A stretch of DNA of 64,000 nt, from contig NZ_KB911261.1 in the NCBI RefSeq assembly GCF_000383415.1, positions 124,001-188,000 of the forward strand, written 5' to 3'. Positions 1 through 64,000 of the stretch are shown piece after piece (position 1 is the stretch's first letter; the number at the start of each line of letters is the position of its first letter). The notes under the pieces were generated by a model. That model saw nothing but the letters and a program-made list of their open reading frames with translations, was not told the origin of the DNA and searched no databases. This stretch comes from Hyphomicrobium zavarzinii ATCC 27496 (GTDB lineage: Bacteria; Pseudomonadota; Alphaproteobacteria; Rhizobiales; Hyphomicrobiaceae). Made by a program: the position numbers and the translations under genes.

Positions 1-397
1 AATCGAGAACGGCGAGCGCATCCAGCAGTACGGGCGTCCCCGTCACAAGCTCGGACCAGCGGGCGCCTTCGTAGCGATCGAGACCTTTCACTCCATTCCG
101 TCCGCTGAAGCGGTCGGCTACGGATCTGTGCCCCGGCGGGAGGACGTTGACGGCAAAAGCGCGGCGGGCCTGGAGAATGGGCCAGCTCGACGCCGTCTTG
201 TTGATGCAAAAGACCAGCGCAGGCGGCTCGGCGGACAGCGAGGATACGGAGGTCGAGGTCAAACCTGTCCGCTCATCGCCCCGGCCGACGGTGATGGCGC
301 AGATACCGCCTGCGAGCTGGCGCATAGCGCTGCGGAACGTATCCGCATCGATCCCGGCGCCTCCTGCCAGAACCACCGCCTGACATCCGTTCCCCAT
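1..397 (-). CDS. Flavin reductase (DIM6/NTAB-type), 3' end beyond window
   Basis: The first 132 codons are visible on the minus strand; the C-terminus lies outside the window. The translation has the N-terminal pattern of the FMN-binding flavin reductase family: FRSAMRQLAGGICAITVG, then TGLTSTSVSSLSAEPP, then LVFCINK and FAVNVL. Such enzymes use NAD(P)H to make free reduced FMN, which a two-component monooxygenase such as SsuD consumes. The ATG at 397 is the first start after an in-frame TGA and lies 24 bases after the ssuB stop, so it is probably the last visible gene of the ssu operon. It is not the flavodoxin-fold SsuE of enterobacteria. The family is clear; the pairing with SsuD is inferred from position. 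Confidence 0.8.
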   Translation of the reverse strand, partial: MGNGCQAVVLAGGAGIDADTFRSAMRQLAGGICAITVGRGDERTGLTSTSVSSLSAEPPALVFCINKTASSWPILQARRAFAVNVLPPGHRSVADRFSGRNGVKGLDRYEGARWSELVTGTPVLLDALAVLD

Positions 398-420
398 GGC
401 CTTCGTCTTTCAGTCCCTTA

Positions 421-1254
421 TCAAGCGTCCTCGCCGGCCCGCGCGTCCTTGAAGAGCGCGTCCAGAATGCGCCCCTCGAGCGCCGCGATCTCGGCGGAGC
501 CTCGCCGGCGCGGACGCGGGATATCAACCCGAAGGTCGAGCGTGATGGCGCCGTTCTCTATCAGGAGAACGCGGTCAGCCAGCATGACCGCCTCGGCCAC
601 GTCGTGCGTCACCATGAGGGCGGTGAAGCCCTGATCGCGCCAGACCTGCTCTAGCAGATTCTGCATGGAGATGCGGGTCAGAGCGTCGAGGGCGCCGAGC
701 GGCTCGTCGAAGGCCAGCACACGTGGCTGCGAGACGAGGGCGCGGGCGAGCGCAACGCGCTGGCGCTGGCCGCCGGACAGCACCGAGGGCCACTCGCCCT
801 TCCGGTCTCCGAGCCCCACCTCGCTCAATGTCGCGAGCGCGCGCTCGCGCGCTCCTTTCTCCCTGCGGGCGCGGCCAAGCCCGACCTCCACGTTCGAAAG
901 AACCCGCGCCCAGGGTAATAGCCGCGGCTCCTGGAACATGACGCGCACAGCGCTCTTGTCGTGCTGCTCCTCGGGTGCGGCCCCATACCAGAACTCGCCG
1001 CCGGTCGGCTTGTCGAGGCCGACGAGCAGGCGCAGCAGCGTGCTCTTTCCGCAGCCGCTCTTGCCCACGATCGACACGAACTGACCCGCCGGAATGAAGA
1101 GGTCGAGCCCCTTCAGGACCTCGTTCGATCCGAACGACTTCTTGAGATCGCGAACGGTGAGGCTCAAGCCGGCCGACGATACCGGGACTGTTTCCCGCGC
1201 CTCGCGCCAATACTCGGGGGCTACCCGGCCAAGTGAAAGTGCGCCAGCGGTCAT
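421..1254 (-). CDS. ssuB: Sulfonate ABC transporter, ATP-binding protein
   Basis: This 277-residue ATPase powers import of aliphatic sulfonates through SsuC. Visible motifs are Walker [10 protein letters not shown] (about residue 64), Q-loop [10 protein letters not shown], signature [15 protein letters not shown], Walker B VLAFDEP with D-loop GALD, and the H-loop histidine in MVTHD. The Q-loop and overall length match the nitrate/sulfonate/taurine (SsuB/TauB/NrtD) subfamily. About 25 residues precede the usual start of the nucleotide-binding domain, so the true start may be slightly downstream. It lies 15 bases after ssuC and before a flavin reductase. The neighbouring ssuD makes sulfonate the likeliest substrate over nitrate or taurine. 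Confidence 0.9.
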
Positions 1255-1269
1255 TGGAGCCTCGTTCTA

Positions 1270-2052
1270 TCACTTCGATTGAAAGGCGGGATGCCAGGAG
1301 AGGCATAGCCTTTCCAGGAGCCGCGCGGTGCTGTCGGCGAGCTTGCCCAGAAGGGCGTAGATCAAGATGCTGAGCACCACGACATCCACGAGCAGGAATT
1401 CGCGCGCCTGCATGGCCATGTAGCCAATGCCGGAGGACGCCGCGATGGTCTCGGCGACGATCAACGTCAGCCACATGAAGCCGAGCGCATACCGCAAGCC
1501 GACGAAGATGGAAGGCAGCGCGCCCGGCAGGATCACCCGCCAGAACAGCTCGAAGCTCGTCATGCCGTAGGTGCGCCCCATCTCAATAAGATGGGGGTCG
1601 ACGGTGCGAATGCCATGAAGCGTATTGATGTAGATTGGAAAGAAGACGCCGAGCACGACGAGGAAGATCTTGGCGGCCTCGTCGATGCCAAACCACAGGA
1701 TCACGAGCGGGATCAGCGCCAGGTGCGGAACGTTGCGCACCATCTGCAGGAGGGTGTCGGTCGCGCGTTCGAACTTTGTCGAAAGACCGTTGGTCAATCC
1801 GAGAACGAAGCCGAAGGTGCCGCCGATCGCGAGGCCGATGAGCGCGCGCAGGCCGCTGACGCCCATGTTGACCCACAGCTCTCCCGTTGATGCGAGCCGC
1901 CACCCCGCGATGACCACTGCGGATGGAGCAGGCAAGACGCGGTTCGAGATGATGCCCCCCTGGGAAGCCGCCTCCCAAACGGCGAGCAGCCCCAGCGGCA
2001 ATAGCCACGGGACCAGCCCATCGAGGCGCCGCGATGCCCGGGGCGCGCTCAT
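1270..2052 (-). CDS. ssuC: Sulfonate ABC transporter, permease
   Basis: This 260-residue inner-membrane permease of the binding-protein-dependent transport family forms the channel for sulfonate import. Several hydrophobic segments are visible, beginning [12 protein letters not shown] near residue 15. The EAA loop that docks the ATPase is [20 protein letters not shown] (about residues 158-177). Its ATG overlaps the ssuD stop codon in an ATGA arrangement, indicating translational coupling. Length and the RVLPAPSAV motif after the first helix match SsuC/TauC proteins. Substrate is assigned from the adjacent monooxygenase gene. Confidence 0.9.
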
Positions 2053-3221
2053 GACTGAGCGGCCTGCTTTTCGGGCAGGATGTCGTTGGCGATGGTCTCG
2101 CCGAACGGTCCGGTGTTGACCTTGGCCGTGAAGGTCTGCTTCGCGTGCGAGAGCGGCAACAGCGGGAAGACAAGCTCGGCGAAGCGGTAAGCTTCCTCGA
2201 GATGCGGGTATCCGGAGAGGATGAAGGTATCGATGCCGATATCGATGTACTCCTTGATCCGGGCTGCGACCGTTTCTGGATCACCCACGAGCGCCGTGCC
2301 TGCACCGCCGCGCACGAGGCCGACGCCCGCCCACAGGTTCGGGCTCACCTCGAGCTTGCCGCGGTCTCCGCCGTGGAGCGCGCTCATGCGCTGCTGGCCG
2401 ACGGAATCCATGCGGGAGAAGATCTTCTGGGCTGCCGCGATGGTGTCGTTGCTGACATAGGAGATCAGCTTATCCGCAGCCTTCCACGCGGCTTCGCTCG
2501 TTTCGCGCACGATGACGTGAAGACGAATGCCGAAGCTCACATCGCGGCCCTTGGCCCGCGCCGCCGCTTTCACCTGCTCGACCTTCCTCGCGACATCGGC
2601 AGGCGGCTCACCCCAGGTCAGATACTTGTCGACGCTGCTGGCGGCCACATCGATGCCAGCCGCGGACGAGCCGCCGAAATAAAGAGGAATCCCGCCTGGC
2701 TGAACCGACGGGAACAACACGCGCCCCTCCTCCACCGAGATGTGCTTGCCGGTGTAGTTGACCGTCTCCCCGGCGAGCAGCCGCTTGAAGATGTCGAGGA
2801 ACTCCTGCGTCAGCTCATAGCGCTCGGTGTGGCCGAGGAAGAGACCGTCGCCCTTGTTCTCGACCGGATCACCGCCGGTCACGATGTTGATCAGAAGCCG
2901 TCCGTTCGAGATCCTGTCGAACGTCGCGGCCATTCTGGCCGCGACGGTGACCGACGTGAGACCCGGACGGGCCGCGACGAGATACTTCAGGCGCTCCGTA
3001 TGAGGGGCGATCGCGGACGCGACCACCCAGGAGTCCTCGCAGCTCCGCCCGGTGGGCAGCAGGACCCCATAGTAGCCGAGATCGTCGGCTGCTTGAGCGA
3101 CCTGGCGCAAATATTTGAAGTCGGCCGCCCGCGCGCCAATCGACGTGCCGAGGTATCGGCCTTCGCCGTGAGTGGGCAGGAACCAGAGAACATTGGCCCT
3201 TTGGGCGGCCGTCTTGCTCAT
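2049..3221 (-). CDS. ssuD: FMNH2-dependent alkanesulfonate monooxygenase
   Basis: SsuD cleaves alkanesulfonates to aldehyde and sulfite using reduced FMN and O2, releasing sulfur for assimilation. The 390-residue product resembles E. coli SsuD along its whole length: [13 protein letters not shown] at the start, [10 protein letters not shown] (the cysteine equivalent to the one studied in E. coli), [53 protein letters not shown] and [11 protein letters not shown]. An upstream in-frame extension to 3443 is rejected because it reads through ssuA in another frame. The ATG at 3221 overlaps the ssuA stop (ATGA) and begins where family members begin. Reduced flavin probably comes from the reductase at the window's left edge. 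Confidence 0.95.
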
Positions 3222-4168
3222 GAGCCGGCCCTCCAGACGATCTCGTCGACCTTGATGGTCTTCGGGATCAGCCCGAGCGAATGGAACAGGTCGCCGATCT
3301 TCTGCTGCTCCTCGATCACCTTCGCATCGAGCGGCTTCACGCCATAGGACTGCCGCTTGAGCGCCGTCTCGAGAATTGCCGCGGGGACGCCGGTTCCGGG
3401 CGCCAACTGCTCGGCTGCCGCCTTCGGATCCTGCCTGACCCACTCGTTGACGGCGTTGAGCTCGGCCAGCACCACCTCGATCGCCTTGGCGTGCTTCTCC
3501 ACCGCAGACTTGCCCGCGAGATAGAACTGATGGTTGGACACGATACCCGTTCCATCCTGAAGAACGCGAGCGTTGGCGGTCGCCTCCGCCGAGGCATAGA
3601 AGGGGTCCCAGATCGACCAGGCGTCCACCTTGCCGCTCTCGAACGCGGCGCGGGCATCGGCGGGCGCCAGATGCACCGGCTCGAACTCGCCATACTTCAC
3701 GCCGGCTTTCTCGAGCGCCTTTACGGCGAAATAGTTCGCGTTCGATCCCTTGGCGTAGGCGACCTTCTTGCCCTTGAGCTCGGCCACCGATTTGATGGGG
3801 CTGTCCTTCGGTACGAGAATAGCCTCACCACCCGGTGCCGGCGGCTCGTGAGCGACATAGACGATGGCACTGCCGGCCGCCTGGGCGAACACGGGCGGGG
3901 CTTCGCCCGTGTGCCCGAAATCAATCGCGCCTGCGTTGATCGCCTCCAGCAACGGCGGGCCGAACGGGAACTCCGCCCAGGTGACCTTGTAGCCGATGGC
4001 CTCGAGCTTGGGCTCCAGCGTGCCCTTCGCCTTCAACAGGATGACGTTGCCGTACTTCTGATAGCCGATGCGGATAACCTTATCCTCGGCGGAGGCGGAG
4101 AGTGCCGTGCTGCCAAGCGCGAGCGCGCCGAGCGCCAGCGCGCCAAACCCTCTGCGGGTGAAGCTCAT
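3218..4168 (-). CDS. ssuA: Aliphatic sulfonate-binding periplasmic protein
   Basis: This 316-residue periplasmic binding protein delivers sulfonates to SsuBC. The N-terminus [19 protein letters not shown] followed by a small-residue stretch ending ASA is a signal peptide; the TRRGFG segment resembles a twin-arginine signal. The mature part has the SsuA/TauA pattern: [44 protein letters not shown]-like segment, [16 protein letters not shown], and [10 protein letters not shown]. It is the first gene of the ssu operon and is separated from the divergent flavoprotein gene by a 364-base regulatory region. The order ssuA-ssuD-ssuC-ssuB with overlaps argues for one transcript. Confidence 0.92.
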
Positions 4169-4532
4169 GTTCGAATTCCTTCGATGAAACTGGGTTTTCA
4201 GGTGGCGGATGGGCCGGATGACGCGGCCGGCGTTGCTCAGACGCCCCTACATCGGCTCTGAAATGAGACCGGGAAACTGCGATGTCCCGTCATGTGCGAT
4301 CGTCCTTCCCTCTACGCCTCGGCTGCGCGACCTCGCGTGTGGCGCGGTGAAAAGATGCGATCTGATGTGCATCGGCGTCTACCAACTATTTCCTCGATAC
4401 TTATTCCTCATGCTGGAGAAGGCCGCGCCTCACGCATACACGGAATAAGCTCATCAGAATTTTTTCGTTAGGCTCCGCCCGGCGTGTCACTACCTTCGCG
4501 CGGATTGCATCAAACGAAACGAGAGAGACGCA
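4169..4532. promoter_or_regulatory. Divergent intergenic region between ssuA and the flavoprotein gene
   Basis: This 364-base non-coding gap separates two divergent transcripts that both look related to sulfonate use, so it should hold both promoters. The right half (about 4380-4465) is clearly more AT-rich than its surroundings, as expected for a promoter. I found no binding site that I can assign to a named regulator. Confidence 0.45.
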
Positions 4533-6299
4533 GTGGCCCTTGATGAATTCGTCGACCGCACCTCCGAGGTTACCTGTGACGTTCTCGTGCTCGGAGGCGG
4601 AACTGCAGGGCCCATGGCCGCGCTCAAAGCCAAGCTGCGCAATCCCAACGCCAAGGTGATCCTGCTCGAAAAGGCGAACGTGAAGCGCTCAGGCGCGATC
4701 TCCATGGGGATGGACGGCCTCAACAACGCGGTCATCCCTGGGCACGCGACGCCGGAGCAGTACACGCGCGAGATCACCATCGCCAACGATGGCATCGTCG
4801 ACCAGAAGCCCGTGCTCAAATATGCCGAACGCTGCTACGGCATCATCGAGGAGCTGGATCGCTACGGCATCCGATTCCAGAAGAACGAGAATGGCGACTT
4901 TGCCGTCAAGAAGGTCCATCATCTTGGAACCTACGTGTTGCCGATGCCCAACGGCGACACAGTGAAGAAAGCGCTCTACCGGCAGCTTCGGCGCGCGCAA
5001 CTTCTGATCTCGAACCGCTTCATGGCCACGCGCCTGCTCACGGGCTCCGACGGGCGAATTGCGGGGGCGATCGCCGTCAATACGAGAACAGCGGAATTCC
5101 TGATCATCCGCGCCAAAGCCGTCATCCTCTGCATGGGAGCGGCCGGGCGGCTCGGGCTGCCGACATCGGGCTACATGTTCGGCACCTACGAGAATGCGAC
5201 CAACTCGGGCGACGGATACGCGATGGCCTACCACGCAGGCGCCAAGCTAGCCAATCTCGAGTGCTTCCAGATCAATCCGCTGATCAAGGACTACAACGGT
5301 CCTGCCTGCGCCTATGTCGCCGGACCGTTTGGTGCCTTCACGGCCAACAGCGAGGGCACGCGCTTCATCAATTGCGACTACTGGTCCGGGCAGATGATGC
5401 TCGAGTTCTACAACGAGCTCCAGTCGGGCAAGGGGCCGGTGTTCCTCAAGCTCAATCATCTGCACGAGAACACCATCTCCGAGATCGAGAGCATTCTGCA
5501 CAAGGTGGAGCGGCCCTCGCGCGGTAAATTCCACGAAGGCCGCGGCACGGACTACCGCAGCGACATGATCGAGATGCACATCTCGGAGATCGGCTTCTGC
5601 TCGGGCCACAGCGCCTCAGGTGTGTTCGTGGACGAGTTCGCGCGCACGACGGTTCCGGGCCTCTATGCGGCCGGCGACATGGCAAGCGTGCCGCACAGCT
5701 ACATGCTGGGGGCGTTCACCAATGGCTCGATCGCGGGCGAGCATGCCGCCGACTTCGCGGGAGAGATCGACCATGCCGAGATCGATCCCGGGCAGGTCGA
5801 GCGGGAACGTGCCCGCGTGCTCGCGCCGACACAGCGTGACAACGGGATTCCGCCCAACCAAGTGGAATACAAGACACGCCGACTGGTCAACGACTACCTG
5901 CAGCCGCCCAAGGTTCCGCGCAAATACCGCCTCGCGCAGGATCGCTTCGCAGAAATGCGCGAGGATCTCGAAACCGGCATGGTCGCGCGCAACTCGCACG
6001 AGTTGCTGCGGGCGCTAGAAGCCTCTTCCATTCTCGATTGTGCGGACATGGCGGCCGCCGCCTCTCTGTTCCGCACCGAGAGCCGCTGGGGTCTCTACCA
6101 TCTCCGCACCGACTATCCCGAGAGGAACGATGCGGATTGGCTCTGCCACACACTGCTCGGCAAGACGGACGGGCGGATGACTGTCGAGAAGCGTGCGATC
6201 GATCCCTACATCGTACCGATCGCAGACAGTGAGAAGGATCTCTACTACCGGCAGCGCATGACGCCGCTCGAAGGCGCCGAGCAGAGGACGGCTACGTGA
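4533..6299 (+). CDS. AprA/AsfA-like FAD-dependent oxidoreductase
   Basis: This 588-residue flavoprotein belongs to the fumarate reductase / adenylylsulfate reductase alpha superfamily. It has a dinucleotide-binding motif LVLGGGTAGPMAALKAK (about residues 19-35), the AprA-like KRSGAISMGMDGLNN segment, GDGYAMAYHAGAKLANLE, and the C-terminal FAD loop FARTTVPGLYAAGDMA. Related flavoproteins are known next to sulfonate genes; AsfA, implicated with ferredoxin AsfB in arylsulfonate desulfurisation in Pseudomonas, is the closest named candidate I can suggest. Its position divergent from ssuADCB supports a sulfur role. The start is GTG. Its stop overlaps the ATG of the HEAT-repeat gene by one base, so the two are coupled. 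The exact reaction is unknown. Confidence 0.7.
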   Translation: MALDEFVDRTSEVTCDVLVLGGGTAGPMAALKAKLRNPNAKVILLEKANVKRSGAISMGMDGLNNAVIPGHATPEQYTREITIANDGIVDQKPVLKYAERCYGIIEELDRYGIRFQKNENGDFAVKKVHHLGTYVLPMPNGDTVKKALYRQLRRAQLLISNRFMATRLLTGSDGRIAGAIAVNTRTAEFLIIRAKAVILCMGAAGRLGLPTSGYMFGTYENATNSGDGYAMAYHAGAKLANLECFQINPLIKDYNGPACAYVAGPFGAFTANSEGTRFINCDYWSGQMMLEFYNELQSGKGPVFLKLNHLHENTISEIESILHKVERPSRGKFHEGRGTDYRSDMIEMHISEIGFCSGHSASGVFVDEFARTTVPGLYAAGDMASVPHSYMLGAFTNGSIAGEHAADFAGEIDHAEIDPGQVERERARVLAPTQRDNGIPPNQVEYKTRRLVNDYLQPPKVPRKYRLAQDRFAEMREDLETGMVARNSHELLRALEASSILDCADMAAAASLFRTESRWGLYHLRTDYPERNDADWLCHTLLGKTDGRMTVEKRAIDPYIVPIADSEKDLYYRQRMTPLEGAEQRTAT

Positions 6300-7279
6300 T
6301 GTCGAACCTGTTTGAGGAATTCGTCGATCTCGACGAGCTTGCCGACGACATCTCATCCGACGATCCGTCCCACCGCCGCGTCGCCGTGCTTGCTCTTGCG
6401 GACAGCGGCGTGCCGGAAGCCGTCTCGCTGTTGAGCCGTCTCGTTCGCGATCCGGATGCGGACGTGCGCCGGCAGGTGGCGATTGGGCTCGGAACGTTCG
6501 ACGGGCCGATCGTCGCGGATAACCTGGTCGCTCTGGTTCGTGACGCCGACACCGGAGTTGCAACGGCCGCAGCGGACAGCCTCGCGGAGCTCAAGGATCC
6601 GGCGTCCGCGCCGCGCCTCGTGGATGCGCTCGCGGATCCCTCTCCTTTCGTTCGCGGCGCGGTGCTGAGGAGCCTCAAGGAGCTTCGCTCTCCCCATGCC
6701 TGGGGGCCAGCGCTCGAGGCACTTAAGGACAGCGATGCGAGCGTACGCGTTCAGGCCGTCGGCGTGATCGGCTATCTCAAGCGCGAGGACACCGTGCCCG
6801 CGCTTCAGGCGGTGGCGAGAGATTCCGATCCGCTGGTGCGCCGCGCTGCCGTGGCGGCTCTCGGCTTCTCGCGCACGGCAGGCGCGGGCGCGACACTTGC
6901 GCGTGCAGTTTCCGATTCCGATTGGGTGGTGCGCGAAAGTGCGGCCGAGACACTCGGCATCAGCAAGGCCGACGCCATAGACGTGACCCCGTTGATCGAG
7001 GCGCTCGGTGACGACTACTGGCAGGTGCGGCTCAAGGCCGTGCGCAGTCTCGGCCAGCGCGCCGTCGGCGAGGCGGCGCTTCGCATTGCGCAAAGCCTCA
7101 CGCATCCGGAGCCGAACCTGCGCAAGGAGGCGGCTGCAGCGCTCGGGCAGATCGCGCGGCCTGAAACGCGCCCGTTCCTGGAAGAGGCTGCACTCGATCC
7201 CGACGCTGACGTCCGCAAGAACGTCCGATGGGCGCTGTCGCGGCTCGACGCCGCCGCCTCGGAATCGCAACCGAGCTAG
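6299..7279 (+). CDS. HEAT-repeat (PBS lyase-type) protein
   Basis: This 326-residue soluble protein is built of about nine helical repeats of roughly 31 residues with the pattern DPDADVRRQVAIGLG, DPSPFVRGAVLRSL, DSDPLVRRAAVAALG, HPEPNLRKEAAAALG and DPDADVRKNVRWAL. Such repeats form a curved scaffold for protein-protein contact and have no catalytic site. I chose the ATG at 6299 over the GTG at 6296 because it overlaps the preceding TGA and has a GAGGA Shine-Dalgarno. It is translationally coupled to the AprA-like flavoprotein and presumably binds it or its electron donor; that is inference. No ferredoxin gene follows. Confidence 0.85.
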   Translation: MSNLFEEFVDLDELADDISSDDPSHRRVAVLALADSGVPEAVSLLSRLVRDPDADVRRQVAIGLGTFDGPIVADNLVALVRDADTGVATAAADSLAELKDPASAPRLVDALADPSPFVRGAVLRSLKELRSPHAWGPALEALKDSDASVRVQAVGVIGYLKREDTVPALQAVARDSDPLVRRAAVAALGFSRTAGAGATLARAVSDSDWVVRESAAETLGISKADAIDVTPLIEALGDDYWQVRLKAVRSLGQRAVGEAALRIAQSLTHPEPNLRKEAAAALGQIARPETRPFLEEAALDPDADVRKNVRWALSRLDAAASESQPS

Positions 7280-7387
7280 GCTCGGTCATCCCACCAGCAA
7301 TCGCGCGCGAAATGCCATTCGCAGCGGGGGGCTGCGACACGGCGTTTGCTTGATTTGCGGTCAACCTGCACGCATATTGACCAGCGC

Positions 7388-7438
7388 GAGGCCACGACCT
7401 CCCCCACCATGGGCATTTCATTTCCGGGACGGCCCGGA
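7388..7438 (+). promoter_or_regulatory. Candidate guanidine-II (mini-ykkC) riboswitch upstream of sugE
   Basis: Guanidine-II riboswitches are two small hairpins with ACGR loops ahead of SMR exporter genes. Here 7423-7438 is a 6-bp GC-rich stem (TCCGGG/CCCGGA) closed by an exact ACGG loop. About 30 bases upstream, GAGG (7388-7391) and CCTC (7398-7401) flank CCACGA, which contains ACGA but has two extra Cs, so the first hairpin is imperfect. The CCTCC at 7398-7402 could pair with the GGAGG of the sugE ribosome-binding site (7446-7453), giving a plausible off state. Hairpin 2 and gene context support the call; hairpin 1 weakens it. Confidence 0.6.
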
Positions 7439-7458
7439 CCGACATGGAGGAGGCTCCT

Positions 7459-7770
7459 ATGGCCTGGATTTATCTGATCATCGCGGGTGTTCTCGAGGTC
7501 GTCTGGGCTTACGCGATGAAGCAATCCGACGGCTTCACCCGCTTTGGCCCCACCGCCGTCACCATCGTCACCATGCTCGCAAGCTTCGCCCTTCTGGCCG
7601 CCGCCATGAGAGCGCTGCCGCTCGGGACCGCCTATCCAGTCTGGACAGGTATTGGTGCGGTCGGCACCTTCATCGTCGGCGCCTTCTTTCTCGGCGAGTC
7701 GCTCGATGCGCTTCGTGTGACCGCGGCCGCGCTGATCCTGACCGGCCTCGTGCTGATGAAAATCGCCTAG
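7459..7770 (+). CDS. sugE: SMR family exporter SugE/Gdx (guanidinium/quaternary ammonium)
   Basis: This 103-residue protein has the four transmembrane helices of the small multidrug resistance family: MAWIYLIIAGVLEVVWAYAMK with the essential membrane glutamate (E13), then helices around TIVTMLASFALLAAAM, YPVWTGIGAVGTFIVG, and VTAAALILTGLVLMKIA. The EVVWAYAMK segment fits the SugE/Gdx subtype, many of which export guanidinium in exchange for protons. The in-frame ATG at 7444 is rejected because GGAGGAGG at 7446-7453 is an ideal ribosome-binding site for the ATG at 7459. The upstream hairpins fit guanidine control. Confidence 0.9.
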   Translation: MAWIYLIIAGVLEVVWAYAMKQSDGFTRFGPTAVTIVTMLASFALLAAAMRALPLGTAYPVWTGIGAVGTFIVGAFFLGESLDALRVTAAALILTGLVLMKIA

Positions 7771-7810
7771 GCGACCACCTTTTCCCGCTCAACCCTCCTG
7801 ACGCGCGCAT

Positions 7811-7843
7811 AAAAAAGGACACCTCAAGCGACTTGAGGTGTCC
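7811..7843 (-). terminator. Intrinsic terminator of the methylamine operon
   Basis: A perfect 12-bp inverted repeat, GGACACCTCAAG (7817-7828) and CTTGAGGTGTCC (7832-7843), with a CGA loop is followed on the minus strand by six Ts (7811-7816). It lies about 64 bases past the tdm stop and is a good rho-independent terminator for that operon. It may also stop sugE transcripts, though with no T-run on the plus side. Confidence 0.85.
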
Positions 7844-7906
7844 AGGCAATCCACAGCGCACATACCGTGGAGGGGAGTTGCTTTGGCCAAGGGACGGGGC
7901 GCGCCG

Positions 7907-10261
7907 TTACATGCGGACGCGCTTCTTCTCGGGATCGTAGAACGGGAACGGAATGACGGTCGCCTTGAGGCGCTTCTGCATGCCGTCGAGCCTGCCGACC
8001 TCGAGTGCCGTCTCGAGTGCGGAATGAGTCACATCCACGCGCGCAAACGCGATCGTCTTCTTGAGAAGCGGCGAGCGCATCGCGCTGGTGACGATGCCCA
8101 CCTGGGCGCGGCCAACGAACACGGGATCGCCATGCGACGGCTTCTCGTTGCCCGCGATCTCGAGGCCCACGAGCTTGCGCAGCGGGTTTGCCCTGCGCTT
8201 CTCGACAGCAGCCTTGCCGATGTAGTCCTCTTCCTTCTTTTGCGGCACGGTGAATGCGATGCCTGCTTCGAAGGGATCGGTGGTCGAGTCGAAATCATGG
8301 CCGCCGAAAACGAGACCGGCCTCGATGCGCACCATGTCCAGAGCGTCGAACCCGAAGGGCTGGAGTCCGAGCGGCCTGCCTGCCTCCCAGAGGGCATCCC
8401 ATACCTTCGGCGCATCCTTCGGATGGCAGAAGACCTCGTAGCCCAGCTCGCCGGTGTAGCCGGTGCGCGAGACGAGAACCGGAATTCCCGCGACGCCGCC
8501 GATGCGGCCGATGGTGAAGCGGAATACGCCCACCTCCGCGATCGTGGGACGGCCCGCAGGCGTCTCGACAACCTGCTGCAGGATCTCGCGCGAGCGAGGA
8601 CCCTGGACCGCGACGTTGTGGATCTCCGACGTCGCCGTCTTGAGATTGATGTTGTAGTTGGACTTCGCAGCCTGCTCCTTCAGCCAGATGAGGCTTGCGT
8701 CGTCACCACCGACCCAACGGAAGTTGTTCTCGCCGAGGCGGAACAGCGTGCCGTCGTCCACCATACCGCCGTGCTCGTAGCACATGGGCGTGTAGAAGAC
8801 CTGGCCGACGGACAGCTTGCGCACGTCGCGCGTGACGATCCCTTGCAGGAACTGCTCGGCGTCGGGACCCAGCACCTCCATCTTGCGCAGAGGCGACAGG
8901 TCCATGATCACCGCTTTCTCGCGGCAGGCCCAGTATTCTTCGATTGCGCCGGCATTCGCGAAGTGATGCGGAACCCAGAACCCGCGGTAGTCTCCGAATG
9001 CGCGCGTGAGCGCGGACGTGCGCGGGTGGAACCCGCTTTCGCGCGTGAGCTGGAGGGGTGCGTCAGGTGACATTCTGTATCCGATCGAACGTTTGAAGGG
9101 GGTGTCTTTGGCATAGACCCGCACTTGAATTTCGCTCAGGTGCCAGCCGTTGGAGGGGTCGATGTCGGAGGGGCAGGACGAGGCCCCGCACACGAGATCG
9201 GTGAGCGCGCGCATGACGACATAATCGCCCGGACGCGACCACGGCTCGTCGGACCATATGTGGTTATGGCAGTCGACGTTCGTGTTGTAGAAGAAGTTGA
9301 TTGCCGGCCATCCGCTCAACTGGCTGATCGGATCGTACTGCTTCAATACGTTGTTGAAGTTGTCGGTGCAGTTGGGATGGCCAAAGTAGCCCATGTCCTC
9401 GTAGTAGCGCGTCGTGCACGCGAGGTTGAACGTATCGTGGCGTCCAACGGTGTCCTGCACGATCTCGACGAGCGGATTGCGATCCTGGTCGAAAAACTTC
9501 GAGTGCAGGCCGGGCGTCGGATAGGCGGCGCCGTTCATCGTGCGGGTGGTGGTGGAGTCGAGACCCTGCTCGCGGCCCTCGTCCAGCGCCTTCCTGTTAA
9601 AGGCGATGAAGTCCGAGCACTGGCGTCCCTGCACGTCGATGATCTGGATGTACTCGCCCTCGTACACCTCGAAGCTTTCCGCGCTTGCGATGTTCACGCG
9701 GATGTCGAGGCGCGGCTCGGCGAGCGGATCCGGAAGCCGGGCCGTATTCATAAGCCGCGGGGTGGCGCGCAGAATGAAGATCAGCACGTCGCTCGGCGGC
9801 GTCTGCTCCCAAACGACCATGGGCTCGGCGGGGGCTCCGAACACGGCAAAAACGTTGCGCTCTGCCTGCAGCGCGACGATCTCTCCGGGGCCCGCATCGG
9901 GCCCTAGCAGGCGCGCAGCCTTCACGCGGCCGAGATCCAGACCGCGGCGATAAAGACCGAAGCGGACGCGCATCGCATCCTCGTCGTCCCGCTCGAGCGT
10001 CCGCTGGATGCCGACCGGCTTCACGCGCCCGTTGAGGCCGAGTGCCTCCAGATCGCTCTTGCCCTTGGCGCCAATGGCGGCAACCTCGACAAGCTGACCG
10101 CCTTCCAGCGCGCTGATCTGGATGCGATCGCCTGCTTCAAGCTCGAAGGCTGCCGTTCCCCCGCCCTTCAGAACATAGCGTTCCACGCCAGGCTCAAGCG
10201 AGGGGCGTCCCGGAACGAAGATCTTGGGCTTCGCAGGGGAAGTGAGAATTGTCTCGCTCAT
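7907..10261 (-). CDS. tdm: Trimethylamine N-oxide demethylase (aldolase), DUF1989-GcvT fusion
   Basis: The 784-residue product joins an N-terminal DUF1989 domain (roughly residues 185-395) to a C-terminal GcvT/aminomethyltransferase-like domain (about 415-784). That is the architecture and length of Tdm from Methylocella silvestris, which splits TMAO into dimethylamine and formaldehyde; the GcvT part passes formaldehyde to tetrahydrofolate. Likely metal-binding residues cluster in DUF1989: FGHPNC (C298), DCHNH (C331) and VCGASSC (C358, C363). GcvT motifs include FLQGIVTRDV, VQGPRSREIL, SRTGYTGELGYEVF and RIEAGLVFGGHD. It is the last gene of the operon, directly after tmm, so the TMAO made by Tmm is its natural substrate. 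A DMSP demethylase is less likely given the DUF1989 domain. Confidence 0.9.
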   Translation of the reverse strand: MSETILTSPAKPKIFVPGRPSLEPGVERYVLKGGGTAAFELEAGDRIQISALEGGQLVEVAAIGAKGKSDLEALGLNGRVKPVGIQRTLERDDEDAMRVRFGLYRRGLDLGRVKAARLLGPDAGPGEIVALQAERNVFAVFGAPAEPMVVWEQTPPSDVLIFILRATPRLMNTARLPDPLAEPRLDIRVNIASAESFEVYEGEYIQIIDVQGRQCSDFIAFNRKALDEGREQGLDSTTTRTMNGAAYPTPGLHSKFFDQDRNPLVEIVQDTVGRHDTFNLACTTRYYEDMGYFGHPNCTDNFNNVLKQYDPISQLSGWPAINFFYNTNVDCHNHIWSDEPWSRPGDYVVMRALTDLVCGASSCPSDIDPSNGWHLSEIQVRVYAKDTPFKRSIGYRMSPDAPLQLTRESGFHPRTSALTRAFGDYRGFWVPHHFANAGAIEEYWACREKAVIMDLSPLRKMEVLGPDAEQFLQGIVTRDVRKLSVGQVFYTPMCYEHGGMVDDGTLFRLGENNFRWVGGDDASLIWLKEQAAKSNYNINLKTATSEIHNVAVQGPRSREILQQVVETPAGRPTIAEVGVFRFTIGRIGGVAGIPVLVSRTGYTGELGYEVFCHPKDAPKVWDALWEAGRPLGLQPFGFDALDMVRIEAGLVFGGHDFDSTTDPFEAGIAFTVPQKKEEDYIGKAAVEKRRANPLRKLVGLEIAGNEKPSHGDPVFVGRAQVGIVTSAMRSPLLKKTIAFARVDVTHSALETALEVGRLDGMQKRLKATVIPFPFYDPEKKRVRM

Positions 10262-10351
10262 GTCTTTCTCGCAGTAAAAGAGAAGATGATGTGCCGGCCA
10301 CGCCGAGAGGCGCAGCCAGCACAGGCTTGCTCATGATCGACCGCGAGGGCC

Positions 10352-11719
10352 TTATTCGGCCGCGACCTTGGCGTCGGGCTGATTGAGGAACGCCTCCATC
10401 GAGTCATCCAGCGCCTTCATCCACGGCGTGTGGTGAACCGGCGCGACCGTGCCGGTGAGCAGCGAGCGATGAGACTTATCGCGATAGGTCAGGATGTTAT
10501 CCATCTTGTGGTGTTCCCAGTCCTTGAACATCTTTGCGACGCCGTCCACGTCGAGGCGCGGATAGTCGGTCGGCGCGATCAGGTCGCGGACGTACTCGGT
10601 CTGATAGTCGATGGCGTCCGATGCATCTCCCAGAGATTCCTCGCGGACGGTCCAGGTGTGGATGTCAGAGAACATGTCGGACTTCGAGGGCAGCTTGATG
10701 CGGCCGAGCACGACATCGCGCGCGTACCATGCCTGCGCGTCGAACATGTTGAAGGTGTAGAACTGGTCCTGCATGCCGATGTACATCAGCTTCGGGTTGT
10801 CCAGCCAGAAGATGCCCTTGTAGATGTTCTGCGGGTAGAGACGGTTGCGCGACTTGAGGCGCAGCGTGTCGTCCAGGAACGGATGGTGATGCAGATAGCC
10901 CGTGCAGAGGATGATGGCATCCACTTCCTTCTTCGTGCCGTCCTTGAAGTGGGCGACCTTACCCTCGACCTTCTCGAGGAGCGGAACCTCCGAGAAGCTC
11001 TCCGGCCACTTGAAGCCCATCGGCTTCGTGCGCCAGGAGAACGTCACCGACTTGGCGCCGTACTTGTAGCACTGGATGCCGATGTCTTCGGAGGAGTAGC
11101 TCGATCCGACGCACAGCACGTTCTTGCCGGCGAACTCGTCGGCGGAACGGAAGTCGTGCGAATGAAGCGTGCGGCCAAGGAACTTGTCGAGGCCGGGGAA
11201 CTCGGGGACGTTCGGCGTCGAGAAGTGGCCGCTGCACACGAAAACGTAGTCGAACTCGGACGACGTCAGCCTGTCGTCGACGAGGTCCTTCACGGTGACG
11301 GTGAACTTCTTGGTGTCCTCGTCATAGGTCACGCCACGCACGGCGGTGTTGAGCTTGATGTAGTGCGAGATGCCGTTCCGCTCGATGCGGCCCTTGATGT
11401 AGTCGTGCAGCACGGCGCGCGGCGGGAAGGACGGAATCGGACGGCCGAAGTGCTCCTCGAACGAGTAGTCGGCGAACTCGAGGCACTCCTTGGGGCCGTT
11501 CGACCAGAGATAGCGATACATGGAGGCGTGAACCGGCTCGCCGTGCTCGTCGGTGCCCGTGCGCCAGGTGTAGTTCCAGATGCCGCCCGAGTCCTTCTGG
11601 CGCTCGTAGCAGACGATGTCGGGAATGTCCGCGCCCTTGCGCCGCGCGCTCTCGAATGCCCGAAGCACGGCCAAGCCGCTGGGTCCTGCGCCGATGATCG
11701 CAATTCTCTGATTTGCCAT
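10352..11719 (-). CDS. tmm: Trimethylamine monooxygenase (bacterial FMO)
   Basis: This 455-residue flavin-containing monooxygenase oxidises trimethylamine to TMAO with NADPH and O2. It shows the FAD motif IIGAGPSGLAVL near the N-terminus, the FMO fingerprint FLGRTLHSHDF (FxGxxxHxxxF), and the NADPH-binding motif VGSSYSSEDIG. I chose the ATG at 11719 because the FAD motif then starts at about residue 6 as usual; the in-frame extension to 11815 has no family support. It sits between dmmD and tdm. Members of this family can also oxidise dimethyl sulfide and related amines; the flanking tdm and dmm genes favour trimethylamine. Confidence 0.92.
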   Translation of the reverse strand: MANQRIAIIGAGPSGLAVLRAFESARRKGADIPDIVCYERQKDSGGIWNYTWRTGTDEHGEPVHASMYRYLWSNGPKECLEFADYSFEEHFGRPIPSFPPRAVLHDYIKGRIERNGISHYIKLNTAVRGVTYDEDTKKFTVTVKDLVDDRLTSSEFDYVFVCSGHFSTPNVPEFPGLDKFLGRTLHSHDFRSADEFAGKNVLCVGSSYSSEDIGIQCYKYGAKSVTFSWRTKPMGFKWPESFSEVPLLEKVEGKVAHFKDGTKKEVDAIILCTGYLHHHPFLDDTLRLKSRNRLYPQNIYKGIFWLDNPKLMYIGMQDQFYTFNMFDAQAWYARDVVLGRIKLPSKSDMFSDIHTWTVREESLGDASDAIDYQTEYVRDLIAPTDYPRLDVDGVAKMFKDWEHHKMDNILTYRDKSHRSLLTGTVAPVHHTPWMKALDDSMEAFLNQPDAKVAAE

Positions 11720-11832
11720 TTCCTGTTTCCTTCCACTTGTCTCTTGATTTTGAAAGCTGCTGTGCGGTCGCCAATCCGGTTCGGCGCTACCGGGCTTTCC
11801 GGATCTCTCCCGCACGCTTGAGTGTCATGCGC

Positions 11833-12960
11833 TTACTTCGCGTCGCGCGGATGCGTGCGAAGGCGCAGCGGGTCGTAGAACGGCATCCTCACCACCACGG
11901 CGGGCACCTCGCCCTTGTCGTGAATGACCACTTCGGTGCCGAGCTTGGTGTAGGCCGGCTCGATCTGCGCCATGGCAATCGACTTCATAAGATGCTTCGA
12001 GAATGTGGTGCTGGTGACGACGCCCACCTGCTTGCCGTTGACCGTGATCTTCGACAGCGGCTCGATAGCCCGGTCGCTCTCGACGTCGAGACCGGCAATG
12101 AAGGAGCGCTCCTTGCCCTTCTTGGCTTCGAGGGCCTTCTTGCCGACGAAATCCGGCTTGCTGAGATCGACGGTCCAGTCGGCGCGCACCTCCCACGGAG
12201 TCGTGTCGCCGTGGGTCATGTCGAAGGGGAAGAACAGCAGGCCGCCCTCGACGCGGACGATATCGAGGCAGGACCACGACGCGGGCATAACGCCCCTGTC
12301 CTTCCCCGCTTCGAGAATCGAATCCCAGATGAAGTGAGCATCCTTCGCGGAGCAGAACACCTCGTATCCGCGCTCCGCGGAGTAGCCGCCGCGCGCGATG
12401 CTCACGGGCTTTCCGAAGATCGTGGTCTTGCGGTGCTGGAAGTACGGCAGGCCCGCGAGATCCATCGGCGTGTGCGGGGCCAGCACCTCGAGCGCCACCG
12501 GACCCTGCAGGGAGAGGATATGTACGTCGTTGTCGCGCCGGATCGAGACGTTGTACTTCTCCGCGAGCGGCAGCATGCCTTCCTCGAACGCGCCGCCGCC
12601 ATGAGAGACGCGGAACTCGTTCGGCCCGTCCACGTAGACGAGAACGTCGTCGATCAGGGCGCCGTCCTCGTTGACGATGTTTGAGATGTGCGAGTCGCCC
12701 GGCTTCGCCTTGGAGACGTCCGACGTCAGGAGCTGGTTCAGGAACTTGAGAGCGTCGGGACCGGAGACGTTGAGCATCTTCAGTGCCGAGACATCGAACA
12801 ATCCGGCGCGATAGCGGACGGCGGCCGTCTCCTCATAGGGATCGGTCTTGTAGTTCTGAGGAATCGGCATGTCGTTCCACGACGTCGTCGTGAGGTCCGC
12901 GCCGAGCGCCGCGTGGCGATCGTTCAAAACCGATTGTCTGGTCTCTTTGTTCAGGCTCAT
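11833..12960 (-). CDS. dmmD: GcvT-like tetrahydrofolate protein of dimethylamine oxidation
   Basis: This 375-residue protein is a stand-alone GcvT/aminomethyltransferase-fold protein. Motifs include YRAGLFDVSALKMLNVSGPDALKFL, LQGPVALEVLAPHT, ARGGYSAERGYEVFC and RVEGGLLFFPFDMTHGDT. Proteins of this type sit with the dimethylamine monooxygenase genes in marine roseobacters and methylotrophs (DmmD) and are thought to channel the released formaldehyde to tetrahydrofolate. It lies 57 bases after dmmC. It is a paralogue of the C-terminal half of Tdm in the same operon, which suggests that both demethylation steps feed the folate C1 pool. Confidence 0.82.
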   Translation of the reverse strand: MSLNKETRQSVLNDRHAALGADLTTTSWNDMPIPQNYKTDPYEETAAVRYRAGLFDVSALKMLNVSGPDALKFLNQLLTSDVSKAKPGDSHISNIVNEDGALIDDVLVYVDGPNEFRVSHGGGAFEEGMLPLAEKYNVSIRRDNDVHILSLQGPVALEVLAPHTPMDLAGLPYFQHRKTTIFGKPVSIARGGYSAERGYEVFCSAKDAHFIWDSILEAGKDRGVMPASWSCLDIVRVEGGLLFFPFDMTHGDTTPWEVRADWTVDLSKPDFVGKKALEAKKGKERSFIAGLDVESDRAIEPLSKITVNGKQVGVVTSTTFSKHLMKSIAMAQIEPAYTKLGTEVVIHDKGEVPAVVVRMPFYDPLRLRTHPRDAK

Positions 12961-13017
12961 CGGAAGACACCTCGTTGAAAAATACTGATCGGGGGAAGCA
13001 GTCTCTGGTTCTGGGGA

Positions 13018-14058
13018 TCAATCCGGCCCGCATCCGAGCGTGGTCGGCGCGCCATCGTCGTACTTCGACAGCCACTCGAGGGTGGTATCGCGGTAGCGGG
13101 TCAGGCCCTTGTAGTCGACGAGCTCGGGCGGCAGCGTGCGCAGCACGCGCGGCAGACGGCGGCCCCACTTCGGCACCGTGACGAGCTCGCGCATCTTGAT
13201 CATGTAGCAGCGGATCGAGAACAGGATGGTGTTCGACCGCGGGAGGCGCCACAGACCCTGCAGTTCGACGCGCAGATGCACCTTGTCGCCGACATTCTCC
13301 GGCGTGACCGTGGTGCGATCGACACCCCACTTGTGATAGTTCTCCGGGCTCGTATCGAGGCGCGGGTTGATCGTCATGGTCCAGTTGAGGCGGCGGACCG
13401 GACGGCCGTGCTGGAGGTTCAGCAGGAACTTCAGGGCGCGGTCGAACACGCCAGCCTGATGAGCGAGCGGAACGGGGCCGTGCCACTCGAAGAAGTTCAT
13501 GCCGATGTCGAAATCAAGCGACCAGTCGGCCTGGGTGGTGATGATTCCGGCATCCATCCAGAGCTGGCCGTCGCGCTGGTCCTGGATCGAGAAGTCGCCC
13601 TGGCACTGGCGGCCGATGTACTCCATCGGCTCATACGGCAGCGTCTTCACGTCGCCGAACGTGAACTTCTGGTCGATGCCGAGCGGGCGGTTGATCCAGT
13701 GCCAGCGGTCGCCATCCTGCGTGAGCGAGAAGTGCTCGGGATAGTCGCGCGCCATCGAGGTCATCAGCAGCTCGAGCATGTCCCACTGCGCCGTCATCAT
13801 GTGCGGCAGCGCCTGGCAGCGGCCCGGATCCGCCTTCAGAACCAGCTCGCGATCGCGCATCTCGGAGACGTAGTGCTCGTCGATATCGATCGGGAACTCG
13901 TAGACGGACCCCTTGGGACCCGGAACATGCGGCTCGATGTTGACCGAGTACATGTACTTGTCCTCGTGGAACGGGAAGGGAAAGCGCCGGATCGCTGCCG
14001 GACTGTTCGAGAACGTGAAGTCGTCCCGGAACGTCTCGTTCTTGAATGCAATGACCAT
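13018..14058 (-). CDS. dmmC: Dimethylamine monooxygenase heme subunit (DUF3445)
   Basis: This protein of about 346 residues belongs to the DUF3445 heme-dependent oxidative N-demethylase family, the catalytic oxygenase of dimethylamine monooxygenase (dimethylamine to methylamine and formaldehyde). Recognisable parts are RREEIDEHYVSEMRDRE-like N-terminal helix (seen here as DIDEHYVSEMRDREL), DYPEHFSLTQDGDRWHWINRPL, and the C-terminal FSIRCYMIKMRELVTVPKWGRRL. I chose the ATG at 14058, preceded by GGGAGA, over a TTG at 14103 that has no ribosome-binding site. Subunit letters follow operon order A-B-C-D and could differ from published naming; the family assignment is firmer than the letter. Confidence 0.82.
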   Translation of the reverse strand: MVIAFKNETFRDDFTFSNSPAAIRRFPFPFHEDKYMYSVNIEPHVPGPKGSVYEFPIDIDEHYVSEMRDRELVLKADPGRCQALPHMMTAQWDMLELLMTSMARDYPEHFSLTQDGDRWHWINRPLGIDQKFTFGDVKTLPYEPMEYIGRQCQGDFSIQDQRDGQLWMDAGIITTQADWSLDFDIGMNFFEWHGPVPLAHQAGVFDRALKFLLNLQHGRPVRRLNWTMTINPRLDTSPENYHKWGVDRTTVTPENVGDKVHLRVELQGLWRLPRSNTILFSIRCYMIKMRELVTVPKWGRRLPRVLRTLPPELVDYKGLTRYRDTTLEWLSKYDDGAPTTLGCGPD

Positions 14059-14099
14059 GTCGGGTCTCCCGAGTAATGCGGTGTCGTTGATGGTTCGGA

Positions 14100-15062
14100 T
14101 CAAAGGTCGAGCGTGACGGCGTCGCCCGAGATGCGGGACACGCAGATCATGATCTTGCGCCCGCTCGCCTTCTCGGCCTCGCTCAGGTAGTGATCGTTGT
14201 GCTCGATGAAGCCGTCACAGCCGCTCACCTCGGTCTCGCACTGCCCGCATGCGCCGCCGCGGCACAGGAACGGCGCATCGATGCCATTCTGCTCGAGCGC
14301 TTCCAGGATGCTCTGGTGGCCGCCGACGGTGATCTCGCGCCTGGAGCGGGCGAGCTTCACAACGAACGGCTTGCCGATCGGCGGGGCGTTGAACTGCTCG
14401 GAATGGATGCTCTCATCGGGCCAGCCCGCGAGCGTCGCCGTCCTTAGCGCCCAATCGATCATCGGCTTCGGGCCGCAGACATACATGTGCGCGCCGAGCC
14501 GCTGGTTGCTCAGAATACGCTCCAGGGGGACCATCTGGTCCTGGTCCTGCAGATAGAGGCGGATGCGTGAACCGTAACGCGCCTCGAGCAGCTTGCAGAA
14601 CGCGCCCTCTGCGGCGGAGCGCACGCCGTAGTGCAGCTCGAAGTCCGAGCCCAGCGCGTCTAGCTCGCTCATCATGGACATGAACGGCGTGATGCCGATG
14701 CCGCCAGCAACCAGGATATGCTTGCGTGCGAGCTTCGCGGGCGGGAAGAGATTGAGCGGCTCGCTGATTTCGAGCTCGGTTCCGACGACGACGTTGTCGT
14801 GCATGAACTGCGAGCCGCCGCGCGAGTTGTCGACCTTGAGCACGCTGATCTGGTAGCTGGACGTGTCGGAGGGGCATCCCATCAGCGAGTACGGGTTGCG
14901 GATCACGCGATCCTGCGCCCTCATGCACACCGTGACGTGGGAGCCGCCGGAGAACTCCGACAGCGGCTTGTTCTCAACGTCGACCAGGCGAAACCGCTTG
15001 ATGCGGCTCGCGACGCGCTCGACCTCGGCGACCTTGACCCGGCGCAGATAGGAAGCAGTCAT
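14100..15062 (-). CDS. dmmB: Dimethylamine monooxygenase reductase subunit (VanB/PDR family)
   Basis: This 320-residue electron-transfer protein has the phthalate dioxygenase reductase layout: FMN/FAD-binding barrel with RNPYSLMG (about residue 56) and GGSQFMHD, NAD(P)-binding domain with VAGGIGITPFMSM (about residue 119) and YVCGPKPMIDW, and a C-terminal plant-type 2Fe-2S domain with cysteines in CRGGACGQCETEV and a fourth cysteine in IMICVSR. It would carry electrons from NAD(P)H to the heme subunit. The ATG overlaps the dmmA stop by four bases. Vanillate demethylase reductase is a homologue, but no Rieske oxygenase gene is present. Confidence 0.87.
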   Translation of the reverse strand: MTASYLRRVKVAEVERVASRIKRFRLVDVENKPLSEFSGGSHVTVCMRAQDRVIRNPYSLMGCPSDTSSYQISVLKVDNSRGGSQFMHDNVVVGTELEISEPLNLFPPAKLARKHILVAGGIGITPFMSMMSELDALGSDFELHYGVRSAAEGAFCKLLEARYGSRIRLYLQDQDQMVPLERILSNQRLGAHMYVCGPKPMIDWALRTATLAGWPDESIHSEQFNAPPIGKPFVVKLARSRREITVGGHQSILEALEQNGIDAPFLCRGGACGQCETEVSGCDGFIEHNDHYLSEAEKASGRKIMICVSRISGDAVTLDL

Positions 15063-15664
15063 TGAAACTCCACCTTCGGTTCAGGGCTGTCGCTGGGATC
15101 CTCGGCGTTGATGCACACGCCCTGGAAAGCTGCGAGACGGCGGGAATAGTGATCCCGGACCAGAAGGAGGAGACCGCAGTGCGCGCACTTGACGGGATTG
15201 GTGACGACGTTCTCCGTCATGCCTTTGCAGTGTACGCACTGAACGCGGCGCATCAGCGAGCCGCGATGCTCGGTGCGCACGGACAGAGGATCGATAAAAT
15301 TCTCGGCGCCGGCCTGCACGACCGAGCCGATCAGAGGCTCGGAGCCAGCCGCGTAAAGGCGGAGCCCCATAGAAGCCCCTGAGAGTATCTCTCGAAGTTG
15401 GGCGATGGCCGCGTCCAGACTGCACGCCACCTCGACATGGACCGGATCCAGCTTCTTCTGTAGCGCAGCCGCCTCCTCGCTGGAGGCATCGTCCGCCACG
15501 AGAATGACGGAGGCGCGCTTCACGAAGTCCTCGCCGGCGCGTGCCACCAACTCGACAACGGCTTCAGCGCCCGCACGATCGCAGACGATCAAGTTCCGGC
15601 GCGCGTTGGGATCCGGGCTGAGGCCGGGATAGACGGGCCGACTTTTGATCCCGCTTACAAGCAT
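15059..15664 (-). CDS. dmmA: Dimethylamine monooxygenase small zinc-ribbon subunit
   Basis: The 201-residue product has a C-terminal rubredoxin/zinc-ribbon-like four-cysteine site, CVHCKGM (about residues 142-148) and CAHCGLLLLVRDHYSRRL, typical of the DmmA-like family. Its N-terminal half (RNLIVCDRAGAEAVVELV, ASVILVADDASS) resembles a Rossmann-like fold without a clear cofactor motif. I preferred the ATG at 15664, seven bases after GAGGT, over the GTG at 15673. It is translationally coupled to dmmB and follows a strong hairpin downstream of the permease gene. A function in electron transfer or complex assembly is inferred. Confidence 0.78.
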   Translation of the reverse strand: MLVSGIKSRPVYPGLSPDPNARRNLIVCDRAGAEAVVELVARAGEDFVKRASVILVADDASSEEAAALQKKLDPVHVEVACSLDAAIAQLREILSGASMGLRLYAAGSEPLIGSVVQAGAENFIDPLSVRTEHRGSLMRRVQCVHCKGMTENVVTNPVKCAHCGLLLLVRDHYSRRLAAFQGVCINAEDPSDSPEPKVEFQ

Positions 15665-15705
15665 CGACTGCACCTCGATTCAAAAACCGACTTTCGACTT
15701 GCGAT

Positions 15706-15750
15706 CCGAGCGGGCCGGGTCGGCGGAGGAAACCTCGCCGGCCCGCTCGG
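15706..15750. terminator. Strong intra-operon hairpin between permease and dmmA
   Basis: A perfect 13-bp inverted repeat, CCGAGCGGGCCGG (15706-15718) and CCGGCCCGCTCGG (15738-15750), encloses 19 bases that can form a further short stem (GAGG/CCTC with AAA loop). It sits in the 92-base gap between the permease stop and dmmA. On the minus strand a T5 run lies about 20 bases beyond it, too far for a classical terminator. It could attenuate transcription or stabilise a processed 3' end so that permease and enzyme genes are expressed at different levels. Confidence 0.6.
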
Positions 15751-15756
15751 TTGGAC

Positions 15757-17550
15757 TCAGCCTGGGAGCTGGAAGATCCAGTCAGCGGCCAACACCACGA
15801 TCAGGCCGGCGATCAGCGTGAGGTAGGGAAGGATGCCGGCTTTGCGCTGGTTGAGGTCAGCCTGCGTCAGACCGAGGTCACCAAGCATGTGCTCGGGGAA
15901 GATGCCCTTGTCCTGGACGTAGTGGCGGTACCAGAACACGGGGACGATCAGGAAGGCGGTGAACAGGCCTGCCCAGAGCGCGATCGGATTCCACACCTTC
16001 GCACCGGCGCCCATGAAGACGGCGTTGACGTAAGCGAGGACCGTGCCCGCAGCCAGAACCCAGGTGGGAGCGCGCCACGGACGGTTCACGTGTGCGTTGT
16101 CGATCCGGTGGATCCAGCCCGAGTTGAGGTTGAGGAAGTTGAAGATGATGTATCCGCAGTTGGACACAGCGAGGATGAAGAAGAAGCTCGTCGCGTCTGC
16201 GCAAGCGATCGCGAGGATCGCCAGGTTGACGATGAGATCCGTCCACATGGCAGCCGTCGGCGCGCCATGCGAGTTCACGTGGCTCAGGTAGCGGGGCAGC
16301 CAGCCGTCGCGAGAGCCCTGGTAGAGCGTGCGCGAGGAACCGGCCATCGCCGTCATGAGGCAGAGCATGAGCGCGAGGATCATCATCATCACGAGCAGGC
16401 TCGTGACCCAACCGCCGTGACCCACCATGTTGCCCATGGCTTCAGCCACACCCGAACCGTCGACGATGGACGGAGCGAGCATGCCCTCGAGGCCAAGCAC
16501 GCCCTGGAAGGTGAACGGCACCAGCGTGAAGAGAGCGAGGCAGAGCAGGCCCGAGTAGAAGATCGCCTTGAAGGTATCCTTGCCCGGATCGCGGAACTCG
16601 CGCGTGTAGCAGATGGCCGTCTCGAAGCCGTAGGTCGACCACGCCGCGATGAACATCGCGCCGAGGATCAGCGTCCAGCCGGGAATGTTCCACTCACCCA
16701 TCTCCGGCGCGTAGGCGGCTGCCAACGGCTGGACGGGGGTGTAGTTGGACCACTCGATCTGACCGGTGACGATCGGAACGATACCGACGATGAACATCGG
16801 GATGATCACCGCGAGACCGATGAACTTCTGGACGCTGGCGGTGCCCATGATGCCGCGATGCTGAATCGCGAACGTGATGAGCATCAGAACGGCGCCGATG
16901 AAGAAGGCAGCGTTGAACGAGAACGACACCGGACCGAGCGTGCCGTGGAACAGCGACCAGTTACGGATCGTCGGCGTCAGAGCCGCGACTGCATCGGCCG
17001 AGAGCAATGCCGACACTGCATCGGCGGCCGTCTTGCCCTGGTTGGCTGCGAGCCACTCGACGACGCGCGGGCTATCCTGCGCGATCGAGGACGCATGCGC
17101 GCTGACCCAAGCCAGCACGTGAGGCGCATCAGCCGGAGGAATGGGCGCCAAGGAGTTCAGGATGTAGGCGGCGGCGATGGAGCAGCCGAGCGAAAGAACG
17201 GGCGTCCAGGCAAACCAGTTGCACCAAACGGAAAGCGGCGCGATGAGCTTCGAATATCTCACCCACGCCGCTGCACCGTAGACCGAAGCGCCGCCGGATT
17301 TATTGGGGAACAGGCCCGCAATTTCGGCGTACGTAAACGATTGAATAAGACCCATCAGCATCGAAACGGTCCAGACGAGAAAGGCAACCTTTCCCGCCAC
17401 GCCGGCGATACCTCCGATCGAAAACAGCACAAGAGCCGGAACGCCGCTGGCGACCCAAAAAGCCCCCCGCCAGTCGATGGCTCTTATTAGTTGGCTGGAT
17501 GAGGCGTCCAGCGCGCCATCCGCAGTCAGCGTTCCCTGTCCCGTTGCCAT
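15757..17550 (-). CDS. APC superfamily permease, probable methylated-amine transporter
   Basis: This 597-residue integral membrane protein has at least twelve hydrophobic segments and the amino acid-polyamine-organocation fold; the N-terminal helix region reads WRGAFWVASGVPALVLFSIGG followed by the conserved-type SFTYAEIAGLFPNKSGGASVYG. A large hydrophilic loop after the third helix (about residues 120-190) makes it longer than typical members. It is the first gene of the operon that continues with dmmABCD-tmm-tdm, which suggests uptake of trimethylamine, TMAO, dimethylamine or a related amine. That substrate is inferred from context alone; an amino acid substrate cannot be excluded. Confidence 0.75.
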   Translation of the reverse strand: MATGQGTLTADGALDASSSQLIRAIDWRGAFWVASGVPALVLFSIGGIAGVAGKVAFLVWTVSMLMGLIQSFTYAEIAGLFPNKSGGASVYGAAAWVRYSKLIAPLSVWCNWFAWTPVLSLGCSIAAAYILNSLAPIPPADAPHVLAWVSAHASSIAQDSPRVVEWLAANQGKTAADAVSALLSADAVAALTPTIRNWSLFHGTLGPVSFSFNAAFFIGAVLMLITFAIQHRGIMGTASVQKFIGLAVIIPMFIVGIVPIVTGQIEWSNYTPVQPLAAAYAPEMGEWNIPGWTLILGAMFIAAWSTYGFETAICYTREFRDPGKDTFKAIFYSGLLCLALFTLVPFTFQGVLGLEGMLAPSIVDGSGVAEAMGNMVGHGGWVTSLLVMMMILALMLCLMTAMAGSSRTLYQGSRDGWLPRYLSHVNSHGAPTAAMWTDLIVNLAILAIACADATSFFFILAVSNCGYIIFNFLNLNSGWIHRIDNAHVNRPWRAPTWVLAAGTVLAYVNAVFMGAGAKVWNPIALWAGLFTAFLIVPVFWYRHYVQDKGIFPEHMLGDLGLTQADLNQRKAGILPYLTLIAGLIVVLAADWIFQLPG

Positions 17551-17676
17551 GCTCGGCTCCTTGTTTGTTTCAGCCCTAGCTCTCCGTGCACGTTTCTTTT
17601 GCCGGCTCGCTTTGCGTGCCAGCCGTCAGGCATTACGACCGCGATCCCCCAGTGCTGATTGTGCGGCGCTCATGCG

Positions 17677-17704
17677 TGAAACCACTTTCAACCATTTGAA
17701 ACCA
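17677..17704. repeat. Two TGAAACCA direct repeats spaced 20 bp
   Basis: TGAAACCA occurs at 17677-17684 and 17697-17704. The 20-base spacing places both on the same face of the helix. An inverted copy, TGGTTTCA, occurs at 17884-17891. These could be operator half-sites for the divergently encoded FadR-type regulator or another activator. Confidence 0.5.
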
Positions 17705-17826
17705 GATCGGCCCAACTCCTTTCATTTTATGAAATCTAATTTCCCTCGCAAGTGATAAAAATCAGGCGAAGCGCAAGGAAATTGCGCATTGAGCAAGTGC
17801 ACAATCGATAAATTTCTTGTATTCTC

Positions 17827-17840
17827 AGTAGTTAGCTACT
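17827..17840. promoter_or_regulatory. Palindrome AGTAG-N4-CTACT, candidate operator
   Basis: An inverted repeat AGTAG (17827-17831) and CTACT (17836-17840) separated by four bases lies between the divergent genes. FadR-type GntR regulators bind short palindromes of this general size, and one is encoded 900 bases away. No other evidence links the two. Confidence 0.3.
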
Positions 17841-17860
17841 ATGTCGCAGTTGCGAACCTA

Positions 17861-17890
17861 TTTTGGTCTTTTTTGGTTTGATTTGGTTTC
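17861..17890. repeat. Three tandem 10-bp TTTGGT units
   Basis: Three consecutive 10-base units, TTTTGGTCTT, TTTTGGTTTG and ATTTGGTTTC, repeat with exact helical periodicity about 70-95 bases upstream of the gene starting at 17957. The third unit extends into the TGGTTTCA inverted copy of the repeats at 17677 and 17697. This is either a phased protein-binding array or a bend-forming T-tract series. Confidence 0.55.
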
Positions 17891-17956
17891 AAGCTTGTGG
17901 CATTCTGAGAATTCCTTGTTGAATTATGGTGTTGCGGCCTAAATGGGCTGGGGACG

Positions 17957-18742
17957 ATGAAATTCGCTGGGGCCATGGGCTCGGTAAAAAAATGGGCAGA
18001 GGCGACCGTTTCCGGGTTTGACGCCATGGCCCAAGCACAACGCTCGCAAGCAGCGCGACACCTGCTGCACGCCCGCGATGCGCTCGGCGAGACCGATGCT
18101 GCGGATGCCAGATCGGCGGCTGCGCACTCGAATGCCGGTGTGGGCTTGATCCTGCATAGCCGGATGCGCGACGCGTTACGCGCGCTCGATGCCGCCGAGC
18201 AAAGCTGGCTCGACGTGGCCGCAGCGCTCCGCACCGCCGAGATTCCCCTCTCGGGACGCAGCTCCTCGTTCCATTTTCGGCTCGCCGCGCAGAACCTCGC
18301 GGCGTTCGAGGCGGCGCGCCGGCGGCGTTACGAGCAGCTATGCGAAGCGGGGCTCGCGATCACGCGCTTCAACCGCCTGTTCGCAAGCACGACGACGCCG
18401 CGAGAGACGGCTATTCTCGACGCCTGCACGGCATTGACAGCGCTCCTCGCCGACACCTTCGGCGCTCAATCGCCCGAAGCGCGCCTGCTCTCGCAGTACG
18501 GTGGTGGGCTGGTGACATCCAGCGACGACCCGTCTCCCTATTCCGACAAACTTGCCGAGGTGGCTCGGCACGCCGCGGCGCCATCGGCTGCCTCTCCGTC
18601 CGTGTGCCTCCACCTCGAAACGGCCGTCGCCATGACGGCGCTGTTCCCGCCCGATTGGTATCCCTTCCCTCACACCGTGGCACGCGAAGAGCCGGGTGAT
18701 CGCCCGGCCTCCCCGCAGACGGCAACCTCGAGCAGCTCGTGA
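17957..18742 (+). CDS. Protein of unknown function coupled to the FadR-type regulator
   Basis: I do not recognise this 261-residue protein. It is rich in alanine and arginine, has no signal peptide or membrane segment, and looks largely alpha-helical in residues 1-190 (segments such as QAARHLLHARDAL, RDALRALDAAEQSWLDVAAAL and NLAAFEAARRRRYEQLCEAG). The last 60 residues are proline/serine-rich and probably disordered. Its stop is one base before the regulator's ATG, so both are on one transcript and probably translationally coupled. It is divergent from the methylamine operon. A sensor or partner of the regulator is possible but unproven. Confidence 0.65.
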   Translation: MKFAGAMGSVKKWAEATVSGFDAMAQAQRSQAARHLLHARDALGETDAADARSAAAHSNAGVGLILHSRMRDALRALDAAEQSWLDVAAALRTAEIPLSGRSSSFHFRLAAQNLAAFEAARRRRYEQLCEAGLAITRFNRLFASTTTPRETAILDACTALTALLADTFGAQSPEARLLSQYGGGLVTSSDDPSPYSDKLAEVARHAAAPSAASPSVCLHLETAVAMTALFPPDWYPFPHTVAREEPGDRPASPQTATSSSS

Positions 18743-18743
18743 C

Positions 18744-19514
18744 ATGAACGACATTTCCGCACTCAGTCCGCCCTGGATCAGCGATCCCTCCAAGCACCCG
18801 CTCGTCACTCCGCAGGTGAAGGAGATCGCCACCCAAATCTTCGCGCGCATCGCGGCAGGAGTTTATCCATTCGGCACGCGCATCCCGGCCGAGCGCGAGC
18901 TGGCGCTCGAGTTCCGCGATACGCGCGCGACGATCCGTCAGGCGCTGGAATTTCTGGCAACTTATCAGATCGTGTCCCGGCGCGCCGGGAGTGGCACCTT
19001 CGTCTCCTATGAGCGTGCGCTGGTGCCTCCACCGCCCCGCAGCAGCGCGGTTCTACCCGATCATCTCAACATCAATCAGCTTGCGGAGACGGCCTCGCCG
19101 TTCGCGATGAACATTGCCGAATCCATCCTGGAGCCGGAGATGGTGCGGCTCGCGACGATCTACATGTCGACGCGGGATCTCGCGGAGCTCAGTGGCCAGC
19201 TCGCGGTTCTCGAGACCATCGTCACCGAGTCCGACAAGTTCGCCTCTCTCGAGGAGGATTTCATGATGACGGTGGCGCGCGGCACGCACAATTCCCTGAT
19301 CGTGGCGATGTACGCGATCCTGCACGAGGTACGACGTCAGCCTCAGTGGGCTGCGAGCCGGCGCCAGGCACTCACCCCGTCGAAGATCCGCAGCATTCAG
19401 TTGCTGCTGCGATCGCTCTACAATGCGCTCGAGCGGCGCGACGTGGAAACTGCGGTGGAGCTGATCAAGCTGCACGTCGCCAGCACGCACGAGGACATGA
19501 TCTACGAATCATAA
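18744..19514 (+). CDS. FadR-subfamily GntR transcriptional regulator
   Basis: The 256-residue product has an N-terminal winged helix of the GntR family (IATQIFARIAAGVYPFGTRIPAERELALEFRDTRATIRQALEFLATYQIVSRRAGSGTFV spans about residues 26-90) and a C-terminal all-helical FCD ligand-binding domain ending in LYNALERRDVETAVELIKLHVAST, where the HVAS histidine is typical of a metal-binding site. I chose the ATG at 18744; the longer frame from 18696 overlaps the previous gene. It is divergent from the methylamine operon and is its likeliest regulator, with a methylated amine or downstream metabolite as a possible ligand (inference). Confidence 0.85.
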   Translation: MNDISALSPPWISDPSKHPLVTPQVKEIATQIFARIAAGVYPFGTRIPAERELALEFRDTRATIRQALEFLATYQIVSRRAGSGTFVSYERALVPPPPRSSAVLPDHLNINQLAETASPFAMNIAESILEPEMVRLATIYMSTRDLAELSGQLAVLETIVTESDKFASLEEDFMMTVARGTHNSLIVAMYAILHEVRRQPQWAASRRQALTPSKIRSIQLLLRSLYNALERRDVETAVELIKLHVASTHEDMIYES

Positions 19515-19527
19515 TCCCGCGGCCGGG

Positions 19528-20805
19528 TTACGACGAGGCGGCCAGATGCTCGCGCTGGTCCCACATGAGATCCAGGGCGCGCATGTGCTTCAGCAGCACC
19601 GGCTTGTGCTCCGACCACCATTGAGTGATCGAGCCGAACTCCTGAATACGGGCGCGGCCGTCCACGATGGTCACGACCGGCCAATCGCCCACGAGGGCGT
19701 TGTCGATCCCGAACAAATCCTTGCCCCACCACATCGCCTCGCCGAAGGCGTGCTGGCCGACGCCGCCGACCTTCATCAGAGCGAGGACGGAAAATGGCTC
19801 GAATGTGCGCGCGCGCTGGACGGCTGATTTCCAAAGCTCGAGCGTTGAGGCGTACTCCCACGACACAGCACTCCATGTGCCGGGGAAGCGGCGGCAAAAC
19901 TCCTCGTAGAAGGCGTTCGGCTCCGCGAAGTTGATCTGCGGATCATTGAGGCGCGGATCGTCGAAATCGGGGAACTGGAAGACGAACCCCTCCATAAACT
20001 CGGGGCTCGTGCGGCGGATCAGCTCCGCGTAGTTGTCACAGGTGCAGGAGAGAAGCTGCCCTTTGAAGCCGCGTTTGTAGGCCTCGATGGTGAGCGCGTG
20101 AACGAAAGGCTCGTAGGCCGTGTCCCAACAGAGAATATCGGGCGAGCCTGCCATCAGCTCGTCGACGATTGGGCCAAAATCGCTCGTCTCGGGCTCGAAC
20201 AGGCGCTCGGCAATCAGCTCGATACCGGCTGCCTCGAAAGCTGCGCGGTAGGTCGCGATCGACGGCAGGCCGAGCATGTCGCGCTGCGCACACATGGCCG
20301 CCGTCTTGAGATGAGGCTTGTTGCGCCTCAGCCAGTCGACGCCCGTAACATTGTAGATCGGATGCACCTCACTCGGCGCGACGAGCGTCGGCGCATCGGG
20401 AGACAGATCGCTCGGCAGCAGCGTCGCCACCAGCATGCGGTGCTGACTCACGAGGCTGCGCACCTCGGGCGTGAAGTCGTTGCCGCCGATCATGAGGATG
20501 AGCTTCACGCCATCCTCCAAAATGAGCTTTCTCGCACCCTTGAGAGCCAGCTCGGGCTGGTACATGGTGTCGTACTGGACGAGCTCCAGCATGTACCTGC
20601 GGCTGCCCACCTTCACGCCACCGGCGGCATTGATCCGGTCGATCCAGATGGTGCTCCCGTTCAAGCCCGGAGCGGCCCAGGACTTCAGCGGACCCGTAAG
20701 AGGCGCGAGGAATCCGATCTTGAGGACCTTCGAGGACTCGAGGCCGAAGTTGCGCAGGGCAATCCCCAGCGCGGACGCAACCGGACTTTTCGCTCTAGCG
20801 ACCAT
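19528..20805 (-). CDS. Leu/amide-type substrate-binding protein without signal peptide
   Basis: This 425-residue protein belongs to the type I periplasmic binding protein family for branched-chain amino acids, urea and short amides. Motifs are LKIGFLAPLTGPLKSW, NAAGGVKVGSRRYMLELVQYDT, DGVKLILMIGGN and CWDTAYEPFVHALTIEAYKRGF. The N-terminus (MVARAKSPVASALGIAL, then directly the first beta strand) has no hydrophobic signal core, and an in-frame TGA sits three codons upstream of the ATG, so no longer N-terminus exists. It may be a cytoplasmic ligand sensor like AmiC. No ABC permease or ATPase gene is adjacent. It is convergent with the FadR-type regulator gene, ending 13 bases from it. Confidence 0.75.
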   Translation of the reverse strand: MVARAKSPVASALGIALRNFGLESSKVLKIGFLAPLTGPLKSWAAPGLNGSTIWIDRINAAGGVKVGSRRYMLELVQYDTMYQPELALKGARKLILEDGVKLILMIGGNDFTPEVRSLVSQHRMLVATLLPSDLSPDAPTLVAPSEVHPIYNVTGVDWLRRNKPHLKTAAMCAQRDMLGLPSIATYRAAFEAAGIELIAERLFEPETSDFGPIVDELMAGSPDILCWDTAYEPFVHALTIEAYKRGFKGQLLSCTCDNYAELIRRTSPEFMEGFVFQFPDFDDPRLNDPQINFAEPNAFYEEFCRRFPGTWSAVSWEYASTLELWKSAVQRARTFEPFSVLALMKVGGVGQHAFGEAMWWGKDLFGIDNALVGDWPVVTIVDGRARIQEFGSITQWWSEHKPVLLKHMRALDLMWDQREHLAASS

Positions 20806-21391
20806 GAATGGGCTTCACCAGCTCTGCCGCGCTTTCACAGCGGCACCCGGCGCGCGGGAGGCTGCTCGCGCCGGCCGTTGCCGCGCGCGCGATCTCTTGT
20901 TGTCCGGCCTGCAGAAACTCATGAATTCAGCACCAAAATCATGCACTTAGACCACACTTCCACCGCCGAACCGCTGCAATCGGCGCGGCTCAACTCTAGC
21001 GTTGGCTCATCCGGCTTGGAAGGCTGCTGCTGAACTTTCAGGCGGCAACTGTGTCTCAGGCAGGCAGGGCGGCGCGGTCCATCAGCGTGCTGCGCGGTCG
21101 CGCGCGAGCCTCGGACGCATACTTCGTTCGAACCGGAAAGTGAAGGGCCACTTCCGGAGCACGCCCGGCCCGTCGGGGGCTCGAGCCAAAAAAATGCTTG
21201 GTCCAAAATGTCGCGCGACATGCGCACGATTGCTCCCTCACCGCGCCGATGGATTCCTTGTCGCGCGGCTCGCGACGAGCGTTGCGCGCCGCACCAAAAA
21301 TCCGGCGAGATCAGGAGCGCTCCGAAAATCTGTCGATCATGTTCGCGTACGCATCCGCTCGACCGAAAAAATACATCAGGTGGAGGAACGC
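20806..21391. other. 586-base gap upstream of the CBS-domain gene
   Basis: No convincing gene is visible on either strand. The plus-strand reading frame that runs through it into the CBS gene has no family similarity and atypical composition. It must hold the promoter for the minus-strand binding-protein gene at its left end and that of the CBS gene at its right. I see no named motif. Confidence 0.5.
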
Positions 21392-21829
21392 ATGAGGGTT
21401 GCAAACGTCCTTAAGGGCAAAAGCCCCGGCCTTTTGACGGTAAAGCCCAACGAGACGATCGGGAGTCTCGCCCGCAAGCTGCAGCAGAACAGGATCGGCG
21501 TGATGGTCGTCAGCCACGATGGCCGGTCGCTCGATGGCATCATCTCGGAGCGGGATATCGCCTACAGCCTGGCGGAGCGGCGGGGCGAATTGCATCTGCT
21601 GCCGGTTTCGGCGCTGATGACGCGCAGAGTCGTGACGTGTTCGCCCGAGAGCAGCTTGTCGGACGTGATGCATCTCATGCACCAGCATCATATCCGTCAT
21701 GTCCCCGTTGCAGACGAGACCGGCGTGGTCGGTATTCTGAGCATGCGTGACGTGCTCGAGTTCCGCCTCAACGAGGTCGAGCGCAAGTCGAAAAGCGTGC
21801 AAAGCTGGCTTGCGACGTCGGAGCACTAG
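21392..21829 (+). CDS. CBS-domain pair protein
   Basis: This 145-residue protein consists of two tandem CBS motifs: the first in LTVKPNETIGSLARKLQQNRIGVMVV and DGIISERDIAYSLAER, the second in MTRRVVTCSPESSLSDVMHLM, HIRHVPVADE and GVVGILSMRDVLEFRL. CBS pairs bind adenine nucleotides and act as energy sensors. I chose the ATG at 21392 because TGGAGG lies just upstream and it matches the family start; a longer in-frame start at 21002 is not supported. It lies 162 bases before aceE and could be linked to control of the pyruvate dehydrogenase operon, although no direct evidence is visible. Confidence 0.88.
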   Translation: MRVANVLKGKSPGLLTVKPNETIGSLARKLQQNRIGVMVVSHDGRSLDGIISERDIAYSLAERRGELHLLPVSALMTRRVVTCSPESSLSDVMHLMHQHHIRHVPVADETGVVGILSMRDVLEFRLNEVERKSKSVQSWLATSEH

Positions 21830-21991
21830 CGATGTCGCACTGCTCACAGTGCCTGATGCGCCGCCTCGTGGCGCGCAAAGGCAAGCTGTTGGTTGACGAG
21901 TGATTTACCGCTCAGATCGTTAGGGTCTGATACATTTCTAGTTTAGAGTTCGGCCCTGGGTGCTCACTCCGACGCTCAGGAGCCGATCTCC

Positions 21992-24679
21992 ATGACCAGG
22001 ACAGTTCTCGAAATCAACGACGTCAGCGAGCCGGATGCAGAGGCTCGCGAATGGGTCGACGCCATCTCCTCGGTGATGGCCTTCGAGGGCAGCGAACGCG
22101 CGGACTTCCTGCTCGGCCGCGCAGTCGACATGGCGCGGCGGCAAGGCGCGCGCCTGCCGTTCGCAGCCAATACCGCCTACATCAACACCATTCCCCCGCA
22201 CAAAGAGCAGCCGCATCCCGGCGATCGCGAGATCGAGAACCGCATCCGATCCTTGATTCGCTGGAATGCGCTCGCGATGGTGCTTCGGGCGAACAAGGCG
22301 TCGAGCGAACTCGGCGGGCACATCGCTAGCTTCCAGTCCGCGGCGACGCTCTACGACACGGGCTTCATGCATTTCTGGAACGCGCCACACGAGGGCCACG
22401 GCGGCGATCTCGTGTTCGTTCAAGGTCATTCCTCGCCCGGAATTTATGCGCGCGCTTTTCTCGAAGGACGGCTCACGGAGGAGCAGCTCGCCAATTTCCG
22501 CCAGGAGACGGATGGGCACGGAATATCCTCCTACCCGCACCCGTGGCTGATGCCGGACTTCTGGCAGTTTCCGACCGTGTCCATGGGGCTCGGTCCGCTG
22601 ATGGCGATCTATCAGGCCCGCTTCCTCAAGTATCTGCACGATCGTGGGCTTGCGGATACCTCCAACCGCCACGTGTGGGTGTTCTGCGGCGACGGCGAAA
22701 TGGACGAGCCGGAGAGCCTCGGCTCGATCTCTCTCGCCGGGCGAGAGAAGCTCGACAATCTGATCTTCGTCATCAATTGCAACCTACAGCGCCTCGATGG
22801 GCCGGTGCGCGGCAACGGCAAGATCATCCAGGAGCTGGAGGGCGGCTTCCGCGGCGCTGGCTGGAACGTCATCAAGGTGATCTGGGGCTCGAACTGGGAC
22901 CCCCTGCTCGCCCGTGATACGTCCGGGCGCCTGCGCCAACTGATGGAAGAGTGCAACGACGGGCAGTACCAGGACTTCAAGTCCAAGGACGGCGCCTATA
23001 TCCGCAAGAACTTCTTCGGCCGCTATCCCGAGACGGCCGCGCTCGTGGCCGACTGGTCCGATGACAAGATCTGGACGCTGACGCGCGGCGGACACGACCC
23101 GCGCAAGGTGTATGCGGCTTATGCGGCGGCCGTGGCACACAAGGACCAACCGACCGTGATCCTGGCCAAGACCGTCAAAGGCTACGGCATGGGCTCGGCG
23201 GGCGAAGGGCAGATGATTGCCCATCAGCAGAAGAAGATGGGGCTCGACGCCCTCCAGAAATTCCGCGACCGCTTCAGCGTGAAGGTCTCGGACGAAGAAC
23301 TCGACAAGCTTCCCTTCCTGCGGTTCGCGGAAGGCAGCCCGGAGCTTGCCTATCTCCGGGAGCATCGCAAAGCGCTCGGCGGCTCCCTTCCGCAACGGCG
23401 CGTCAAGACCGGCTATGCGATCGCGGCGCCGCCTCTGTCTCTGTTCGAAGCGCAGCTCAAGGGCTCCGAGGGGCGCGATATCTCCACGACGATGGTGTTC
23501 GTGCAGCTCCTGACGAAGCTCTTGCGCGACAAGCAGCTGGGCCGGCACATCGTGCCCATCGTGCCCGACGAGAGCCGCACGTTCGGCATGGAGGGGATGT
23601 TCCGCACCTTCGGCATCTACAGCCAGGTGGGCCAGCTCTACAGGCCCGAGGATGCCGATCAGCTCATGTACTACAAGGAGGACAAGAGCGGTCAGGTGCT
23701 CGAGGAAGGCATCAACGAAGCGGGCGCGATGGCATCGTGGATCGCGGCAGCGACCTCCTATTCGTCCTCCGACGTGCCGATGGTGCCGTTCTTCATCTAC
23801 TATTCGATGTTCGGCTTCCAGCGGATCGGCGATCTGGCCTGGGCGGCGGGCGACATACGCTCGCGCGGGTTCCTGATCGGAGGAACATCCGGACGCACGA
23901 CGCTCAACGGCGAAGGGTTGCAGCACCAGGACGGGCATAGCCACATCCTGTCTTCGACCATTCCGAACTGCGTCTCCTACGATCCCGCGTTCGGCTACGA
24001 GCTGGCCGTCATCATCCAGCACGGGCTCGCGCGGATGCTCGATGCACAGGAGGACGTGTTCTATTACATCACGAGCCTCAACGAGAACTATCAGCACCCG
24101 CCGATGCCGGACGGCGCGGAGGACGGCATTATCCGCGGCATGTACTTGCTCAAGGCAGGGGCAGCGCCCACGGCCGACAAGCCGCGCGTTCAACTGCTCG
24201 GCTCGGGTGCAATCCTGCGCGAGGTGATCGCAGGCGCCGAGCTTCTTGAGCAGGATTTCGGCATTTCGGCCGACATCTGGAGCGTGACGAGCTTTACGGA
24301 GCTGCGCCGCGAGGCGCTCGAGATCGAGCGCTGGAACCTGCTGCATCCCGCGGAAATTCCAAAGGTGCCTTACGTGACGCAGTGCCTCGCCTCACGGGGC
24401 GACACACCCGTCGTCGCCTCGACGGACTACGTCAAGATGTTTGCGGATCAGATCAGCCCGTTCGTGCGCGGCCCGTATCAGGTTCTCGGCACGGACGGCT
24501 TCGGGCGTTCCGATTACCGGCGCAAGCTTCGTCACCATTTCGAGGTCGATCGCCACTTCGTCGCGGTGGCCGCGCTCAAGGCGCTCGCAGACGACAACAA
24601 GATTCCCTCTACGAAGGTCGTGGAGGCCATCAGCAAGTACGGGATCAACCCCGACAAGGCTGCTCCGGCGCGCGCTTAA
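21992..24679 (+). CDS. aceE: Pyruvate dehydrogenase E1, homodimeric type
   Basis: AceE decarboxylates pyruvate with thiamine diphosphate and acetylates the E2 lipoyl group. The 895-residue length and sequence match the single-chain (homodimeric) E1: NTIPPHKEQPHPGDREIENR, thiamine-binding GDG (residues 233-235) to NCN (262-264), the inner loop region AKTVKGYGMG, PDESRTFGMEGMF, and HQDGHSH. The C-terminal domain ends near YGINPDKAAPAR. It is followed 18 bases later by aceF, then lpd. Many alphaproteobacteria use two-chain PdhA/PdhB instead. The ATG has a GGAG ribosome-binding site about nine bases upstream. Confidence 0.96.
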   Translation: MTRTVLEINDVSEPDAEAREWVDAISSVMAFEGSERADFLLGRAVDMARRQGARLPFAANTAYINTIPPHKEQPHPGDREIENRIRSLIRWNALAMVLRANKASSELGGHIASFQSAATLYDTGFMHFWNAPHEGHGGDLVFVQGHSSPGIYARAFLEGRLTEEQLANFRQETDGHGISSYPHPWLMPDFWQFPTVSMGLGPLMAIYQARFLKYLHDRGLADTSNRHVWVFCGDGEMDEPESLGSISLAGREKLDNLIFVINCNLQRLDGPVRGNGKIIQELEGGFRGAGWNVIKVIWGSNWDPLLARDTSGRLRQLMEECNDGQYQDFKSKDGAYIRKNFFGRYPETAALVADWSDDKIWTLTRGGHDPRKVYAAYAAAVAHKDQPTVILAKTVKGYGMGSAGEGQMIAHQQKKMGLDALQKFRDRFSVKVSDEELDKLPFLRFAEGSPELAYLREHRKALGGSLPQRRVKTGYAIAAPPLSLFEAQLKGSEGRDISTTMVFVQLLTKLLRDKQLGRHIVPIVPDESRTFGMEGMFRTFGIYSQVGQLYRPEDADQLMYYKEDKSGQVLEEGINEAGAMASWIAAATSYSSSDVPMVPFFIYYSMFGFQRIGDLAWAAGDIRSRGFLIGGTSGRTTLNGEGLQHQDGHSHILSSTIPNCVSYDPAFGYELAVIIQHGLARMLDAQEDVFYYITSLNENYQHPPMPDGAEDGIIRGMYLLKAGAAPTADKPRVQLLGSGAILREVIAGAELLEQDFGISADIWSVTSFTELRREALEIERWNLLHPAEIPKVPYVTQCLASRGDTPVVASTDYVKMFADQISPFVRGPYQVLGTDGFGRSDYRRKLRHHFEVDRHFVAVAALKALADDNKIPSTKVVEAISKYGINPDKAAPARA

Positions 24680-24697
24680 CTCAGGGACACCTGCTGC

Positions 24698-25984
24698 ATG
24701 TCCGTCATCGAAGTGAAAGTTCCCGACATCGGCGACTACAAGAACGTGCCCATCATCGAGGTGCACGTGAAGCCAGGCGACGCGATCAAGCGCGACGATC
24801 CATTGGTCACGCTCGAAAGCGACAAGGCCGCGATGGAGGTCCCCGCGCCGGAAGGTGGACAGGTCGCCGAAGTGCTGGTGCGCGTGGGCGACAAGGTTAG
24901 CGAGGGATCAGCGATCCTGCGGCTCACTTCGGACGCTGCGACACCTTCCGACACCAAAAGCGCGAACCCGCCATCTTCTACGCCCCCTCCTCCACGGACG
25001 GAGACCGCGCCGGAACCCCAGAGCGCGAGCGGACCGGGAGAGCCGCCCGATACGACCAAGGGGACGGCGCCGCGCACGCCGCTTCCGCTCGGCTCAGATT
25101 TCGGAGGAGTTCACGCCAGCCCCTCTGTGCGCCGTCTCGCCCGTGAGCTCGACATCGACCTGACGCGGCTGACCGGAACGGGCGAAAAAGGACGGATCAC
25201 CAAGGAAGACGTGAAGCGCGCACTCTCGGGCGGGGCAGGCGGCGGGAGTGGCATTCCCGAAATTCCGCCGCAGGATTTCGCCAAGTACGGCCCGATCGAA
25301 ACCAAGCCGCTCACGCGTCTCAAGCGCCTTTCGGGGCCGCATCTCACGCGGGCCTGGCTCAATATTCCCCATGTCACCCACACGGACGAAGCCGACATCA
25401 CCGATCTCGAAAGCTACCGCAAGACACTCGATGCGGCTGCCAAGGAGAAGGGATACCGAGTGACGCTGCTCGCCTTCCTGATGAAGGCCTCCGTCGTGGT
25501 GCTCAAGGAATTTCCCGAGTTCAATGCGTCGCTCTCACCGGACAAGGGGTCGCTCATTCTCAAGCGCTACTATCACCTCGGCATCGCCGTCGACACGCCG
25601 GACGGCCTCGTCGTGCCCGTGATCCGCGAGGTGGACCGGAAAGGTATCATCGAACTATCGCAGGAGCTGGGTGACGTCTCGCAACGCATGCGCGAAGGCA
25701 AGATCGCACCGGCCGACATCCAGGGCGGAACGTTCTCCATCTCGAGCCTCGGCGGCATCGGGGGGACGAGCTTCACGCCTATCGTCAACGCGCCCGAGGT
25801 GGCGATACTGGGTGTCGTACGCGCGGAGACGAAGCCGAAGTGGGACGGCGCGCAGTTCGCCCCGCGCCTCATGCTGCCGCTGTGCGTCTCCTACGATCAT
25901 CGCGTCATCGACGGGGCCCTGGCCGCCCGCTTCACGCGGCGGCTTGCCGAGATTCTCGAAGACGTCCGCCAGCTCGTGCTTTGA
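24698..25984 (+). CDS. aceF: Dihydrolipoamide acetyltransferase (PDH E2)
   Basis: The 428-residue E2 transfers the acetyl group from lipoate to CoA and forms the core of the complex. It has one lipoyl domain (residues 1-77, lipoyl lysine K43 in ESDKAAME), a Pro/Thr-rich linker (about 80-135), a peripheral subunit-binding domain (about 139-176, SVRRLARELDIDLTRLTGTG), and the catalytic domain with the active-site histidine in SYDHRVIDGA (H401). E. coli AceF has three lipoyl domains; one is a short form. Its place between aceE and lpd makes it the PDH rather than oxoglutarate E2. Confidence 0.95.
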   Translation: MSVIEVKVPDIGDYKNVPIIEVHVKPGDAIKRDDPLVTLESDKAAMEVPAPEGGQVAEVLVRVGDKVSEGSAILRLTSDAATPSDTKSANPPSSTPPPPRTETAPEPQSASGPGEPPDTTKGTAPRTPLPLGSDFGGVHASPSVRRLARELDIDLTRLTGTGEKGRITKEDVKRALSGGAGGGSGIPEIPPQDFAKYGPIETKPLTRLKRLSGPHLTRAWLNIPHVTHTDEADITDLESYRKTLDAAAKEKGYRVTLLAFLMKASVVVLKEFPEFNASLSPDKGSLILKRYYHLGIAVDTPDGLVVPVIREVDRKGIIELSQELGDVSQRMREGKIAPADIQGGTFSISSLGGIGGTSFTPIVNAPEVAILGVVRAETKPKWDGAQFAPRLMLPLCVSYDHRVIDGALAARFTRRLAEILEDVRQLVL

Positions 25985-26001
25985 GCGTTCGGGAGGGTTC
26001 C

Positions 26002-27429
26002 TTGTCAGACGCAAACGCCATCACCTGCGACGTTGCCGTGCTGGGCGCGGGACCCGGAGGATATTCGGCCGCGTTCCGTGCCGCCGATCTCGGGCTCAAA
26101 ACGGTGCTGATCGAGCGCGCTCCCACCCTTGGCGGTGTGTGCCTGAACGTGGGCTGCATTCCTTCGAAGACGCTTCTCCACGCTGCCTCGTTGATTACCG
26201 AGGCCCAAGCGTTCCGCGCCCACGGCATCGATTTTGGCTCGCCGCGCATCGACCTTGACCAGCTTCGCGCGCACAAGGACGGTGTTGTGGGAAAGCTCAC
26301 GCACGGGCTCGCCCGCATGGCGAAGGCGCGCAAGGTGGAGGTGGTTCAGGGGACAGGCACCTTCCGAGACGCGCATTCTTTCGACATCGCGCTGACGAAG
26401 GGCGGCACGGCGGCCGTGCGCTTCGAGAAGGCGATCGTCGCCGCTGGCTCGGAGGCTGTCTCGCTTCCGTTCTTACCGAAGGACGATCCGCGCATCGTGG
26501 ATTCGACGGGCGCGCTCGCGCTGCCGCAGGTTCCGCAACGGATGCTGGTGATCGGCGGCGGCATCATCGGTCTCGAGATGGCCACGGTCTATGCGGCGCT
26601 CGGCAGCCGGATCGACATCGTGGAGATGCTGGATGGGCTGATGGCGGGCGCAGATCGCGACTTGGTGCGCGTCTGGCAGAAACGCAACGCCAGCTGCTTC
26701 AACCGCATCATGCTCAAGACAAAGGTCGCGGGAGCAAACGCGAAGCGGGATGCCATTCACATCCGCTTCGAAGGCGAGGGCGCTCCGGAAAGCACTGAGG
26801 CTTACGATCTTGTTCTCGTTTCCGTCGGCCGCGTGCCGAACGGACGGCTGATCGGCGCCGAGCGCGCCGGTATCGCCATCGACGCGCGCGGGTTCGTCAC
26901 GGTCGATCGGCAGATGCGCACCAATGTCCCCAACATCTTCGCCATCGGAGATATCGCAGGCGCGCCGATGCTCGCGCACAAAGCGGTTCACGAAGGGCAC
27001 GTTGCTGCCGAGGCCGCCGCAGGCAAACCCTCTCACTTCGATGCGCGCCAGATCCCATCTGTCGCCTACACGGATCCCGAAATCGCCTGGGCAGGACGCA
27101 CCGAGGACGATCTCAAGGCGGAAGGCGCCACGTTCGGAAAAGCCGTATTCCCCTGGGCCGCATCGGGTCGCGCCATCGCCATGGCGCGCGACGAAGGCTT
27201 CACAAAGCTGCTGTTCGATGCGGACACCCATCGCATCATCGGCGGCGGGATCGTCGGCGTTCACGCAGGCGATCTCATCAGCGAGATCGCGCTCGCGATC
27301 GAGATGGGCGCCGACGCGGTGGACGTCGGCAAGACCATCCATCCCCATCCCACCCTGTCGGAATCGATCGGCATGGCTGCGGAAGTGTTCGAAGGCGTGT
27401 GTACGGACCTGCCTCCAGCGAAGCGATGA
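26002..27429 (+). CDS. lpd: Dihydrolipoyl dehydrogenase (PDH E3)
   Basis: This 475-residue flavoprotein reoxidises dihydrolipoamide with NAD+. It has the FAD motif VLGAGPGGYSAA, redox disulfide GGVCLNVGCIPSKTL, NAD-binding motif IGGGIIGLEMATVYAALG, second FAD motif NIFAIGDIAGAPMLAHKA, and C-terminal HPHPTLSES containing the catalytic His. The start is taken as TTG at 26002, six bases after GGGAGGG; no ATG is available at the family start and a longer frame reads back into aceF. It is the last gene of the PDH operon, 17 bases after aceF, and a terminator follows. Confidence 0.95.
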   Translation: MSDANAITCDVAVLGAGPGGYSAAFRAADLGLKTVLIERAPTLGGVCLNVGCIPSKTLLHAASLITEAQAFRAHGIDFGSPRIDLDQLRAHKDGVVGKLTHGLARMAKARKVEVVQGTGTFRDAHSFDIALTKGGTAAVRFEKAIVAAGSEAVSLPFLPKDDPRIVDSTGALALPQVPQRMLVIGGGIIGLEMATVYAALGSRIDIVEMLDGLMAGADRDLVRVWQKRNASCFNRIMLKTKVAGANAKRDAIHIRFEGEGAPESTEAYDLVLVSVGRVPNGRLIGAERAGIAIDARGFVTVDRQMRTNVPNIFAIGDIAGAPMLAHKAVHEGHVAAEAAAGKPSHFDARQIPSVAYTDPEIAWAGRTEDDLKAEGATFGKAVFPWAASGRAIAMARDEGFTKLLFDADTHRIIGGGIVGVHAGDLISEIALAIEMGADAVDVGKTIHPHPTLSESIGMAAEVFEGVCTDLPPAKR

Positions 27430-27448
27430 TCGCCCGGACACGGAGCGC

Positions 27449-27490
27449 AAAAAAGAAAGGGACCGGCGAATGGTCCCTTTCTCGTTCTTT
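27449..27490. terminator. Bidirectional terminator between lpd and the PRC-barrel gene
   Basis: A perfect 10-bp stem, GAAAGGGACC (27455-27464) and GGTCCCTTTC (27472-27481), with a seven-base loop is preceded by an A-run and followed by a T-rich stretch. It lies between convergent genes and could stop transcription in both directions. Confidence 0.85.
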
Positions 27491-27499
27491 TGAGCGCGC

Positions 27500-28018
27500 T
27501 TAGTTGGCCTTTGTGGCCGACGGCGCGTAGTACTTGAACTCCGGCGCGTTCTCGAGCGCATCCTTCGTGCTGTTCAGCGTCACGCGCATCGTGCCATTGG
27601 CGTCGCGGTTGAGCTGCAGGTCGCTGAACGACACCGCCACCAGCTTTTCGCCCATACCGAGAAAGCCGCCGACTCCGATCACGGCGTTGGCAATCTTGCC
27701 ATCCGGTCCAAGGATCAGGTCGTTGATGTCACCGATCTTCTCGTTGGCGGCGTTGTAGACAGTCAAGCCGATGAGCTTCGACGAACGCCACTCGTCAGCG
27801 GACTGGCTGGCCGAGAAGGCTCCCGCTGTCCGCTCGCTCGAAGGTGCGGGGACCGCGACGGACGGCGACGGGGCAGGCGTCGGAGCCGGGGCCGTTTCCT
27901 GCATCCTCTCAGGCGGAGCCTCGGACGGCGACGGTGCGGGGGTCTGCGCGAAAGCGGATGCCGCGCCGAGCGTCAGGGCCACCGGCATGGCTACAGCGGA
28001 CAGCAACTTGGACTTCAT
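27500..28018 (-). CDS. Secreted PRC-barrel domain protein
   Basis: This 172-residue protein has a signal peptide (MKSKLLSAVAMPVALTLGAASAFAQ, cleavage after AFA), a long Pro/Ala/Glu-rich linker, then a PRC-barrel domain (about residues 78-140: SSKLIGLTVYNAANEKIGDI, DLILGPDGKIANAVIGVGGFLG). The ATG at 28018 is chosen because AGGAG lies eight bases upstream; an in-frame GTG at 28027 lies inside that site. PRC barrels are small RNA- or protein-binding folds; periplasmic versions like this are common in Hyphomicrobiales and their role is not established. A paralogue is at 38623. Confidence 0.85.
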   Translation of the reverse strand: MKSKLLSAVAMPVALTLGAASAFAQTPAPSPSEAPPERMQETAPAPTPAPSPSVAVPAPSSERTAGAFSASQSADEWRSSKLIGLTVYNAANEKIGDINDLILGPDGKIANAVIGVGGFLGMGEKLVAVSFSDLQLNRDANGTMRVTLNSTKDALENAPEFKYYAPSATKAN

Positions 28019-28277
28019 CGGATTCACTCCTTTGAATATATTTTATTGATCTCGCACGGTCCTCGACGTGTTGGGCGCAATGCCCGCAAGTAGCGTGTGT
28101 CTCGGATTTTCCGTGCTTGCAGCGGGCATCGGCCAGCTTGGAGATCTAACGTCGAGGCGGGCGGTTGGTTCCTCTCGGAAATACGCTGTTCGCATGCTTT
28201 GCGTTGCTTAACGAACTGCGCATCCGGTGCGGCATTGCGCGATGTTCTCCCGAGCGCGACAATGCTGCGTGTCACAC

Positions 28278-29342
28278 TCACGCTGCGCCCGCGTGCACCA
28301 CGCGATGCACGAACGCGAGCTTCGCGCGCACCGGCGCGGAAATCACGAACGGATAAAAATCGCGGTGGCCGAGACTCCTGCTGAGGCTGTTCATCGAGAG
28401 AGACAGCGGCACCCAGCGCTCGATCAGGCTCTCGAAACTCACCTGCCGGTAGACATCGTATTTCTTGAACGGCCACGCCGCACCGAACAGGAGGCCTGCC
28501 GCGCGTGGCTCCATGCCTTCCGCTTCTGCCGTTTCCACCGCATCCACCATGTGCAGATAGTGGGCCCAGGTTTCCGCCCAATCTTCCCACGGGTGTGCGC
28601 TGGCGTAGGCCGACACGAAATTTTCGGCCCAGTTCGCGGGCGCGCCTTCTGCATAGTGCGAGGAGAGCGCCGCCTGATAATCCTGGCGCTCGTCGCCAAA
28701 CATGGTGCGGAAACTCTCGATCGACTCGTCGCGATCGACGAGAAGCATCCAATAGTAATGCCCGCTTTCGTGCCTCAAGTGCCCCAGAAGAGAGCGATAA
28801 GGCTCGTCCAGGAATTGACGACGCCGTTCGCGTTCCACATCGTCCGCTTCCAGCACATCGAGCGTGATGACGCCGTTGTCGTGCCCGGTGACAGCTTTGG
28901 CCACGAAGTCAAACGTGAGCGGCGTTCCGCTGCGCGCCGTGCCGCCGTCGAGAGGCAAGCCGAGGCGCAACAGCGAATAGATCAGCCGCTTCTTCGCGTG
29001 CTCCACCTCGCGCCATGCATTGAGGCGGCCGGGCTCCGACAAGTTCGGAATGGTTCTGTTGCAGGCGCAGGCCTGGCAAAGCGTGGACGGCGCGCCATCG
29101 GGAACCAGCCAGTTGCAGGCCCCGTGCATCGCGTTTTCACAGAAGCGCACATCGCTCACTGCGTCCTTGATGCCCGGATTGGCCTTGATCTTGCGGTAAA
29201 GACCGCCGTCGGGTGCGACCGGCTCCACTGCCACCAGCGTCAATGTGCCGGCGTCGAACCCCAGGCTGTGGCCACACGAGAGGCAGGTGCCATTCTCGAA
29301 GTAGACGCGGCTTCCGCAGGCCGTGCAGGCAAAGTTTTTCAT
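28278..29342 (-). CDS. Zinc-ribbon putative zinc metallopeptidase
   Basis: The 354-residue protein starts with a zinc ribbon (CTACGSRVYFENGTCLSCG, residues 6-24), has a second cysteine cluster (CENAMHGACNW and CQACACNRTIP, about 69-98), and then a domain with HESGHYYW (HExxH, about residue 194) and a downstream WEDWAETWAHYLH segment. This is the two-domain layout of the zinc-ribbon/Peptidase_Mx family of putative metallopeptidases. There is no signal peptide, so it should be cytosolic. I chose the ATG at 29342 because the zinc ribbon begins there; the frame extends upstream without similarity. Substrate is unknown. Confidence 0.85.
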   Translation of the reverse strand: MKNFACTACGSRVYFENGTCLSCGHSLGFDAGTLTLVAVEPVAPDGGLYRKIKANPGIKDAVSDVRFCENAMHGACNWLVPDGAPSTLCQACACNRTIPNLSEPGRLNAWREVEHAKKRLIYSLLRLGLPLDGGTARSGTPLTFDFVAKAVTGHDNGVITLDVLEADDVERERRRQFLDEPYRSLLGHLRHESGHYYWMLLVDRDESIESFRTMFGDERQDYQAALSSHYAEGAPANWAENFVSAYASAHPWEDWAETWAHYLHMVDAVETAEAEGMEPRAAGLLFGAAWPFKKYDVYRQVSFESLIERWVPLSLSMNSLSRSLGHRDFYPFVISAPVRAKLAFVHRVVHAGAA

Positions 29343-29482
29343 CCGGCGTGGGCTCCTGGCGGTTCCGCGTTTCAGTTCGCCGCGCGTTCGGCATGCAGCG
29401 ATGTTGCCGCTTGCCCTTGTGGGCCGGCCGAGGTCAACTTTCGTTTCTCGCAATGGTTCCGGGTGCCTGGAAAAGCGGCAGA

Positions 29483-30532
29483 TTACTGGTCGCCAGCGCC
29501 CTCGACCGACACTGCGGCGGCGAAAGAGTCCGCAGGCGCATCGCCTGCTTCGGCACCAGGAGCCGGCAGGCTCGGTGTCGTGGCAGCTATCGCAGGCGCA
29601 TGCGCCGCCGCGAGAAAGCGATCCATCGCGGGTCCCCAGACGTCCCATCCCGCGCGATCGTCGGCGAGGTTGTGTCCATCGGCGCCATAAGGCGGGAAAA
29701 TGTGAAGCTCAGCCTGTCCGCCGCCGTCCTGCCAAGCGGCTGCGAGCCCGCGCGCAAGCTCGGGGCGGAAGAGGCTGTCGTTTGCCGCATAGAGCCAGAG
29801 CGTCGGCAGACGCGCGCTCACACCGTAGCTATGGGCCGCTTCGAGCAGGCGCCGCTCACCGCATACGGCGCGCTCAGGATCACTGTCCCATGGACGGCCG
29901 CCGCGACCGCCTGCAATGTTCACCACAGCACGCACGTTGGCGGGATTGCGCGAGGCGAGAGCGAGGGACGCCCAGCCGCCCGACGAAATGCCGACGACGA
30001 TGGCTTGGCCCGGTGCGATGAACGGCTCGCGCGAGATGTAGTCAATCGCGGCCTCGATGTCGTCCGCTGCGGCGAGCCCCGAGCGATAGTGATCCGGATC
30101 CGCGCAAGTTCCGATCGATTCCGCGAGCGTGCCTCCGGTTGCGCCATGTCCGCGCCGCTGGGGCAAGAGCACGACGTAGCCACGCTCGACGAACCAGCGC
30201 GACAGCCAATAGTAGACCGGCATGGCGACGGCGAGGCGCGTCGCATCCGACGTGCCGTGATTGATGACGACCAGCGGGCGGCGCGCAGCGTCCCCCTCAG
30301 CGCCCGGCTCGTCTGCCGGACGAAACACTGTCGCACGCAGCGGATTTTGCGGATCTCCGCCGGGCAAGAGCCAGAGCTGCTCGCGAAGGCGCGGCCCTTC
30401 CGGACCGAAAGGTCCCAACATGGCAGCGCGGCTCGGAGACGCGGCTTCGGCGTATGCGGGAGCGCTCATGACGGCGGCTGAGCACAACAACCCAGCGCAG
30501 GCGGCCGCTGCGAGCGTCGCCGCGGCGCGCAT
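29483..30532 (-). CDS. Secreted alpha/beta hydrolase (dienelactone hydrolase-like)
   Basis: From the ATG at 30532 the 349-residue product begins with a signal peptide (MRAAATLAAAACAGLLCSAAV to PAYAEA). The hydrolase domain shows RRPLVVINHGTS, GYVVLLPQRRGHG, the nucleophile elbow GISSGG (GxSxG), an acidic-residue segment LYAANDSLFRP and a late histidine in GADGHNL, giving a complete catalytic triad. A 35-residue Ala/Pro tail follows. Longer in-frame starts up to 30694 exist but would bury the signal peptide; the start has no strong ribosome-binding site, so it is uncertain. The substrate is not predictable. Confidence 0.78.
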   Translation of the reverse strand: MRAAATLAAAACAGLLCSAAVMSAPAYAEAASPSRAAMLGPFGPEGPRLREQLWLLPGGDPQNPLRATVFRPADEPGAEGDAARRPLVVINHGTSDATRLAVAMPVYYWLSRWFVERGYVVLLPQRRGHGATGGTLAESIGTCADPDHYRSGLAAADDIEAAIDYISREPFIAPGQAIVVGISSGGWASLALASRNPANVRAVVNIAGGRGGRPWDSDPERAVCGERRLLEAAHSYGVSARLPTLWLYAANDSLFRPELARGLAAAWQDGGGQAELHIFPPYGADGHNLADDRAGWDVWGPAMDRFLAAAHAPAIAATTPSLPAPGAEAGDAPADSFAAAVSVEGAGDQ

Positions 30533-30830
30533 CACAGGGCCGCGGATGGCGCCGATGACGCCCGGGCGCTTCGAGCCAAGAAATTCTCGTGTCGCGCCGC
30601 TATTGGCGCGCAATCCCCGCGCTGCCCCGATCATCAAAAAATGTGCCCCGTCCGTGCTTTCATTCCGCGCTGTCGCGTGCTGCTCGCTCGTCACACTCTC
30701 TCATTCGATGAGCCCGTGCTTCCCCAAGCACGGGCTGCTTCTCGGAACCGCCCCTTTCGCCATGCGTTGATGCGGCGGCTGGGTGAGTCTGAAGCCTGGC
30801 CCATTTGAAATGGAAAGAGGAGTATAATCA

Positions 30831-31181
30831 ATGAAAAAGCTGTGCACCGTTAGTATCGCAGCTCTCCTTGCCACCTCTGGAGCAACAGTTTTCGCCCAAA
30901 CGGCTCCGGGCGCAAATGTCAAAATGTCCAAGGCAGAGTGTCAGAGCATCTGGGGCCGCGCAGATGCTGCGGGCGGCGGATCGCTCACCAGCGCCCAGGC
31001 GCAAGGCTTTGTCACGAATTTCAACAAAGTCGACACGAACGGCGACGGCAAGCTCACAAGTGCGGAATTCCTGGCCGGTTGTCAGAAGGGCCTCGTGCAC
31101 GATTCCGCCAGCAGCGGCGCGGGTGAAGGCGCCTCGGGCTCTTCGAGCTCCGGCCAGTCTCCCCCCGCAAAAAACTACTAG
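30831..31181 (+). CDS. Secreted EF-hand-like calcium-binding protein
   Basis: This 116-residue protein has a signal peptide (MKKLCTVSIAALLATSGATVFAQ) and one canonical EF-hand loop, DTNGDGKLTSAEF (about residues 68-80), with a degenerate first hand around RADAAGGGSLTSAQ. The tail is Ser/Gly-rich. The start has GGAG about ten bases upstream in an AT-rich leader. Such small periplasmic EF-hand proteins are frequent in this order; the function is not known. It stands alone between divergent and downstream genes. Confidence 0.85.
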   Translation: MKKLCTVSIAALLATSGATVFAQTAPGANVKMSKAECQSIWGRADAAGGGSLTSAQAQGFVTNFNKVDTNGDGKLTSAEFLAGCQKGLVHDSASSGAGEGASGSSSSGQSPPAKNY

Positions 31182-31190
31182 TTCAACGCT

Positions 31191-31229
31191 CTCCGTTGCG
31201 AGCCGTCCTCCCGCCGGCTCGCAACGGAG
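31191..31229. terminator. 15-bp perfect hairpin after the EF-hand gene
   Basis: CTCCGTTGCGAGCCG (31191-31205) and CGGCTCGCAACGGAG (31215-31229) form a perfect 15-bp stem with a nine-base loop, ten bases after the EF-hand stop. No T-run follows, so it may terminate weakly or protect the mRNA 3' end. The remaining bases to 31524 hold no supported gene; a 19-residue hydrophobic frame at 31297-31353 is too weak to call. Confidence 0.65.
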
Positions 31230-31524
31230 CGAGCGCCCAGGCGAGGCGAGCCAGGACGGAGCAATCACCATATTCGTTGTTGTCTTATATGCCATGATGG
31301 TCATTATGACGTTTGGCGTCCTCGCTTGGTTCGTCCATAGCGAAAGCGACTGATCGATCGTCGATCTTCGGCGGCAGCCGCGCTCTCGCGCGCCGCTCGC
31401 GCCGATCTGGCAATCCACGCAACCGTTTTTCGGGCAGTACGGGCCTCGGCCACTCCCGAAATCAATTGGCACGGGGGTGCGCTGTCTCTTGAATATCCCG
31501 CTTCTCACGAACGAGCAGGCTTCC

Positions 31525-33357
31525 ATGACTGCTGAACAGCGTCCTGCTCAACCGCTCGATTTCGCCGTGATCGGCAACGGCCGCATCGCCGCGCTTCTCG
31601 ACCGCTCCGCCCGCATCGTGTGGTGGTGCTTCCCGCGTTTCGACGGAGATCCGGTGTTTTCGCGGCTCCTCGCCGGAGACGAGGAGAAGGGCTTCTGTGA
31701 CGTGGTTGTGGAAGGGGCCGTTCGCACGCGGTCTGCCTATCTGCGCAATACCGCCATCCTCGAGACCGTGATCGAGGACAACAGCGGCAACGGTGTGCGT
31801 ATCATCGATTTCGCGCCGCGCTACCCGCGCTTCGAGCGCATGCTTCATCCCGCGCAGATCATCCGGCGCATCGAGCCCATCGGCCTGCCGCGCATAAAAA
31901 TTCGTGTGCGCCCCACGTTCAACTACGGCCAGCCGCGCCCCGCGCAAGTGGTCGGCTCAAACCACATCCGCTACAGCGGCGGCGAGATCACGCTGCGTCT
32001 CACGACGGACGCGCCACTCTCATACATCGTTCACGAAACGGCTTTTGCGCTCGCCCGTCCGGTGACGCTGGTGCTCGGCCCCGACGAGTCGCTCGAAGCA
32101 GCGGCGGACACGGTTTCCCGCGAAGCGCTCGAAAGGACGCGCGACTACTGGCTCGGCTGGGTGCGCGGTCTCGCGGTACCGCTCGACTGGCAAACGGATG
32201 TCATTCGCGCCGCCATCACGCTTCAACTCTGCACCTTCGACGAGACCGGCGCCATCGTCGCCGCACACACGACCTCGCTGCCTGAGGCTCCGGGAACCCA
32301 GCGCACGTGGGACTATCGCTACTGCTGGCTGCGTGACGCGTATTTCGTGATCATGGCGTTGAACCGGCTCGGTGCGACGCAGTCGATGGAAGCGTATCTC
32401 GACTACATCACCACGCTCGCGGTCGGCTCGGAGGGCACGCTGCGGCCGGTCTACGGCATCGTGCACGATCAGCCTTTGGACGAGAGCGTGGCCGAGCATC
32501 TGCCGGGATTCCTCGGCATGGGGCCTGTGCGCGTCGGCAATCAGGCAGCCGAGCAGATCCAGCACGATTCCTGGGGCAGCGTGATCCTCGGGGTCTCGCA
32601 AATGTTCATCGACCAGCGTCTGCCGCGCATGGGTGACGAGGCGCTTTACCGGCGGCTCGAGGTTCTCGGCCGTCATGCGATGCGCGTGTTTCTCGAACCC
32701 GATGCGGGTATCTGGGAATATCGCGGGCGCCTGCGCATCCACACGCATTCGGCCACCATGTGCTGGGTCACGCTCGACCGGCTCGGCCGCATCGCGGCGC
32801 TGCTCGGGCTTTCGGGCGACGCGGAGCAGTGGCGGCGCCAGGCGGACACCGTTCGGACCGAAATCCTCACGCGGGCCTGGAGCTCGAAAGTGGGCGCGCT
32901 GGCCGGCGCGCTGGATCAGGACGAGCTGGACGCAAGCGTGCTGCTGCTGCCGGAGCTCGGCCTCATCTCGGCGCGTGATCCGCGCTTTCTCAAGACGTTG
33001 GACACCATCGGCGGCCAGCTCGGCCGCAATGGCTTCATGCTGCGCTATACCAACGACGATTTCGGTGCTCCGGAAACGTCGTTCCTCGCCTGCCAGTTCT
33101 GGTACATCGATGCGCTGACCGCGGCCGGACGCGTGGAGCAGGCGCGCGAGTTGCTCGACGATCTCCTCAGTCGGCGCAATGCCTTCGGGCTTCTTTCCGA
33201 GGATATTCACCCGACCACGGGCGAGCTTTGGGGCAACCTGCCGCAGACCTATTCCATGGCTGGGATCGTGAATTCCTGCATGAACCTCTCGCGAAATTGG
33301 GCCGATGCGTGGCCCCGCTCACCCGCGCCGGAACCCAGCGCGACCTCAAGCGTTTGA
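31525..33357 (+). CDS. Glycoside hydrolase family 15 (glucoamylase/trehalase-like)
   Basis: The product has about 610 residues with an N-terminal trehalase-like beta domain (DFAVIGNGRIAALLDRSARIVWWCFPRFDGDPVF) and a GH15 (alpha/alpha)6 barrel: GTQRTWDYRYCWLRDAYF (general-acid region), AEQIQHDSWG, THSATMCWVTLDRL, and GLLSEDIHPTTGELWGNLPQTYS with the likely base glutamate. It hydrolyses terminal alpha-glucosides; GH15 enzymes include trehalases of mycobacteria. It heads a block with otsA and otsB, which suggests trehalose turnover. There is no signal peptide, so it is cytosolic. The ATG at 31525 matches the family start; a GTG at 31477 is an alternative. Confidence 0.88.
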   Translation: MTAEQRPAQPLDFAVIGNGRIAALLDRSARIVWWCFPRFDGDPVFSRLLAGDEEKGFCDVVVEGAVRTRSAYLRNTAILETVIEDNSGNGVRIIDFAPRYPRFERMLHPAQIIRRIEPIGLPRIKIRVRPTFNYGQPRPAQVVGSNHIRYSGGEITLRLTTDAPLSYIVHETAFALARPVTLVLGPDESLEAAADTVSREALERTRDYWLGWVRGLAVPLDWQTDVIRAAITLQLCTFDETGAIVAAHTTSLPEAPGTQRTWDYRYCWLRDAYFVIMALNRLGATQSMEAYLDYITTLAVGSEGTLRPVYGIVHDQPLDESVAEHLPGFLGMGPVRVGNQAAEQIQHDSWGSVILGVSQMFIDQRLPRMGDEALYRRLEVLGRHAMRVFLEPDAGIWEYRGRLRIHTHSATMCWVTLDRLGRIAALLGLSGDAEQWRRQADTVRTEILTRAWSSKVGALAGALDQDELDASVLLLPELGLISARDPRFLKTLDTIGGQLGRNGFMLRYTNDDFGAPETSFLACQFWYIDALTAAGRVEQARELLDDLLSRRNAFGLLSEDIHPTTGELWGNLPQTYSMAGIVNSCMNLSRNWADAWPRSPAPEPSATSSV

Positions 33358-33444
33358 TCTACGGGACCAATTTCGGCAATAGCCGCAAGGCGGTCACAAA
33401 CAGAGTGAGATACAGCGTTTGCCCTCGGGCACGCGGAGGCGGGC

Positions 33445-34974
33445 TTGAGACGGATTGTTCTCGTATCAAATCGGGTGATGGAGCTGCGCAAAGCCGCGCA
33501 AGCGGGCGGCGTCGCCGTTGCGCTTGCCGAACTTCTGCGCGAGCGGCCGGGCCTGTGGTTCGGATGGAATGGAAAGGTCTTCGAAGAGCACGACAGCACC
33601 GACATTCCCGAACTCCGGACCGCGAAATCCGCGGGACGCAGCGCGATTGCAACGCTTCCGCTGACGGCGGCGGAGCATCGCGACTACTATCTCGGATACT
33701 CGAATTCCGTCCTCTGGCCGGTATTTCATAACCGGCTGGATCTCGCGCAATTCGATGCCGGTTTCTACGCTCGATACATCGGTGTGAACGAGCGTTTCGC
33801 CCGCGCGCTCCGCCCCCTCATCCAGCCCGACGACATCATCTGGATTCACGACTACCACCTCATTCCGCTTGCGGCAGAGCTGAGACGGGCGGGCGTGGAC
33901 AATCCGATTGGATTCTATCTGCACATCCCCGTGCCGCCTTCGCAGACGTTTCTCGCCATTCCAGAGTATCGCGAGCTGGCACGCGCCCTCACCGCTTACG
34001 ACCTCATCGGGTTGCAGACGCAGGCGGATGTCGCAAACCTCATCCAGTTCCTGGAGGACAGCGTCTCGGGGCGCATCCTGCAGGATGGGCGCGTCAGTGC
34101 CTTCGACCATCGCCTCTCGATCAAGCGCTTTCCCGTCGGCATCGACGCGGACGTGTTTGCGGGTGGGGCGCCCGAGGAAAAGCTCGTGCAGGCGACCGAA
34201 GGCGCGGACCGCATCATCGGCGTGGACCGCCTCGACTACTCGAAAGGCCTTCCCCAGAAATTCCGTGCGTTCGGACGCTTCCTCGAAAAGTATCCCGAGT
34301 ACCAGCGCAAGGTCGTGCTCTCGCAGATCGCGCCGCCAACGCGCGAGAGCGTGGAAGCCTACACCGACATCCGCCAGACGCTGGAAGCGCTGTCAGGCAA
34401 GATCAACGGCATGTTCGGCGAGCTCGACTGGGTGCCGATCCACTACATCCATCGCTCCGCCCCGCGGGACAAGCTTCGAGACGTCTATCGCGGCTCGCGC
34501 ATCGGATTCTTCACGCCGCTACGGGATGGCATGAACCTGGTATCCAAAGAATATGTGGCCTCACAGGACCCGGCCGATCCGGGCGTGCCAATACTGTCGC
34601 GCTTCGCAGGGGCGGCGGAGCAGCTCGTGGATGCTCTGATCGTCAATCCCTACAACATCGAGGAGATCGCGGACGCGATCAAAACGGCCCTCGAAATGGA
34701 CAAATCCGAGCGGATCGATCGCTACAACCGGCTGATGGCGGTGATCCGGGCTTACGACTCCGCCACGTGGTCATCGTCATTTCTCAACACGCTCGAAGCC
34801 ACTGCACGCGAGCGGTCTCTGTCGTTCGCACCGTCCAACGCCTCGATCCGCTCCTCCATGGACAAGCTCGCGAGAAGCTCGCGCCGCACGTCCCGGCCGC
34901 CGGGAGACAGCTTTCTGAAAACGCCTTCCAATCGCGACAAATCGCACAAGACCCAACCGAGCAGACCGGAATGA
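33445..34974 (+). CDS. otsA: Trehalose-6-phosphate synthase
   Basis: OtsA joins UDP-glucose and glucose-6-phosphate to trehalose-6-phosphate. The 509-residue product has the GT20 pattern: IVLVSNRV, GGVAVALAELL, IWIHDYHLIPLAAELR, GFYLHIPVPPSQTF, RFPVGIDADVF, GVDRLDYSKGLPQKFRAF, and the nucleotide-sugar site TPLRDGMNLVSKEYVA. It has about 35 extra, basic and serine-rich C-terminal residues compared with E. coli OtsA. The start is TTG at 33445, five bases after GGAGG. It lies between the GH15 gene and a PfkB kinase, with otsB following. Confidence 0.95.
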   Translation: MRRIVLVSNRVMELRKAAQAGGVAVALAELLRERPGLWFGWNGKVFEEHDSTDIPELRTAKSAGRSAIATLPLTAAEHRDYYLGYSNSVLWPVFHNRLDLAQFDAGFYARYIGVNERFARALRPLIQPDDIIWIHDYHLIPLAAELRRAGVDNPIGFYLHIPVPPSQTFLAIPEYRELARALTAYDLIGLQTQADVANLIQFLEDSVSGRILQDGRVSAFDHRLSIKRFPVGIDADVFAGGAPEEKLVQATEGADRIIGVDRLDYSKGLPQKFRAFGRFLEKYPEYQRKVVLSQIAPPTRESVEAYTDIRQTLEALSGKINGMFGELDWVPIHYIHRSAPRDKLRDVYRGSRIGFFTPLRDGMNLVSKEYVASQDPADPGVPILSRFAGAAEQLVDALIVNPYNIEEIADAIKTALEMDKSERIDRYNRLMAVIRAYDSATWSSSFLNTLEATARERSLSFAPSNASIRSSMDKLARSSRRTSRPPGDSFLKTPSNRDKSHKTQPSRPE

Positions 34975-35032
34975 CGCACGGCGCGTACAGAGGCGCAGTT
35001 AGGCCCGCAATCCAAAGGCGGAGATCGGCCTC

Positions 35033-36127
35033 ATGAAAGCTCTCTGCGTCGGCGGCGCCATGATCGACACGATCGCCATCATCGAGAGCTCCGCCATCGA
35101 GCGCATGGAGCTGCTCAATGCCGGCACCTCCTTCCTGCTGCTCGAAGAGGGGCGCAAGACGGAAGCACTCGAAGTCTCGACCCATTGCGGAGGCGGCGCG
35201 ATCAACACGGCCGTGGCGCTGGCGCGCCTCGGCGTCACGTGCTCGGTCTTGATCAAGCTCGGGGCGGATCTGCGCGCCGAGCAAATCCTGGCGCGTCTGG
35301 CCGATGAAGGCATATCCGTGTCATGGGTCTCACGCGATTCGCGCGCGCCGACCGGCGCCTCCGTCCACGTCTCTTCCCACGACCGCAACGCGGCGGTTTT
35401 CACGTTCCGCGGCGCGAACACGCTGCTTGCCCCTCCCGATCTTCACGACGGCGCGTTCGAAGTGGATCTCGTCTACATCGCAAACCTTTCAAATGAGGCG
35501 GCGACCTGCTTTCCGCTGATCGTGGAGAAGGCCAAGCGCGCCCGTGCGCTGGTGGCAGCCAATCCCGGCCTGCGCCAGCTTCATGCCCATGGCGACGCTT
35601 TCAAGGAGACGCTGCCGCATCTCGATATCCTCGCCCTTAACCGGCGCGAGGCGGAGGAAGTCCTGATCCTGCTCGACGCACCCAGGAGCGACGAGAGCGC
35701 GCCTCTGACCTATCCGACGAACGTGAGGCTTCCGCCGCTCGCCGAGTGCGGCCTCAAGCATGAAGGGCGCAGGATGAGTGTCCGCAACTTCCTTCGTGCG
35801 CTGATGGACCGCGGCGTCGGCTCGGTCGTGCTGACGGACGGGCGCGATGGGGCCTTCGCGGCGTCCGGCGATCGCATGATCTATTGTCCGGCGCACGAGG
35901 CAGAGGTGGCGGGCACGGCGGGTGCCGGCGATGCGTTCGCGTCCACTTTCTCGGCGTATCTTGCAGACGGCGGAGACGCGGAAGCCGCGATCCGCGCCGC
36001 AACGATCAACGCCGCAGGCGTGCTGCAGCACGTCGATACGCAAACGGGGCTGATGCGGCGTGCCGATCTCGAAAAATTCCTGAGCAGCAAGAAATCGATA
36101 CCAAATGTGATAGGCTGGCCACTGTGA
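35033..36127 (+). CDS. PfkB/ribokinase-family sugar kinase
   Basis: This 364-residue kinase has the PfkB signature regions: N-terminal VGGAMIDTIAII and THCGGGAINTAVALARLG, and C-terminal VVLTDGRDGAF and AGTAGAGDAFASTFSAYL with the catalytic aspartate in GAGDAF. An insertion of about 35 residues (around 215-250) before the ATP site is longer than in ribokinase. It is placed between otsA and otsB, 58 bases after otsA and 104 before otsB, so it may phosphorylate glucose or another sugar released from trehalose. The substrate is inferred from context only. Confidence 0.87.
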   Translation: MKALCVGGAMIDTIAIIESSAIERMELLNAGTSFLLLEEGRKTEALEVSTHCGGGAINTAVALARLGVTCSVLIKLGADLRAEQILARLADEGISVSWVSRDSRAPTGASVHVSSHDRNAAVFTFRGANTLLAPPDLHDGAFEVDLVYIANLSNEAATCFPLIVEKAKRARALVAANPGLRQLHAHGDAFKETLPHLDILALNRREAEEVLILLDAPRSDESAPLTYPTNVRLPPLAECGLKHEGRRMSVRNFLRALMDRGVGSVVLTDGRDGAFAASGDRMIYCPAHEAEVAGTAGAGDAFASTFSAYLADGGDAEAAIRAATINAAGVLQHVDTQTGLMRRADLEKFLSSKKSIPNVIGWPL

Positions 36128-36231
36128 ACCTGCCGATGGCCATATCAACGTCATGTTCCAAAGAGAAGAGGCTCGCACGGATGTCCGGAGCGGCATCCTT
36201 CTGACACGCTGAACGAGGTTAGAAGAGAACG

Positions 36232-37047
36232 ATGGTAGCGGAGAAAATACCGCCCTTGCGGCCGCGTCTCAGCACGTGCACGAACTCCATCCTCGCCAAT
36301 CCCGGTGCATTTGCGCTGTTTCTCGATGTGGACGGGACTTTGCTCGAGCTTGCCGCGACTCCAAGAAGCGTGCGCGTGCCGGATGGGCTCAGCGACCTTC
36401 TCGGGCAGCTCACCGGGCGCCTGGACGGCGCGGTGGCGATCATTTCGGGCCGCCTGATCTCGGAGATAGACCAGATCCTTTCGCCGCTGAAGCTCACGGC
36501 GTCCGGCGTACACGGGGCGGAGCTGCGCAAGGCGCCCGATCGCGACATCGAGCGGGTGACACCGGTTCTTCCGCTGGAGATCGTCGAAGAGATGCGCCGG
36601 CTCGCGGCGCGCATTCCCGGCGTGATCGCAGAGCCGAAGGGACCTGGCCTCGCCATCCATTATCGTCTCGCCCCTCATGCGGAGGCCGACATTCTCGCGG
36701 TGATCGAGGATTTTCTCGACCGGCACGCCGGCGCGTTCGAGCTTCTGCCCGGAAAGCGGCTCTACGAAATCATCCCGTCCGGTCTTTCGAAGGGAACCGC
36801 GCTTGCGGCCCTTGCGTCGCTGCCAGCCTTCCGTGGCCGCGTTCCCATCATGATCGGAGACGATATCGGCGACGAAACGGCTTTCGCGGCCGCCGAGGGC
36901 ATGAAAGGCTTTGGGCTGCGTGTCGCCGGCGAGCATTACCACGAGGAGATGGCGGACTTCTCCGGTCCCCGTTCGGTGCTCACGTGGCTGGAACGGATTG
37001 CAGGGGCTACGCAGCACCCTGCGGAGCGAGCCCGCTCCCTCTTTTGA
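36232..37047 (+). CDS. otsB: Trehalose-6-phosphate phosphatase
   Basis: OtsB removes phosphate from trehalose-6-phosphate. The 271-residue HAD-family protein has the nucleophile motif FLDVDGTLLELA (about residues 28-39), motif II IISGR, the OtsB-type GVHGAELRKAP, the lysine motif GLSKGTALAAL, and GDDIGDETAF. It is the last gene of the trehalose block. With OtsA it completes trehalose synthesis, a usual osmoprotectant route. Confidence 0.94.
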   Translation: MVAEKIPPLRPRLSTCTNSILANPGAFALFLDVDGTLLELAATPRSVRVPDGLSDLLGQLTGRLDGAVAIISGRLISEIDQILSPLKLTASGVHGAELRKAPDRDIERVTPVLPLEIVEEMRRLAARIPGVIAEPKGPGLAIHYRLAPHAEADILAVIEDFLDRHAGAFELLPGKRLYEIIPSGLSKGTALAALASLPAFRGRVPIMIGDDIGDETAFAAAEGMKGFGLRVAGEHYHEEMADFSGPRSVLTWLERIAGATQHPAERARSLF

Positions 37048-37082
37048 GGTAGGCGCTCCCGCAACGTCGTGCCGCTACGAGA

Positions 37083-37115
37083 AAGGGCCTGTTCCGATTT
37101 CTCGGACAGACCCTT
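37083..37115. terminator. Terminator-like hairpin between otsB and convergent small gene
   Basis: The sequence from AAGGG (37083) to CCCTT (37115) folds into a stem of about 13 pairs with one mismatch and one bulge. It lies between convergent genes. There is no clear T-run, so termination strength is uncertain. Confidence 0.5.
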
Positions 37116-37138
37116 CCTCCGGTCACGCCACTAAATTC

Positions 37139-37444
37139 TTAATGGCGGTGATGACGTCTGTAATGGCGGTGATGCTTGTAGCGCGGGCCGATGTAGAGCG
37201 AGACGCCCGGGCGATATCCGTAATATCCGTAGCCCCGATTGGCGGCGCCGCCGTGACACCACTTGCGGCCGTGGCGGCGATGGCAATGGCGATAGGGACG
37301 CCAGTCGACCTGCTGAAGATCGGAGCGCTGAATATCGGCTGCTTTCTGGATCGGCCCTACGGGTGCTGCGTTCGCGGACGCGCCTCCCAGATGAAGCGAA
37401 GCTGCGGCCAACACCGCCGCGAGGATCGTCGCCTTGTAAGTCAT
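37139..37444 (-). CDS. Small secreted basic His/Arg/Tyr-rich protein
   Basis: This 101-residue protein has a signal peptide (MTYKATILAAVLAAASLHLGGASANA) and a mature part rich in histidine, arginine, tyrosine and glycine, with HCHRRHGRKWCHGG, GYGYYGYRPG and a C-terminal KHHRHYRRHHRH. Two cysteines could form a disulfide. Proteins of this composition are common in Hyphomicrobiales, usually unnamed. The His-rich tail could bind metals; that is only a composition-based guess. Confidence 0.75.
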   Translation of the reverse strand: MTYKATILAAVLAAASLHLGGASANAAPVGPIQKAADIQRSDLQQVDWRPYRHCHRRHGRKWCHGGAANRGYGYYGYRPGVSLYIGPRYKHHRHYRRHHRH

Positions 37445-37637
37445 TGCGTGTGGTCTCCACTATGATCTTGCGTGATCTGCGGGGTTAACGCCCGGCGGCA
37501 CGCAGGGTTCCCACGCGACGCCTACGGAGGGGTCTGCGCGGCCTTGCACGCTTCTGAGCAAAAGCCCCTTGGCGTCAGCATTTCTGGGGATGCGACCCAG
37601 GCGACATTGACCCGCCTCATTGCTGCTTTTAGAACGC

Positions 37638-38495
37638 ATGCATAAGCAATCAATGTCGCCGTATGGGGTGTCGATCCGGGGGAGCAGGAGACCGTTGAGG
37701 GGTTTCGTTCTGACAACGTGCCTGGGGCTGGCTGTCGCGTCGGCAGCATTGAGCGCGCGCGCGGGCGAGACGCCGAAGGCCGCCGACCCCGAGTTCCGCC
37801 TGCTCGTACTCGGCGGACACACGGTGCGCTGGAACGTGCCGGCGGCAGGTCTACCCGCGACGATCACCTACGCTTTCCTCACGGAGCCGGCGAGCTTCCC
37901 CGGCGCGCGCAACTGCGATGCGATGCTGGCACCGGACGCCGCCCTCAAGCGCTCACACGTCTCTCTCGAGGATTTTCGCCGTGAGGTTCGCGCCGCGTTC
38001 TCCCAGTGGGAGCAGGCGGCGAACATCGTCTTCAAGGAGGTGTCTTCCGCACACGACGCCGGAATCCTGATCGGGGCGGACGCCAAGTCCCGCGGACGCG
38101 CGTTCACGAACGTGGCGCTGCACCAAGGTCTCGCGCGCGCGGAAGTCAAGAGTGGCCCGGACAACATCCGCCAGTCGCTGATCTGTCTCAATCCCGATCA
38201 GCCCTGGAAGATCGGCTTCGACGGTAATCTCAACGTCTACGATCTGCGCTTCACGGTGACCCACGAGATCGGCCACGCCATCGGCCTCGATCATCCGAGC
38301 CCCGAGGGACAACTTATGTCGTTCCGCTACGTCGAGAAGTCGCGCACGCTGCAGCCGGGCGACGTCGCTGGCGCGGTCGCGCTCTACGGACGCAAGGGCA
38401 TGGATGCGCCCGCGATGCCCGCCAAAGCACCATCGCCCTCGCCTGCCCCTTCCGGCGACCGCGCGTTCGGCCTCGGCGCCAACGAGAGCCGTTAA
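37638..38495 (+). CDS. Secreted matrixin-like zinc metalloprotease
   Basis: The product of about 285 residues has an N-terminal signal region (basic SRRPLRG then FVLTTCLGLAVASAALSARA) and a metzincin zinc motif HEIGHAIGLDH (HExxHxxGxxH) near residue 220, followed by a SFRY Met-turn-like region preceded by LMS. The catalytic part begins around TITYAFLTEP and RAAFSQWEQAANIVFKEV, typical of peptidase M10 catalytic domains. The tail is proline-rich. The start is uncertain: ATGs at 37638 and 37653 are both possible and neither has a strong ribosome-binding site. It probably acts in the periplasm or outside the cell. Confidence 0.82.
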   Translation: MHKQSMSPYGVSIRGSRRPLRGFVLTTCLGLAVASAALSARAGETPKAADPEFRLLVLGGHTVRWNVPAAGLPATITYAFLTEPASFPGARNCDAMLAPDAALKRSHVSLEDFRREVRAAFSQWEQAANIVFKEVSSAHDAGILIGADAKSRGRAFTNVALHQGLARAEVKSGPDNIRQSLICLNPDQPWKIGFDGNLNVYDLRFTVTHEIGHAIGLDHPSPEGQLMSFRYVEKSRTLQPGDVAGAVALYGRKGMDAPAMPAKAPSPSPAPSGDRAFGLGANESR

Positions 38496-38622
38496 CCGCC
38501 CTCCAGCTTCTCGAAGTGCTCCCTTCGTCCGGAACCATCGGGCGCGACGAGCCGTTGCTTTCACCAGATGCGCGCTGCGAACGCACGCGCGCCTGCAGCA
38601 ATCGGAACGCGGAGGTCACATC

Positions 38623-39075
38623 ATGCTCAGAAGATTGACGCTCGGCGTTGCGGCCGTCTCGCTTATGACGGCTGGAACGCTCGGCGCGGCCCAGGCGCAG
38701 CAGAAGGCTCCGCGTCCCGAGACCCAGCGCAACGAAGAGAGCAAGATCGTTCCAGGCCCGCTTCCTGGCGCGCGCACGTCCAGCGACTGGCGCGCTGGCA
38801 AGCTGATCGGCGTCACCATGACCAACACGCTCGGCGAGTCCGTCGGCAAGGTGGACGACATCGTGATCGACAGCGACGGGAAGGTGGTGGCGGTTCTCGT
38901 GCGCGTGGGCGGCTTCCTCGGCCTCGGCGAGACCAGCGTTGCCATCGGCCTGCGAAACCTCGTGATCAGCCAATCCGATCCGGATCACTTGGAGGTCAAA
39001 ACCTCTCTCTCGCGCGACGCCATCGAGCAAGCGGCGAGCCTGAGCAAACAGGACGGCACACCGGTCACGCCTTGA
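38623..39075 (+). CDS. Secreted PRC-barrel domain protein (second copy)
   Basis: This 150-residue protein has a signal peptide (MLRRLTLGVAAVSLMTAGTLGAAQA) and a PRC-barrel domain: AGKLIGVTMTNTLGESVGKV, DDIVIDSDGKVVAVLVRVGGFLGLGETSVAI. It aligns with the protein at 27500-28018 across the barrel but has a shorter linker. The ATG at 38623 follows GGAGG by seven bases, which settles the start. Function is unknown. Confidence 0.87.
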   Translation: MLRRLTLGVAAVSLMTAGTLGAAQAQQKAPRPETQRNEESKIVPGPLPGARTSSDWRAGKLIGVTMTNTLGESVGKVDDIVIDSDGKVVAVLVRVGGFLGLGETSVAIGLRNLVISQSDPDHLEVKTSLSRDAIEQAASLSKQDGTPVTP

Positions 39076-39107
39076 GCCAAGTCATGACGTGACCGCCCCG
39101 CAGCCGA

Positions 39108-40502
39108 CTACTTCCCAAGCGGCATGTTGAGCTGAAGCCGTCCGGACCAAGTATCCGCTGCTGATTGCGCGCCGGTCTCGACGCCGCCCGTGGCCTGCAC
39201 GTTGACGCTATCCTTCATGCCGACCGCCACACCCGCTTCAGCCTTCCATTGCATCTCCGGCACCTGAGAGCTCATGCTTCCGGGGCCGATCTTGGAGAGA
39301 TCGTCGAACGCGAGAAAGCCTCCAGCAGCAAGACGCGGCTCGATATAAGTTTCACTGTCGAGGCTGAACCTGCGCTTCACCTCGGGGAGCACATCGAGAC
39401 GGCCGGTTCCGGACGGCGTGGGCGTAGCCGTCTCCCCCATGGCGAGACCGTCGACCATGGGCGTGTCCTGCACATAGCTCAGACCGACGCTCGGCGCGAC
39501 CGTCCAGCCGCCGACCTGCCGCGATCCGCGCAGCGTGCCACGCAGGAGCTTGCGATCGGCAGGTGCCATATCCAGCATCACGCCACGCGCTGCATTCTCC
39601 GCGACGCCCCAAGCCGCACGCCCGTCGAACACGACGCCTGGGCCGAAGCGGACGCTCATGTAAGGCCCCGCCATCCAGCCGTTTGCGGAGATCTGGTCGC
39701 CATAGCGGCTGCTTTCTCCCGCCTGATCGAACTGAGCGAGAGCGCCGAGCATAATGTCCGGACCCAGCATGTATTTGCTGCCGAAGTACATCACGCTGAA
39801 ATTTCCATCGCCGGGCTTCGCGTTGGCATCGACCGTATCGTAGGTCAGATAGCGGCCTTCGAACCAGAAATCGAGGATGCCCGGATCCTTCTTGCCGCCG
39901 AGCTTCATGGCCGCCGCCAGCTCGGACATGCTGATCGACGCGGTTACGTCACGGGGGGCTTCCGACGATTGCACCGCCGAGTCGAGCGGCTTCGGCTCGG
40001 CGGGCGCGCGATCGATGCGAATGCGATCCGGATCCTTGCTCGTCAGGAACGATTTGCGCCGCTCCAGAAGACTGCGCTCCACGTTGAGCTTGGCGACGGA
40101 CGCGCACGTCACAGCGAGCGTCGCGTCGGCGGCGCCGTTCGCGTCGAGATAAAAGCCATAGGTCGCGGATGCGGGGGCGACGAACATCAGCGTCGAGGCA
40201 CGTCCCGCGTGCAGCGTGCGCAACGCGCCGCCTCCGCTCGAGACCGCGAGCCTCGCGGTTCCGCGCGTCGAAAGATCGAGGCTCAAGGTTTCGCCTTCCG
40301 AGAGGGCTGCCTCGCGAAGCGCGCTTGCTCCGCCCGAGACCCTGACATTGAGGGCGCCGCCGTTTGCGGCATCACACCCTGCGCTTGCATTGGCGGAGGC
40401 CGATCCGGCCGCTGCCGCCTGCATACCCAACGTTGTCAAACTCAACACAACGCCACGTACTACCGCCCTCGACAAAGAGCGGGCCTGAACGATTTGCTGC
40501 AT
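39108..40502 (-). CDS. Outer-membrane beta-barrel (autotransporter-like) protein
   Basis: From the ATG at 40502 the 464-residue product has a signal peptide (to about ASANA), a cysteine pair (C42 region and C139 region) in a beta-rich N-terminal domain, and a C-terminal part of about 260 residues with alternating aromatic strands: FWFEGRYLTYD, FSVMYFGSKYMLG, MAGPYMSVRFGPGVVFDGRAAWG, TVAPSVGLSYVQD and terminal SGRLQLNMPLGK. This looks like an autotransporter-type barrel with a short, non-repetitive passenger. Longer in-frame starts are not supported; AGAGG precedes the chosen ATG. The exact family is uncertain. Confidence 0.7.
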   Translation of the reverse strand: MQQIVQARSLSRAVVRGVVLSLTTLGMQAAAAGSASANASAGCDAANGGALNVRVSGGASALREAALSEGETLSLDLSTRGTARLAVSSGGGALRTLHAGRASTLMFVAPASATYGFYLDANGAADATLAVTCASVAKLNVERSLLERRKSFLTSKDPDRIRIDRAPAEPKPLDSAVQSSEAPRDVTASISMSELAAAMKLGGKKDPGILDFWFEGRYLTYDTVDANAKPGDGNFSVMYFGSKYMLGPDIMLGALAQFDQAGESSRYGDQISANGWMAGPYMSVRFGPGVVFDGRAAWGVAENAARGVMLDMAPADRKLLRGTLRGSRQVGGWTVAPSVGLSYVQDTPMVDGLAMGETATPTPSGTGRLDVLPEVKRRFSLDSETYIEPRLAAGGFLAFDDLSKIGPGSMSSQVPEMQWKAEAGVAVGMKDSVNVQATGGVETGAQSAADTWSGRLQLNMPLGK

Positions 40503-40746
40503 CGTTCGCGTACCTCTTTCTGTTCCAGATTTTTGTTTTCTATCAATGGGATTTATGTCCCTGAAAATGGACCAAAGCATGACCCTCCGTCCAATTTCGC
40601 GCTCCTGACAGCGTTCCTTCAGCGCGGGCGGAAGAAAATTTTTGCTTTCTCCGCGATCTTTCCCTGGTGATCGGCGTTTGATCATCACGACCAGTCATCG
40701 TGACAGTCAGGGGCCTCCGGCGTGGCGAGCCGCAGGCCCTTCCCTT

Positions 40747-41811
40747 GTGCCTCAATGGATCGCGAAATTGCCCGTCATCACAGAACACGGCGCGAAGGTG
40801 CTCCCGAGCGTGGAGATCGACAGCTATAACCTCGAGATCCGCGACGAGGAGGGCTTCGTCGGCGATCGCGCCAGCCACGGCGCATTCAAGAGCATCATCG
40901 AGGAGTGGCGCGAACCCTTGCGCAAGCTCGGCGCCGATCCACTCGGCGACGTGCCGATCGAGGATGTGAGCAAGAAGCAACTCGATGCCCTGCTCGCCGA
41001 CGGAGATCCGGAAGCCGGCGGACTGGTCCACAGCGCGATCGAGGCGTTTGCTAAAGAGCTGGATCACGTGATCCGCCGCTTCCTGAAGAGCGCGAGCTGG
41101 CGCGATACGGAAGCGATCGTGATCGGCGGAGGCTTCCGAAAGAGCCGTGTTGGAGAGCTCGCGATCGGACGAACTGCCGTGCTCCTCAAGGCAGGCGGCA
41201 TCGACATCGATCTCAACCTCATTCGCAACCATCCGGACGAAGCGGGCCTAATCGGCGCGGCGCACCTCATGCCCTCCTGGACGCTCGAAGGCTTCGACGG
41301 CATCCTCGCGGTCGACATCGGCGGCACGAACATCCGCGCCGGTGTCGTGGAGCTCAACCTCAAGAAATCCTCGAAGCTCGAGAAGGCGAAGGTGTGGAAA
41401 TCCGAGCTCTGGCGCCACGGCGACGAGAAGACGAAGCGCGACGAGGCGGTGGACCGCCTCATCGACATGCTCAAGGATCTCATCAAGGCTGCCAGCAAGG
41501 CGAAGATCAACCTGGCACCTGTGATCGGCATCGGATGCCCAGGGCTCATCCGGCCGGACGGCTCGATCGAAACCGGCGCTCAAAATCTACCGGGCAACTG
41601 GGAGACGAAAAGCTTCAATCTTCCCGCTTGCCTCAAGGAAGCCATTCCGGAGATCGGGAAGCACGAGACGGCCGTGGTGATGCACAACGATGCCGTCGTG
41701 CAGGGGTTGAGCGAGCTTCCGGTGATGCGCACCTACGATCACTGGGGCGCGCTGACGATCGGCACGGGGCTCGGCAACGTGCGCTTCACGACGCGCCATG
41801 ATCGCAGCTAG
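40747..41811 (+). CDS. Circularly permuted ROK-type sugar kinase-like protein
   Basis: This protein of about 354 residues carries ROK kinase motifs in a rotated order. The C-terminal ROK motif IVIGGG (124-129) and AGLIGAAHL (166-174) come first, followed by the N-terminal phosphate-binding motif VDIGGTNIRAG (from 189), the catalytic HNDA (from 313) and GTGLGN (339-344) at the end. The usual ROK zinc motif CxCGxxGCxE is absent. It may phosphorylate glucose or another hexose; the substrate is unknown. The GTG start at 40747 is a best guess, since the frame stays open to 40642 with TTG alternatives. A terminator follows. Similar-looking proteins occur in rhizobial genomes as far as I recall. Confidence 0.75.
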   Translation: MPQWIAKLPVITEHGAKVLPSVEIDSYNLEIRDEEGFVGDRASHGAFKSIIEEWREPLRKLGADPLGDVPIEDVSKKQLDALLADGDPEAGGLVHSAIEAFAKELDHVIRRFLKSASWRDTEAIVIGGGFRKSRVGELAIGRTAVLLKAGGIDIDLNLIRNHPDEAGLIGAAHLMPSWTLEGFDGILAVDIGGTNIRAGVVELNLKKSSKLEKAKVWKSELWRHGDEKTKRDEAVDRLIDMLKDLIKAASKAKINLAPVIGIGCPGLIRPDGSIETGAQNLPGNWETKSFNLPACLKEAIPEIGKHETAVVMHNDAVVQGLSELPVMRTYDHWGALTIGTGLGNVRFTTRHDRS

Positions 41812-41838
41812 CGACGTTCAATCGTTTCGTTCGAAAAT

Positions 41839-41864
41839 AGCCGGGCGCGCTGCGCCCGGCTTTG
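41839..41864 (+). terminator. Intrinsic terminator after the ROK-type gene
   Basis: AGCCGGGCGC (41839-41848) and GCGCCCGGCT (41852-41861) form a 10-bp GC-rich stem with a GCT loop followed by TTT. It lies between convergent genes, 28 bases after the ROK-type stop. Confidence 0.8.
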
Positions 41865-41883
41865 GCTCGAAAGGCTGGGTTCT

Positions 41884-42381
41884 TCAAGCAGCCTGCTCGG
41901 CGTCCTTGTTGACGGAGCCGCGTGCGATCTCAGTCAACAGCGTGTCGGCGTGGTGCTCCTCCTTGAGATTCTCGGCCAGAAGCTTGGCGGCTTCAGTATA
42001 GCCGAGATCTTTCGCCCACTCGACGAGGGTGCCATAGCGGCAGATCTCGTAGTGCTCGACGGCCTGCGCAGAGCTGATGATGCCGGCGTCGAGCACGCGC
42101 TCGTCGTCGATCTCATCCATGTGCTCCTTAGCCTCGCCGATGATGCCCTCGATGGCGTCGCATTTCTTGCCGCGCGCCGGCACTTTGATCAGCTTGAACA
42201 CCTTCTCGAGGCGATCAACCTGCCCTTCCGTCTCCTTCTGATGCGCTTCGAGCGCCTTCTTGAGGTCGGCGTTGTCTGCCTTGCTCACCATTCCGGGCAG
42301 GGCCTTCAGAATCTGCTTTTCGGCGTAATAGATATCCTTGAGGGTCGCTACGAAGAGATCCTCCATCGTTTTTACTGACAT
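41884..42381 (-). CDS. DUF892 (YciE-type) ferritin-like protein
   Basis: This 165-residue protein belongs to the YciE/YciF DUF892 family of ferritin-like four-helix bundles: LFVATLKDIYYAEKQILKALPGM, EAHQKETEGQVDRLEKVF, AVEHYEICRYGTLVEWAKDLG and LKEEHHADTLLTEIA. The Glu/His residues EKQ, E/H of HQKETE, EHYE and EEHHAD are the expected di-metal ligands. The ATG at 42381 follows GGAG by six bases; the longer frame to 42426 is not needed. The family is stress-induced in other bacteria, and its catalytic role is not settled. A divergent paralogue starts at 42558. Confidence 0.9.
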   Translation of the reverse strand: MSVKTMEDLFVATLKDIYYAEKQILKALPGMVSKADNADLKKALEAHQKETEGQVDRLEKVFKLIKVPARGKKCDAIEGIIGEAKEHMDEIDDERVLDAGIISSAQAVEHYEICRYGTLVEWAKDLGYTEAAKLLAENLKEEHHADTLLTEIARGSVNKDAEQAA

Positions 42382-42557
42382 GCTTGGCTCCATTTGCTCG
42401 CGGGGTTGTATTGGACTGCTCAACACGCGAGATCATCGTCTGTTCCCGCTTACCCCAACCGAAAAACAAGGGCCGGCCGCTCGCGGCAGAGGAACCTCTC
42501 CCCTCGCTGTTGCGTTACCTCCATCGTGCGATGCAATAGCGAGACAGCGAGCCCAAC

Positions 42558-43064
42558 ATGCAGGAATTCGAGCGCGTCTACATGCGCACGCTGCGTCACA
42601 TCTACGACACCGAGAAACAGCTCATCGCTTCGATCCGGATGCTCTCGTCATCGGTCACGAACCTCAAGCTGATGAGCGCGCTCAGAGAGATCGAGGCCCA
42701 ATCGCAGAGCCAGGCGACGCGTATCGAAGGGATTTTCGACACGCTGTATCTGGAAGCGCGCGGCGAAGCGTCTTGGGCGACCACAGCGCTGCTGCGAGAA
42801 GCGTGGGATTCGGCTTCGAGCCGCCCGGAAAGCGGCACGCGCGGATGCGCGGCAGCGTTGCTTGCCATCAAGCGCTACGAGATCACTCTCTATGAAGCGC
42901 TCCTGCGCTGGTCGGAGCAGTACGAATTCGACGAGATCATTCCCAACATCCGCCGCTCGATTGCGGAAGAACTCGTGCAGGCGAGTATTCTCTCTGAGCT
43001 TGCTTTCGGCGACGATGCTGCTGACGAGGCGCTCGTTCATACGGAGCGCGGCGCACTACATTGA
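42558..43064 (+). CDS. DUF892 ferritin-like protein (divergent paralogue)
   Basis: The 168-residue product has the same helical pattern as the neighbour: YMRTLRHIYDTEKQLIASIRM, REIEAQSQSQATRIEGIF, AIKRYEITLYEALLRWSEQY and AEELVQASILSELA. Several metal-ligand positions differ: the HQKETE site is EAQSQSQ here and EEHHAD is EELVQA, so metal binding may be impaired. It is divergent from the intact copy across a 176-base gap. It may be a degenerate or structural partner of the first. Confidence 0.82.
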   Translation: MQEFERVYMRTLRHIYDTEKQLIASIRMLSSSVTNLKLMSALREIEAQSQSQATRIEGIFDTLYLEARGEASWATTALLREAWDSASSRPESGTRGCAAALLAIKRYEITLYEALLRWSEQYEFDEIIPNIRRSIAEELVQASILSELAFGDDAADEALVHTERGALH

Positions 43065-43130
43065 TCCCTTGCCCAGCCGGTCGATCGAAGAGACAAAGCG
43101 CTTTTTTTCGCACCAGTTTCCGAAAATAAC

Positions 43131-43160
43131 AAAGCCGGCCCGAAGGCCGGCTTCATTATT
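43131..43160 (+). terminator. Terminator after the second DUF892 gene
   Basis: AAGCCGGCC (43132-43140) and GGCCGGCTT (43145-43153) pair perfectly around a CGAA tetraloop, followed by an AT-rich tract. It lies between the DUF892 gene and a convergent small gene. Confidence 0.8.
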
Positions 43161-43180
43161 TACATTACTCGTCTGCTTGC

Positions 43181-43258
43181 TCAGATCATGCCGAGCAGAT
43201 GGAGCACGATGAGGCCCGAGATCGGTACGCCCAAGGCCCAGAGTACGACGTAGCGCAT
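43181..43258 (-). CDS. 25-residue single-span membrane peptide
   Basis: A 26-codon frame encodes a peptide starting MRYVVLWALGVPISGLIV and ending HLLGMI: a short basic N-terminus and one hydrophobic helix with a GVPIS kink. AGGAAGA lies about eight bases upstream of the ATG, and the gene sits between a terminator and the response-regulator gene. Similar tiny membrane peptides are, from memory, recurrent in Hyphomicrobiales but are often missed. No function is proposed. Confidence 0.55.
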   Translation of the reverse strand: MRYVVLWALGVPISGLIVLHLLGMI

Positions 43259-43370
43259 TTTTGGTCTTCCTTATCGAGGGGACGTGAGGCTCTTACCTCT
43301 GCGTCCGAAGTGGATCCCTCCACTAACACTCGACCCTTCCGGAAGTTCCGCTCGCGCCTTTATGTGGCCG

Positions 43371-43979
43371 TTATTTCGGATCCGACGGCAGGAAGGCGCT
43401 GACCTTGCGAACCAGGTCAGCCACGTTCTGCGCACCGATGCGCTCCATGACCCAGGCCCGATAGGTTTCAACCGTGCGCGGGCTGATGCTGAGCTTGGCT
43501 GCGATCTGCTTGTTGGACATTCCGGCAGCCACGAACTCCAGCACCTCGCGCTGGCGCGGCGAGAGCGCCTTCAGCCGCTCTGCGATGTCGATACGTTCAC
43601 TGTTCTCCGTGCTCTGGCGGCGGCCCTTCTGCACCGCGTCCCACACGCTGGTGGCAAGCCGCTCGCCATCGTAAGGCTTCTCGAAGAAGTCGAACGCGCC
43701 TTCCTTGAGCGCGCACACGGCCATCGAAACGTCGGCGTGGCCGCTAATGAGGATCAGGGGCGCATCGCTGTTGCGGTATTTGAGCTCCCGCTGAAGCTCG
43801 AGCCCCGTCATGCCGGGCATCCGCACATCCGCCACAACGCAGGACGGCTTGGATTCGGGCAAATCGTCCAGGAAGGCTTCGGCGGATTCATAACAGGCAA
43901 CGGGAATGTCGCGGCTCTCGATGAGAAGGCGCATCGAGTGCAGGACAGCGGCATCATCGTCGATCAAAGCTACGGTCAC
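43371..43979 (-). CDS. FixJ/NarL-type response regulator
   Basis: This 202-residue regulator has a receiver domain (acidic pocket DDD at 7-9, phosphoacceptor D51 in VVADVRMPG, K101 in FFEKPYD) and a C-terminal LuxR-type helix-turn-helix (about 137-195: LSPRQREVLEFVAAGMSNKQIAAKLSIS, then RTVETYRAWVMERIGA). The layout is that of FixJ. Its ATG overlaps the stop of the upstream histidine kinase gene, so the pair is co-translated. The targets are unknown; the divergent TonB-receptor genes are candidates. Confidence 0.93.
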   Translation of the reverse strand: MTVALIDDDAAVLHSMRLLIESRDIPVACYESAEAFLDDLPESKPSCVVADVRMPGMTGLELQRELKYRNSDAPLILISGHADVSMAVCALKEGAFDFFEKPYDGERLATSVWDAVQKGRRQSTENSERIDIAERLKALSPRQREVLEFVAAGMSNKQIAAKLSISPRTVETYRAWVMERIGAQNVADLVRKVSAFLPSDPK

Positions 43980-45601
43980 TTCAGCATCCTTTGGTCGTTC
44001 TCTATTGATGTCGGGAGAGTAAAGGAAACAGCGGCCCCGCCGCCAGTGCTTTCGATCAGCAACTGGCCGCCATGAGCCTCGGCGGTCGAACGTGCGAGCG
44101 CCAATCCGAGCCCAAGACCCTCGCGTTTCGTAGTGGTAAACGGGGTCAGGGCGCGTTCCAGGATAACAGGATCGAAGCCGGGGCCGTTGTCACGAACCGT
44201 CACGATTACGCGACCCAGCTCCGACGTATCGGCCTCGACGAGGATGCGGCCATCCGGACGGCCGCCCCCTTTTATCGATTCCGCCGCGTTACGGATCAGG
44301 TTGATCAGGGCCTGCTGAATTTGCAGCCCATCGCACACCACCAACGGCAGATTGCGCGCAAGTCTCGTCTCGAGCGCGACGTGATTGGCCTGCATCTCGA
44401 AGCGGCAGTGCGAGACGGCCTCGCGGATCAGCTCCGCCGCCGACTGGGGAACCATCTCGTTGTGGCCGAGCTGAATGAGGTCGCGGAGACGGCGCACAAC
44501 CTCCGCCGCCCGGTCCACCTGGGCCACCGCGTGGCCCGCGGCCTGACGGGCCGCCTCGTTGTCGGGGGGCTGCTTCTCGACCGCCATCTTGGTGAGGCGC
44601 GTGTAGTTCGAAATGGCCGTCAGAGGCTGGTTTATCTCGTGCGCGAGGACGGCGGCGAAAGCCCCCATCGTGTCGAGACGTGCAGCCCGCTCCAGCGCCT
44701 CCTGGTTCTGGCGAAGCTGCGCCTGCGTTCTCAACTGCTCGTTCACGACGGCACCGATGGTGAGACCGGTGAGCGCCAGAACGATCATCAGGGCCTGATA
44801 CGCGGTGACCTCGCTGTCCTGGACGCCCGCATACTGCATGGCAGCCATGAGGCCCACTTGCGTCAGCACAAGGCCTGCGGTGACGCCTTCGAGGCCGAAG
44901 CGCACCGCCATCCACATCACCGGCAGAAAGAACAGATAGAACTGCTTTACCCGGAAGGTATCCGAGAGGCCGAAGACGGCGGCGAGCGTCAATGCCAGAA
45001 CGATGACGAGCGCGCCGAGCTCCAGCGACGGAACGAGCATGCGACGGCGCGTAAAGCCGATCAGCAGGAACGGCGTGAGCACCGTCACGCCGATCATGTC
45101 GCCGATCCAGAGCTGCGCGGTGGTCACGGTGACGTCTGCGGCCGCAACCAGCCCGAAGGCTGCGAGAAGTCCCACATAGACCACCGCGACGACACCGGTG
45201 CTCACGGCTGCCACCGCGATCAGCATCATCAGCGATCGCTTGGTGCTGAGCGTCCGGTCGAACCCCAAGCTCGGCATGGTCAGGAAGGCGGTCGCGGCGC
45301 CATAGCCCACGCCGACCACCGCGGCCCCGAGCACGTGCACCGCCGGAGGCAAAGGCAGCCCCAGCACGAACGCATTGACGATGAGGGGGGCGATGAACAG
45401 CCACGGGATGTAGTCGCGTCCCAGCAGGAGCACGAGGGCAAAGCTCAGGCCGGTCGCCGGGTTCCAAGGCGTGACGCCGATCGGCGTTATGGGGCTGATG
45501 TAACTCAGCCAGTCGATGGCGACGTAGGCGACGAGGTACGCCAGCCCAGCCAGGGCCGGAGGCCATGAGAACAGGACCGAGACGGGAAGGTTTCTCGCCA
45601 T
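43976..45601 (-). CDS. MASE1-domain sensor histidine kinase
   Basis: The 541-residue kinase has an N-terminal integral-membrane MASE1-type sensor of about eight helices (residues 5-290), then a HisKA dimerisation domain with the phosphoacceptor histidine in LAHEINQPLTAISNYTRL (H321) and an HATPase_c domain with the N box LINLIRNAAES, G1 VRDNGPGFD and the C-terminal TTKREGLGLGLALARSTAEAHGG. The HEINQPL H-box is that of FixL/DctB-like kinases. I chose the ATG at 45601, preceded by AGGA, over the ATG at 45625. It pairs with the overlapping FixJ-like regulator. The signal sensed is unknown. Confidence 0.92.
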   Translation of the reverse strand: MARNLPVSVLFSWPPALAGLAYLVAYVAIDWLSYISPITPIGVTPWNPATGLSFALVLLLGRDYIPWLFIAPLIVNAFVLGLPLPPAVHVLGAAVVGVGYGAATAFLTMPSLGFDRTLSTKRSLMMLIAVAAVSTGVVAVVYVGLLAAFGLVAAADVTVTTAQLWIGDMIGVTVLTPFLLIGFTRRRMLVPSLELGALVIVLALTLAAVFGLSDTFRVKQFYLFFLPVMWMAVRFGLEGVTAGLVLTQVGLMAAMQYAGVQDSEVTAYQALMIVLALTGLTIGAVVNEQLRTQAQLRQNQEALERAARLDTMGAFAAVLAHEINQPLTAISNYTRLTKMAVEKQPPDNEAARQAAGHAVAQVDRAAEVVRRLRDLIQLGHNEMVPQSAAELIREAVSHCRFEMQANHVALETRLARNLPLVVCDGLQIQQALINLIRNAAESIKGGGRPDGRILVEADTSELGRVIVTVRDNGPGFDPVILERALTPFTTTKREGLGLGLALARSTAEAHGGQLLIESTGGGAAVSFTLPTSIENDQRMLK

Positions 45602-45921
45602 TGCTTCCTGCCTCCACTCATACATCTGACTTCTCCAGCCAGGAATATCCGGTGCTTTACTCAGGAAATCCTCCCGATCGATGCCACCTCACGTGCGCGT
45701 CCCCAATTGCTGCCGTGCTCGGACATCGAGACGATGCGCATGAGTAAAAGACGCCGTCGTCCGTGTCCAGAAAGTGAAACTTTATATCAAAACACAAGCC
45801 TGAACACGGGACGCCTCCGGATAAACGGGCACGGAGCACGGGGAATTTAGGAATATTTGCCCGAGGGATAAAGGCTCGCGTGCCGGGAAATTCGGGCGAG
45901 AGTTCATGGGAGGGGGATTGA
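45602..45921. promoter_or_regulatory. Divergent region between histidine kinase and TonB receptor 1
   Basis: These 320 bases separate the kinase/regulator operon from the tandem receptor genes and must contain both promoters. An AT-rich stretch lies at about 45770-45800. The ribosome-binding site GGAGGGGG for the receptor is at 45909-45916. I found no Fur, Irr, cobalamin or other named motif. Confidence 0.45.
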
Positions 45922-48372
45922 ATGCTGGGACGCCAAAATCTCAAACTTACGGTCATGGCCGGCGCGGTTGGCCTGCTGACGACTCCGGCGGCGGCTCAGA
46001 CCGCCGCGCAGCCAGCCAATCAGGGTGCGCTTCCGCAAGTCGAGGTGGTGCAGAAGAAGAAATCTTCGCCCGCTCCGGTTGCAAAGAAGGGCGCGCCGGC
46101 GCAAGCCTCCTCGCCTGCGCCGCAGCCGGCACCAGAGGGTGACTTTGCGGAGGCCGGCCCTGGGGGCGCTACACGCGGCGCCGACGGACGTCCCGCCGGG
46201 AACTCGCCGAGCCTCAGCCCTGTGAGTCCTTCCACCGGGCTCCTGCCCAGCAATCTTCAAGACTTCGCGGGAGCCGCCTCGCGCGTCACGTCGGAGCAGC
46301 TCGAGGAGCAGCGCCCCCTCACCAACCACGAGGCCCTCGCGCGCGTGCCGGGCATCGTTACCGTGACCGACGACGGTCTCGGCCATCATGCCGGCATCGG
46401 CATCCGCGGCTCGAACTTCCGCCGCTCGCGCAAGGTGCTCGTCATGGAGGACGGCGCTTCGATCAACTTCTCGAGCTACCTCGATCCCTCGACCCATTAC
46501 ACGCCGCCGACAGACCGCTTGGAGAACATCGAGGTGCTGCGCGGCACGGTCGTCGCCTACGGCCCGCTCAACAACCACGGTGTCATCAACTTCCAGAACC
46601 TCAATCCGTTCGGCACCCCGGGAACCGTAATTAAGGGCGTGCTCAGCTACACGGACGATTCCAACAAGGAGATCGGCAACTATCGTCACGTCCGCACGCG
46701 GCAAAACCTCGGCAACGTGGGCGTCGTTGCATCCTATTCCGGCTCGGAAGCGCCTGGCTCGTGGGAAATCGAGCGGCTGCGCTACAACGACTTCTACGGC
46801 GCACTGGGCTTCAGAGGCTCGCAGCAGGATCTGACGATCTCCGGCTCCTACAATCGCCAGCGGGACAACTACGACGAGGACAACTTCGTCGGCACCGCCG
46901 CGGACTTCTTCGCCAACGGACACGCCAAGCCGTCCGCGCTGTTCGACGAGGAAGGTCTCCAGTTCAACACCTACAACGCCGAGCACTACAATCTGCAGCT
47001 CGCCCACAACTACTATGTTACGGACGACACGACGATCTCGACGCGGATCTACGGCCACAATCACGATCGCCGGCGCTTCTCCAGCCGGGAGGACGGCCCG
47101 GCCGAGGGCGGCTGGATGCGGGGACGTGAGCGCGAGTACGAAGTGTTCGGCGCCGAAAGCCGCATCGAATTCGCCAACGTGCCGATCGCAGCCAGCATCC
47201 GGCAGGACATCCAGGCGGGCGTTCGCTACGAGCGTCACAAGCTGACGAACTGCACGAGCTTCGGCCGCGTCGGAGAGGTGCTCGACGGCAGCAACAGCGG
47301 CAACTGCCGCTCGGAGGAAGGCGTCGACGGATACGAGGATGACGGCGAGATCTTCGAGTACAAGGCGGATTCGTTCGCTGCGTTCATCCAGTCCGCGATC
47401 CACCTCTCGCCGAGCCTGACGGTGACGCCCGGCCTGCGCTTCGAGAGCTACGACGTGACCGGCCGCGAAGTATTCCCCGGCACGGAAAGCGCCAAGTCGG
47501 ATCACGATCACGTCCTGCCGGGCATCGCCTTTGCCTGGGAGGCCTTGAACCGCACGACCCTCTACGGCGGATACCATCAGGGCTTTGCTCCGCACATCGT
47601 GCGCGACGTGGACCTCGACGGCTTCCCGCTCGACGAGGAGGTCGGAGACAACTTCCAGATCGGCGTGCGCTCGACCGCCATCAAGGGCTTCACGTTCGAC
47701 GTGGCCTACTTCCACAGCATCATCGACGACTATCAGCTCAAGGAAGCCTACTCGAACGCGGCGGGCGACGGCCTCTACGGCACGCTCGACGAGGTTGAGA
47801 TCAAGGGCGTCGAGCTGGCTGCTCGCATGGAAAGCGCCCCGTTCACCGGCGGACCGTGGAACTTCTTCGGCGAGGCGACTTACACCTACACCGACGGCAA
47901 GATCAAACGCGGCAGCGACTCGATCTTCGACTTCGAGAACTTCACCGCGGTGGATCAGGATGTCTCCGGCAAGCGCCTTCCGTTCACGATCGAGCACTTC
48001 GCCAATCTGACCGTGGGCGTGGCCTACAGGAAGCTCTGGGATGCGAGCGTGACGGCGACCTATCGCGGCGATTTCTTCACCAACGCGCAGAATACGAGCC
48101 CGCTGCTCTGCGTGGATGAGGAAGCCGCGACCGAAGCCGAAGGCGATGGCGTCTTCACGGGCTGCTACGGCGGCGACGAGATGGTCGGCGGCAAGGTCGA
48201 CGACGTGTGGCTGCTGTCGGCGCGCAGCAACTTCAATCTCACCGACAAGCTGACGCTGTTCGTTGCCGGCACCAACCTGACGGACGAACTCTACATCGCG
48301 GATCTCTCGGATGGCGCCAAGCCCGGCCAGGGGCGCACCATCTACGGAGGCTTCACGCTCAAGTTCGACTGA
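45922..48372 (+). CDS. TonB-dependent outer-membrane receptor 1
   Basis: The 816-residue receptor has a signal peptide (MLGRQNLKLTVMAGAVGLLTTPAAAQ), a possible TonB box PQVEVV (about 38-44), a 60-residue Lys/Pro/Ala-rich linker, a plug domain (about 105-235: LTNHEALARVPGIVTV, GIGIRGSNFRRSRKVLVMEDG, RLENIEVLRGTVVAYGP), and a barrel ending GRTIYGGFTLKFD. There is no STN signalling domain. The plug is FecA-like, so a metal-chelate substrate is likely but not identified. A paralogue follows in tandem. It is divergent from a kinase/regulator pair. Its length and C-terminal phenylalanine-ending strand are normal for an intact receptor. Confidence 0.9.
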   Translation: MLGRQNLKLTVMAGAVGLLTTPAAAQTAAQPANQGALPQVEVVQKKKSSPAPVAKKGAPAQASSPAPQPAPEGDFAEAGPGGATRGADGRPAGNSPSLSPVSPSTGLLPSNLQDFAGAASRVTSEQLEEQRPLTNHEALARVPGIVTVTDDGLGHHAGIGIRGSNFRRSRKVLVMEDGASINFSSYLDPSTHYTPPTDRLENIEVLRGTVVAYGPLNNHGVINFQNLNPFGTPGTVIKGVLSYTDDSNKEIGNYRHVRTRQNLGNVGVVASYSGSEAPGSWEIERLRYNDFYGALGFRGSQQDLTISGSYNRQRDNYDEDNFVGTAADFFANGHAKPSALFDEEGLQFNTYNAEHYNLQLAHNYYVTDDTTISTRIYGHNHDRRRFSSREDGPAEGGWMRGREREYEVFGAESRIEFANVPIAASIRQDIQAGVRYERHKLTNCTSFGRVGEVLDGSNSGNCRSEEGVDGYEDDGEIFEYKADSFAAFIQSAIHLSPSLTVTPGLRFESYDVTGREVFPGTESAKSDHDHVLPGIAFAWEALNRTTLYGGYHQGFAPHIVRDVDLDGFPLDEEVGDNFQIGVRSTAIKGFTFDVAYFHSIIDDYQLKEAYSNAAGDGLYGTLDEVEIKGVELAARMESAPFTGGPWNFFGEATYTYTDGKIKRGSDSIFDFENFTAVDQDVSGKRLPFTIEHFANLTVGVAYRKLWDASVTATYRGDFFTNAQNTSPLLCVDEEAATEAEGDGVFTGCYGGDEMVGGKVDDVWLLSARSNFNLTDKLTLFVAGTNLTDELYIADLSDGAKPGQGRTIYGGFTLKFD

Positions 48373-48837
48373 TCATCTCGCGTTTACGACTTACACGAAC
48401 TTCTCCCGCGAAAGTTCGGGCTCATGGCGGATCTGCCGGCATGGGCCCGAAGCCTTCCGAAATCGGCGCCTCCAGCCGGTGGACTATTGGCAAATCCGAT
48501 CTGCCAGGGGGCGCCAAGCCAAACCTCGACGCTTCCCAGGAATTAATCCCCGCTTTGATGCCACATCATCCCGTACATCTGCTCATAACTTCCTGATTTT
48601 ATTTGTTTTTTCGTAATTATACGGCGGCACTTACCCCGACCAATGCCACCGCATGGGACCATCCCGAGTTGCTGCGGCCCCCAGCTATCGAGAACATGCT
48701 GCAACTTTATAACAACACTATGCCCTTCCGTTGTGCGTGTGCTGTCGGCAACGGGACCCGGGTTACTTCGGCAAAAGAACCGACGGTGGGGATTACGGGC
48801 TGCGCTCCGGCATGGGCGCGGACGGGGAGGAAGCAGA
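48373..48837. promoter_or_regulatory. 465-base gap between the tandem receptor genes
   Basis: No gene is supported here. The centre (48590-48625) is a strongly AT-rich tract, unusual for this GC-rich window, and a second AT-rich patch lies at 48700-48720. This suggests the second receptor has its own promoter rather than depending on read-through. No hairpin terminator is obvious after the first receptor. Confidence 0.45.
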
Positions 48838-51258
48838 ATGCAATTCAAACACCAACTCAAACTTACGGTGATGGCGAGCGCTGTCGGCCTTATGGCCTCG
48901 CCCGCGAACGCACAGACTGCGGCGCAGCCCGCGAATCAAGGCGAGCTGCCGCAGGTCGAGGTGCTTCAGAAGAAATCCGCTCCGGCAGCGAAAAAGAAAT
49001 CCGCACCCTCCCAGGCTTACTCTCCTCCCGCACCTCAGCCGCCGGCGCCGACCCCGGTTGCCGAGGAAGCACCCGCGAACTCACCCTATGGGGCGGCAGC
49101 AAGCGGCGGGGCGGCAGCACGTGCCGAATCCGGGCCGCTTTCGCCGATCAACGCGCGCCAAGCGCTTCCCGGCGATCTGCAAAACTTCACCAGCGCGGGA
49201 ACGCGCGTCGACGCCGCGGATCTGGCGGAGCAGCGCCCGCTGACAAATCATGACGCGCTCGCCCGCGTGCCGGGCGTCGTCACCGTGATGGACGACGGCA
49301 TGGCGCGCCACTCGGGCATCGGCGTGCGCGGCTCGCCCATGCGCCGCTCGCGCAAAGTGCTCGTCATGGAAGACGGGTTGCCGATCAACTTCTCGACCTA
49401 TCTCGATCCCTCGACGCACTACACACCGCCGACGGACCGTGTCGAAAGCATCGAGGTCATGCGCGGCCCCGTCGTCAACTACGGGCCGCTCAACAACCAC
49501 GGCGTCATCAATTTCCGGAACATCTCGCCATTCGGCGCCAACGAGACGGTGATCAAGGGCGCGTTGGGCTACACCGAAGGCTCCGACAAGGATCTCAACA
49601 ACTACCGCCACGTTCATACGCGCCAGAACATCGGCAACGCCGGAATCGTCGTCTCCTATTCCGGTGCGGAAGGCGGCGGCGCGTGGGACAACGAGGAGCT
49701 GCGCTACAACGACTTCTATGGCGCAATCGGCCTCAAGGGCACCAACCAGGATCTCACGATCTCCGGCGGCTATTTCCGCCAGCGCGACCAGTATGACGAG
49801 ATCAACTTCGTTCCGAACGACGAGGACACGGGCTACCAGGAGTTCTTTGCCAACGGGCGCAACAAGTCGGGCAGCCCCTACTTCTTCGACGGCATCGCCT
49901 CGCTTGCCGGCTTGAGCAGCTATAACGCCGACTACTGGCGTATCCAGGCGACGCACAACCTCTACATCGACGATACGACGACGCTCACGACGCGTGCGTA
50001 CTACTCCGACAACGAGCGCAACCGCTTCTACGTGAATGCCGATCGCGGCGACTACGACGCCAATTCGTTCTTCATGCGCGGCCGCGAACGGCACTATCAG
50101 TTCTACGGCGCGGAATCGCGGATCGAGTTTGCAGACCGGCCGTTCATCGCCGGCATGCGCCAGGATATCCAGGCCGGAATTCGCTACGAGCGTCACGAAT
50201 TCACGAACTGCAACACGGTGGGTCTCGAGAACCAGGTTCTGGACGACGACACCAGCGGACGCTGCGATATCTTCACCCGCCTTCCGGAATTCAACGAGGA
50301 CCGGTCTCGCCGCTCCGACACCGATGCGGATGCCTTCTCGGCGTTCGTGCAGACCGCGATCCACGTGACGCGGAACCTGACCGTGACACCGGGTCTCCGC
50401 TTCGAGGACTATCGCATCAATCGCAACTCGATCCGCCCCGACGATGAGACCTCGGAGCAGCCGGGACGCTCGAGCTCGGATCACAGTGAAGTTCTGCCGA
50501 TGATCGCCGCCGCGTGGGAGGTTGCGCCGCGCACGACCGTATACGGCGGATATCACCAGGGCCTCACGCCTCAGGTCACCAGAGGCGTCGCCTTCCCTCT
50601 TCCCGACGAGAAGGGTGACAACTTCCAAGTCGGCGTGCGCTCGACAGCCATCCGGGGCTTCTCGTTCGATCTCGCCTACTTCCACAGCAACATCGACAAC
50701 TATCAGGTCAAATCGCCGTCGGCTCCGGACGGAGGCAACAACATCTATGGCGCGGCCGACGAGGTGAAGATCGATGGCTTCGAGATCGGCGCCCGGCTCG
50801 ACAGCCGTCCGATCACCGGCGGCCCGTGGAACTTCTTCGGTGAGACGATCTACACGTACGCCGACTCCGTGATCGAGCGCGGCGTGGACGGCGACGGTGA
50901 CGACGTATCCGGCAACATCGTGCCCGAGGTTCCCAAGCACTACGCAAACCTCACGCTCGGCGTCGCCTACAAGGCGTTCTGGGATGCCAGCGTGACGTGG
51001 ACCTATCGCGGCAGCTTCTTCACCGACGTCGGCAACAATTATGACATCGAAGTCGACGATGGAGAGGTGGAGTCCGGGTTTGTGGACGACGTCTGGCTTC
51101 TGTCGGCCCGCTCCAACCTCAAGGTCACGGACAACCTCTCGCTGTTCGTCTCAGGTACGAACCTCACGAACGAGTTCTACCTGTCGGACATCGACGAGGG
51201 CATGAAGCCGGGACCGGGACGCACCATCATGGGCGGCTTCTCTTACAAGTTCGACTAA
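48838..51258 (+). CDS. TonB-dependent outer-membrane receptor 2 (tandem paralogue)
   Basis: This 806-residue receptor closely parallels the previous gene: same signal peptide style (LKLTVMASAVGLMASPANAQ), same TAAQPANQG linker start, PQVEVL TonB-box-like segment, plug motifs LTNHDALARVPGVVTVMDDG and STYLDPSTHYTPPTDR, and C-terminal GRTIMGGFSYKFD. It is a tandem duplicate that has diverged mostly in extracellular loops (for example around residues 310-340 and 420-470). The ATG at 48838 follows GGGGAGG; the longer frame from 48643 is rejected. Different loops suggest a different ligand. Confidence 0.9.
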   Translation: MQFKHQLKLTVMASAVGLMASPANAQTAAQPANQGELPQVEVLQKKSAPAAKKKSAPSQAYSPPAPQPPAPTPVAEEAPANSPYGAAASGGAAARAESGPLSPINARQALPGDLQNFTSAGTRVDAADLAEQRPLTNHDALARVPGVVTVMDDGMARHSGIGVRGSPMRRSRKVLVMEDGLPINFSTYLDPSTHYTPPTDRVESIEVMRGPVVNYGPLNNHGVINFRNISPFGANETVIKGALGYTEGSDKDLNNYRHVHTRQNIGNAGIVVSYSGAEGGGAWDNEELRYNDFYGAIGLKGTNQDLTISGGYFRQRDQYDEINFVPNDEDTGYQEFFANGRNKSGSPYFFDGIASLAGLSSYNADYWRIQATHNLYIDDTTTLTTRAYYSDNERNRFYVNADRGDYDANSFFMRGRERHYQFYGAESRIEFADRPFIAGMRQDIQAGIRYERHEFTNCNTVGLENQVLDDDTSGRCDIFTRLPEFNEDRSRRSDTDADAFSAFVQTAIHVTRNLTVTPGLRFEDYRINRNSIRPDDETSEQPGRSSSDHSEVLPMIAAAWEVAPRTTVYGGYHQGLTPQVTRGVAFPLPDEKGDNFQVGVRSTAIRGFSFDLAYFHSNIDNYQVKSPSAPDGGNNIYGAADEVKIDGFEIGARLDSRPITGGPWNFFGETIYTYADSVIERGVDGDGDDVSGNIVPEVPKHYANLTLGVAYKAFWDASVTWTYRGSFFTDVGNNYDIEVDDGEVESGFVDDVWLLSARSNLKVTDNLSLFVSGTNLTNEFYLSDIDEGMKPGPGRTIMGGFSYKFD

Positions 51259-51288
51259 CTGCAAATCCTTCTCCCAGAAGGTGCAGCG

Positions 51289-51318
51289 ATCCCCGAGCCT
51301 GGCATCAGGCTCGGGGAT
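51289..51318 (+). terminator. Hairpin terminator after receptor 2
   Basis: ATCCCCGAGCCTG (51289-51301) and CAGGCTCGGGGAT (51306-51318) form a perfect 13-bp stem with a GCAT loop. It lies between the second receptor gene and the convergent metY. The T-run is poor on both sides. Confidence 0.75.
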
Positions 51319-51352
51319 TGGCTGTTCTGGGGGCCGTGGCTATGACAAGGGA

Positions 51353-52666
51353 CTAGGCCGTCGCCGCGGCGAGCGCCTGGTCGAGATCGGCGATGATGTC
51401 GTCGATGTGCTCGATGCCGATCGAGAGCCGTACATAGCCGTCCGTCACGCCCGTGGCCAACAGCTCCTCACCGCTCAACTGGGAGTGCGTGGTCGAGGCC
51501 GGATGGATGGCCAGGCTGCGCACGTCGCCGATGTTGGCCACATGATAGAAGAGCTTCAGGGCATCGATGAAGCGGCGGCCCGCTTCGCGTCCCTTCGCCA
51601 GCTCGAAGCCGAGAAGTCCACCTTCTCCGCCCGAGAGATACCGCTCCGCCCGCGCGCGCTGAACGCCGGTCTGCTGAGAGGGGTGGATGACGCGCGTCAC
51701 GGCGGGATGCTTGGTCAGCCAGCGCACAACGGCAGACGTGTTCTCGGAATGGCGCGCGATACGCAGCGGCAAGGTCTCGATGCCCTGCAGGAGAAGAAAC
51801 GCGTTGAAGGGCGAGAGCGCGGCGCCGAGATCGCGCAGCAGCGTGACGCGCGCCTTGATGATGTAGGCGATCGGGCCGAGCGGCTTCACCGCCTCGTTCC
51901 AGATGGCGCCGTGATAGCTCGGATCGGGCGTGCTGAACACGGGCTGGCGCACCGGATGCGCGGCCCAGTCGAAATTGCCGCCATCGACGATCACGCCGCC
52001 GATCGAGGTGCCGTGGCCGCCCAGATACTTGGTCGAAGAATAGACGACGACGGCTGCGCCGTGATCGAGCGGGCGGCACAAGGCGGGCGCGGCCGTGTTG
52101 TCGACGATCAGCGGGATGCCGAGGGGACGCCCGATCTCGGCGACCTCCGCGATGGGAAACACGGCGAGCTTCGGATTGGGCAGCGTTTCGGCGTAGTAGG
52201 CGCGCGTCCGCTCGTCCGTCGCGCGGCGGAAGTTCTCCGGATCGGTGGGATCGACGAAGCGAACCTCGACGCCCTGATCCTTGAGCGTGTTGGCGAACAG
52301 GTTCCAGGTTCCGCCGTAGAGATCGGTCGAGCTCACGATGTTGTCGCCGGCACGAGCCAGGTTCTGCACGGCATAGGCGGATGCGGCCTGCCCCGACGCA
52401 ACGCCGAGCGCCGCAACACCGCCTTCCAACGCCGCAACGCGCTTCTCGAGCACGTCGGTCGTGGGGTTCATGATGCGCGTATAGATGTTGCCGAGCTCCT
52501 TCAGAGCGAACAGATCCTCGGCGTGTGCCGTATCGCGGAACTGGTAGGACGTCGTCTGGTAAATCGGAACGGCGACTGCACCCGTGGACGGATCAGCACG
52601 CCAGCCGGCATGGAGCACCACGGTCTCGGTGCGCGGCGTTTTGCTGGAAACATCCTTGTCGGTCAC
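51353..52666 (-). CDS. metY: O-acetylhomoserine sulfhydrylase
   Basis: MetY makes homocysteine from O-acetylhomoserine and sulfide, or methionine from methanethiol. The 437-residue PLP enzyme shows VPIYQTTSYQF, NIYTRIMNPTTDVLEKRVAALEGG, SSTDLYGGTWNLF, VDNTAAPALCRP, the PLP lysine in YSSTKYLGGHG, and the Cys/Met-metabolism C-terminal region HPASTTHSQLS. I prefer the GTG at 52666, which follows AGGAGG by eight bases; the ATG at 52684 lies inside or before that site. It follows hmuV on the same strand after 132 bases that contain inverted repeats. Confidence 0.93.
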   Translation of the reverse strand: MTDKDVSSKTPRTETVVLHAGWRADPSTGAVAVPIYQTTSYQFRDTAHAEDLFALKELGNIYTRIMNPTTDVLEKRVAALEGGVAALGVASGQAASAYAVQNLARAGDNIVSSTDLYGGTWNLFANTLKDQGVEVRFVDPTDPENFRRATDERTRAYYAETLPNPKLAVFPIAEVAEIGRPLGIPLIVDNTAAPALCRPLDHGAAVVVYSSTKYLGGHGTSIGGVIVDGGNFDWAAHPVRQPVFSTPDPSYHGAIWNEAVKPLGPIAYIIKARVTLLRDLGAALSPFNAFLLLQGIETLPLRIARHSENTSAVVRWLTKHPAVTRVIHPSQQTGVQRARAERYLSGGEGGLLGFELAKGREAGRRFIDALKLFYHVANIGDVRSLAIHPASTTHSQLSGEELLATGVTDGYVRLSIGIEHIDDIIADLDQALAAATA

Positions 52667-52693
52667 GGCTCTTCCTCCTGGCATTCGGTGTGA

Positions 52694-52730
52694 TCGCGGG
52701 TGTGGGCCACCGTGGCCCGCGGCATCGCGA
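52694..52730 (-). promoter_or_regulatory. Competing inverted repeats in the metY leader
   Basis: GGGCCAC (52704-52710) and GTGGCCC (52712-52718) form a tight palindrome that overlaps a second pairing, CGCGGG (52695-52700) with CCCGCG (52716-52721), and an outer TCGCG/CGCGA pair (52694-52698, 52726-52730). The structure ends about 28 bases upstream of the GTG. It could be a terminator remnant of hmuV, a regulator site or an RNA switch; the conserved SAM-II core is not present. Confidence 0.35.
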
Positions 52731-52798
52731 CAGCCCGTCTTCTAGCTCAGAGGAATGGGTCCGTCATGGGGGATGACAGGTGTTTCGGGCGATTCAGG

Positions 52799-53638
52799 TC
52801 AAAGGCGGGCGCCTTTGGCTGCCTTTGCCTGCCCCAGTGCTGGAATAACGAATGGAATTCCGTCGGCGGGAGGCCGTCCAACCGACAACGGGCACTCGTA
52901 GGCCCGGCTCAGGATGGCTTCCGTCATCGCCTGACGCGGAGGACCGTCCGCTATGATGCATCCGTGGCTCATGATCACGACCCGATCGGCGAAGGCAGCG
53001 GCCAGATTGAGATCGTGCATAACCATGAGGATCGCGGTGCCGGCGTCTGCCTCGCGCCGGAGCGCTTCGAGGACGACGACCTGGTGGCCGACGTCGAGGC
53101 TGGACGTCGGCTCGTCCAGCAGCAAGATCTTTCCGCCGCCGGCCAAATCACGTGCGACAGAAAGCTGGCAGAGAGCGCGCGCGATATGGGTGCGCTGCCG
53201 CTCGCCGCCCGAAAGCTCGGTGAACAGGCGGCCCGAGAACGCCGCCAGCCCAACGCGGCCGATCGCGTCTCCCACTGCCCGTTCGATGCGCGGGTTCTCC
53301 CGGGATAATCCCGGAACCGAAACGCCGAGGCGCACGACCTCGCGCACAGTGAACGGAAAGCTCAGATTGCTCGACTGGGCGACGACCGCGCGCAGGCGTG
53401 CCAGCTCGCCAGCTTTCAAGATGGCCAGATCCCGTCCGTCGACCACAACGCGGCCCGATGCGGGCGAGAGCTCTCCCGCCATCACTTTAAGAAGCGTGGA
53501 CTTCCCAGCTCCGTTCGGCCCCAACACTGCAACGACCTCACCCGCGGCCACGCCGAGATCGGCCTTGCTCACGAGGCTCACATCATGAACCCGATAGCTT
53601 ACGGACTGGGCCGCCAATACGTCGGCACGATCAGACAT
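52799..53638 (-). CDS. hmuV: Heme ABC transporter, ATP-binding protein
   Basis: This 279-residue ATPase drives heme import from periplasm to cytosol. Motifs are Walker A GPNGAGKSTLLKVM (about residue 39), signature LSGGERQRTHIARAL, Walker B ILLLDEPTSSLD and switch histidine MVMHDLNLA. It resembles HmuV/HemV rather than FepC-type proteins in the SVARDLAGGGKILLLDEP segment. The start overlaps the hmuU stop by eight bases. It ends the hmuPTUV operon. Confidence 0.93.
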   Translation of the reverse strand: MSDRADVLAAQSVSYRVHDVSLVSKADLGVAAGEVVAVLGPNGAGKSTLLKVMAGELSPASGRVVVDGRDLAILKAGELARLRAVVAQSSNLSFPFTVREVVRLGVSVPGLSRENPRIERAVGDAIGRVGLAAFSGRLFTELSGGERQRTHIARALCQLSVARDLAGGGKILLLDEPTSSLDVGHQVVVLEALRREADAGTAILMVMHDLNLAAAFADRVVIMSHGCIIADGPPRQAMTEAILSRAYECPLSVGRPPADGIPFVIPALGQAKAAKGARL

Positions 53639-54731
53639 AAGCCCCTCGCCTCAGCACCAGATGCAGGAAGACCGGCGCGCCGATGAGCGCGACGACGATG
53701 CCGAGCGGAAGCTCGGCAGGCGCGACGATGATACGGGCCACGATATCGGCCGCGAGGACAAGGGCGGCGCCGAGCATCGCGCTTGCTGGCAGGACGGTTC
53801 CGTGATCAGGGCCTGCGACGAGGCGTACGACGTGAGGCACGATGATGCCAACGAAGCCGATAATCCCTGCCGCTGCCACCGCGGCCGCGACGGATGCCGC
53901 TGTGGCGATGATGATGAGGCGCTTGATGCGCTCGACATCTATCCCGAGATGGAACGCCTCCGCCTCCCCGAGCAGCAGGCCGTTCAGAGCCCTGACGAGA
54001 TAGGGGAGCAGAAGCAGATTGAGCACTGCAAACGGCGCGACGCCGATGACCTTGGTCCAGCTCGATCCCGCGAGGCTTCCGAGTGTCCAGAGCGTCAGAT
54101 CCCGCAGCTCGCGATCATCGCTCAGATAGGCGAGCAACCCCATCAACGCTTGTGCCAACGCGCCGAGAACGAGGCCCGCAAGCAGCAGGGCTGCGACCGA
54201 GACCGTGCGACGGCTGCTCGCGAGCACGACGAGCGTTCCGGTCACGGCGAGACCGCCTGCGAAGGCCGCGACGGGAAGCGCGTGCACTCCGAACGCCGCC
54301 ACCACGGGCGCGGCAATTCCGTGCCCGAGGACGATCACGGTCACCGCGGCGAGCGCCGCGCCCGACGACACGCCGATCAAGCCTGGATCAGCGAGCGGAT
54401 TTCGGAAGATGCCTTGCATCATGGCGCCCGCAACAGCGAGACACGCGCCGACCATTGCGGCGAGGATCGTTCGCGGCAGACGAATGTCGAGTAGCACGAG
54501 GGCCGAGCGTGCGCTCTCGGCGTCGCCGTCACCGAACATCGCCGTGATGGCGGATGGAAGCGCGTCGAGCGATATGCCGGTCGCTCCGATCGAGAGAGAC
54601 AGCACGGCCGTGACGGCAAGAGCCAGCGCAGACACGGCGAACAGAACGAAGCGTTGCTGCGCCCTGTCCGGCTCCGCCGCTCTCATATGCTCAGCGGACA
54701 CGATCGCTCCAGCCGGAAGCTTCGACGTCAT
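53631..54731 (-). CDS. hmuU: Heme ABC transporter, permease
   Basis: This 366-residue FecCD-family permease has about ten transmembrane segments and the family motifs RLPRTILAAMVGACLAVAGAMMQGIFRNPLADPGLIGVSSGAAL (about residues 84-128) and GFVGIIVPHVVRLVAGPDH. It forms the inner-membrane channel for heme. Its ATG overlaps the hmuT stop (ATGA) and its end overlaps hmuV, indicating a coupled operon. Confidence 0.93.
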   Translation of the reverse strand: MTSKLPAGAIVSAEHMRAAEPDRAQQRFVLFAVSALALAVTAVLSLSIGATGISLDALPSAITAMFGDGDAESARSALVLLDIRLPRTILAAMVGACLAVAGAMMQGIFRNPLADPGLIGVSSGAALAAVTVIVLGHGIAAPVVAAFGVHALPVAAFAGGLAVTGTLVVLASSRRTVSVAALLLAGLVLGALAQALMGLLAYLSDDRELRDLTLWTLGSLAGSSWTKVIGVAPFAVLNLLLLPYLVRALNGLLLGEAEAFHLGIDVERIKRLIIIATAASVAAAVAAAGIIGFVGIIVPHVVRLVAGPDHGTVLPASAMLGAALVLAADIVARIIVAPAELPLGIVVALIGAPVFLHLVLRRGAYV

Positions 54732-55663
54732 GGCCGCTCCGCTGTGGCGGGCTTCTGGGCAAGCTCCGGATAGAAGCGGTCCATCAAGTCCGACGCTGCC
54801 GCCGCTGCGCGCGGGCCGAACTGCAAGGCGTAGCTTCCATCGACCTCGATGATGCGGCCGGCCTTTGCGGCAGGCGTGCTGCCAAGCCCTTTCATGGAGC
54901 CGATCTCCTTGGCCATCTCACCTTTGTTGGCGCCGTCGCTGCGCAGCATGACGACGATAATGTCCGGAGCCGCCGTTACAGCGGCCTCGTCGTTCAGGGG
55001 CTTGTAGCCTTCGAGGCTCTTCACCGCATTCTCTGCCCCGGCAAGCCCGAAAATCGCCTCGGCCGACGTTTTGGTGCCTCCTACCACGACGCGGCCGCCT
55101 TGATTTGCCAGCACGAACAGCGCGCGCACGGGCTTCGTCACCTTGGCCCTCTTGGCGGCAACGGCGTCGAACTCCGCCTTGACGCGGCTTGCGAGCTTCG
55201 CACCTTCCTCCTTGAGGCCCAGAGCGTCCGCCACGGCGCCAATTTTCTGGGCAACGCCGTCGGGTGTTTCTGGCGTCGATATCTCGATCATCGGAATGGA
55301 AGACGCCTTCAGTGCGGCGACGACCTCGGGAGGTCCCGCATTACCGGACGCGATAATCAGCGTCGGGCTCATGGACAACACGCCTTCGGTCGAAAGCGCG
55401 CGCATGTAGCCCACGCTTTCCTTGGTGGCGACGGCGTCCGGCGGATAGTGGCTCGTGGTGTCCACGGCCACGATGCTATCCCCGCGGCCCAGCGCAAAAA
55501 TTATCTCCGTCACATCGCCACCGATGGAGACGATGCGCTGCTCTCCTGCGGCCTTGGGTGTTTCCGCATGCGCCTTGGGCGCGAGCTGCGCACCACACAC
55601 CGCGAGCGAGCCGATGCCGGCAATCCACAAGAAGCGACGAACGCGTTTCAGAAGAGCGAACAT
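54728..55663 (-). CDS. hmuT: Heme-binding periplasmic protein
   Basis: The 311-residue product has a signal peptide (basic FALLKRVRRF then WIAGIGSLAVCGAQL, ending AHA) and a type III periplasmic binding protein fold: RIVSIGGDVTEIIFALG, VDTTSHYPPDAV, VGYMRALSTEGVLSMSPTLII. Heme-binding HmuT proteins typically use a tyrosine; Y in VGYMRALS fits the usual location. It passes heme to HmuUV. It starts eight bases after the hmuP stop. Confidence 0.92.
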   Translation of the reverse strand: MFALLKRVRRFLWIAGIGSLAVCGAQLAPKAHAETPKAAGEQRIVSIGGDVTEIIFALGRGDSIVAVDTTSHYPPDAVATKESVGYMRALSTEGVLSMSPTLIIASGNAGPPEVVAALKASSIPMIEISTPETPDGVAQKIGAVADALGLKEEGAKLASRVKAEFDAVAAKRAKVTKPVRALFVLANQGGRVVVGGTKTSAEAIFGLAGAENAVKSLEGYKPLNDEAAVTAAPDIIVVMLRSDGANKGEMAKEIGSMKGLGSTPAAKAGRIIEVDGSYALQFGPRAAAAASDLMDRFYPELAQKPATAERP

Positions 55664-55671
55664 CTTGGTTC

Positions 55672-55866
55672 CTATTTTGTTAGAATGAGGCGGCCATTGG
55701 CGGTGATGCGCAGACGGTATTCAGCGCCGTCGTGCTCGAGGATGGCTTCACGCCTTCCTTGCAGAAGATCCGCCACGCTGTAACGGATCAACGCCTCAAC
55801 AGATCCACGTGCCGATGGCAGGGGCGCCGATATTTCAGTCTTTTTCTCGTGTTGCTCGGGTGACAT
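55672..55866 (-). CDS. hmuP: Hemin uptake protein HemP/HmuP
   Basis: This 64-residue protein contains the HemP family core RYSVADLLQGRREAILEHDGAEYRLRITANGRLILTK. In Bradyrhizobium, HmuP works with Irr as an activator of the divergent heme receptor operon. I chose the ATG at 55866 because the family is short and the frame upstream has no similarity. It is the first gene of hmuPTUV and faces hmuR across a 249-base region, the expected arrangement for coordinated control. Confidence 0.88.
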   Translation of the reverse strand: MSPEQHEKKTEISAPLPSARGSVEALIRYSVADLLQGRREAILEHDGAEYRLRITANGRLILTK

Positions 55867-55879
55867 TCCTACGTCCAGA

Positions 55880-55895
55880 TTAGAATTATTTGAAA
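55880..55895. promoter_or_regulatory. Candidate iron-control element (Irr box)
   Basis: TTAGAATTATTTGAAA resembles the Irr-binding iron control element (approximately TTAGAANNNTTCTAAA) at most positions of both half-sites. It lies in an AT-rich patch 14 bases upstream of the hmuP ATG, within the divergent hmuP-hmuR region. The second half-site is imperfect (TTTGAAA rather than TTCTAAA). Confidence 0.4.
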
Positions 55896-56115
55896 TCGGC
55901 AGCCGTTCACGCGTCGTAGAAGCGGATGTTTTCGGATCGCCTTTTGTTTGTTGACTATGTAATTCCACATTACTATTGTGCGCAAGTCCGCATCGCAATC
56001 GCGGATGTTCCGGCAGACGCAATATCGTCGCCGCAACGGCAAGCCAGCCTTTCGGGAGGGGGTCCCGAGCCAGCCAGCCAGTGAACCGCAAGCTACAACT
56101 GGGGCGAGGGCTGTG

Positions 56116-58356
56116 ATGGTAAGAGTGTGGGCAGGGGGCCTGATGTCAGCGGTTTCGTTGATATCGCTAACGCAATACGCAAACGCGCAAGAAATTATGC
56201 TCGACGGCATCGTCGTGACGTCTTCCAAGACTCAGGAGAGTGCGATCGACGCGCTCTCGGGCTCGTCGGCGATCAGCAGAGAAGAGATCGATACGCAATT
56301 CCAGCCGGACCGTATTTCGCAGGTTCTCAGAACGATCCCAGGCGTGACGACACAGGAGACGGCGCGCGATACCGCGACGGCGATCAATATTCGCGGCCTG
56401 CAGGATTTTGGACGCGTCAACGTGCTGATCGATGGTGCGCGGCAGAACTTCCAGCGTACCGGCCACAGCGCGAACGGCATGTTCTACATCGATCCCGAGA
56501 TGATCAAGAGCGTCGACATCACGCGCGGTCCTACGGCGACGATCTACGGTTCGGGTGCCATCGGTGGCGTCGCACAGTTCTCGCTGCTCGATGCCGGCGA
56601 CATCCTTCGGTCCGGGGAGTACGCGGCCGGACAGGTGAAGACCCGCTACGGCACCAACGACGACGGCAAGCTTGCGAGCTTCACCGCGGCGGCCCGCTCT
56701 CTCAGCGGCACTGTCGATATTATCGGGCAGGTGAACGGCCATTGGTCCAACGACTACGAGGACGGCAGCGGGAACGTCGTGCCGGGCTCGAACGACGAGA
56801 CGGATTCGAAGTTTGCCAAGCTGCGGATTCGTCCCGAACAGGGCCACGAGGTGACCGCGACCATCATCGACTACAATTCGAGCTTCATGGATCAGGTCGA
56901 GCAGGGCTCGACGGACTACGACACCAACGTCGAAAATCGCCAGTACACCCTCGGCTACACCTTCACCAGCCCGACCAACCCGCTGATCGATTTCTCAAGC
57001 AAGGTTTACTACAACGAGACATCGCTCGATCAGACGCGCCTTTCGGGCGGCGACAATTCCTACTATACGGCAAATCCGGGTGGCGGCGGGGTCGCATGTA
57101 ACTCCTCGAATCTCGCGCGCTTCGGAACAACGGCATTTCCGACCGTCTTCCTGCCGGTGGGCTCGCCGTGCTTCTTCCACCCGGACGCATTCCCAGTCGG
57201 CTCGCAGCGCAGCTTCAATATCGAGACCGAAGGCGCCGACATCTACAATACCTCGCGTTTCGACGCTGCCGGCATGAAGGTGGCGCTGACCTATGGCATC
57301 GACGGGTTCCGCGACACCGTCAAGACCGCCGATCCGACCGGAAATGGCGACGAGTTCACGCCGTCGGGTCAACGTGAAGTCTATGGCGGCTTCGTTCAGA
57401 GCCAGCTCACGTTCTTCAACGACATGGTCGATCTGATCACGGCGGTGCGTTACGACAGCTACAAACTGGAGGGCGGCGGCACGGAGCTTTCCGACGATCG
57501 CATCTCGCCGAAGGTCACGCTCGGCGTCACGCCGCTGCAAGGCTTTACGGTGTTCGGCACCTATGCCGAAGGTTTCCGCGCGCCAGCCCTTTCCGAGACA
57601 TTGCTCAGCGGGTTCCATCCCGGATTCGCGCACTTCCAGCTTCTTCCCAATCCCAACCTCGAGCCGGAAGTCGCGCGTAACTGGGAAGGCGGCATCAACC
57701 TCAAGTACGACAACGTCGTCACGACCGGCGATAAGTTCCGGGCAAAGTTCACTGCGTTCCACAACAAGGTCGAGAACTATATCGACCAAGTGACGACTGG
57801 AGACACGAACGGGTACCTGCTGTTCTTCCGGCCAGGCTGCACGGGCGTAAACCCGGGGGTAGGCTGTATCCCGGTTTCGTTCGTCCCGATGTTCGACGGC
57901 GTGAACTTGCAGTACCAGAACGTGCGCGACGCGACTATCGAAGGCGTGGAGTTCGAGTCCTACTACGACGCGCAGTCCTGGTTCGCGGGGATCGGTGCTC
58001 ATCGCATTCGGGGCACGAACGAGGATACCGGCACCGGTCTCATGACCATTCCGGCCGACCAGGTCACGCTTACCGCAGGCTTCCGGGCTTTCGACAACAA
58101 GCTGACGGCTGGTGCACGCACGCGCTTCGTAGCCAAACAAGACCGCTTCGAGCCGGGCGAGATTCGTGCCGCGCAGTTCGCGGATGCTTACACCGTGGTC
58201 GATCTCTTCGGAGAGTATCAGGTCAACGACAAGCTCACCGTCAACGCCAATATCGACAACCTTTTCGACGAGACCTATCGCCAGCATCTCGACCAATACA
58301 ACAGCCCCGGCTTCAATGCCCGGGTTGGAGTGACCATGCGTCTTGGGGCCCAGTAA
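56116..58356 (+). CDS. hmuR: TonB-dependent heme receptor
   Basis: The 746-residue receptor belongs to the heme/hemoglobin receptor group. It has a signal peptide (MVRVWAGGLMSAVSLISLTQYANAQ), TonB box-like DGIVVTSSK, a plug (DRISQVLRTIPGVTTQ, INIRGLQDFGRVNVLIDGARQNFQRTG), and the two heme-receptor barrel motifs FRAP (GFRAPALSETL, about residue 486) and NPNL (NPNLEPE, about residue 513). I chose the ATG at 56116, preceded by GAGGG, because it starts the signal peptide; the frame opens at 55978. It heads a plus-strand operon divergent from hmuPTUV. Confidence 0.93.
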   Translation: MVRVWAGGLMSAVSLISLTQYANAQEIMLDGIVVTSSKTQESAIDALSGSSAISREEIDTQFQPDRISQVLRTIPGVTTQETARDTATAINIRGLQDFGRVNVLIDGARQNFQRTGHSANGMFYIDPEMIKSVDITRGPTATIYGSGAIGGVAQFSLLDAGDILRSGEYAAGQVKTRYGTNDDGKLASFTAAARSLSGTVDIIGQVNGHWSNDYEDGSGNVVPGSNDETDSKFAKLRIRPEQGHEVTATIIDYNSSFMDQVEQGSTDYDTNVENRQYTLGYTFTSPTNPLIDFSSKVYYNETSLDQTRLSGGDNSYYTANPGGGGVACNSSNLARFGTTAFPTVFLPVGSPCFFHPDAFPVGSQRSFNIETEGADIYNTSRFDAAGMKVALTYGIDGFRDTVKTADPTGNGDEFTPSGQREVYGGFVQSQLTFFNDMVDLITAVRYDSYKLEGGGTELSDDRISPKVTLGVTPLQGFTVFGTYAEGFRAPALSETLLSGFHPGFAHFQLLPNPNLEPEVARNWEGGINLKYDNVVTTGDKFRAKFTAFHNKVENYIDQVTTGDTNGYLLFFRPGCTGVNPGVGCIPVSFVPMFDGVNLQYQNVRDATIEGVEFESYYDAQSWFAGIGAHRIRGTNEDTGTGLMTIPADQVTLTAGFRAFDNKLTAGARTRFVAKQDRFEPGEIRAAQFADAYTVVDLFGEYQVNDKLTVNANIDNLFDETYRQHLDQYNSPGFNARVGVTMRLGAQ

Positions 58357-58498
58357 CTCCTCCCGCACTGCCTGGGACCCCCAAGTTGGCGGCGGCGTGC
58401 CTTTCCGGTCGTTCTTCCGAGGCCGGATCGGACGCTGCCGCCGTTCTCTAATTCGTCTATGATCGCACCGTTCGGAAACTACGAAAGGACCCCCCGCG

Positions 58499-58840
58499 AT
58501 GTTCATCGCAATGAACCGCTTCAAGGTGATCAAAGGAGCAGAGAAGGACTTCGAGAACGTCTGGCTTTCGCGCGAGACGCATCTCAACGAGCTTACGGGC
58601 TTCGTCGAGTTCCATCTGCTCAAGGGACCGGAGCGCGAGGATCACGTGCTCTACTCGTCGCACACGATCTGGCGCTCGAAGGCCGATTTCGAGGCCTGGA
58701 CGAAGTCGGAGCAGTTCCGCAAAGCCCACTCGGGCGCGGGCTCCAGCAAGCCGCTTTATGTGGGCCATCCCGAATTCGAGGGATTCCAGGTGCTGCAAAC
58801 CGTGACGAGCGATGGAACGCGCCTCGTCGCTGCCGAGTAA
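58499..58840 (+). CDS. hmuQ: IsdG-type heme-degrading monooxygenase (HmuQ/HmuD-like)
   Basis: This 113-residue antibiotic-biosynthesis-monooxygenase-fold protein fits the IsdG family that opens heme and releases iron. The catalytic Asn-Trp-His set of IsdG is present at matching positions: N6 (MFIAMNRF), W67 (FEAWTKS) and H77 (FRKAHSG). HmuQ and HmuD of Bradyrhizobium are of this type and are encoded near hmuR. It follows hmuR by 142 bases and precedes hutX, giving a cytosolic heme-use module. Confidence 0.9.
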   Translation: MFIAMNRFKVIKGAEKDFENVWLSRETHLNELTGFVEFHLLKGPEREDHVLYSSHTIWRSKADFEAWTKSEQFRKAHSGAGSSKPLYVGHPEFEGFQVLQTVTSDGTRLVAAE

Positions 58841-58864
58841 TTCGATCGAGCGGAGGTGTCTTCC

Positions 58865-59380
58865 ATGAACGCCGTAGCAGAACAGAAGGACGACGTCTTC
58901 CTGCCGCTCCAGCAGCGGCTGGCAACCAATCCAGACGGTATTCTCGAGGACATCGCCCGCACATACTGCGTCAGCACGCTCGATGTGGTGCGCGCTCTTC
59001 CCGAGGCGCACCGCACGATCGTTGCCGGAGATCGGCTCGAGACAATATTCGAAGCGGTGACGGGATGGGGTTCCATTCTGTTCATCGTGCACACGCCGGA
59101 TCTCGTGCTCGAATGCGAAGGGCCTCTGCCGCCCGGCACGTTCGGGCGCGGCTACTTCAATCTGCACGGAGACAGCCCCATCGGCGGACATATCCGTGCC
59201 TCGCGGTGCAAGGAGATCGCGTTCGTCTTGCGGCCATTCATGGGTCGGGAGTCGCGCTCGATCCAGTTCTTCAACTTGGACGGCGACGCAATGTTCAAGA
59301 TCTTCGTCCGCCGCGATGAAGCCCGCAACCTCATCGCCGATCAGGTCGCGCGGTTCGATACGTTGAGAGCCAGCCTTTGA
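58865..59380 (+). CDS. hutX: Cytosolic heme-utilisation carrier HutX
   Basis: This 171-residue protein matches the HutX/HuvX family of intracellular heme carriers: GILEDIARTYCVSTLDVVRAL, VTGWGSILFIVHTPDLVLECEG, GYFNLHGDSPIGGHIRASRCKEIAFVLRPFMGRES and SIQFFNLDGDAMFKIFV. HutX delivers heme to a degrading enzyme, here plausibly the IsdG-type protein encoded 24 bases upstream. The ATG at 58865 follows GGAGG by eight bases. HmuS-like proteins are distant relatives; this is a single-domain short form. Confidence 0.92.
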   Translation: MNAVAEQKDDVFLPLQQRLATNPDGILEDIARTYCVSTLDVVRALPEAHRTIVAGDRLETIFEAVTGWGSILFIVHTPDLVLECEGPLPPGTFGRGYFNLHGDSPIGGHIRASRCKEIAFVLRPFMGRESRSIQFFNLDGDAMFKIFVRRDEARNLIADQVARFDTLRASL

Positions 59381-59426
59381 ACGGCGGCACTTCTCGCATG
59401 GCTTGAAAGATCTTTGGAGGCCCGTG

Positions 59427-59921
59427 ATGTGCAAAGGGCGCGATTCCCTGACCGACATCCAGTCCACCGGCTTGGGGGATCTGGAACGCGAGTGGCTGCA
59501 TCTCGTCCGGCTCCATTGCATGAGCTACGAGCACAATCATGCGGAGGGCTGGGACCGCGCGATCAGCCATGCCGAGGTGAAGTTCGGCGCCGACAACGGG
59601 CCGGGCATCGCCTCGCGTATCGCCGTTCTCATTCGCGCCATGCGCGAAGAGCGCCGTGGCGGCTTCGGCTATCTCTCACCGTTCTGCCCCTCGTGCCGAT
59701 TGCGCGTGACCGAGGACGAATGGCAGCTCATTACGCTCATGCAGGCCGGGTATCGCGGCGAGCCTCATGACATCGACGAGGCCGCGGCCGAGTTTGCGCG
59801 CCGCTCCCGCGCGCCCGTCCTCGCGGCTGCCGCCGCCCGATTCGGCAGCACGCTTGCCGCGGCAGTCGATCCCGGGAAGCGGCAAGGTGCGATGCCAGCG
59901 CCCAGCTTGCGGCTGCATTGA
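59427..59921 (+). CDS. Unknown CxxC protein in the heme operon
   Basis: I do not recognise this 164-residue protein. It has no signal peptide and a helical N-terminal half with clustered histidines and cysteines (LVRLHCMSYEHNHAEGW, residues 26-42; SHAEVKF), followed by a CPSC motif (residues 87-90, in SPFCPSCRLRVTEDEW) and an Ala/Arg-rich tail. H30, C31, H36, H38 and CPSC could bind a metal or heme. The ATG at 59427 follows GGAGG. It lies between hutX and tonB, so it belongs to the heme operon; a role in heme handling is inferred from position only. Confidence 0.7.
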   Translation: MCKGRDSLTDIQSTGLGDLEREWLHLVRLHCMSYEHNHAEGWDRAISHAEVKFGADNGPGIASRIAVLIRAMREERRGGFGYLSPFCPSCRLRVTEDEWQLITLMQAGYRGEPHDIDEAAAEFARRSRAPVLAAAAARFGSTLAAAVDPGKRQGAMPAPSLRLH

Positions 59922-59929
59922 GGCTGCCG

Positions 59930-60931
59930 ATGGACGCGGCGTGCGAGTTTGCCTTCACCCGCGATGATGGGGTTGCGCTCGCGCTTCCGCGCTCCTTCGA
60001 ATGCCCACTGCTGTCCCGTACCGTCCACACCTCCACGCGGCCTCGCGCCGCCATCGCCACGTCCGGCGTTCTTTCGTTTTCGTTGCATGCGCTGGCTGCG
60101 CTCGCGCTCATGATGACGTGGGAGCGTAACGAACTCGGCGTTCTGCAACAGCCGACCGAGGCCATCAGCATCGAGTTCATCGCGAGCCCCGTTCTCGAGC
60201 AGGCTCTCGTCGACGTGACCCAGACACAGAGCGGCGAGACGGCTTCCGTCGCGCAGCAGGCGGGCGCGGAGACCGAAAGCGCCGCCGCCTCCACCGCGGA
60301 GGAGGTCAAAGCCGAGGAGACGCTCAAGGCCGAGCCGGTGACAGACGCTCTGCATCCGTCTGTCCCTCCCGTGCCCTTCGCGCAAGCGGTCGAGCCTTCC
60401 GACACAGTGATTGCGGGAACCGCGGAGGTGGAGGACAGCCTTCCTCCCCCGGCAGCTGAGGAGAAGCGGACCGAGCGGGAAGAGGAGAAGAAACCTGCGC
60501 GCGAGGAGCAGGAGAAACCAAAAAAGAAAGCCGAGAAAGCTTCGGAAAAGCCCAAGCAGCCCACGCAGAAGGCCGAGACCGATCCGAGCAAGAAGGGTGG
60601 CGCCGCCTCGCGCGCCAGCAGCTCGACGAAGGCGGGATCCGGACGTGTGTCGGCGAGCTCAGGCGACATCGCGGGTTATGCTGCCCGCGTGCGCGCCCGC
60701 GTTGCCGGTAATCGCCCGTCGAGCGGCGGAAAAAAAGGAACCGTCGTGGTGTCGTTCGGCGTCTCGTCTTCAGGCGGGCTGACGTATGTGCGTCTTGGGA
60801 GATCCTCCGGCGTGCCGGCTCTGGACCAGGCCGTGCTTTCGGCCGTGCGGCGCGCCGCTCCGTTCCCGCCGCCGCCGGCGGGCACACCGTCGAGTCGGCT
60901 CGGGTTCGCGGTGCCGTTCTACTTCCGCTGA
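59930..60931 (+). CDS. tonB: TonB energy-transducing protein
   Basis: This 333-residue TonB links inner-membrane energy to outer-membrane receptors. It has an N-terminal anchor after about 40 cytoplasmic residues (ATSGVLSFSLHALAALALMM, with the conserved SxxxH pattern S-L-H), a long Pro/Glu/Lys-rich periplasmic spacer (residues 120-235), and a TonB C-terminal domain: GYAARVRARVAGNRP, GTVVVSFGVSSSGGLTYVRL, SGVPALDQAVLSAVRRAAPFPPPP, FAVPFYFR. The ATG at 59930 follows GAGG. No exbB or exbD is nearby, so ExbBD must be encoded elsewhere. It may also serve the receptors at 45922 and 48838. Confidence 0.93.
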   Translation: MDAACEFAFTRDDGVALALPRSFECPLLSRTVHTSTRPRAAIATSGVLSFSLHALAALALMMTWERNELGVLQQPTEAISIEFIASPVLEQALVDVTQTQSGETASVAQQAGAETESAAASTAEEVKAEETLKAEPVTDALHPSVPPVPFAQAVEPSDTVIAGTAEVEDSLPPPAAEEKRTEREEEKKPAREEQEKPKKKAEKASEKPKQPTQKAETDPSKKGGAASRASSSTKAGSGRVSASSGDIAGYAARVRARVAGNRPSSGGKKGTVVVSFGVSSSGGLTYVRLGRSSGVPALDQAVLSAVRRAAPFPPPPAGTPSSRLGFAVPFYFR

Positions 60932-60952
60932 CGCCGCCTCCGCTGAGGACGC

Positions 60953-61288
60953 TTACATATCGAGCTTAGGCACGTTCTCGGGCAGCACGCCCTCCGGGAG
61001 ACAGGGGCGGGCTGTGGCCTTGCAGTAGAAGGTTCCATCGCCACCCTTGCTGCATTCCAGCCCGCGGTCGTCGGCATTGTCCCAGCTTTCGTATCCACGG
61101 CCGAGCGAGCCGGCGCGCGACGACCACCAGTTCTGGGCCGCTTGTGCGGCTTCCTCCTGCGTGGAACCCGACGACTTTCCACCCTCCACAGGATCTCCGC
61201 AGAACTTTCCGGCCTCTGCGGCCGCGGACGAGAGGATGATCAGCGCCGCCGCAAGCGCTGGCGCCCTCAGGCGTGATCCGAATTGCAT
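60953..61288 (-). CDS. Small secreted four-cysteine protein
   Basis: This 111-residue protein has a signal peptide (MQFGSRLRAPALAAALIILSSAAAEA) and a mature domain with four cysteines (FCGDP, LECSKG, FYCKATARPC), probably two disulfides, and a WDNADDRG segment. The ATG at 61288 starts the signal peptide; the longer frame adds an unlikely basic leader. It is the last minus-strand gene after the mxa-linked YVTN gene, 44 bases from it, and may be in the same transcript. I do not recognise a family. Confidence 0.72.
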   Translation of the reverse strand: MQFGSRLRAPALAAALIILSSAAAEAGKFCGDPVEGGKSSGSTQEEAAQAAQNWWSSRAGSLGRGYESWDNADDRGLECSKGGDGTFYCKATARPCLPEGVLPENVPKLDM

Positions 61289-61332
61289 GCGCCGCTTTCT
61301 CCCTCGTTTGTCATTTTTTCTTTTCGCCTTCG

Positions 61333-62301
61333 TCACGGATCTCGCGCGATCACAACCGATCGCGGACCGCCGGGGCATTTGATGCGGCGAATTTCCTTGA
61401 GGCTTGCGAGATCCAGCACCGAGACATCATCCGAGAACCAGTTGGCGACATATGCGAAATGGCCACTGGCGTCGATCACGATGCCTTCGGGATATCCGCC
61501 GACACGAACGCCCGGACGAGGGGCACCGCCAGCCTCCAGGACCGCGACCGTGCTGCTCTGCTGATTGGTGACCAGCACGCGGGCGCCATCGGGCGTCACC
61601 GCCGCGCCGTAAGGCATTGCGCCGCTCTTGATCGTCTCGACCACGGCCAGCGCAGCGGTATCGATCACGGAAACGGAGCCGCCCTGCACGTTGCCGACGT
61701 AGAGGCGCTTGGCATCCGGCGAGAGCGCCATCGCGAAAGGCGCCCGCCCCACCGCGATGGTGGCGACCACCTCGAGATCGGAGGCCCGTATTACGCTGAC
61801 GCTGTCGCTCTCACGATTGGCGACGAACAGCGTCGTCTCGTCGGGCGTGAGAAGAACGTGGGCCGGTGCACGCCCGACTTTCACGATACGAGGCTGTGTC
61901 GCGCCGTTATCGGAAGGCTCCAGGACGGCGACGTCTGCGCCGTTCCAATCCGCGACGTAAATGCGTCCATTCCCGGCGACGGCGATGCCGAACGGTGAGC
62001 CGGGGACGCTGATGGTGCGGAGAACCCTCTGCCCGCCGAGGCTCACCACCGATATTTTTCCGAGATCGGGGTGAGTGACGTAGGCCAGCTTGCTGTCTCG
62101 CGAGAACGTCAAGGCCGCGGGCGCCTTTTCGAGCGCGACAGACGCGCCGAGCTGATGCGTCGCAAGATCTATCTCGGTCAGCTTGGCGCCTGTCTGGCTC
62201 AACACGTAGAGCTTCTCTGCCCCGAGAGACGCGCTCGCAAAGGCCAGCCATGTCACGAGCATGGCAGCCACGGCGCTCCCTCGGAGGCAGAGAAATCTCA
62301 T
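61333..62301 (-). CDS. Periplasmic YVTN beta-propeller protein
   Basis: The 322-residue product has a signal peptide (MRFLCLRGSAVAAMLVTWLAFASASLGA) and about seven YVTN-type beta-propeller blades: KLAYVTHPDLGKISVVSL, GRIYVADWNGADVAVLEP, TLFVANRESDSVSVIRA, RLYVGNVQGGSVSVIDT, RVLVTNQQSSTVAVLE, FAYVANWFSDDVSVLDL. Such propellers act as binding platforms and occur with quinoprotein dehydrogenases. It follows mxaD by 22 bases, so it probably belongs to the methanol oxidation operon and may bind the dehydrogenase or its partners. No catalytic or cytochrome motif is seen. Confidence 0.82.
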   Translation of the reverse strand: MRFLCLRGSAVAAMLVTWLAFASASLGAEKLYVLSQTGAKLTEIDLATHQLGASVALEKAPAALTFSRDSKLAYVTHPDLGKISVVSLGGQRVLRTISVPGSPFGIAVAGNGRIYVADWNGADVAVLEPSDNGATQPRIVKVGRAPAHVLLTPDETTLFVANRESDSVSVIRASDLEVVATIAVGRAPFAMALSPDAKRLYVGNVQGGSVSVIDTAALAVVETIKSGAMPYGAAVTPDGARVLVTNQQSSTVAVLEAGGAPRPGVRVGGYPEGIVIDASGHFAYVANWFSDDVSVLDLASLKEIRRIKCPGGPRSVVIARDP

Positions 62302-62323
62302 GATCGCACTCCGATGCTTTGTC

Positions 62324-62860
62324 TCAGCCGCTGCCCTCGACCTTGGCCTTGAGGCCCTTCAGGCCTTCCTGAAGGAACTCGGTCATGGCTTTTACGGCAG
62401 CTTCGTCGTTCAGGTTCTCGGGCGGGAAGTTGCTGGTATCGCCGCGGTAGAAGCGGCCGATCCAGGTCACCTCGCTGCCGTCTCCGGACGGGGTCACCGC
62501 AATGGTTGCCGAGTAGAAGCTCACGGGCAGCGCTTCCAGGTTCTCGGTCGAGAGGCGATAGCCGTAGGACATGGTGTCGGCGCTGTATTCGTCGAGGCCT
62601 TCGACGAGCACCTTCCCGTTCTTCAACGTGATGGAGCGGCTTGCGCCAGAGTCGTTGCCGCCAGTGGCCTCGGTCTTGGTGATGCCGGGGTTCCAGCTCA
62701 CGTCGGCGAACTCCTTCAGCGCGGCCCAGACCTTCGCGGGCGGAGCTGCGATCGTGATCTTCTCCTCCGCCTTCTGAGGGGTGGGGCCGTGCGCAAGAGC
62801 CGGAGCTGTTGCGCCGATCCACAGGGCGAGAACGCCCATCACGCGTGCGAACAGTGTCAT
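62324..62860 (-). CDS. mxaD: MxaD-like SRPBCC protein of methanol oxidation
   Basis: This 178-residue periplasmic protein has a signal peptide (MTLFARVMGVLALWIGATAPALAHG) and an SRPBCC/polyketide-cyclase-like domain (KITIAAPPAKVWAALKEFADVSWNPGI, FYSATIAVTPSGDGSEVTWIGRFYRG). MxaD in Methylobacterium supports electron flow between methanol dehydrogenase and cytochrome cL. The preceding mxaL gene and the order K-L-D support the call. The ATG at 62860 follows AGGA by five bases; an upstream TTG overlapping mxaL is an alternative. Confidence 0.85.
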   Translation of the reverse strand: MTLFARVMGVLALWIGATAPALAHGPTPQKAEEKITIAAPPAKVWAALKEFADVSWNPGITKTEATGGNDSGASRSITLKNGKVLVEGLDEYSADTMSYGYRLSTENLEALPVSFYSATIAVTPSGDGSEVTWIGRFYRGDTSNFPPENLNDEAAVKAMTEFLQEGLKGLKAKVEGSG

Positions 62861-62880
62861 TGTCATCCTCGTGTTGCTTT

Positions 62881-63909
62881 TCAAATTCCGAGCGGTGTTG
62901 GGCGTGTCAAATCTTTCGTGCGATCCGCCCTGCGGGTGGCGGCCTCCTTGAGATCCCTGCGTAGTTGCGCAAGGCGCGGTATGGCGTAGAGCCCGACCAG
63001 GAGCGCGAGAGCCAGGGCTGCGGGAACAGGGCGAATGTCGACCGAGACCTCCACCGGGCGGGTGTGGGCGTGCGATGCGATCGCGCCCAGAACGTCTTTG
63101 GTGTCGACCAGATCAGCGTGGGCGAGGCCGGCCTTGGCCGACAGGCTGTCGAGGTGCTCACTGCGAACGGACGTCAGATGCTCCTCGCCTTTCTGCACAT
63201 CGGTGCCGAAGGGCGCCCATTTGGGATGGTAACCGGGCCGCAAATGGGCGTCCGGCGGAGGCGGACCGGAGTGATTTTCCTGCGGCACATCCATGGGGCC
63301 GTAAGTTCCGATCTCGTTGCCCTCGTCGTCGTACTTCGGCATCGGCACCTTGTCCTTGCCGCCGATACCGAGCACGAGACCCATCACCTTTCCGGGTGTG
63401 CCCTCGAAATCCGGAATGCCGCCGCCGGGCGGAAGAGGAGGCGCTTCATGGCCGTCGGTCACAAACAGCAGGTCGGCCTTGAGATCGTCCGCGATGGCGA
63501 CGGCGCTGTAGAAGCCTTTGGAGACCATGCTGTCCCCTTCCCAGGCCATCCGCCAGTCGAGGTTCTGGATCGCGGTCTCGATCGGCGCGAAATTCTCGCA
63601 GACCTCCACGGGATTGAAGAGCAGGAACGAGCGGCGCTCGGTGAAGACGCCGAGACCGAGGCGCGACTGACAGGGAAGCGTGGCGAGCAGCCGCTCCAGC
63701 GCGTCCTTCGATGCCTCGAGGCGGCTCACCGGCTTCCCCGATACGGTCATGTCGCGGGTGTTCATGCTACCCGTGATGTCGACCACGGCGACGATATCGT
63801 AGGCGTTGCGCGTCAGCTTGATGCGCGGAAGGATCATCGCGAGCACAGTCAAGACGAGTGCCGCGAGCAAGACCCAGAAGCGCACATCCTCCAATCGCTC
63901 ACGCATCAT
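62881..63909 (-). CDS. mxaL: MxaL-like von Willebrand factor A protein
   Basis: The 342-residue product has an N-terminal membrane segment (FWVLLAALVLTVLAMILP), a VWA domain with metal site VVDITGSMNTRD, LGLGVFTER and DLLFVTDGHE, and a C-terminal membrane anchor (ALALALLVGLYAIPRLA) with a basic cytoplasmic tail. MxaL, with MxaA, C, K, is needed for calcium insertion into methanol dehydrogenase. Position before mxaD distinguishes it from MxaC. Its ATG overlaps the upstream stop codon. Confidence 0.87.
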   Translation of the reverse strand: MMRERLEDVRFWVLLAALVLTVLAMILPRIKLTRNAYDIVAVVDITGSMNTRDMTVSGKPVSRLEASKDALERLLATLPCQSRLGLGVFTERRSFLLFNPVEVCENFAPIETAIQNLDWRMAWEGDSMVSKGFYSAVAIADDLKADLLFVTDGHEAPPLPPGGGIPDFEGTPGKVMGLVLGIGGKDKVPMPKYDDEGNEIGTYGPMDVPQENHSGPPPPDAHLRPGYHPKWAPFGTDVQKGEEHLTSVRSEHLDSLSAKAGLAHADLVDTKDVLGAIASHAHTRPVEVSVDIRPVPAALALALLVGLYAIPRLAQLRRDLKEAATRRADRTKDLTRPTPLGI

Positions 63910-64000
63910 GGAAGCCCCTTCGGCACACCGGGAAGATCGGTCCACAGGCGCTTCGGCGCATCCGGCGGCACATCCTCGCCTTCCTGCTCGTAGCCCGGGA
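63906..64000 (-). CDS. mxaK: C-terminal fragment, probably MxaK
   Basis: Only the last 30 codons are in the window, ending KRLWTDLPGVPKGLP. The stop overlaps the mxaL start (ATGATG). In methylotrophs the gene before mxaL is mxaK, a small accessory protein of methanol dehydrogenase maturation, so this is the likely identity. The fragment alone is too short to confirm it. Confidence 0.55.
   Translation of the reverse strand, partial: PGYEQEGEDVPPDAPKRLWTDLPGVPKGLP

Follow-up and report, generated by a model that had tools for sequence, protein, structure and literature searches.

The window, i.e. the whole 64,000-nt stretch of Hyphomicrobium zavarzinii DNA analysed here, carries a gene for a circularly permuted protein of the ROK fold, in which the half that ends an ordinary ROK protein precedes the half that begins one. 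The permutation is established computationally, and the combined assignment of ROK fold and circular permutation can be regarded as very nearly certain. It is carried by motif order, profile-profile comparison and predicted structure. Many soil bacteria retain this rearranged protein, in numerous cases close to genes of trehalose metabolism.

Gene and motif order

Translation of 40747–41811 (354 residues; this numbering is used throughout) places IVIGGG at 124–129 and AGLIGAA at 166–172, ahead of DIGGTN (190–195), HNDA (313–316) and GTGLGN (339–344), and the stop codon lies ten residues past GTGLGN. The initial annotation, which had described ROK-end motifs in front of DIGGTN and a protein ending shortly after HNDA and GTGLGN, is borne out on both counts by the translation and, for the motif order, by an alignment of 64 sequences. 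The ordinary ROK order (DxGGT...ND...GTGxG...GGG...AGxxG) is found neither in the window protein nor in the 64-row alignment, both having the rotated order instead. We take GGG of the first half to be the adenosine motif and, in the second half, DIGGTN to be phosphate 1, GTGLGN phosphate 2 and HNDA to contain the catalytic Asp.

The frame, end and motifs first assigned to the gene stand, but its start, given as the GTG at 40747, probably does not. An in-frame TTG at residue 8, 21 bases after the GTG, is common to all seven upstream regions inspected from the window's genus (and absent from both regions inspected from another genus of the same family), and because of this conservation within the genus the gene likely starts at 40768 rather than at 40747. 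The genome carrying the window is 4.65 Mb in size.

Table 1 Features of the window in and around the permuted ROK-fold gene (coordinates within the window).
Feature	Position	Strand	Remarks
GH15 trehalase-like / glucoamylase-family gene	31477–33357	+	trehalose cluster
otsA-like trehalose-6-phosphate synthase gene	33445–34974	+	Glyco_transf_20 over cut-off; TIGR02400 508.1 bits, under cut-off 564.85
PfkB-family sugar kinase gene	35033–36127	+	between otsA and otsB
otsB, trehalose-6-phosphate phosphatase gene	36232–37047	+	TIGR00685 over cut-off
Promoter-like element GATCTTTC-N11-GCGTT	40655–40678	+	upstream of permuted gene
Permuted ROK-fold protein gene	40768–41811	+	probable TTG start; 347 aa, or 354 aa from GTG 40747
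First half, residues 14–183	40786–41295	+	matches C-terminal half of ordinary ROK; HGAxxLP, GFxGD, GGG, AGLIGAA
Second half, residues 185–350	41299–41796	+	matches N-terminal half of ordinary ROK; DIGGTN, CPG, QNLPG, HNDA, GTGLGN
Possible intrinsic terminator	41840–41863	+	GC-rich inverted repeat, then TTT, directly after stop; read by eye
DUF892 gene	41884–42426	-	directly after permuted gene
DUF892 gene	42558–43064	+	divergent from DUF892 gene at 41884–42426
Exact EcfG motif	28148–28172	-	
Exact EcfG motif	30744–30768	+	
Exact EcfG motif	33330–33354	+	
Exact EcfG motif	37487–37511	-	
Exact EcfG motif	38531–38556	+	
Exact EcfG motif	42491–42516	+	

Rotation relative to ordinary ROK proteins

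The Pfam ROK profile (PF00480) matches residues 187–343 only, on profile positions 2–135 of 294 (40.1 bits; cut-off 22.9), while the NCBIfam BglK model places residues 58–173 on its positions 180–283. Pfam found no match for the first half alone at E 10, and its ROK score was no higher with the letters rotated (40.1 bits, now in two stretches), so profile-profile comparison was needed. The 64-sequence family was therefore compared by HHalign, with and without rotation, with 27 ordinary zinc ROKs chosen for having a zinc motif. Without rotation the result was a swapped pair of matches, residues 185–344 on ROK 4–139 (score 71.9) and residues 71–175 on ROK 202–299 (53.1). With the family rotated at residue 183, these were replaced by a single match of 286 columns spanning ROK 5–299, with a score of 104.7. 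A scan of 33 cuts peaked at 105.2 for cut 180, with 97–98 for cuts 132–168 and 53–82 for the others, except for the 104.7 at 183. The comparison with and without rotation, together with a peak at the predicted cut, supports the clean rotation of halves read initially from the motifs. Against five polyphosphate-type ROKs rotation gives no gain (84.5 linear, 84.1 rotated), as their C-terminal half is short and finds little counterpart in the first half of the permuted chain.

As modelled by AF2, the full chain has a mean pLDDT of 85.2 and a pTM of 0.84, and its residues 184–350 superimpose in VIA on residues 0–145 of 3r8e, a solved ROK protein (Z 10.1, 142 residues, 2.3 A). The first half folded separately has a mean pLDDT of 72.7 with poor ends; this model (fragment 10–175, i.e. 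protein residues 19–184) matches 3r8e 144–300 (Z 9.0, 146 residues, 3.7 A), and three of 998 chains reach Z 8 with it. In Foldseek the first-half model found nothing below E 0.001, the best two entries being a glucokinase and a ROK hexokinase. ROK repressors are also among the structural matches.

For the whole chain the best Foldseek match is human hexokinase II (HK2), a two-repeat eukaryotic enzyme of ordinary order. The likeness is distant: the VIA row places model residues 33–346 on HK2 288–686 with an rmsd of 33 A because two separate halves match, and is not a rigid superposition. The HK2 range presumably crosses the repeat boundary and covers parts of both repeats, which is what a rotation would lead one to expect.

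In one and the same solved ROK protein, the counterpart of each half is the opposite half, and the permuted order fits; neither two incomplete ROK domains nor an unrelated fold, the outcomes that would have spoken against the first reading, was seen in the predicted structures. The three kinds of permutation test use the same sequences and are not wholly independent.

Conservation and distribution of the permuted family

The family set comprises 64 distinct sequences: that of the window and those of 63 relatives (45.7–89% identity, each covering at least 270 query residues), two of which are incomplete (L030, ending at a contig edge, and L056). GGG 127–129, D190, G192, G193, N195, CPG 264–266, QNLPG 279–283 and HND 313–315 are present in all 64 rows of the alignment, and GTGLGN 339–344 in 63/63; GTG 339–341 is found in 63/64, the exception, L056, ending before that point. 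Other residues are family-specific: N28 (60/63), G39 (63/63), D40 (62/63), W222 (64/64), H224 (63/64) and R231 (64/64). The new termini are almost fixed, with H14 in 62/63, L19 in 63/63 and 7–40 residues following GTGxG (63 rows). A strict regular expression for the motif order is passed by 53 of the 64; the 11 failures (nine without D[IVL]GGT, L056, and L098 with an early chance 'ND') are resolved by the alignment, which shows the same order in those rows. As 64 distinct sequences keep it, the rotated order is evidently more than chance.

Fourteen named loci contain relatives (56–89% identity), the closest (86–89%) being Hyphomicrobium records and one Hyphomicrobiales bacterium. Matches occur in 17 of the 60 genomes nearest the window's genome (own included; one, L030, cut by a contig end) and in 53/347 genomes of the order sample (own included), 49 of them judged full-length from the match rows and four weak or partial (G130, G186, G258, G261). 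In the class sample 13/337 genomes match, 11 of them outside the order, and in the phylum sample 49/349, 17 at full length and 32 within residues 177–347 only, as with ordinary ROKs. Three genomes outside the class have full-length matches at 46–48% identity (G729, G866, G882). The survey of homologues proposed at the outset to date the permutation thus extends full-length relatives from the order to other alphaproteobacterial orders and to three genomes of another class; to judge from these sequences, the permuted family is old. The matches in G098, G493, G866 and G729 each have one internal stop as counted by the search.

Plasmid records with a match number 207 (204 at a coverage of at least 80%), from Rhizobium (111), Sinorhizobium (79), Shinella (9) and others (8). 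In three Rhizobium plasmids (L129, L133, L134) an otsB/permuted-gene pair lies within ~1.5 kb of repABC. The phage collection gave zero matches to the permuted protein, and a phage origin was set aside on this search.

The usual annotation is 'ROK family protein'; some entries are named 'hypothetical protein' or carry no annotation, and rotation is unmentioned. Plasmid entries from Sinorhizobium, Rhizobium and Shinella under the name 'ROK family protein' (for instance WQP24563.1 and WP_011654489.1) are members of the permuted family with ~53–62% identity to the window protein, although their annotation gives the family name only and no permutation. No description of this permutation was found in the literature searched, most subscription journals lying outside its reach.

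Zinc site, sugar site and closest ROK branch

The ROK family (PF00480) includes glucokinases, NAGK, NanK and the Mlc/NagC repressors. The permuted family shares its fold by halves and keeps DxGG, GxPG, ND, GTGxG, GG and AGxxG, but differs in having rotated halves, no zinc motif, no ExGH and residues of its own. CxCGxxGC, first reported as absent from the window protein, is found in 0/64 of the permuted family, and even the C.C pattern is present in 0/64 vs 27/27 zinc ROKs. The absence of the motif is not tied to permutation, since 5/5 ordinary-order polyphosphate-glucokinase-like ROKs are also without the motif. Loss of zinc as a result of permutation is accordingly not supported, ordinary-order ROKs lacking the motif being L096 and L112–L115 and, by pattern, L077 and L079.

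E.GH, the pattern of the ROK sugar site (ExGH), is found in 27/27 zinc ROKs, 0/64 of the permuted family and 0/5 polyphosphate-type ROKs, and a plain glucose kinase is therefore not assured. Of the 48 aligned columns that reach 95% conservation or more in zinc ROKs, the permuted family retains 20, mostly D, GG, GxPG, ND, GTGxG, GG and the D, G and G of the last helix, the rest being one Arg and two Gly in weaker parts; the kept ROK columns are mostly nucleotide, phosphate or catalytic positions. Neither the zinc-ROK columns E157 and H160 (ExGH) nor the cysteines are conserved, in an alignment that is weak around ROK 150–202. The residue pattern fits what would be expected of a functional phosphotransferase whose acceptor site has changed. 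The window's genome also carries an ordinary zinc ROK, so glucose phosphorylation may already be covered.

A tree of the nucleotide half was built from 13 of the 64 permuted rows, 10 (6 plus 4) of the 27 zinc ROKs and three Glk rows; ten further loci were tried as 'other', four yielding usable rows and six none. In this tree the permuted family forms one clade (98/94) and joins the zinc-less, ordinary-order polyphosphate-glucokinase-like ROKs (95/90), with a long-branch warning at the join. An earlier three-group tree was dropped as a guide to the closest ROK, because three groups can be joined in one way only. The polyphosphate-glucokinase-like ROKs (L096, L112–L115), of which 1woq is a solved relative, resemble the permuted family in lacking the zinc motif and ExGH, in the tree grouping and in the pattern NDA.[VMA]QGL (5/5 there, 49/64 in the permuted family and 0/27 zinc ROKs), but their motifs follow the ordinary order and their C-terminal half is shorter. 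In HHalign the nucleotide half scores 82.5 against this branch vs 70.5 against zinc ROKs, whereas the first half scores 52.1 against zinc ROKs and 14.8 against the polyphosphate-type branch. The window protein reaches 17 bits with the polyphosphate glucokinase model NF045942 (cut-off 250) and 29.6 bits with the ROK glucokinase model TIGR00744 (cut-off 260.35). L114, the sole member of L096/L112–L115 scanned, reaches 97.7 bits with NF045942 and is thus also under the cut-off of 250.

Gene neighbourhood and trehalose genes

A trehalose cluster (31477–37047; Table 1) lies upstream of the permuted gene on the same strand. The near neighbours of the permuted gene in the window are DUF892 and PRC-barrel genes and no trehalose genes; the distant copy in L098, too, has a DUF892 gene in its flank.

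otsB was identified in the flanks of 22/82 permuted-gene loci, in three arrangements: divergent at 149–302 bases (10 Shinella, 4 Rhizobium and two loci of one other genus), on the same strand at 53–634 bases (L023, L035, L101), and on the same strand at 3.1–3.8 kb (three Hyphomicrobium loci, the window among them). The remaining 60/82 have no otsB in the flanks examined, many of which are 1.5 kb only, and some loci repeat one gene. Nor was otsB found within 6 kb in S. meliloti, Bradyrhizobium sp. 195, Phyllobacterium zundukense or Sinorhizobium B11. Fourteen further stretches, some repeating earlier loci, contain otsB in six cases (one 9.5 kb away) and not in eight. Within the order sample, 47/49 genomes with the permuted gene also have otsB (PF02358), vs 141/298 of those without the permuted gene (Fisher 5e-12, relatedness not corrected).

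The two exceptions without PF02358, G120 and G131, have a gene for a Cof-type HAD-IIB phosphatase 48 and 33 bases downstream, respectively. Among the loci examined, such a gene adjoins the permuted gene only in L102 (also read as L156) and L140, and none was found within about 5 kb in four other genomes of G120's genus code. The two Cof-type HAD-IIB genes (L140:4454–5167 and L102:5819–6535) are 63% identical to each other, and 21/29 Cof-type HAD-IIB relatives among the matches listed sit in longer open frames (574–720 codons). In L102:45–4620 (G131), RbsB/RbsA/RbsC-like transporter genes and a DhaKL-type kinase gene lie upstream of the permuted gene, possibly a sugar or polyol operon pointing to the substrate.

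Clustering of neighbouring frames returned mostly shadow frames and pointed to otsB and DUF892. Pfam searches of 20 neighbours of 12 copies, on rough gene calls, revealed no common partner other than otsB. This context suggests stress-linked trehalose metabolism.

Upstream regions and the general stress response

The reported EcfG motif of R. etli is GGAAC-N16-CGTT (PMC3892343). Seventy distinct upstream regions (400 bases) of permuted genes were searched; they are related and not independent cases, and the counts carry no correction for relatedness. GGAAC-N15-18-[CT]GTT is found in forward orientation in 20/70 (shuffled mean 0.52, largest 3) and on the reverse strand in 4/70. Fifteen exact sites lie 80–140 bases before the HGA codon, and sites with 8–9 of the 9 letters are found within 60–190 bases in 49/70 regions vs about 2.2 in single-letter shuffles.

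None of the seven upstream regions of the window's genus has an EcfG-like site of 8–9 letters, and the exact motif was not found directly upstream of the window's permuted gene. The promoter-like element there (Table 1), as GATCTTTC-N11-12-GCGTT, was seen by eye in five of six upstream regions inspected from the genus. The pattern occurs once in the window (0.04 expected; 4/100 shuffles had one) and three times genome-wide (0 for the reversed control pattern). It is possibly a diverged EcfG-type promoter with differing -35 letters.

The window as a whole contains six exact EcfG motifs vs 1.32 expected. By reading, five of the six stand before a gene on the appropriate strand, otsA and a DUF892 gene being among these; that at 33330–33354, upstream of the otsA-like gene, is GGAAC-N16-CGTT, and no fitting gene was seen for that at 30744–30768. 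The six motifs suggest that the window may be a general-stress island. Nothing on the permuted protein was found in the literature searched for a ROK family with RpoE2, and the word 'ROK' is absent from the papers checked for it.

Proposed function and alternatives

The computations themselves show the homology, the rotated order, the invariance of the nucleotide and catalytic residues, the association with otsB and the EcfG-like promoters of many copies; enzymatic activity, its substrate and a link of the reaction to trehalose we infer. Taken as a whole, the reading proposed here, to which we give an even chance, is of a stress-regulated permuted ROK/ASKHA kinase acting near the trehalose branch. 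The new chain ends would fall in the loop that follows the phosphate-2 strand, and the permuted chain would fold into the same two-lobed kinase. The nucleotide and catalytic residues having the roles that they have in the ROK family, ATP or another phosphate donor would be bound between DIGGTN, GTGLGN and GGG, and the Asp of HNDA would act as general base on a sugar-type acceptor. The enzyme may act near the trehalose branch in the alphaproteobacterial general stress response, e.g. in supplying glucose-6-phosphate for OtsA.

That two ROK gene fragments were fused, or that the assembly is in error, is a general possibility only, and its probability is vanishingly small given that 64 distinct sequences, drawn from many genera and assemblies, all have this order within a single gene, and given one compact, confident AF2 model. 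An active permuted kinase with an acceptor unrelated to trehalose (another sugar, a polyol or a cofactor), the proximity of otsB then reflecting stress-gene clustering, is possible, if on balance doubtful. ExGH is without its E and H here, the L102 gene follows transporter and DhaKL-type kinase genes, 60 of the 82 loci have no otsB in the flanks examined and the near neighbours in the window are DUF892 and PRC-barrel genes, but the three arrangements of otsB near the gene and its presence in 47 of the 49 genomes with the gene argue for trehalose.

Because Mlc-type ROKs act in regulation, the protein could instead be a non-catalytic or regulatory ROK-like sensor of a sugar or sugar phosphate, e.g. 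trehalose-6-phosphate, as would be consistent with the replaced ExGH, the family's own conserved residues (N28, D40, W222, H224, R231) and the ROK repressors among the structural matches. The invariant nucleotide and catalytic set speaks against this, as does the report of no DNA-binding domain by Pfam and NCBIfam, and we consider it unlikely. Equally improbable in our view is a permuted polyphosphate- or ATP/polyphosphate-dependent glucokinase: the tree grouping (95/90), NDA.[VMA]QGL and the HHalign score of the nucleotide half point that way, yet long branches meet at the tree join, the NF045942 score is far under its cut-off (17 vs 250 bits) and the first half matches zinc ROKs and hardly the polyphosphate branch. 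Should the protein be a kinase, it and a neighbouring HAD-type sugar phosphatase (OtsB, or the Cof-type HAD in G120 and G131) might form an opposing pair setting the level of a phosphorylated sugar, e.g. trehalose-6-phosphate, under general stress, an arrangement that we regard as decidedly improbable.

Significance

Within the reach of the searches, this circular permutation of a central sugar-kinase fold, which is natural, old and widespread, seems to have escaped notice under the name 'ROK family protein'. Its existence suggests that a chain break immediately past the phosphate-2 region is tolerated by the ROK/ASKHA fold with the catalytic residues staying fixed and, as Pfam detects only half of the permuted protein, other permuted kinases may have been missed too. 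For rhizobia and their relatives, the permuted family offers a lead to a kinase in stress and trehalose physiology.
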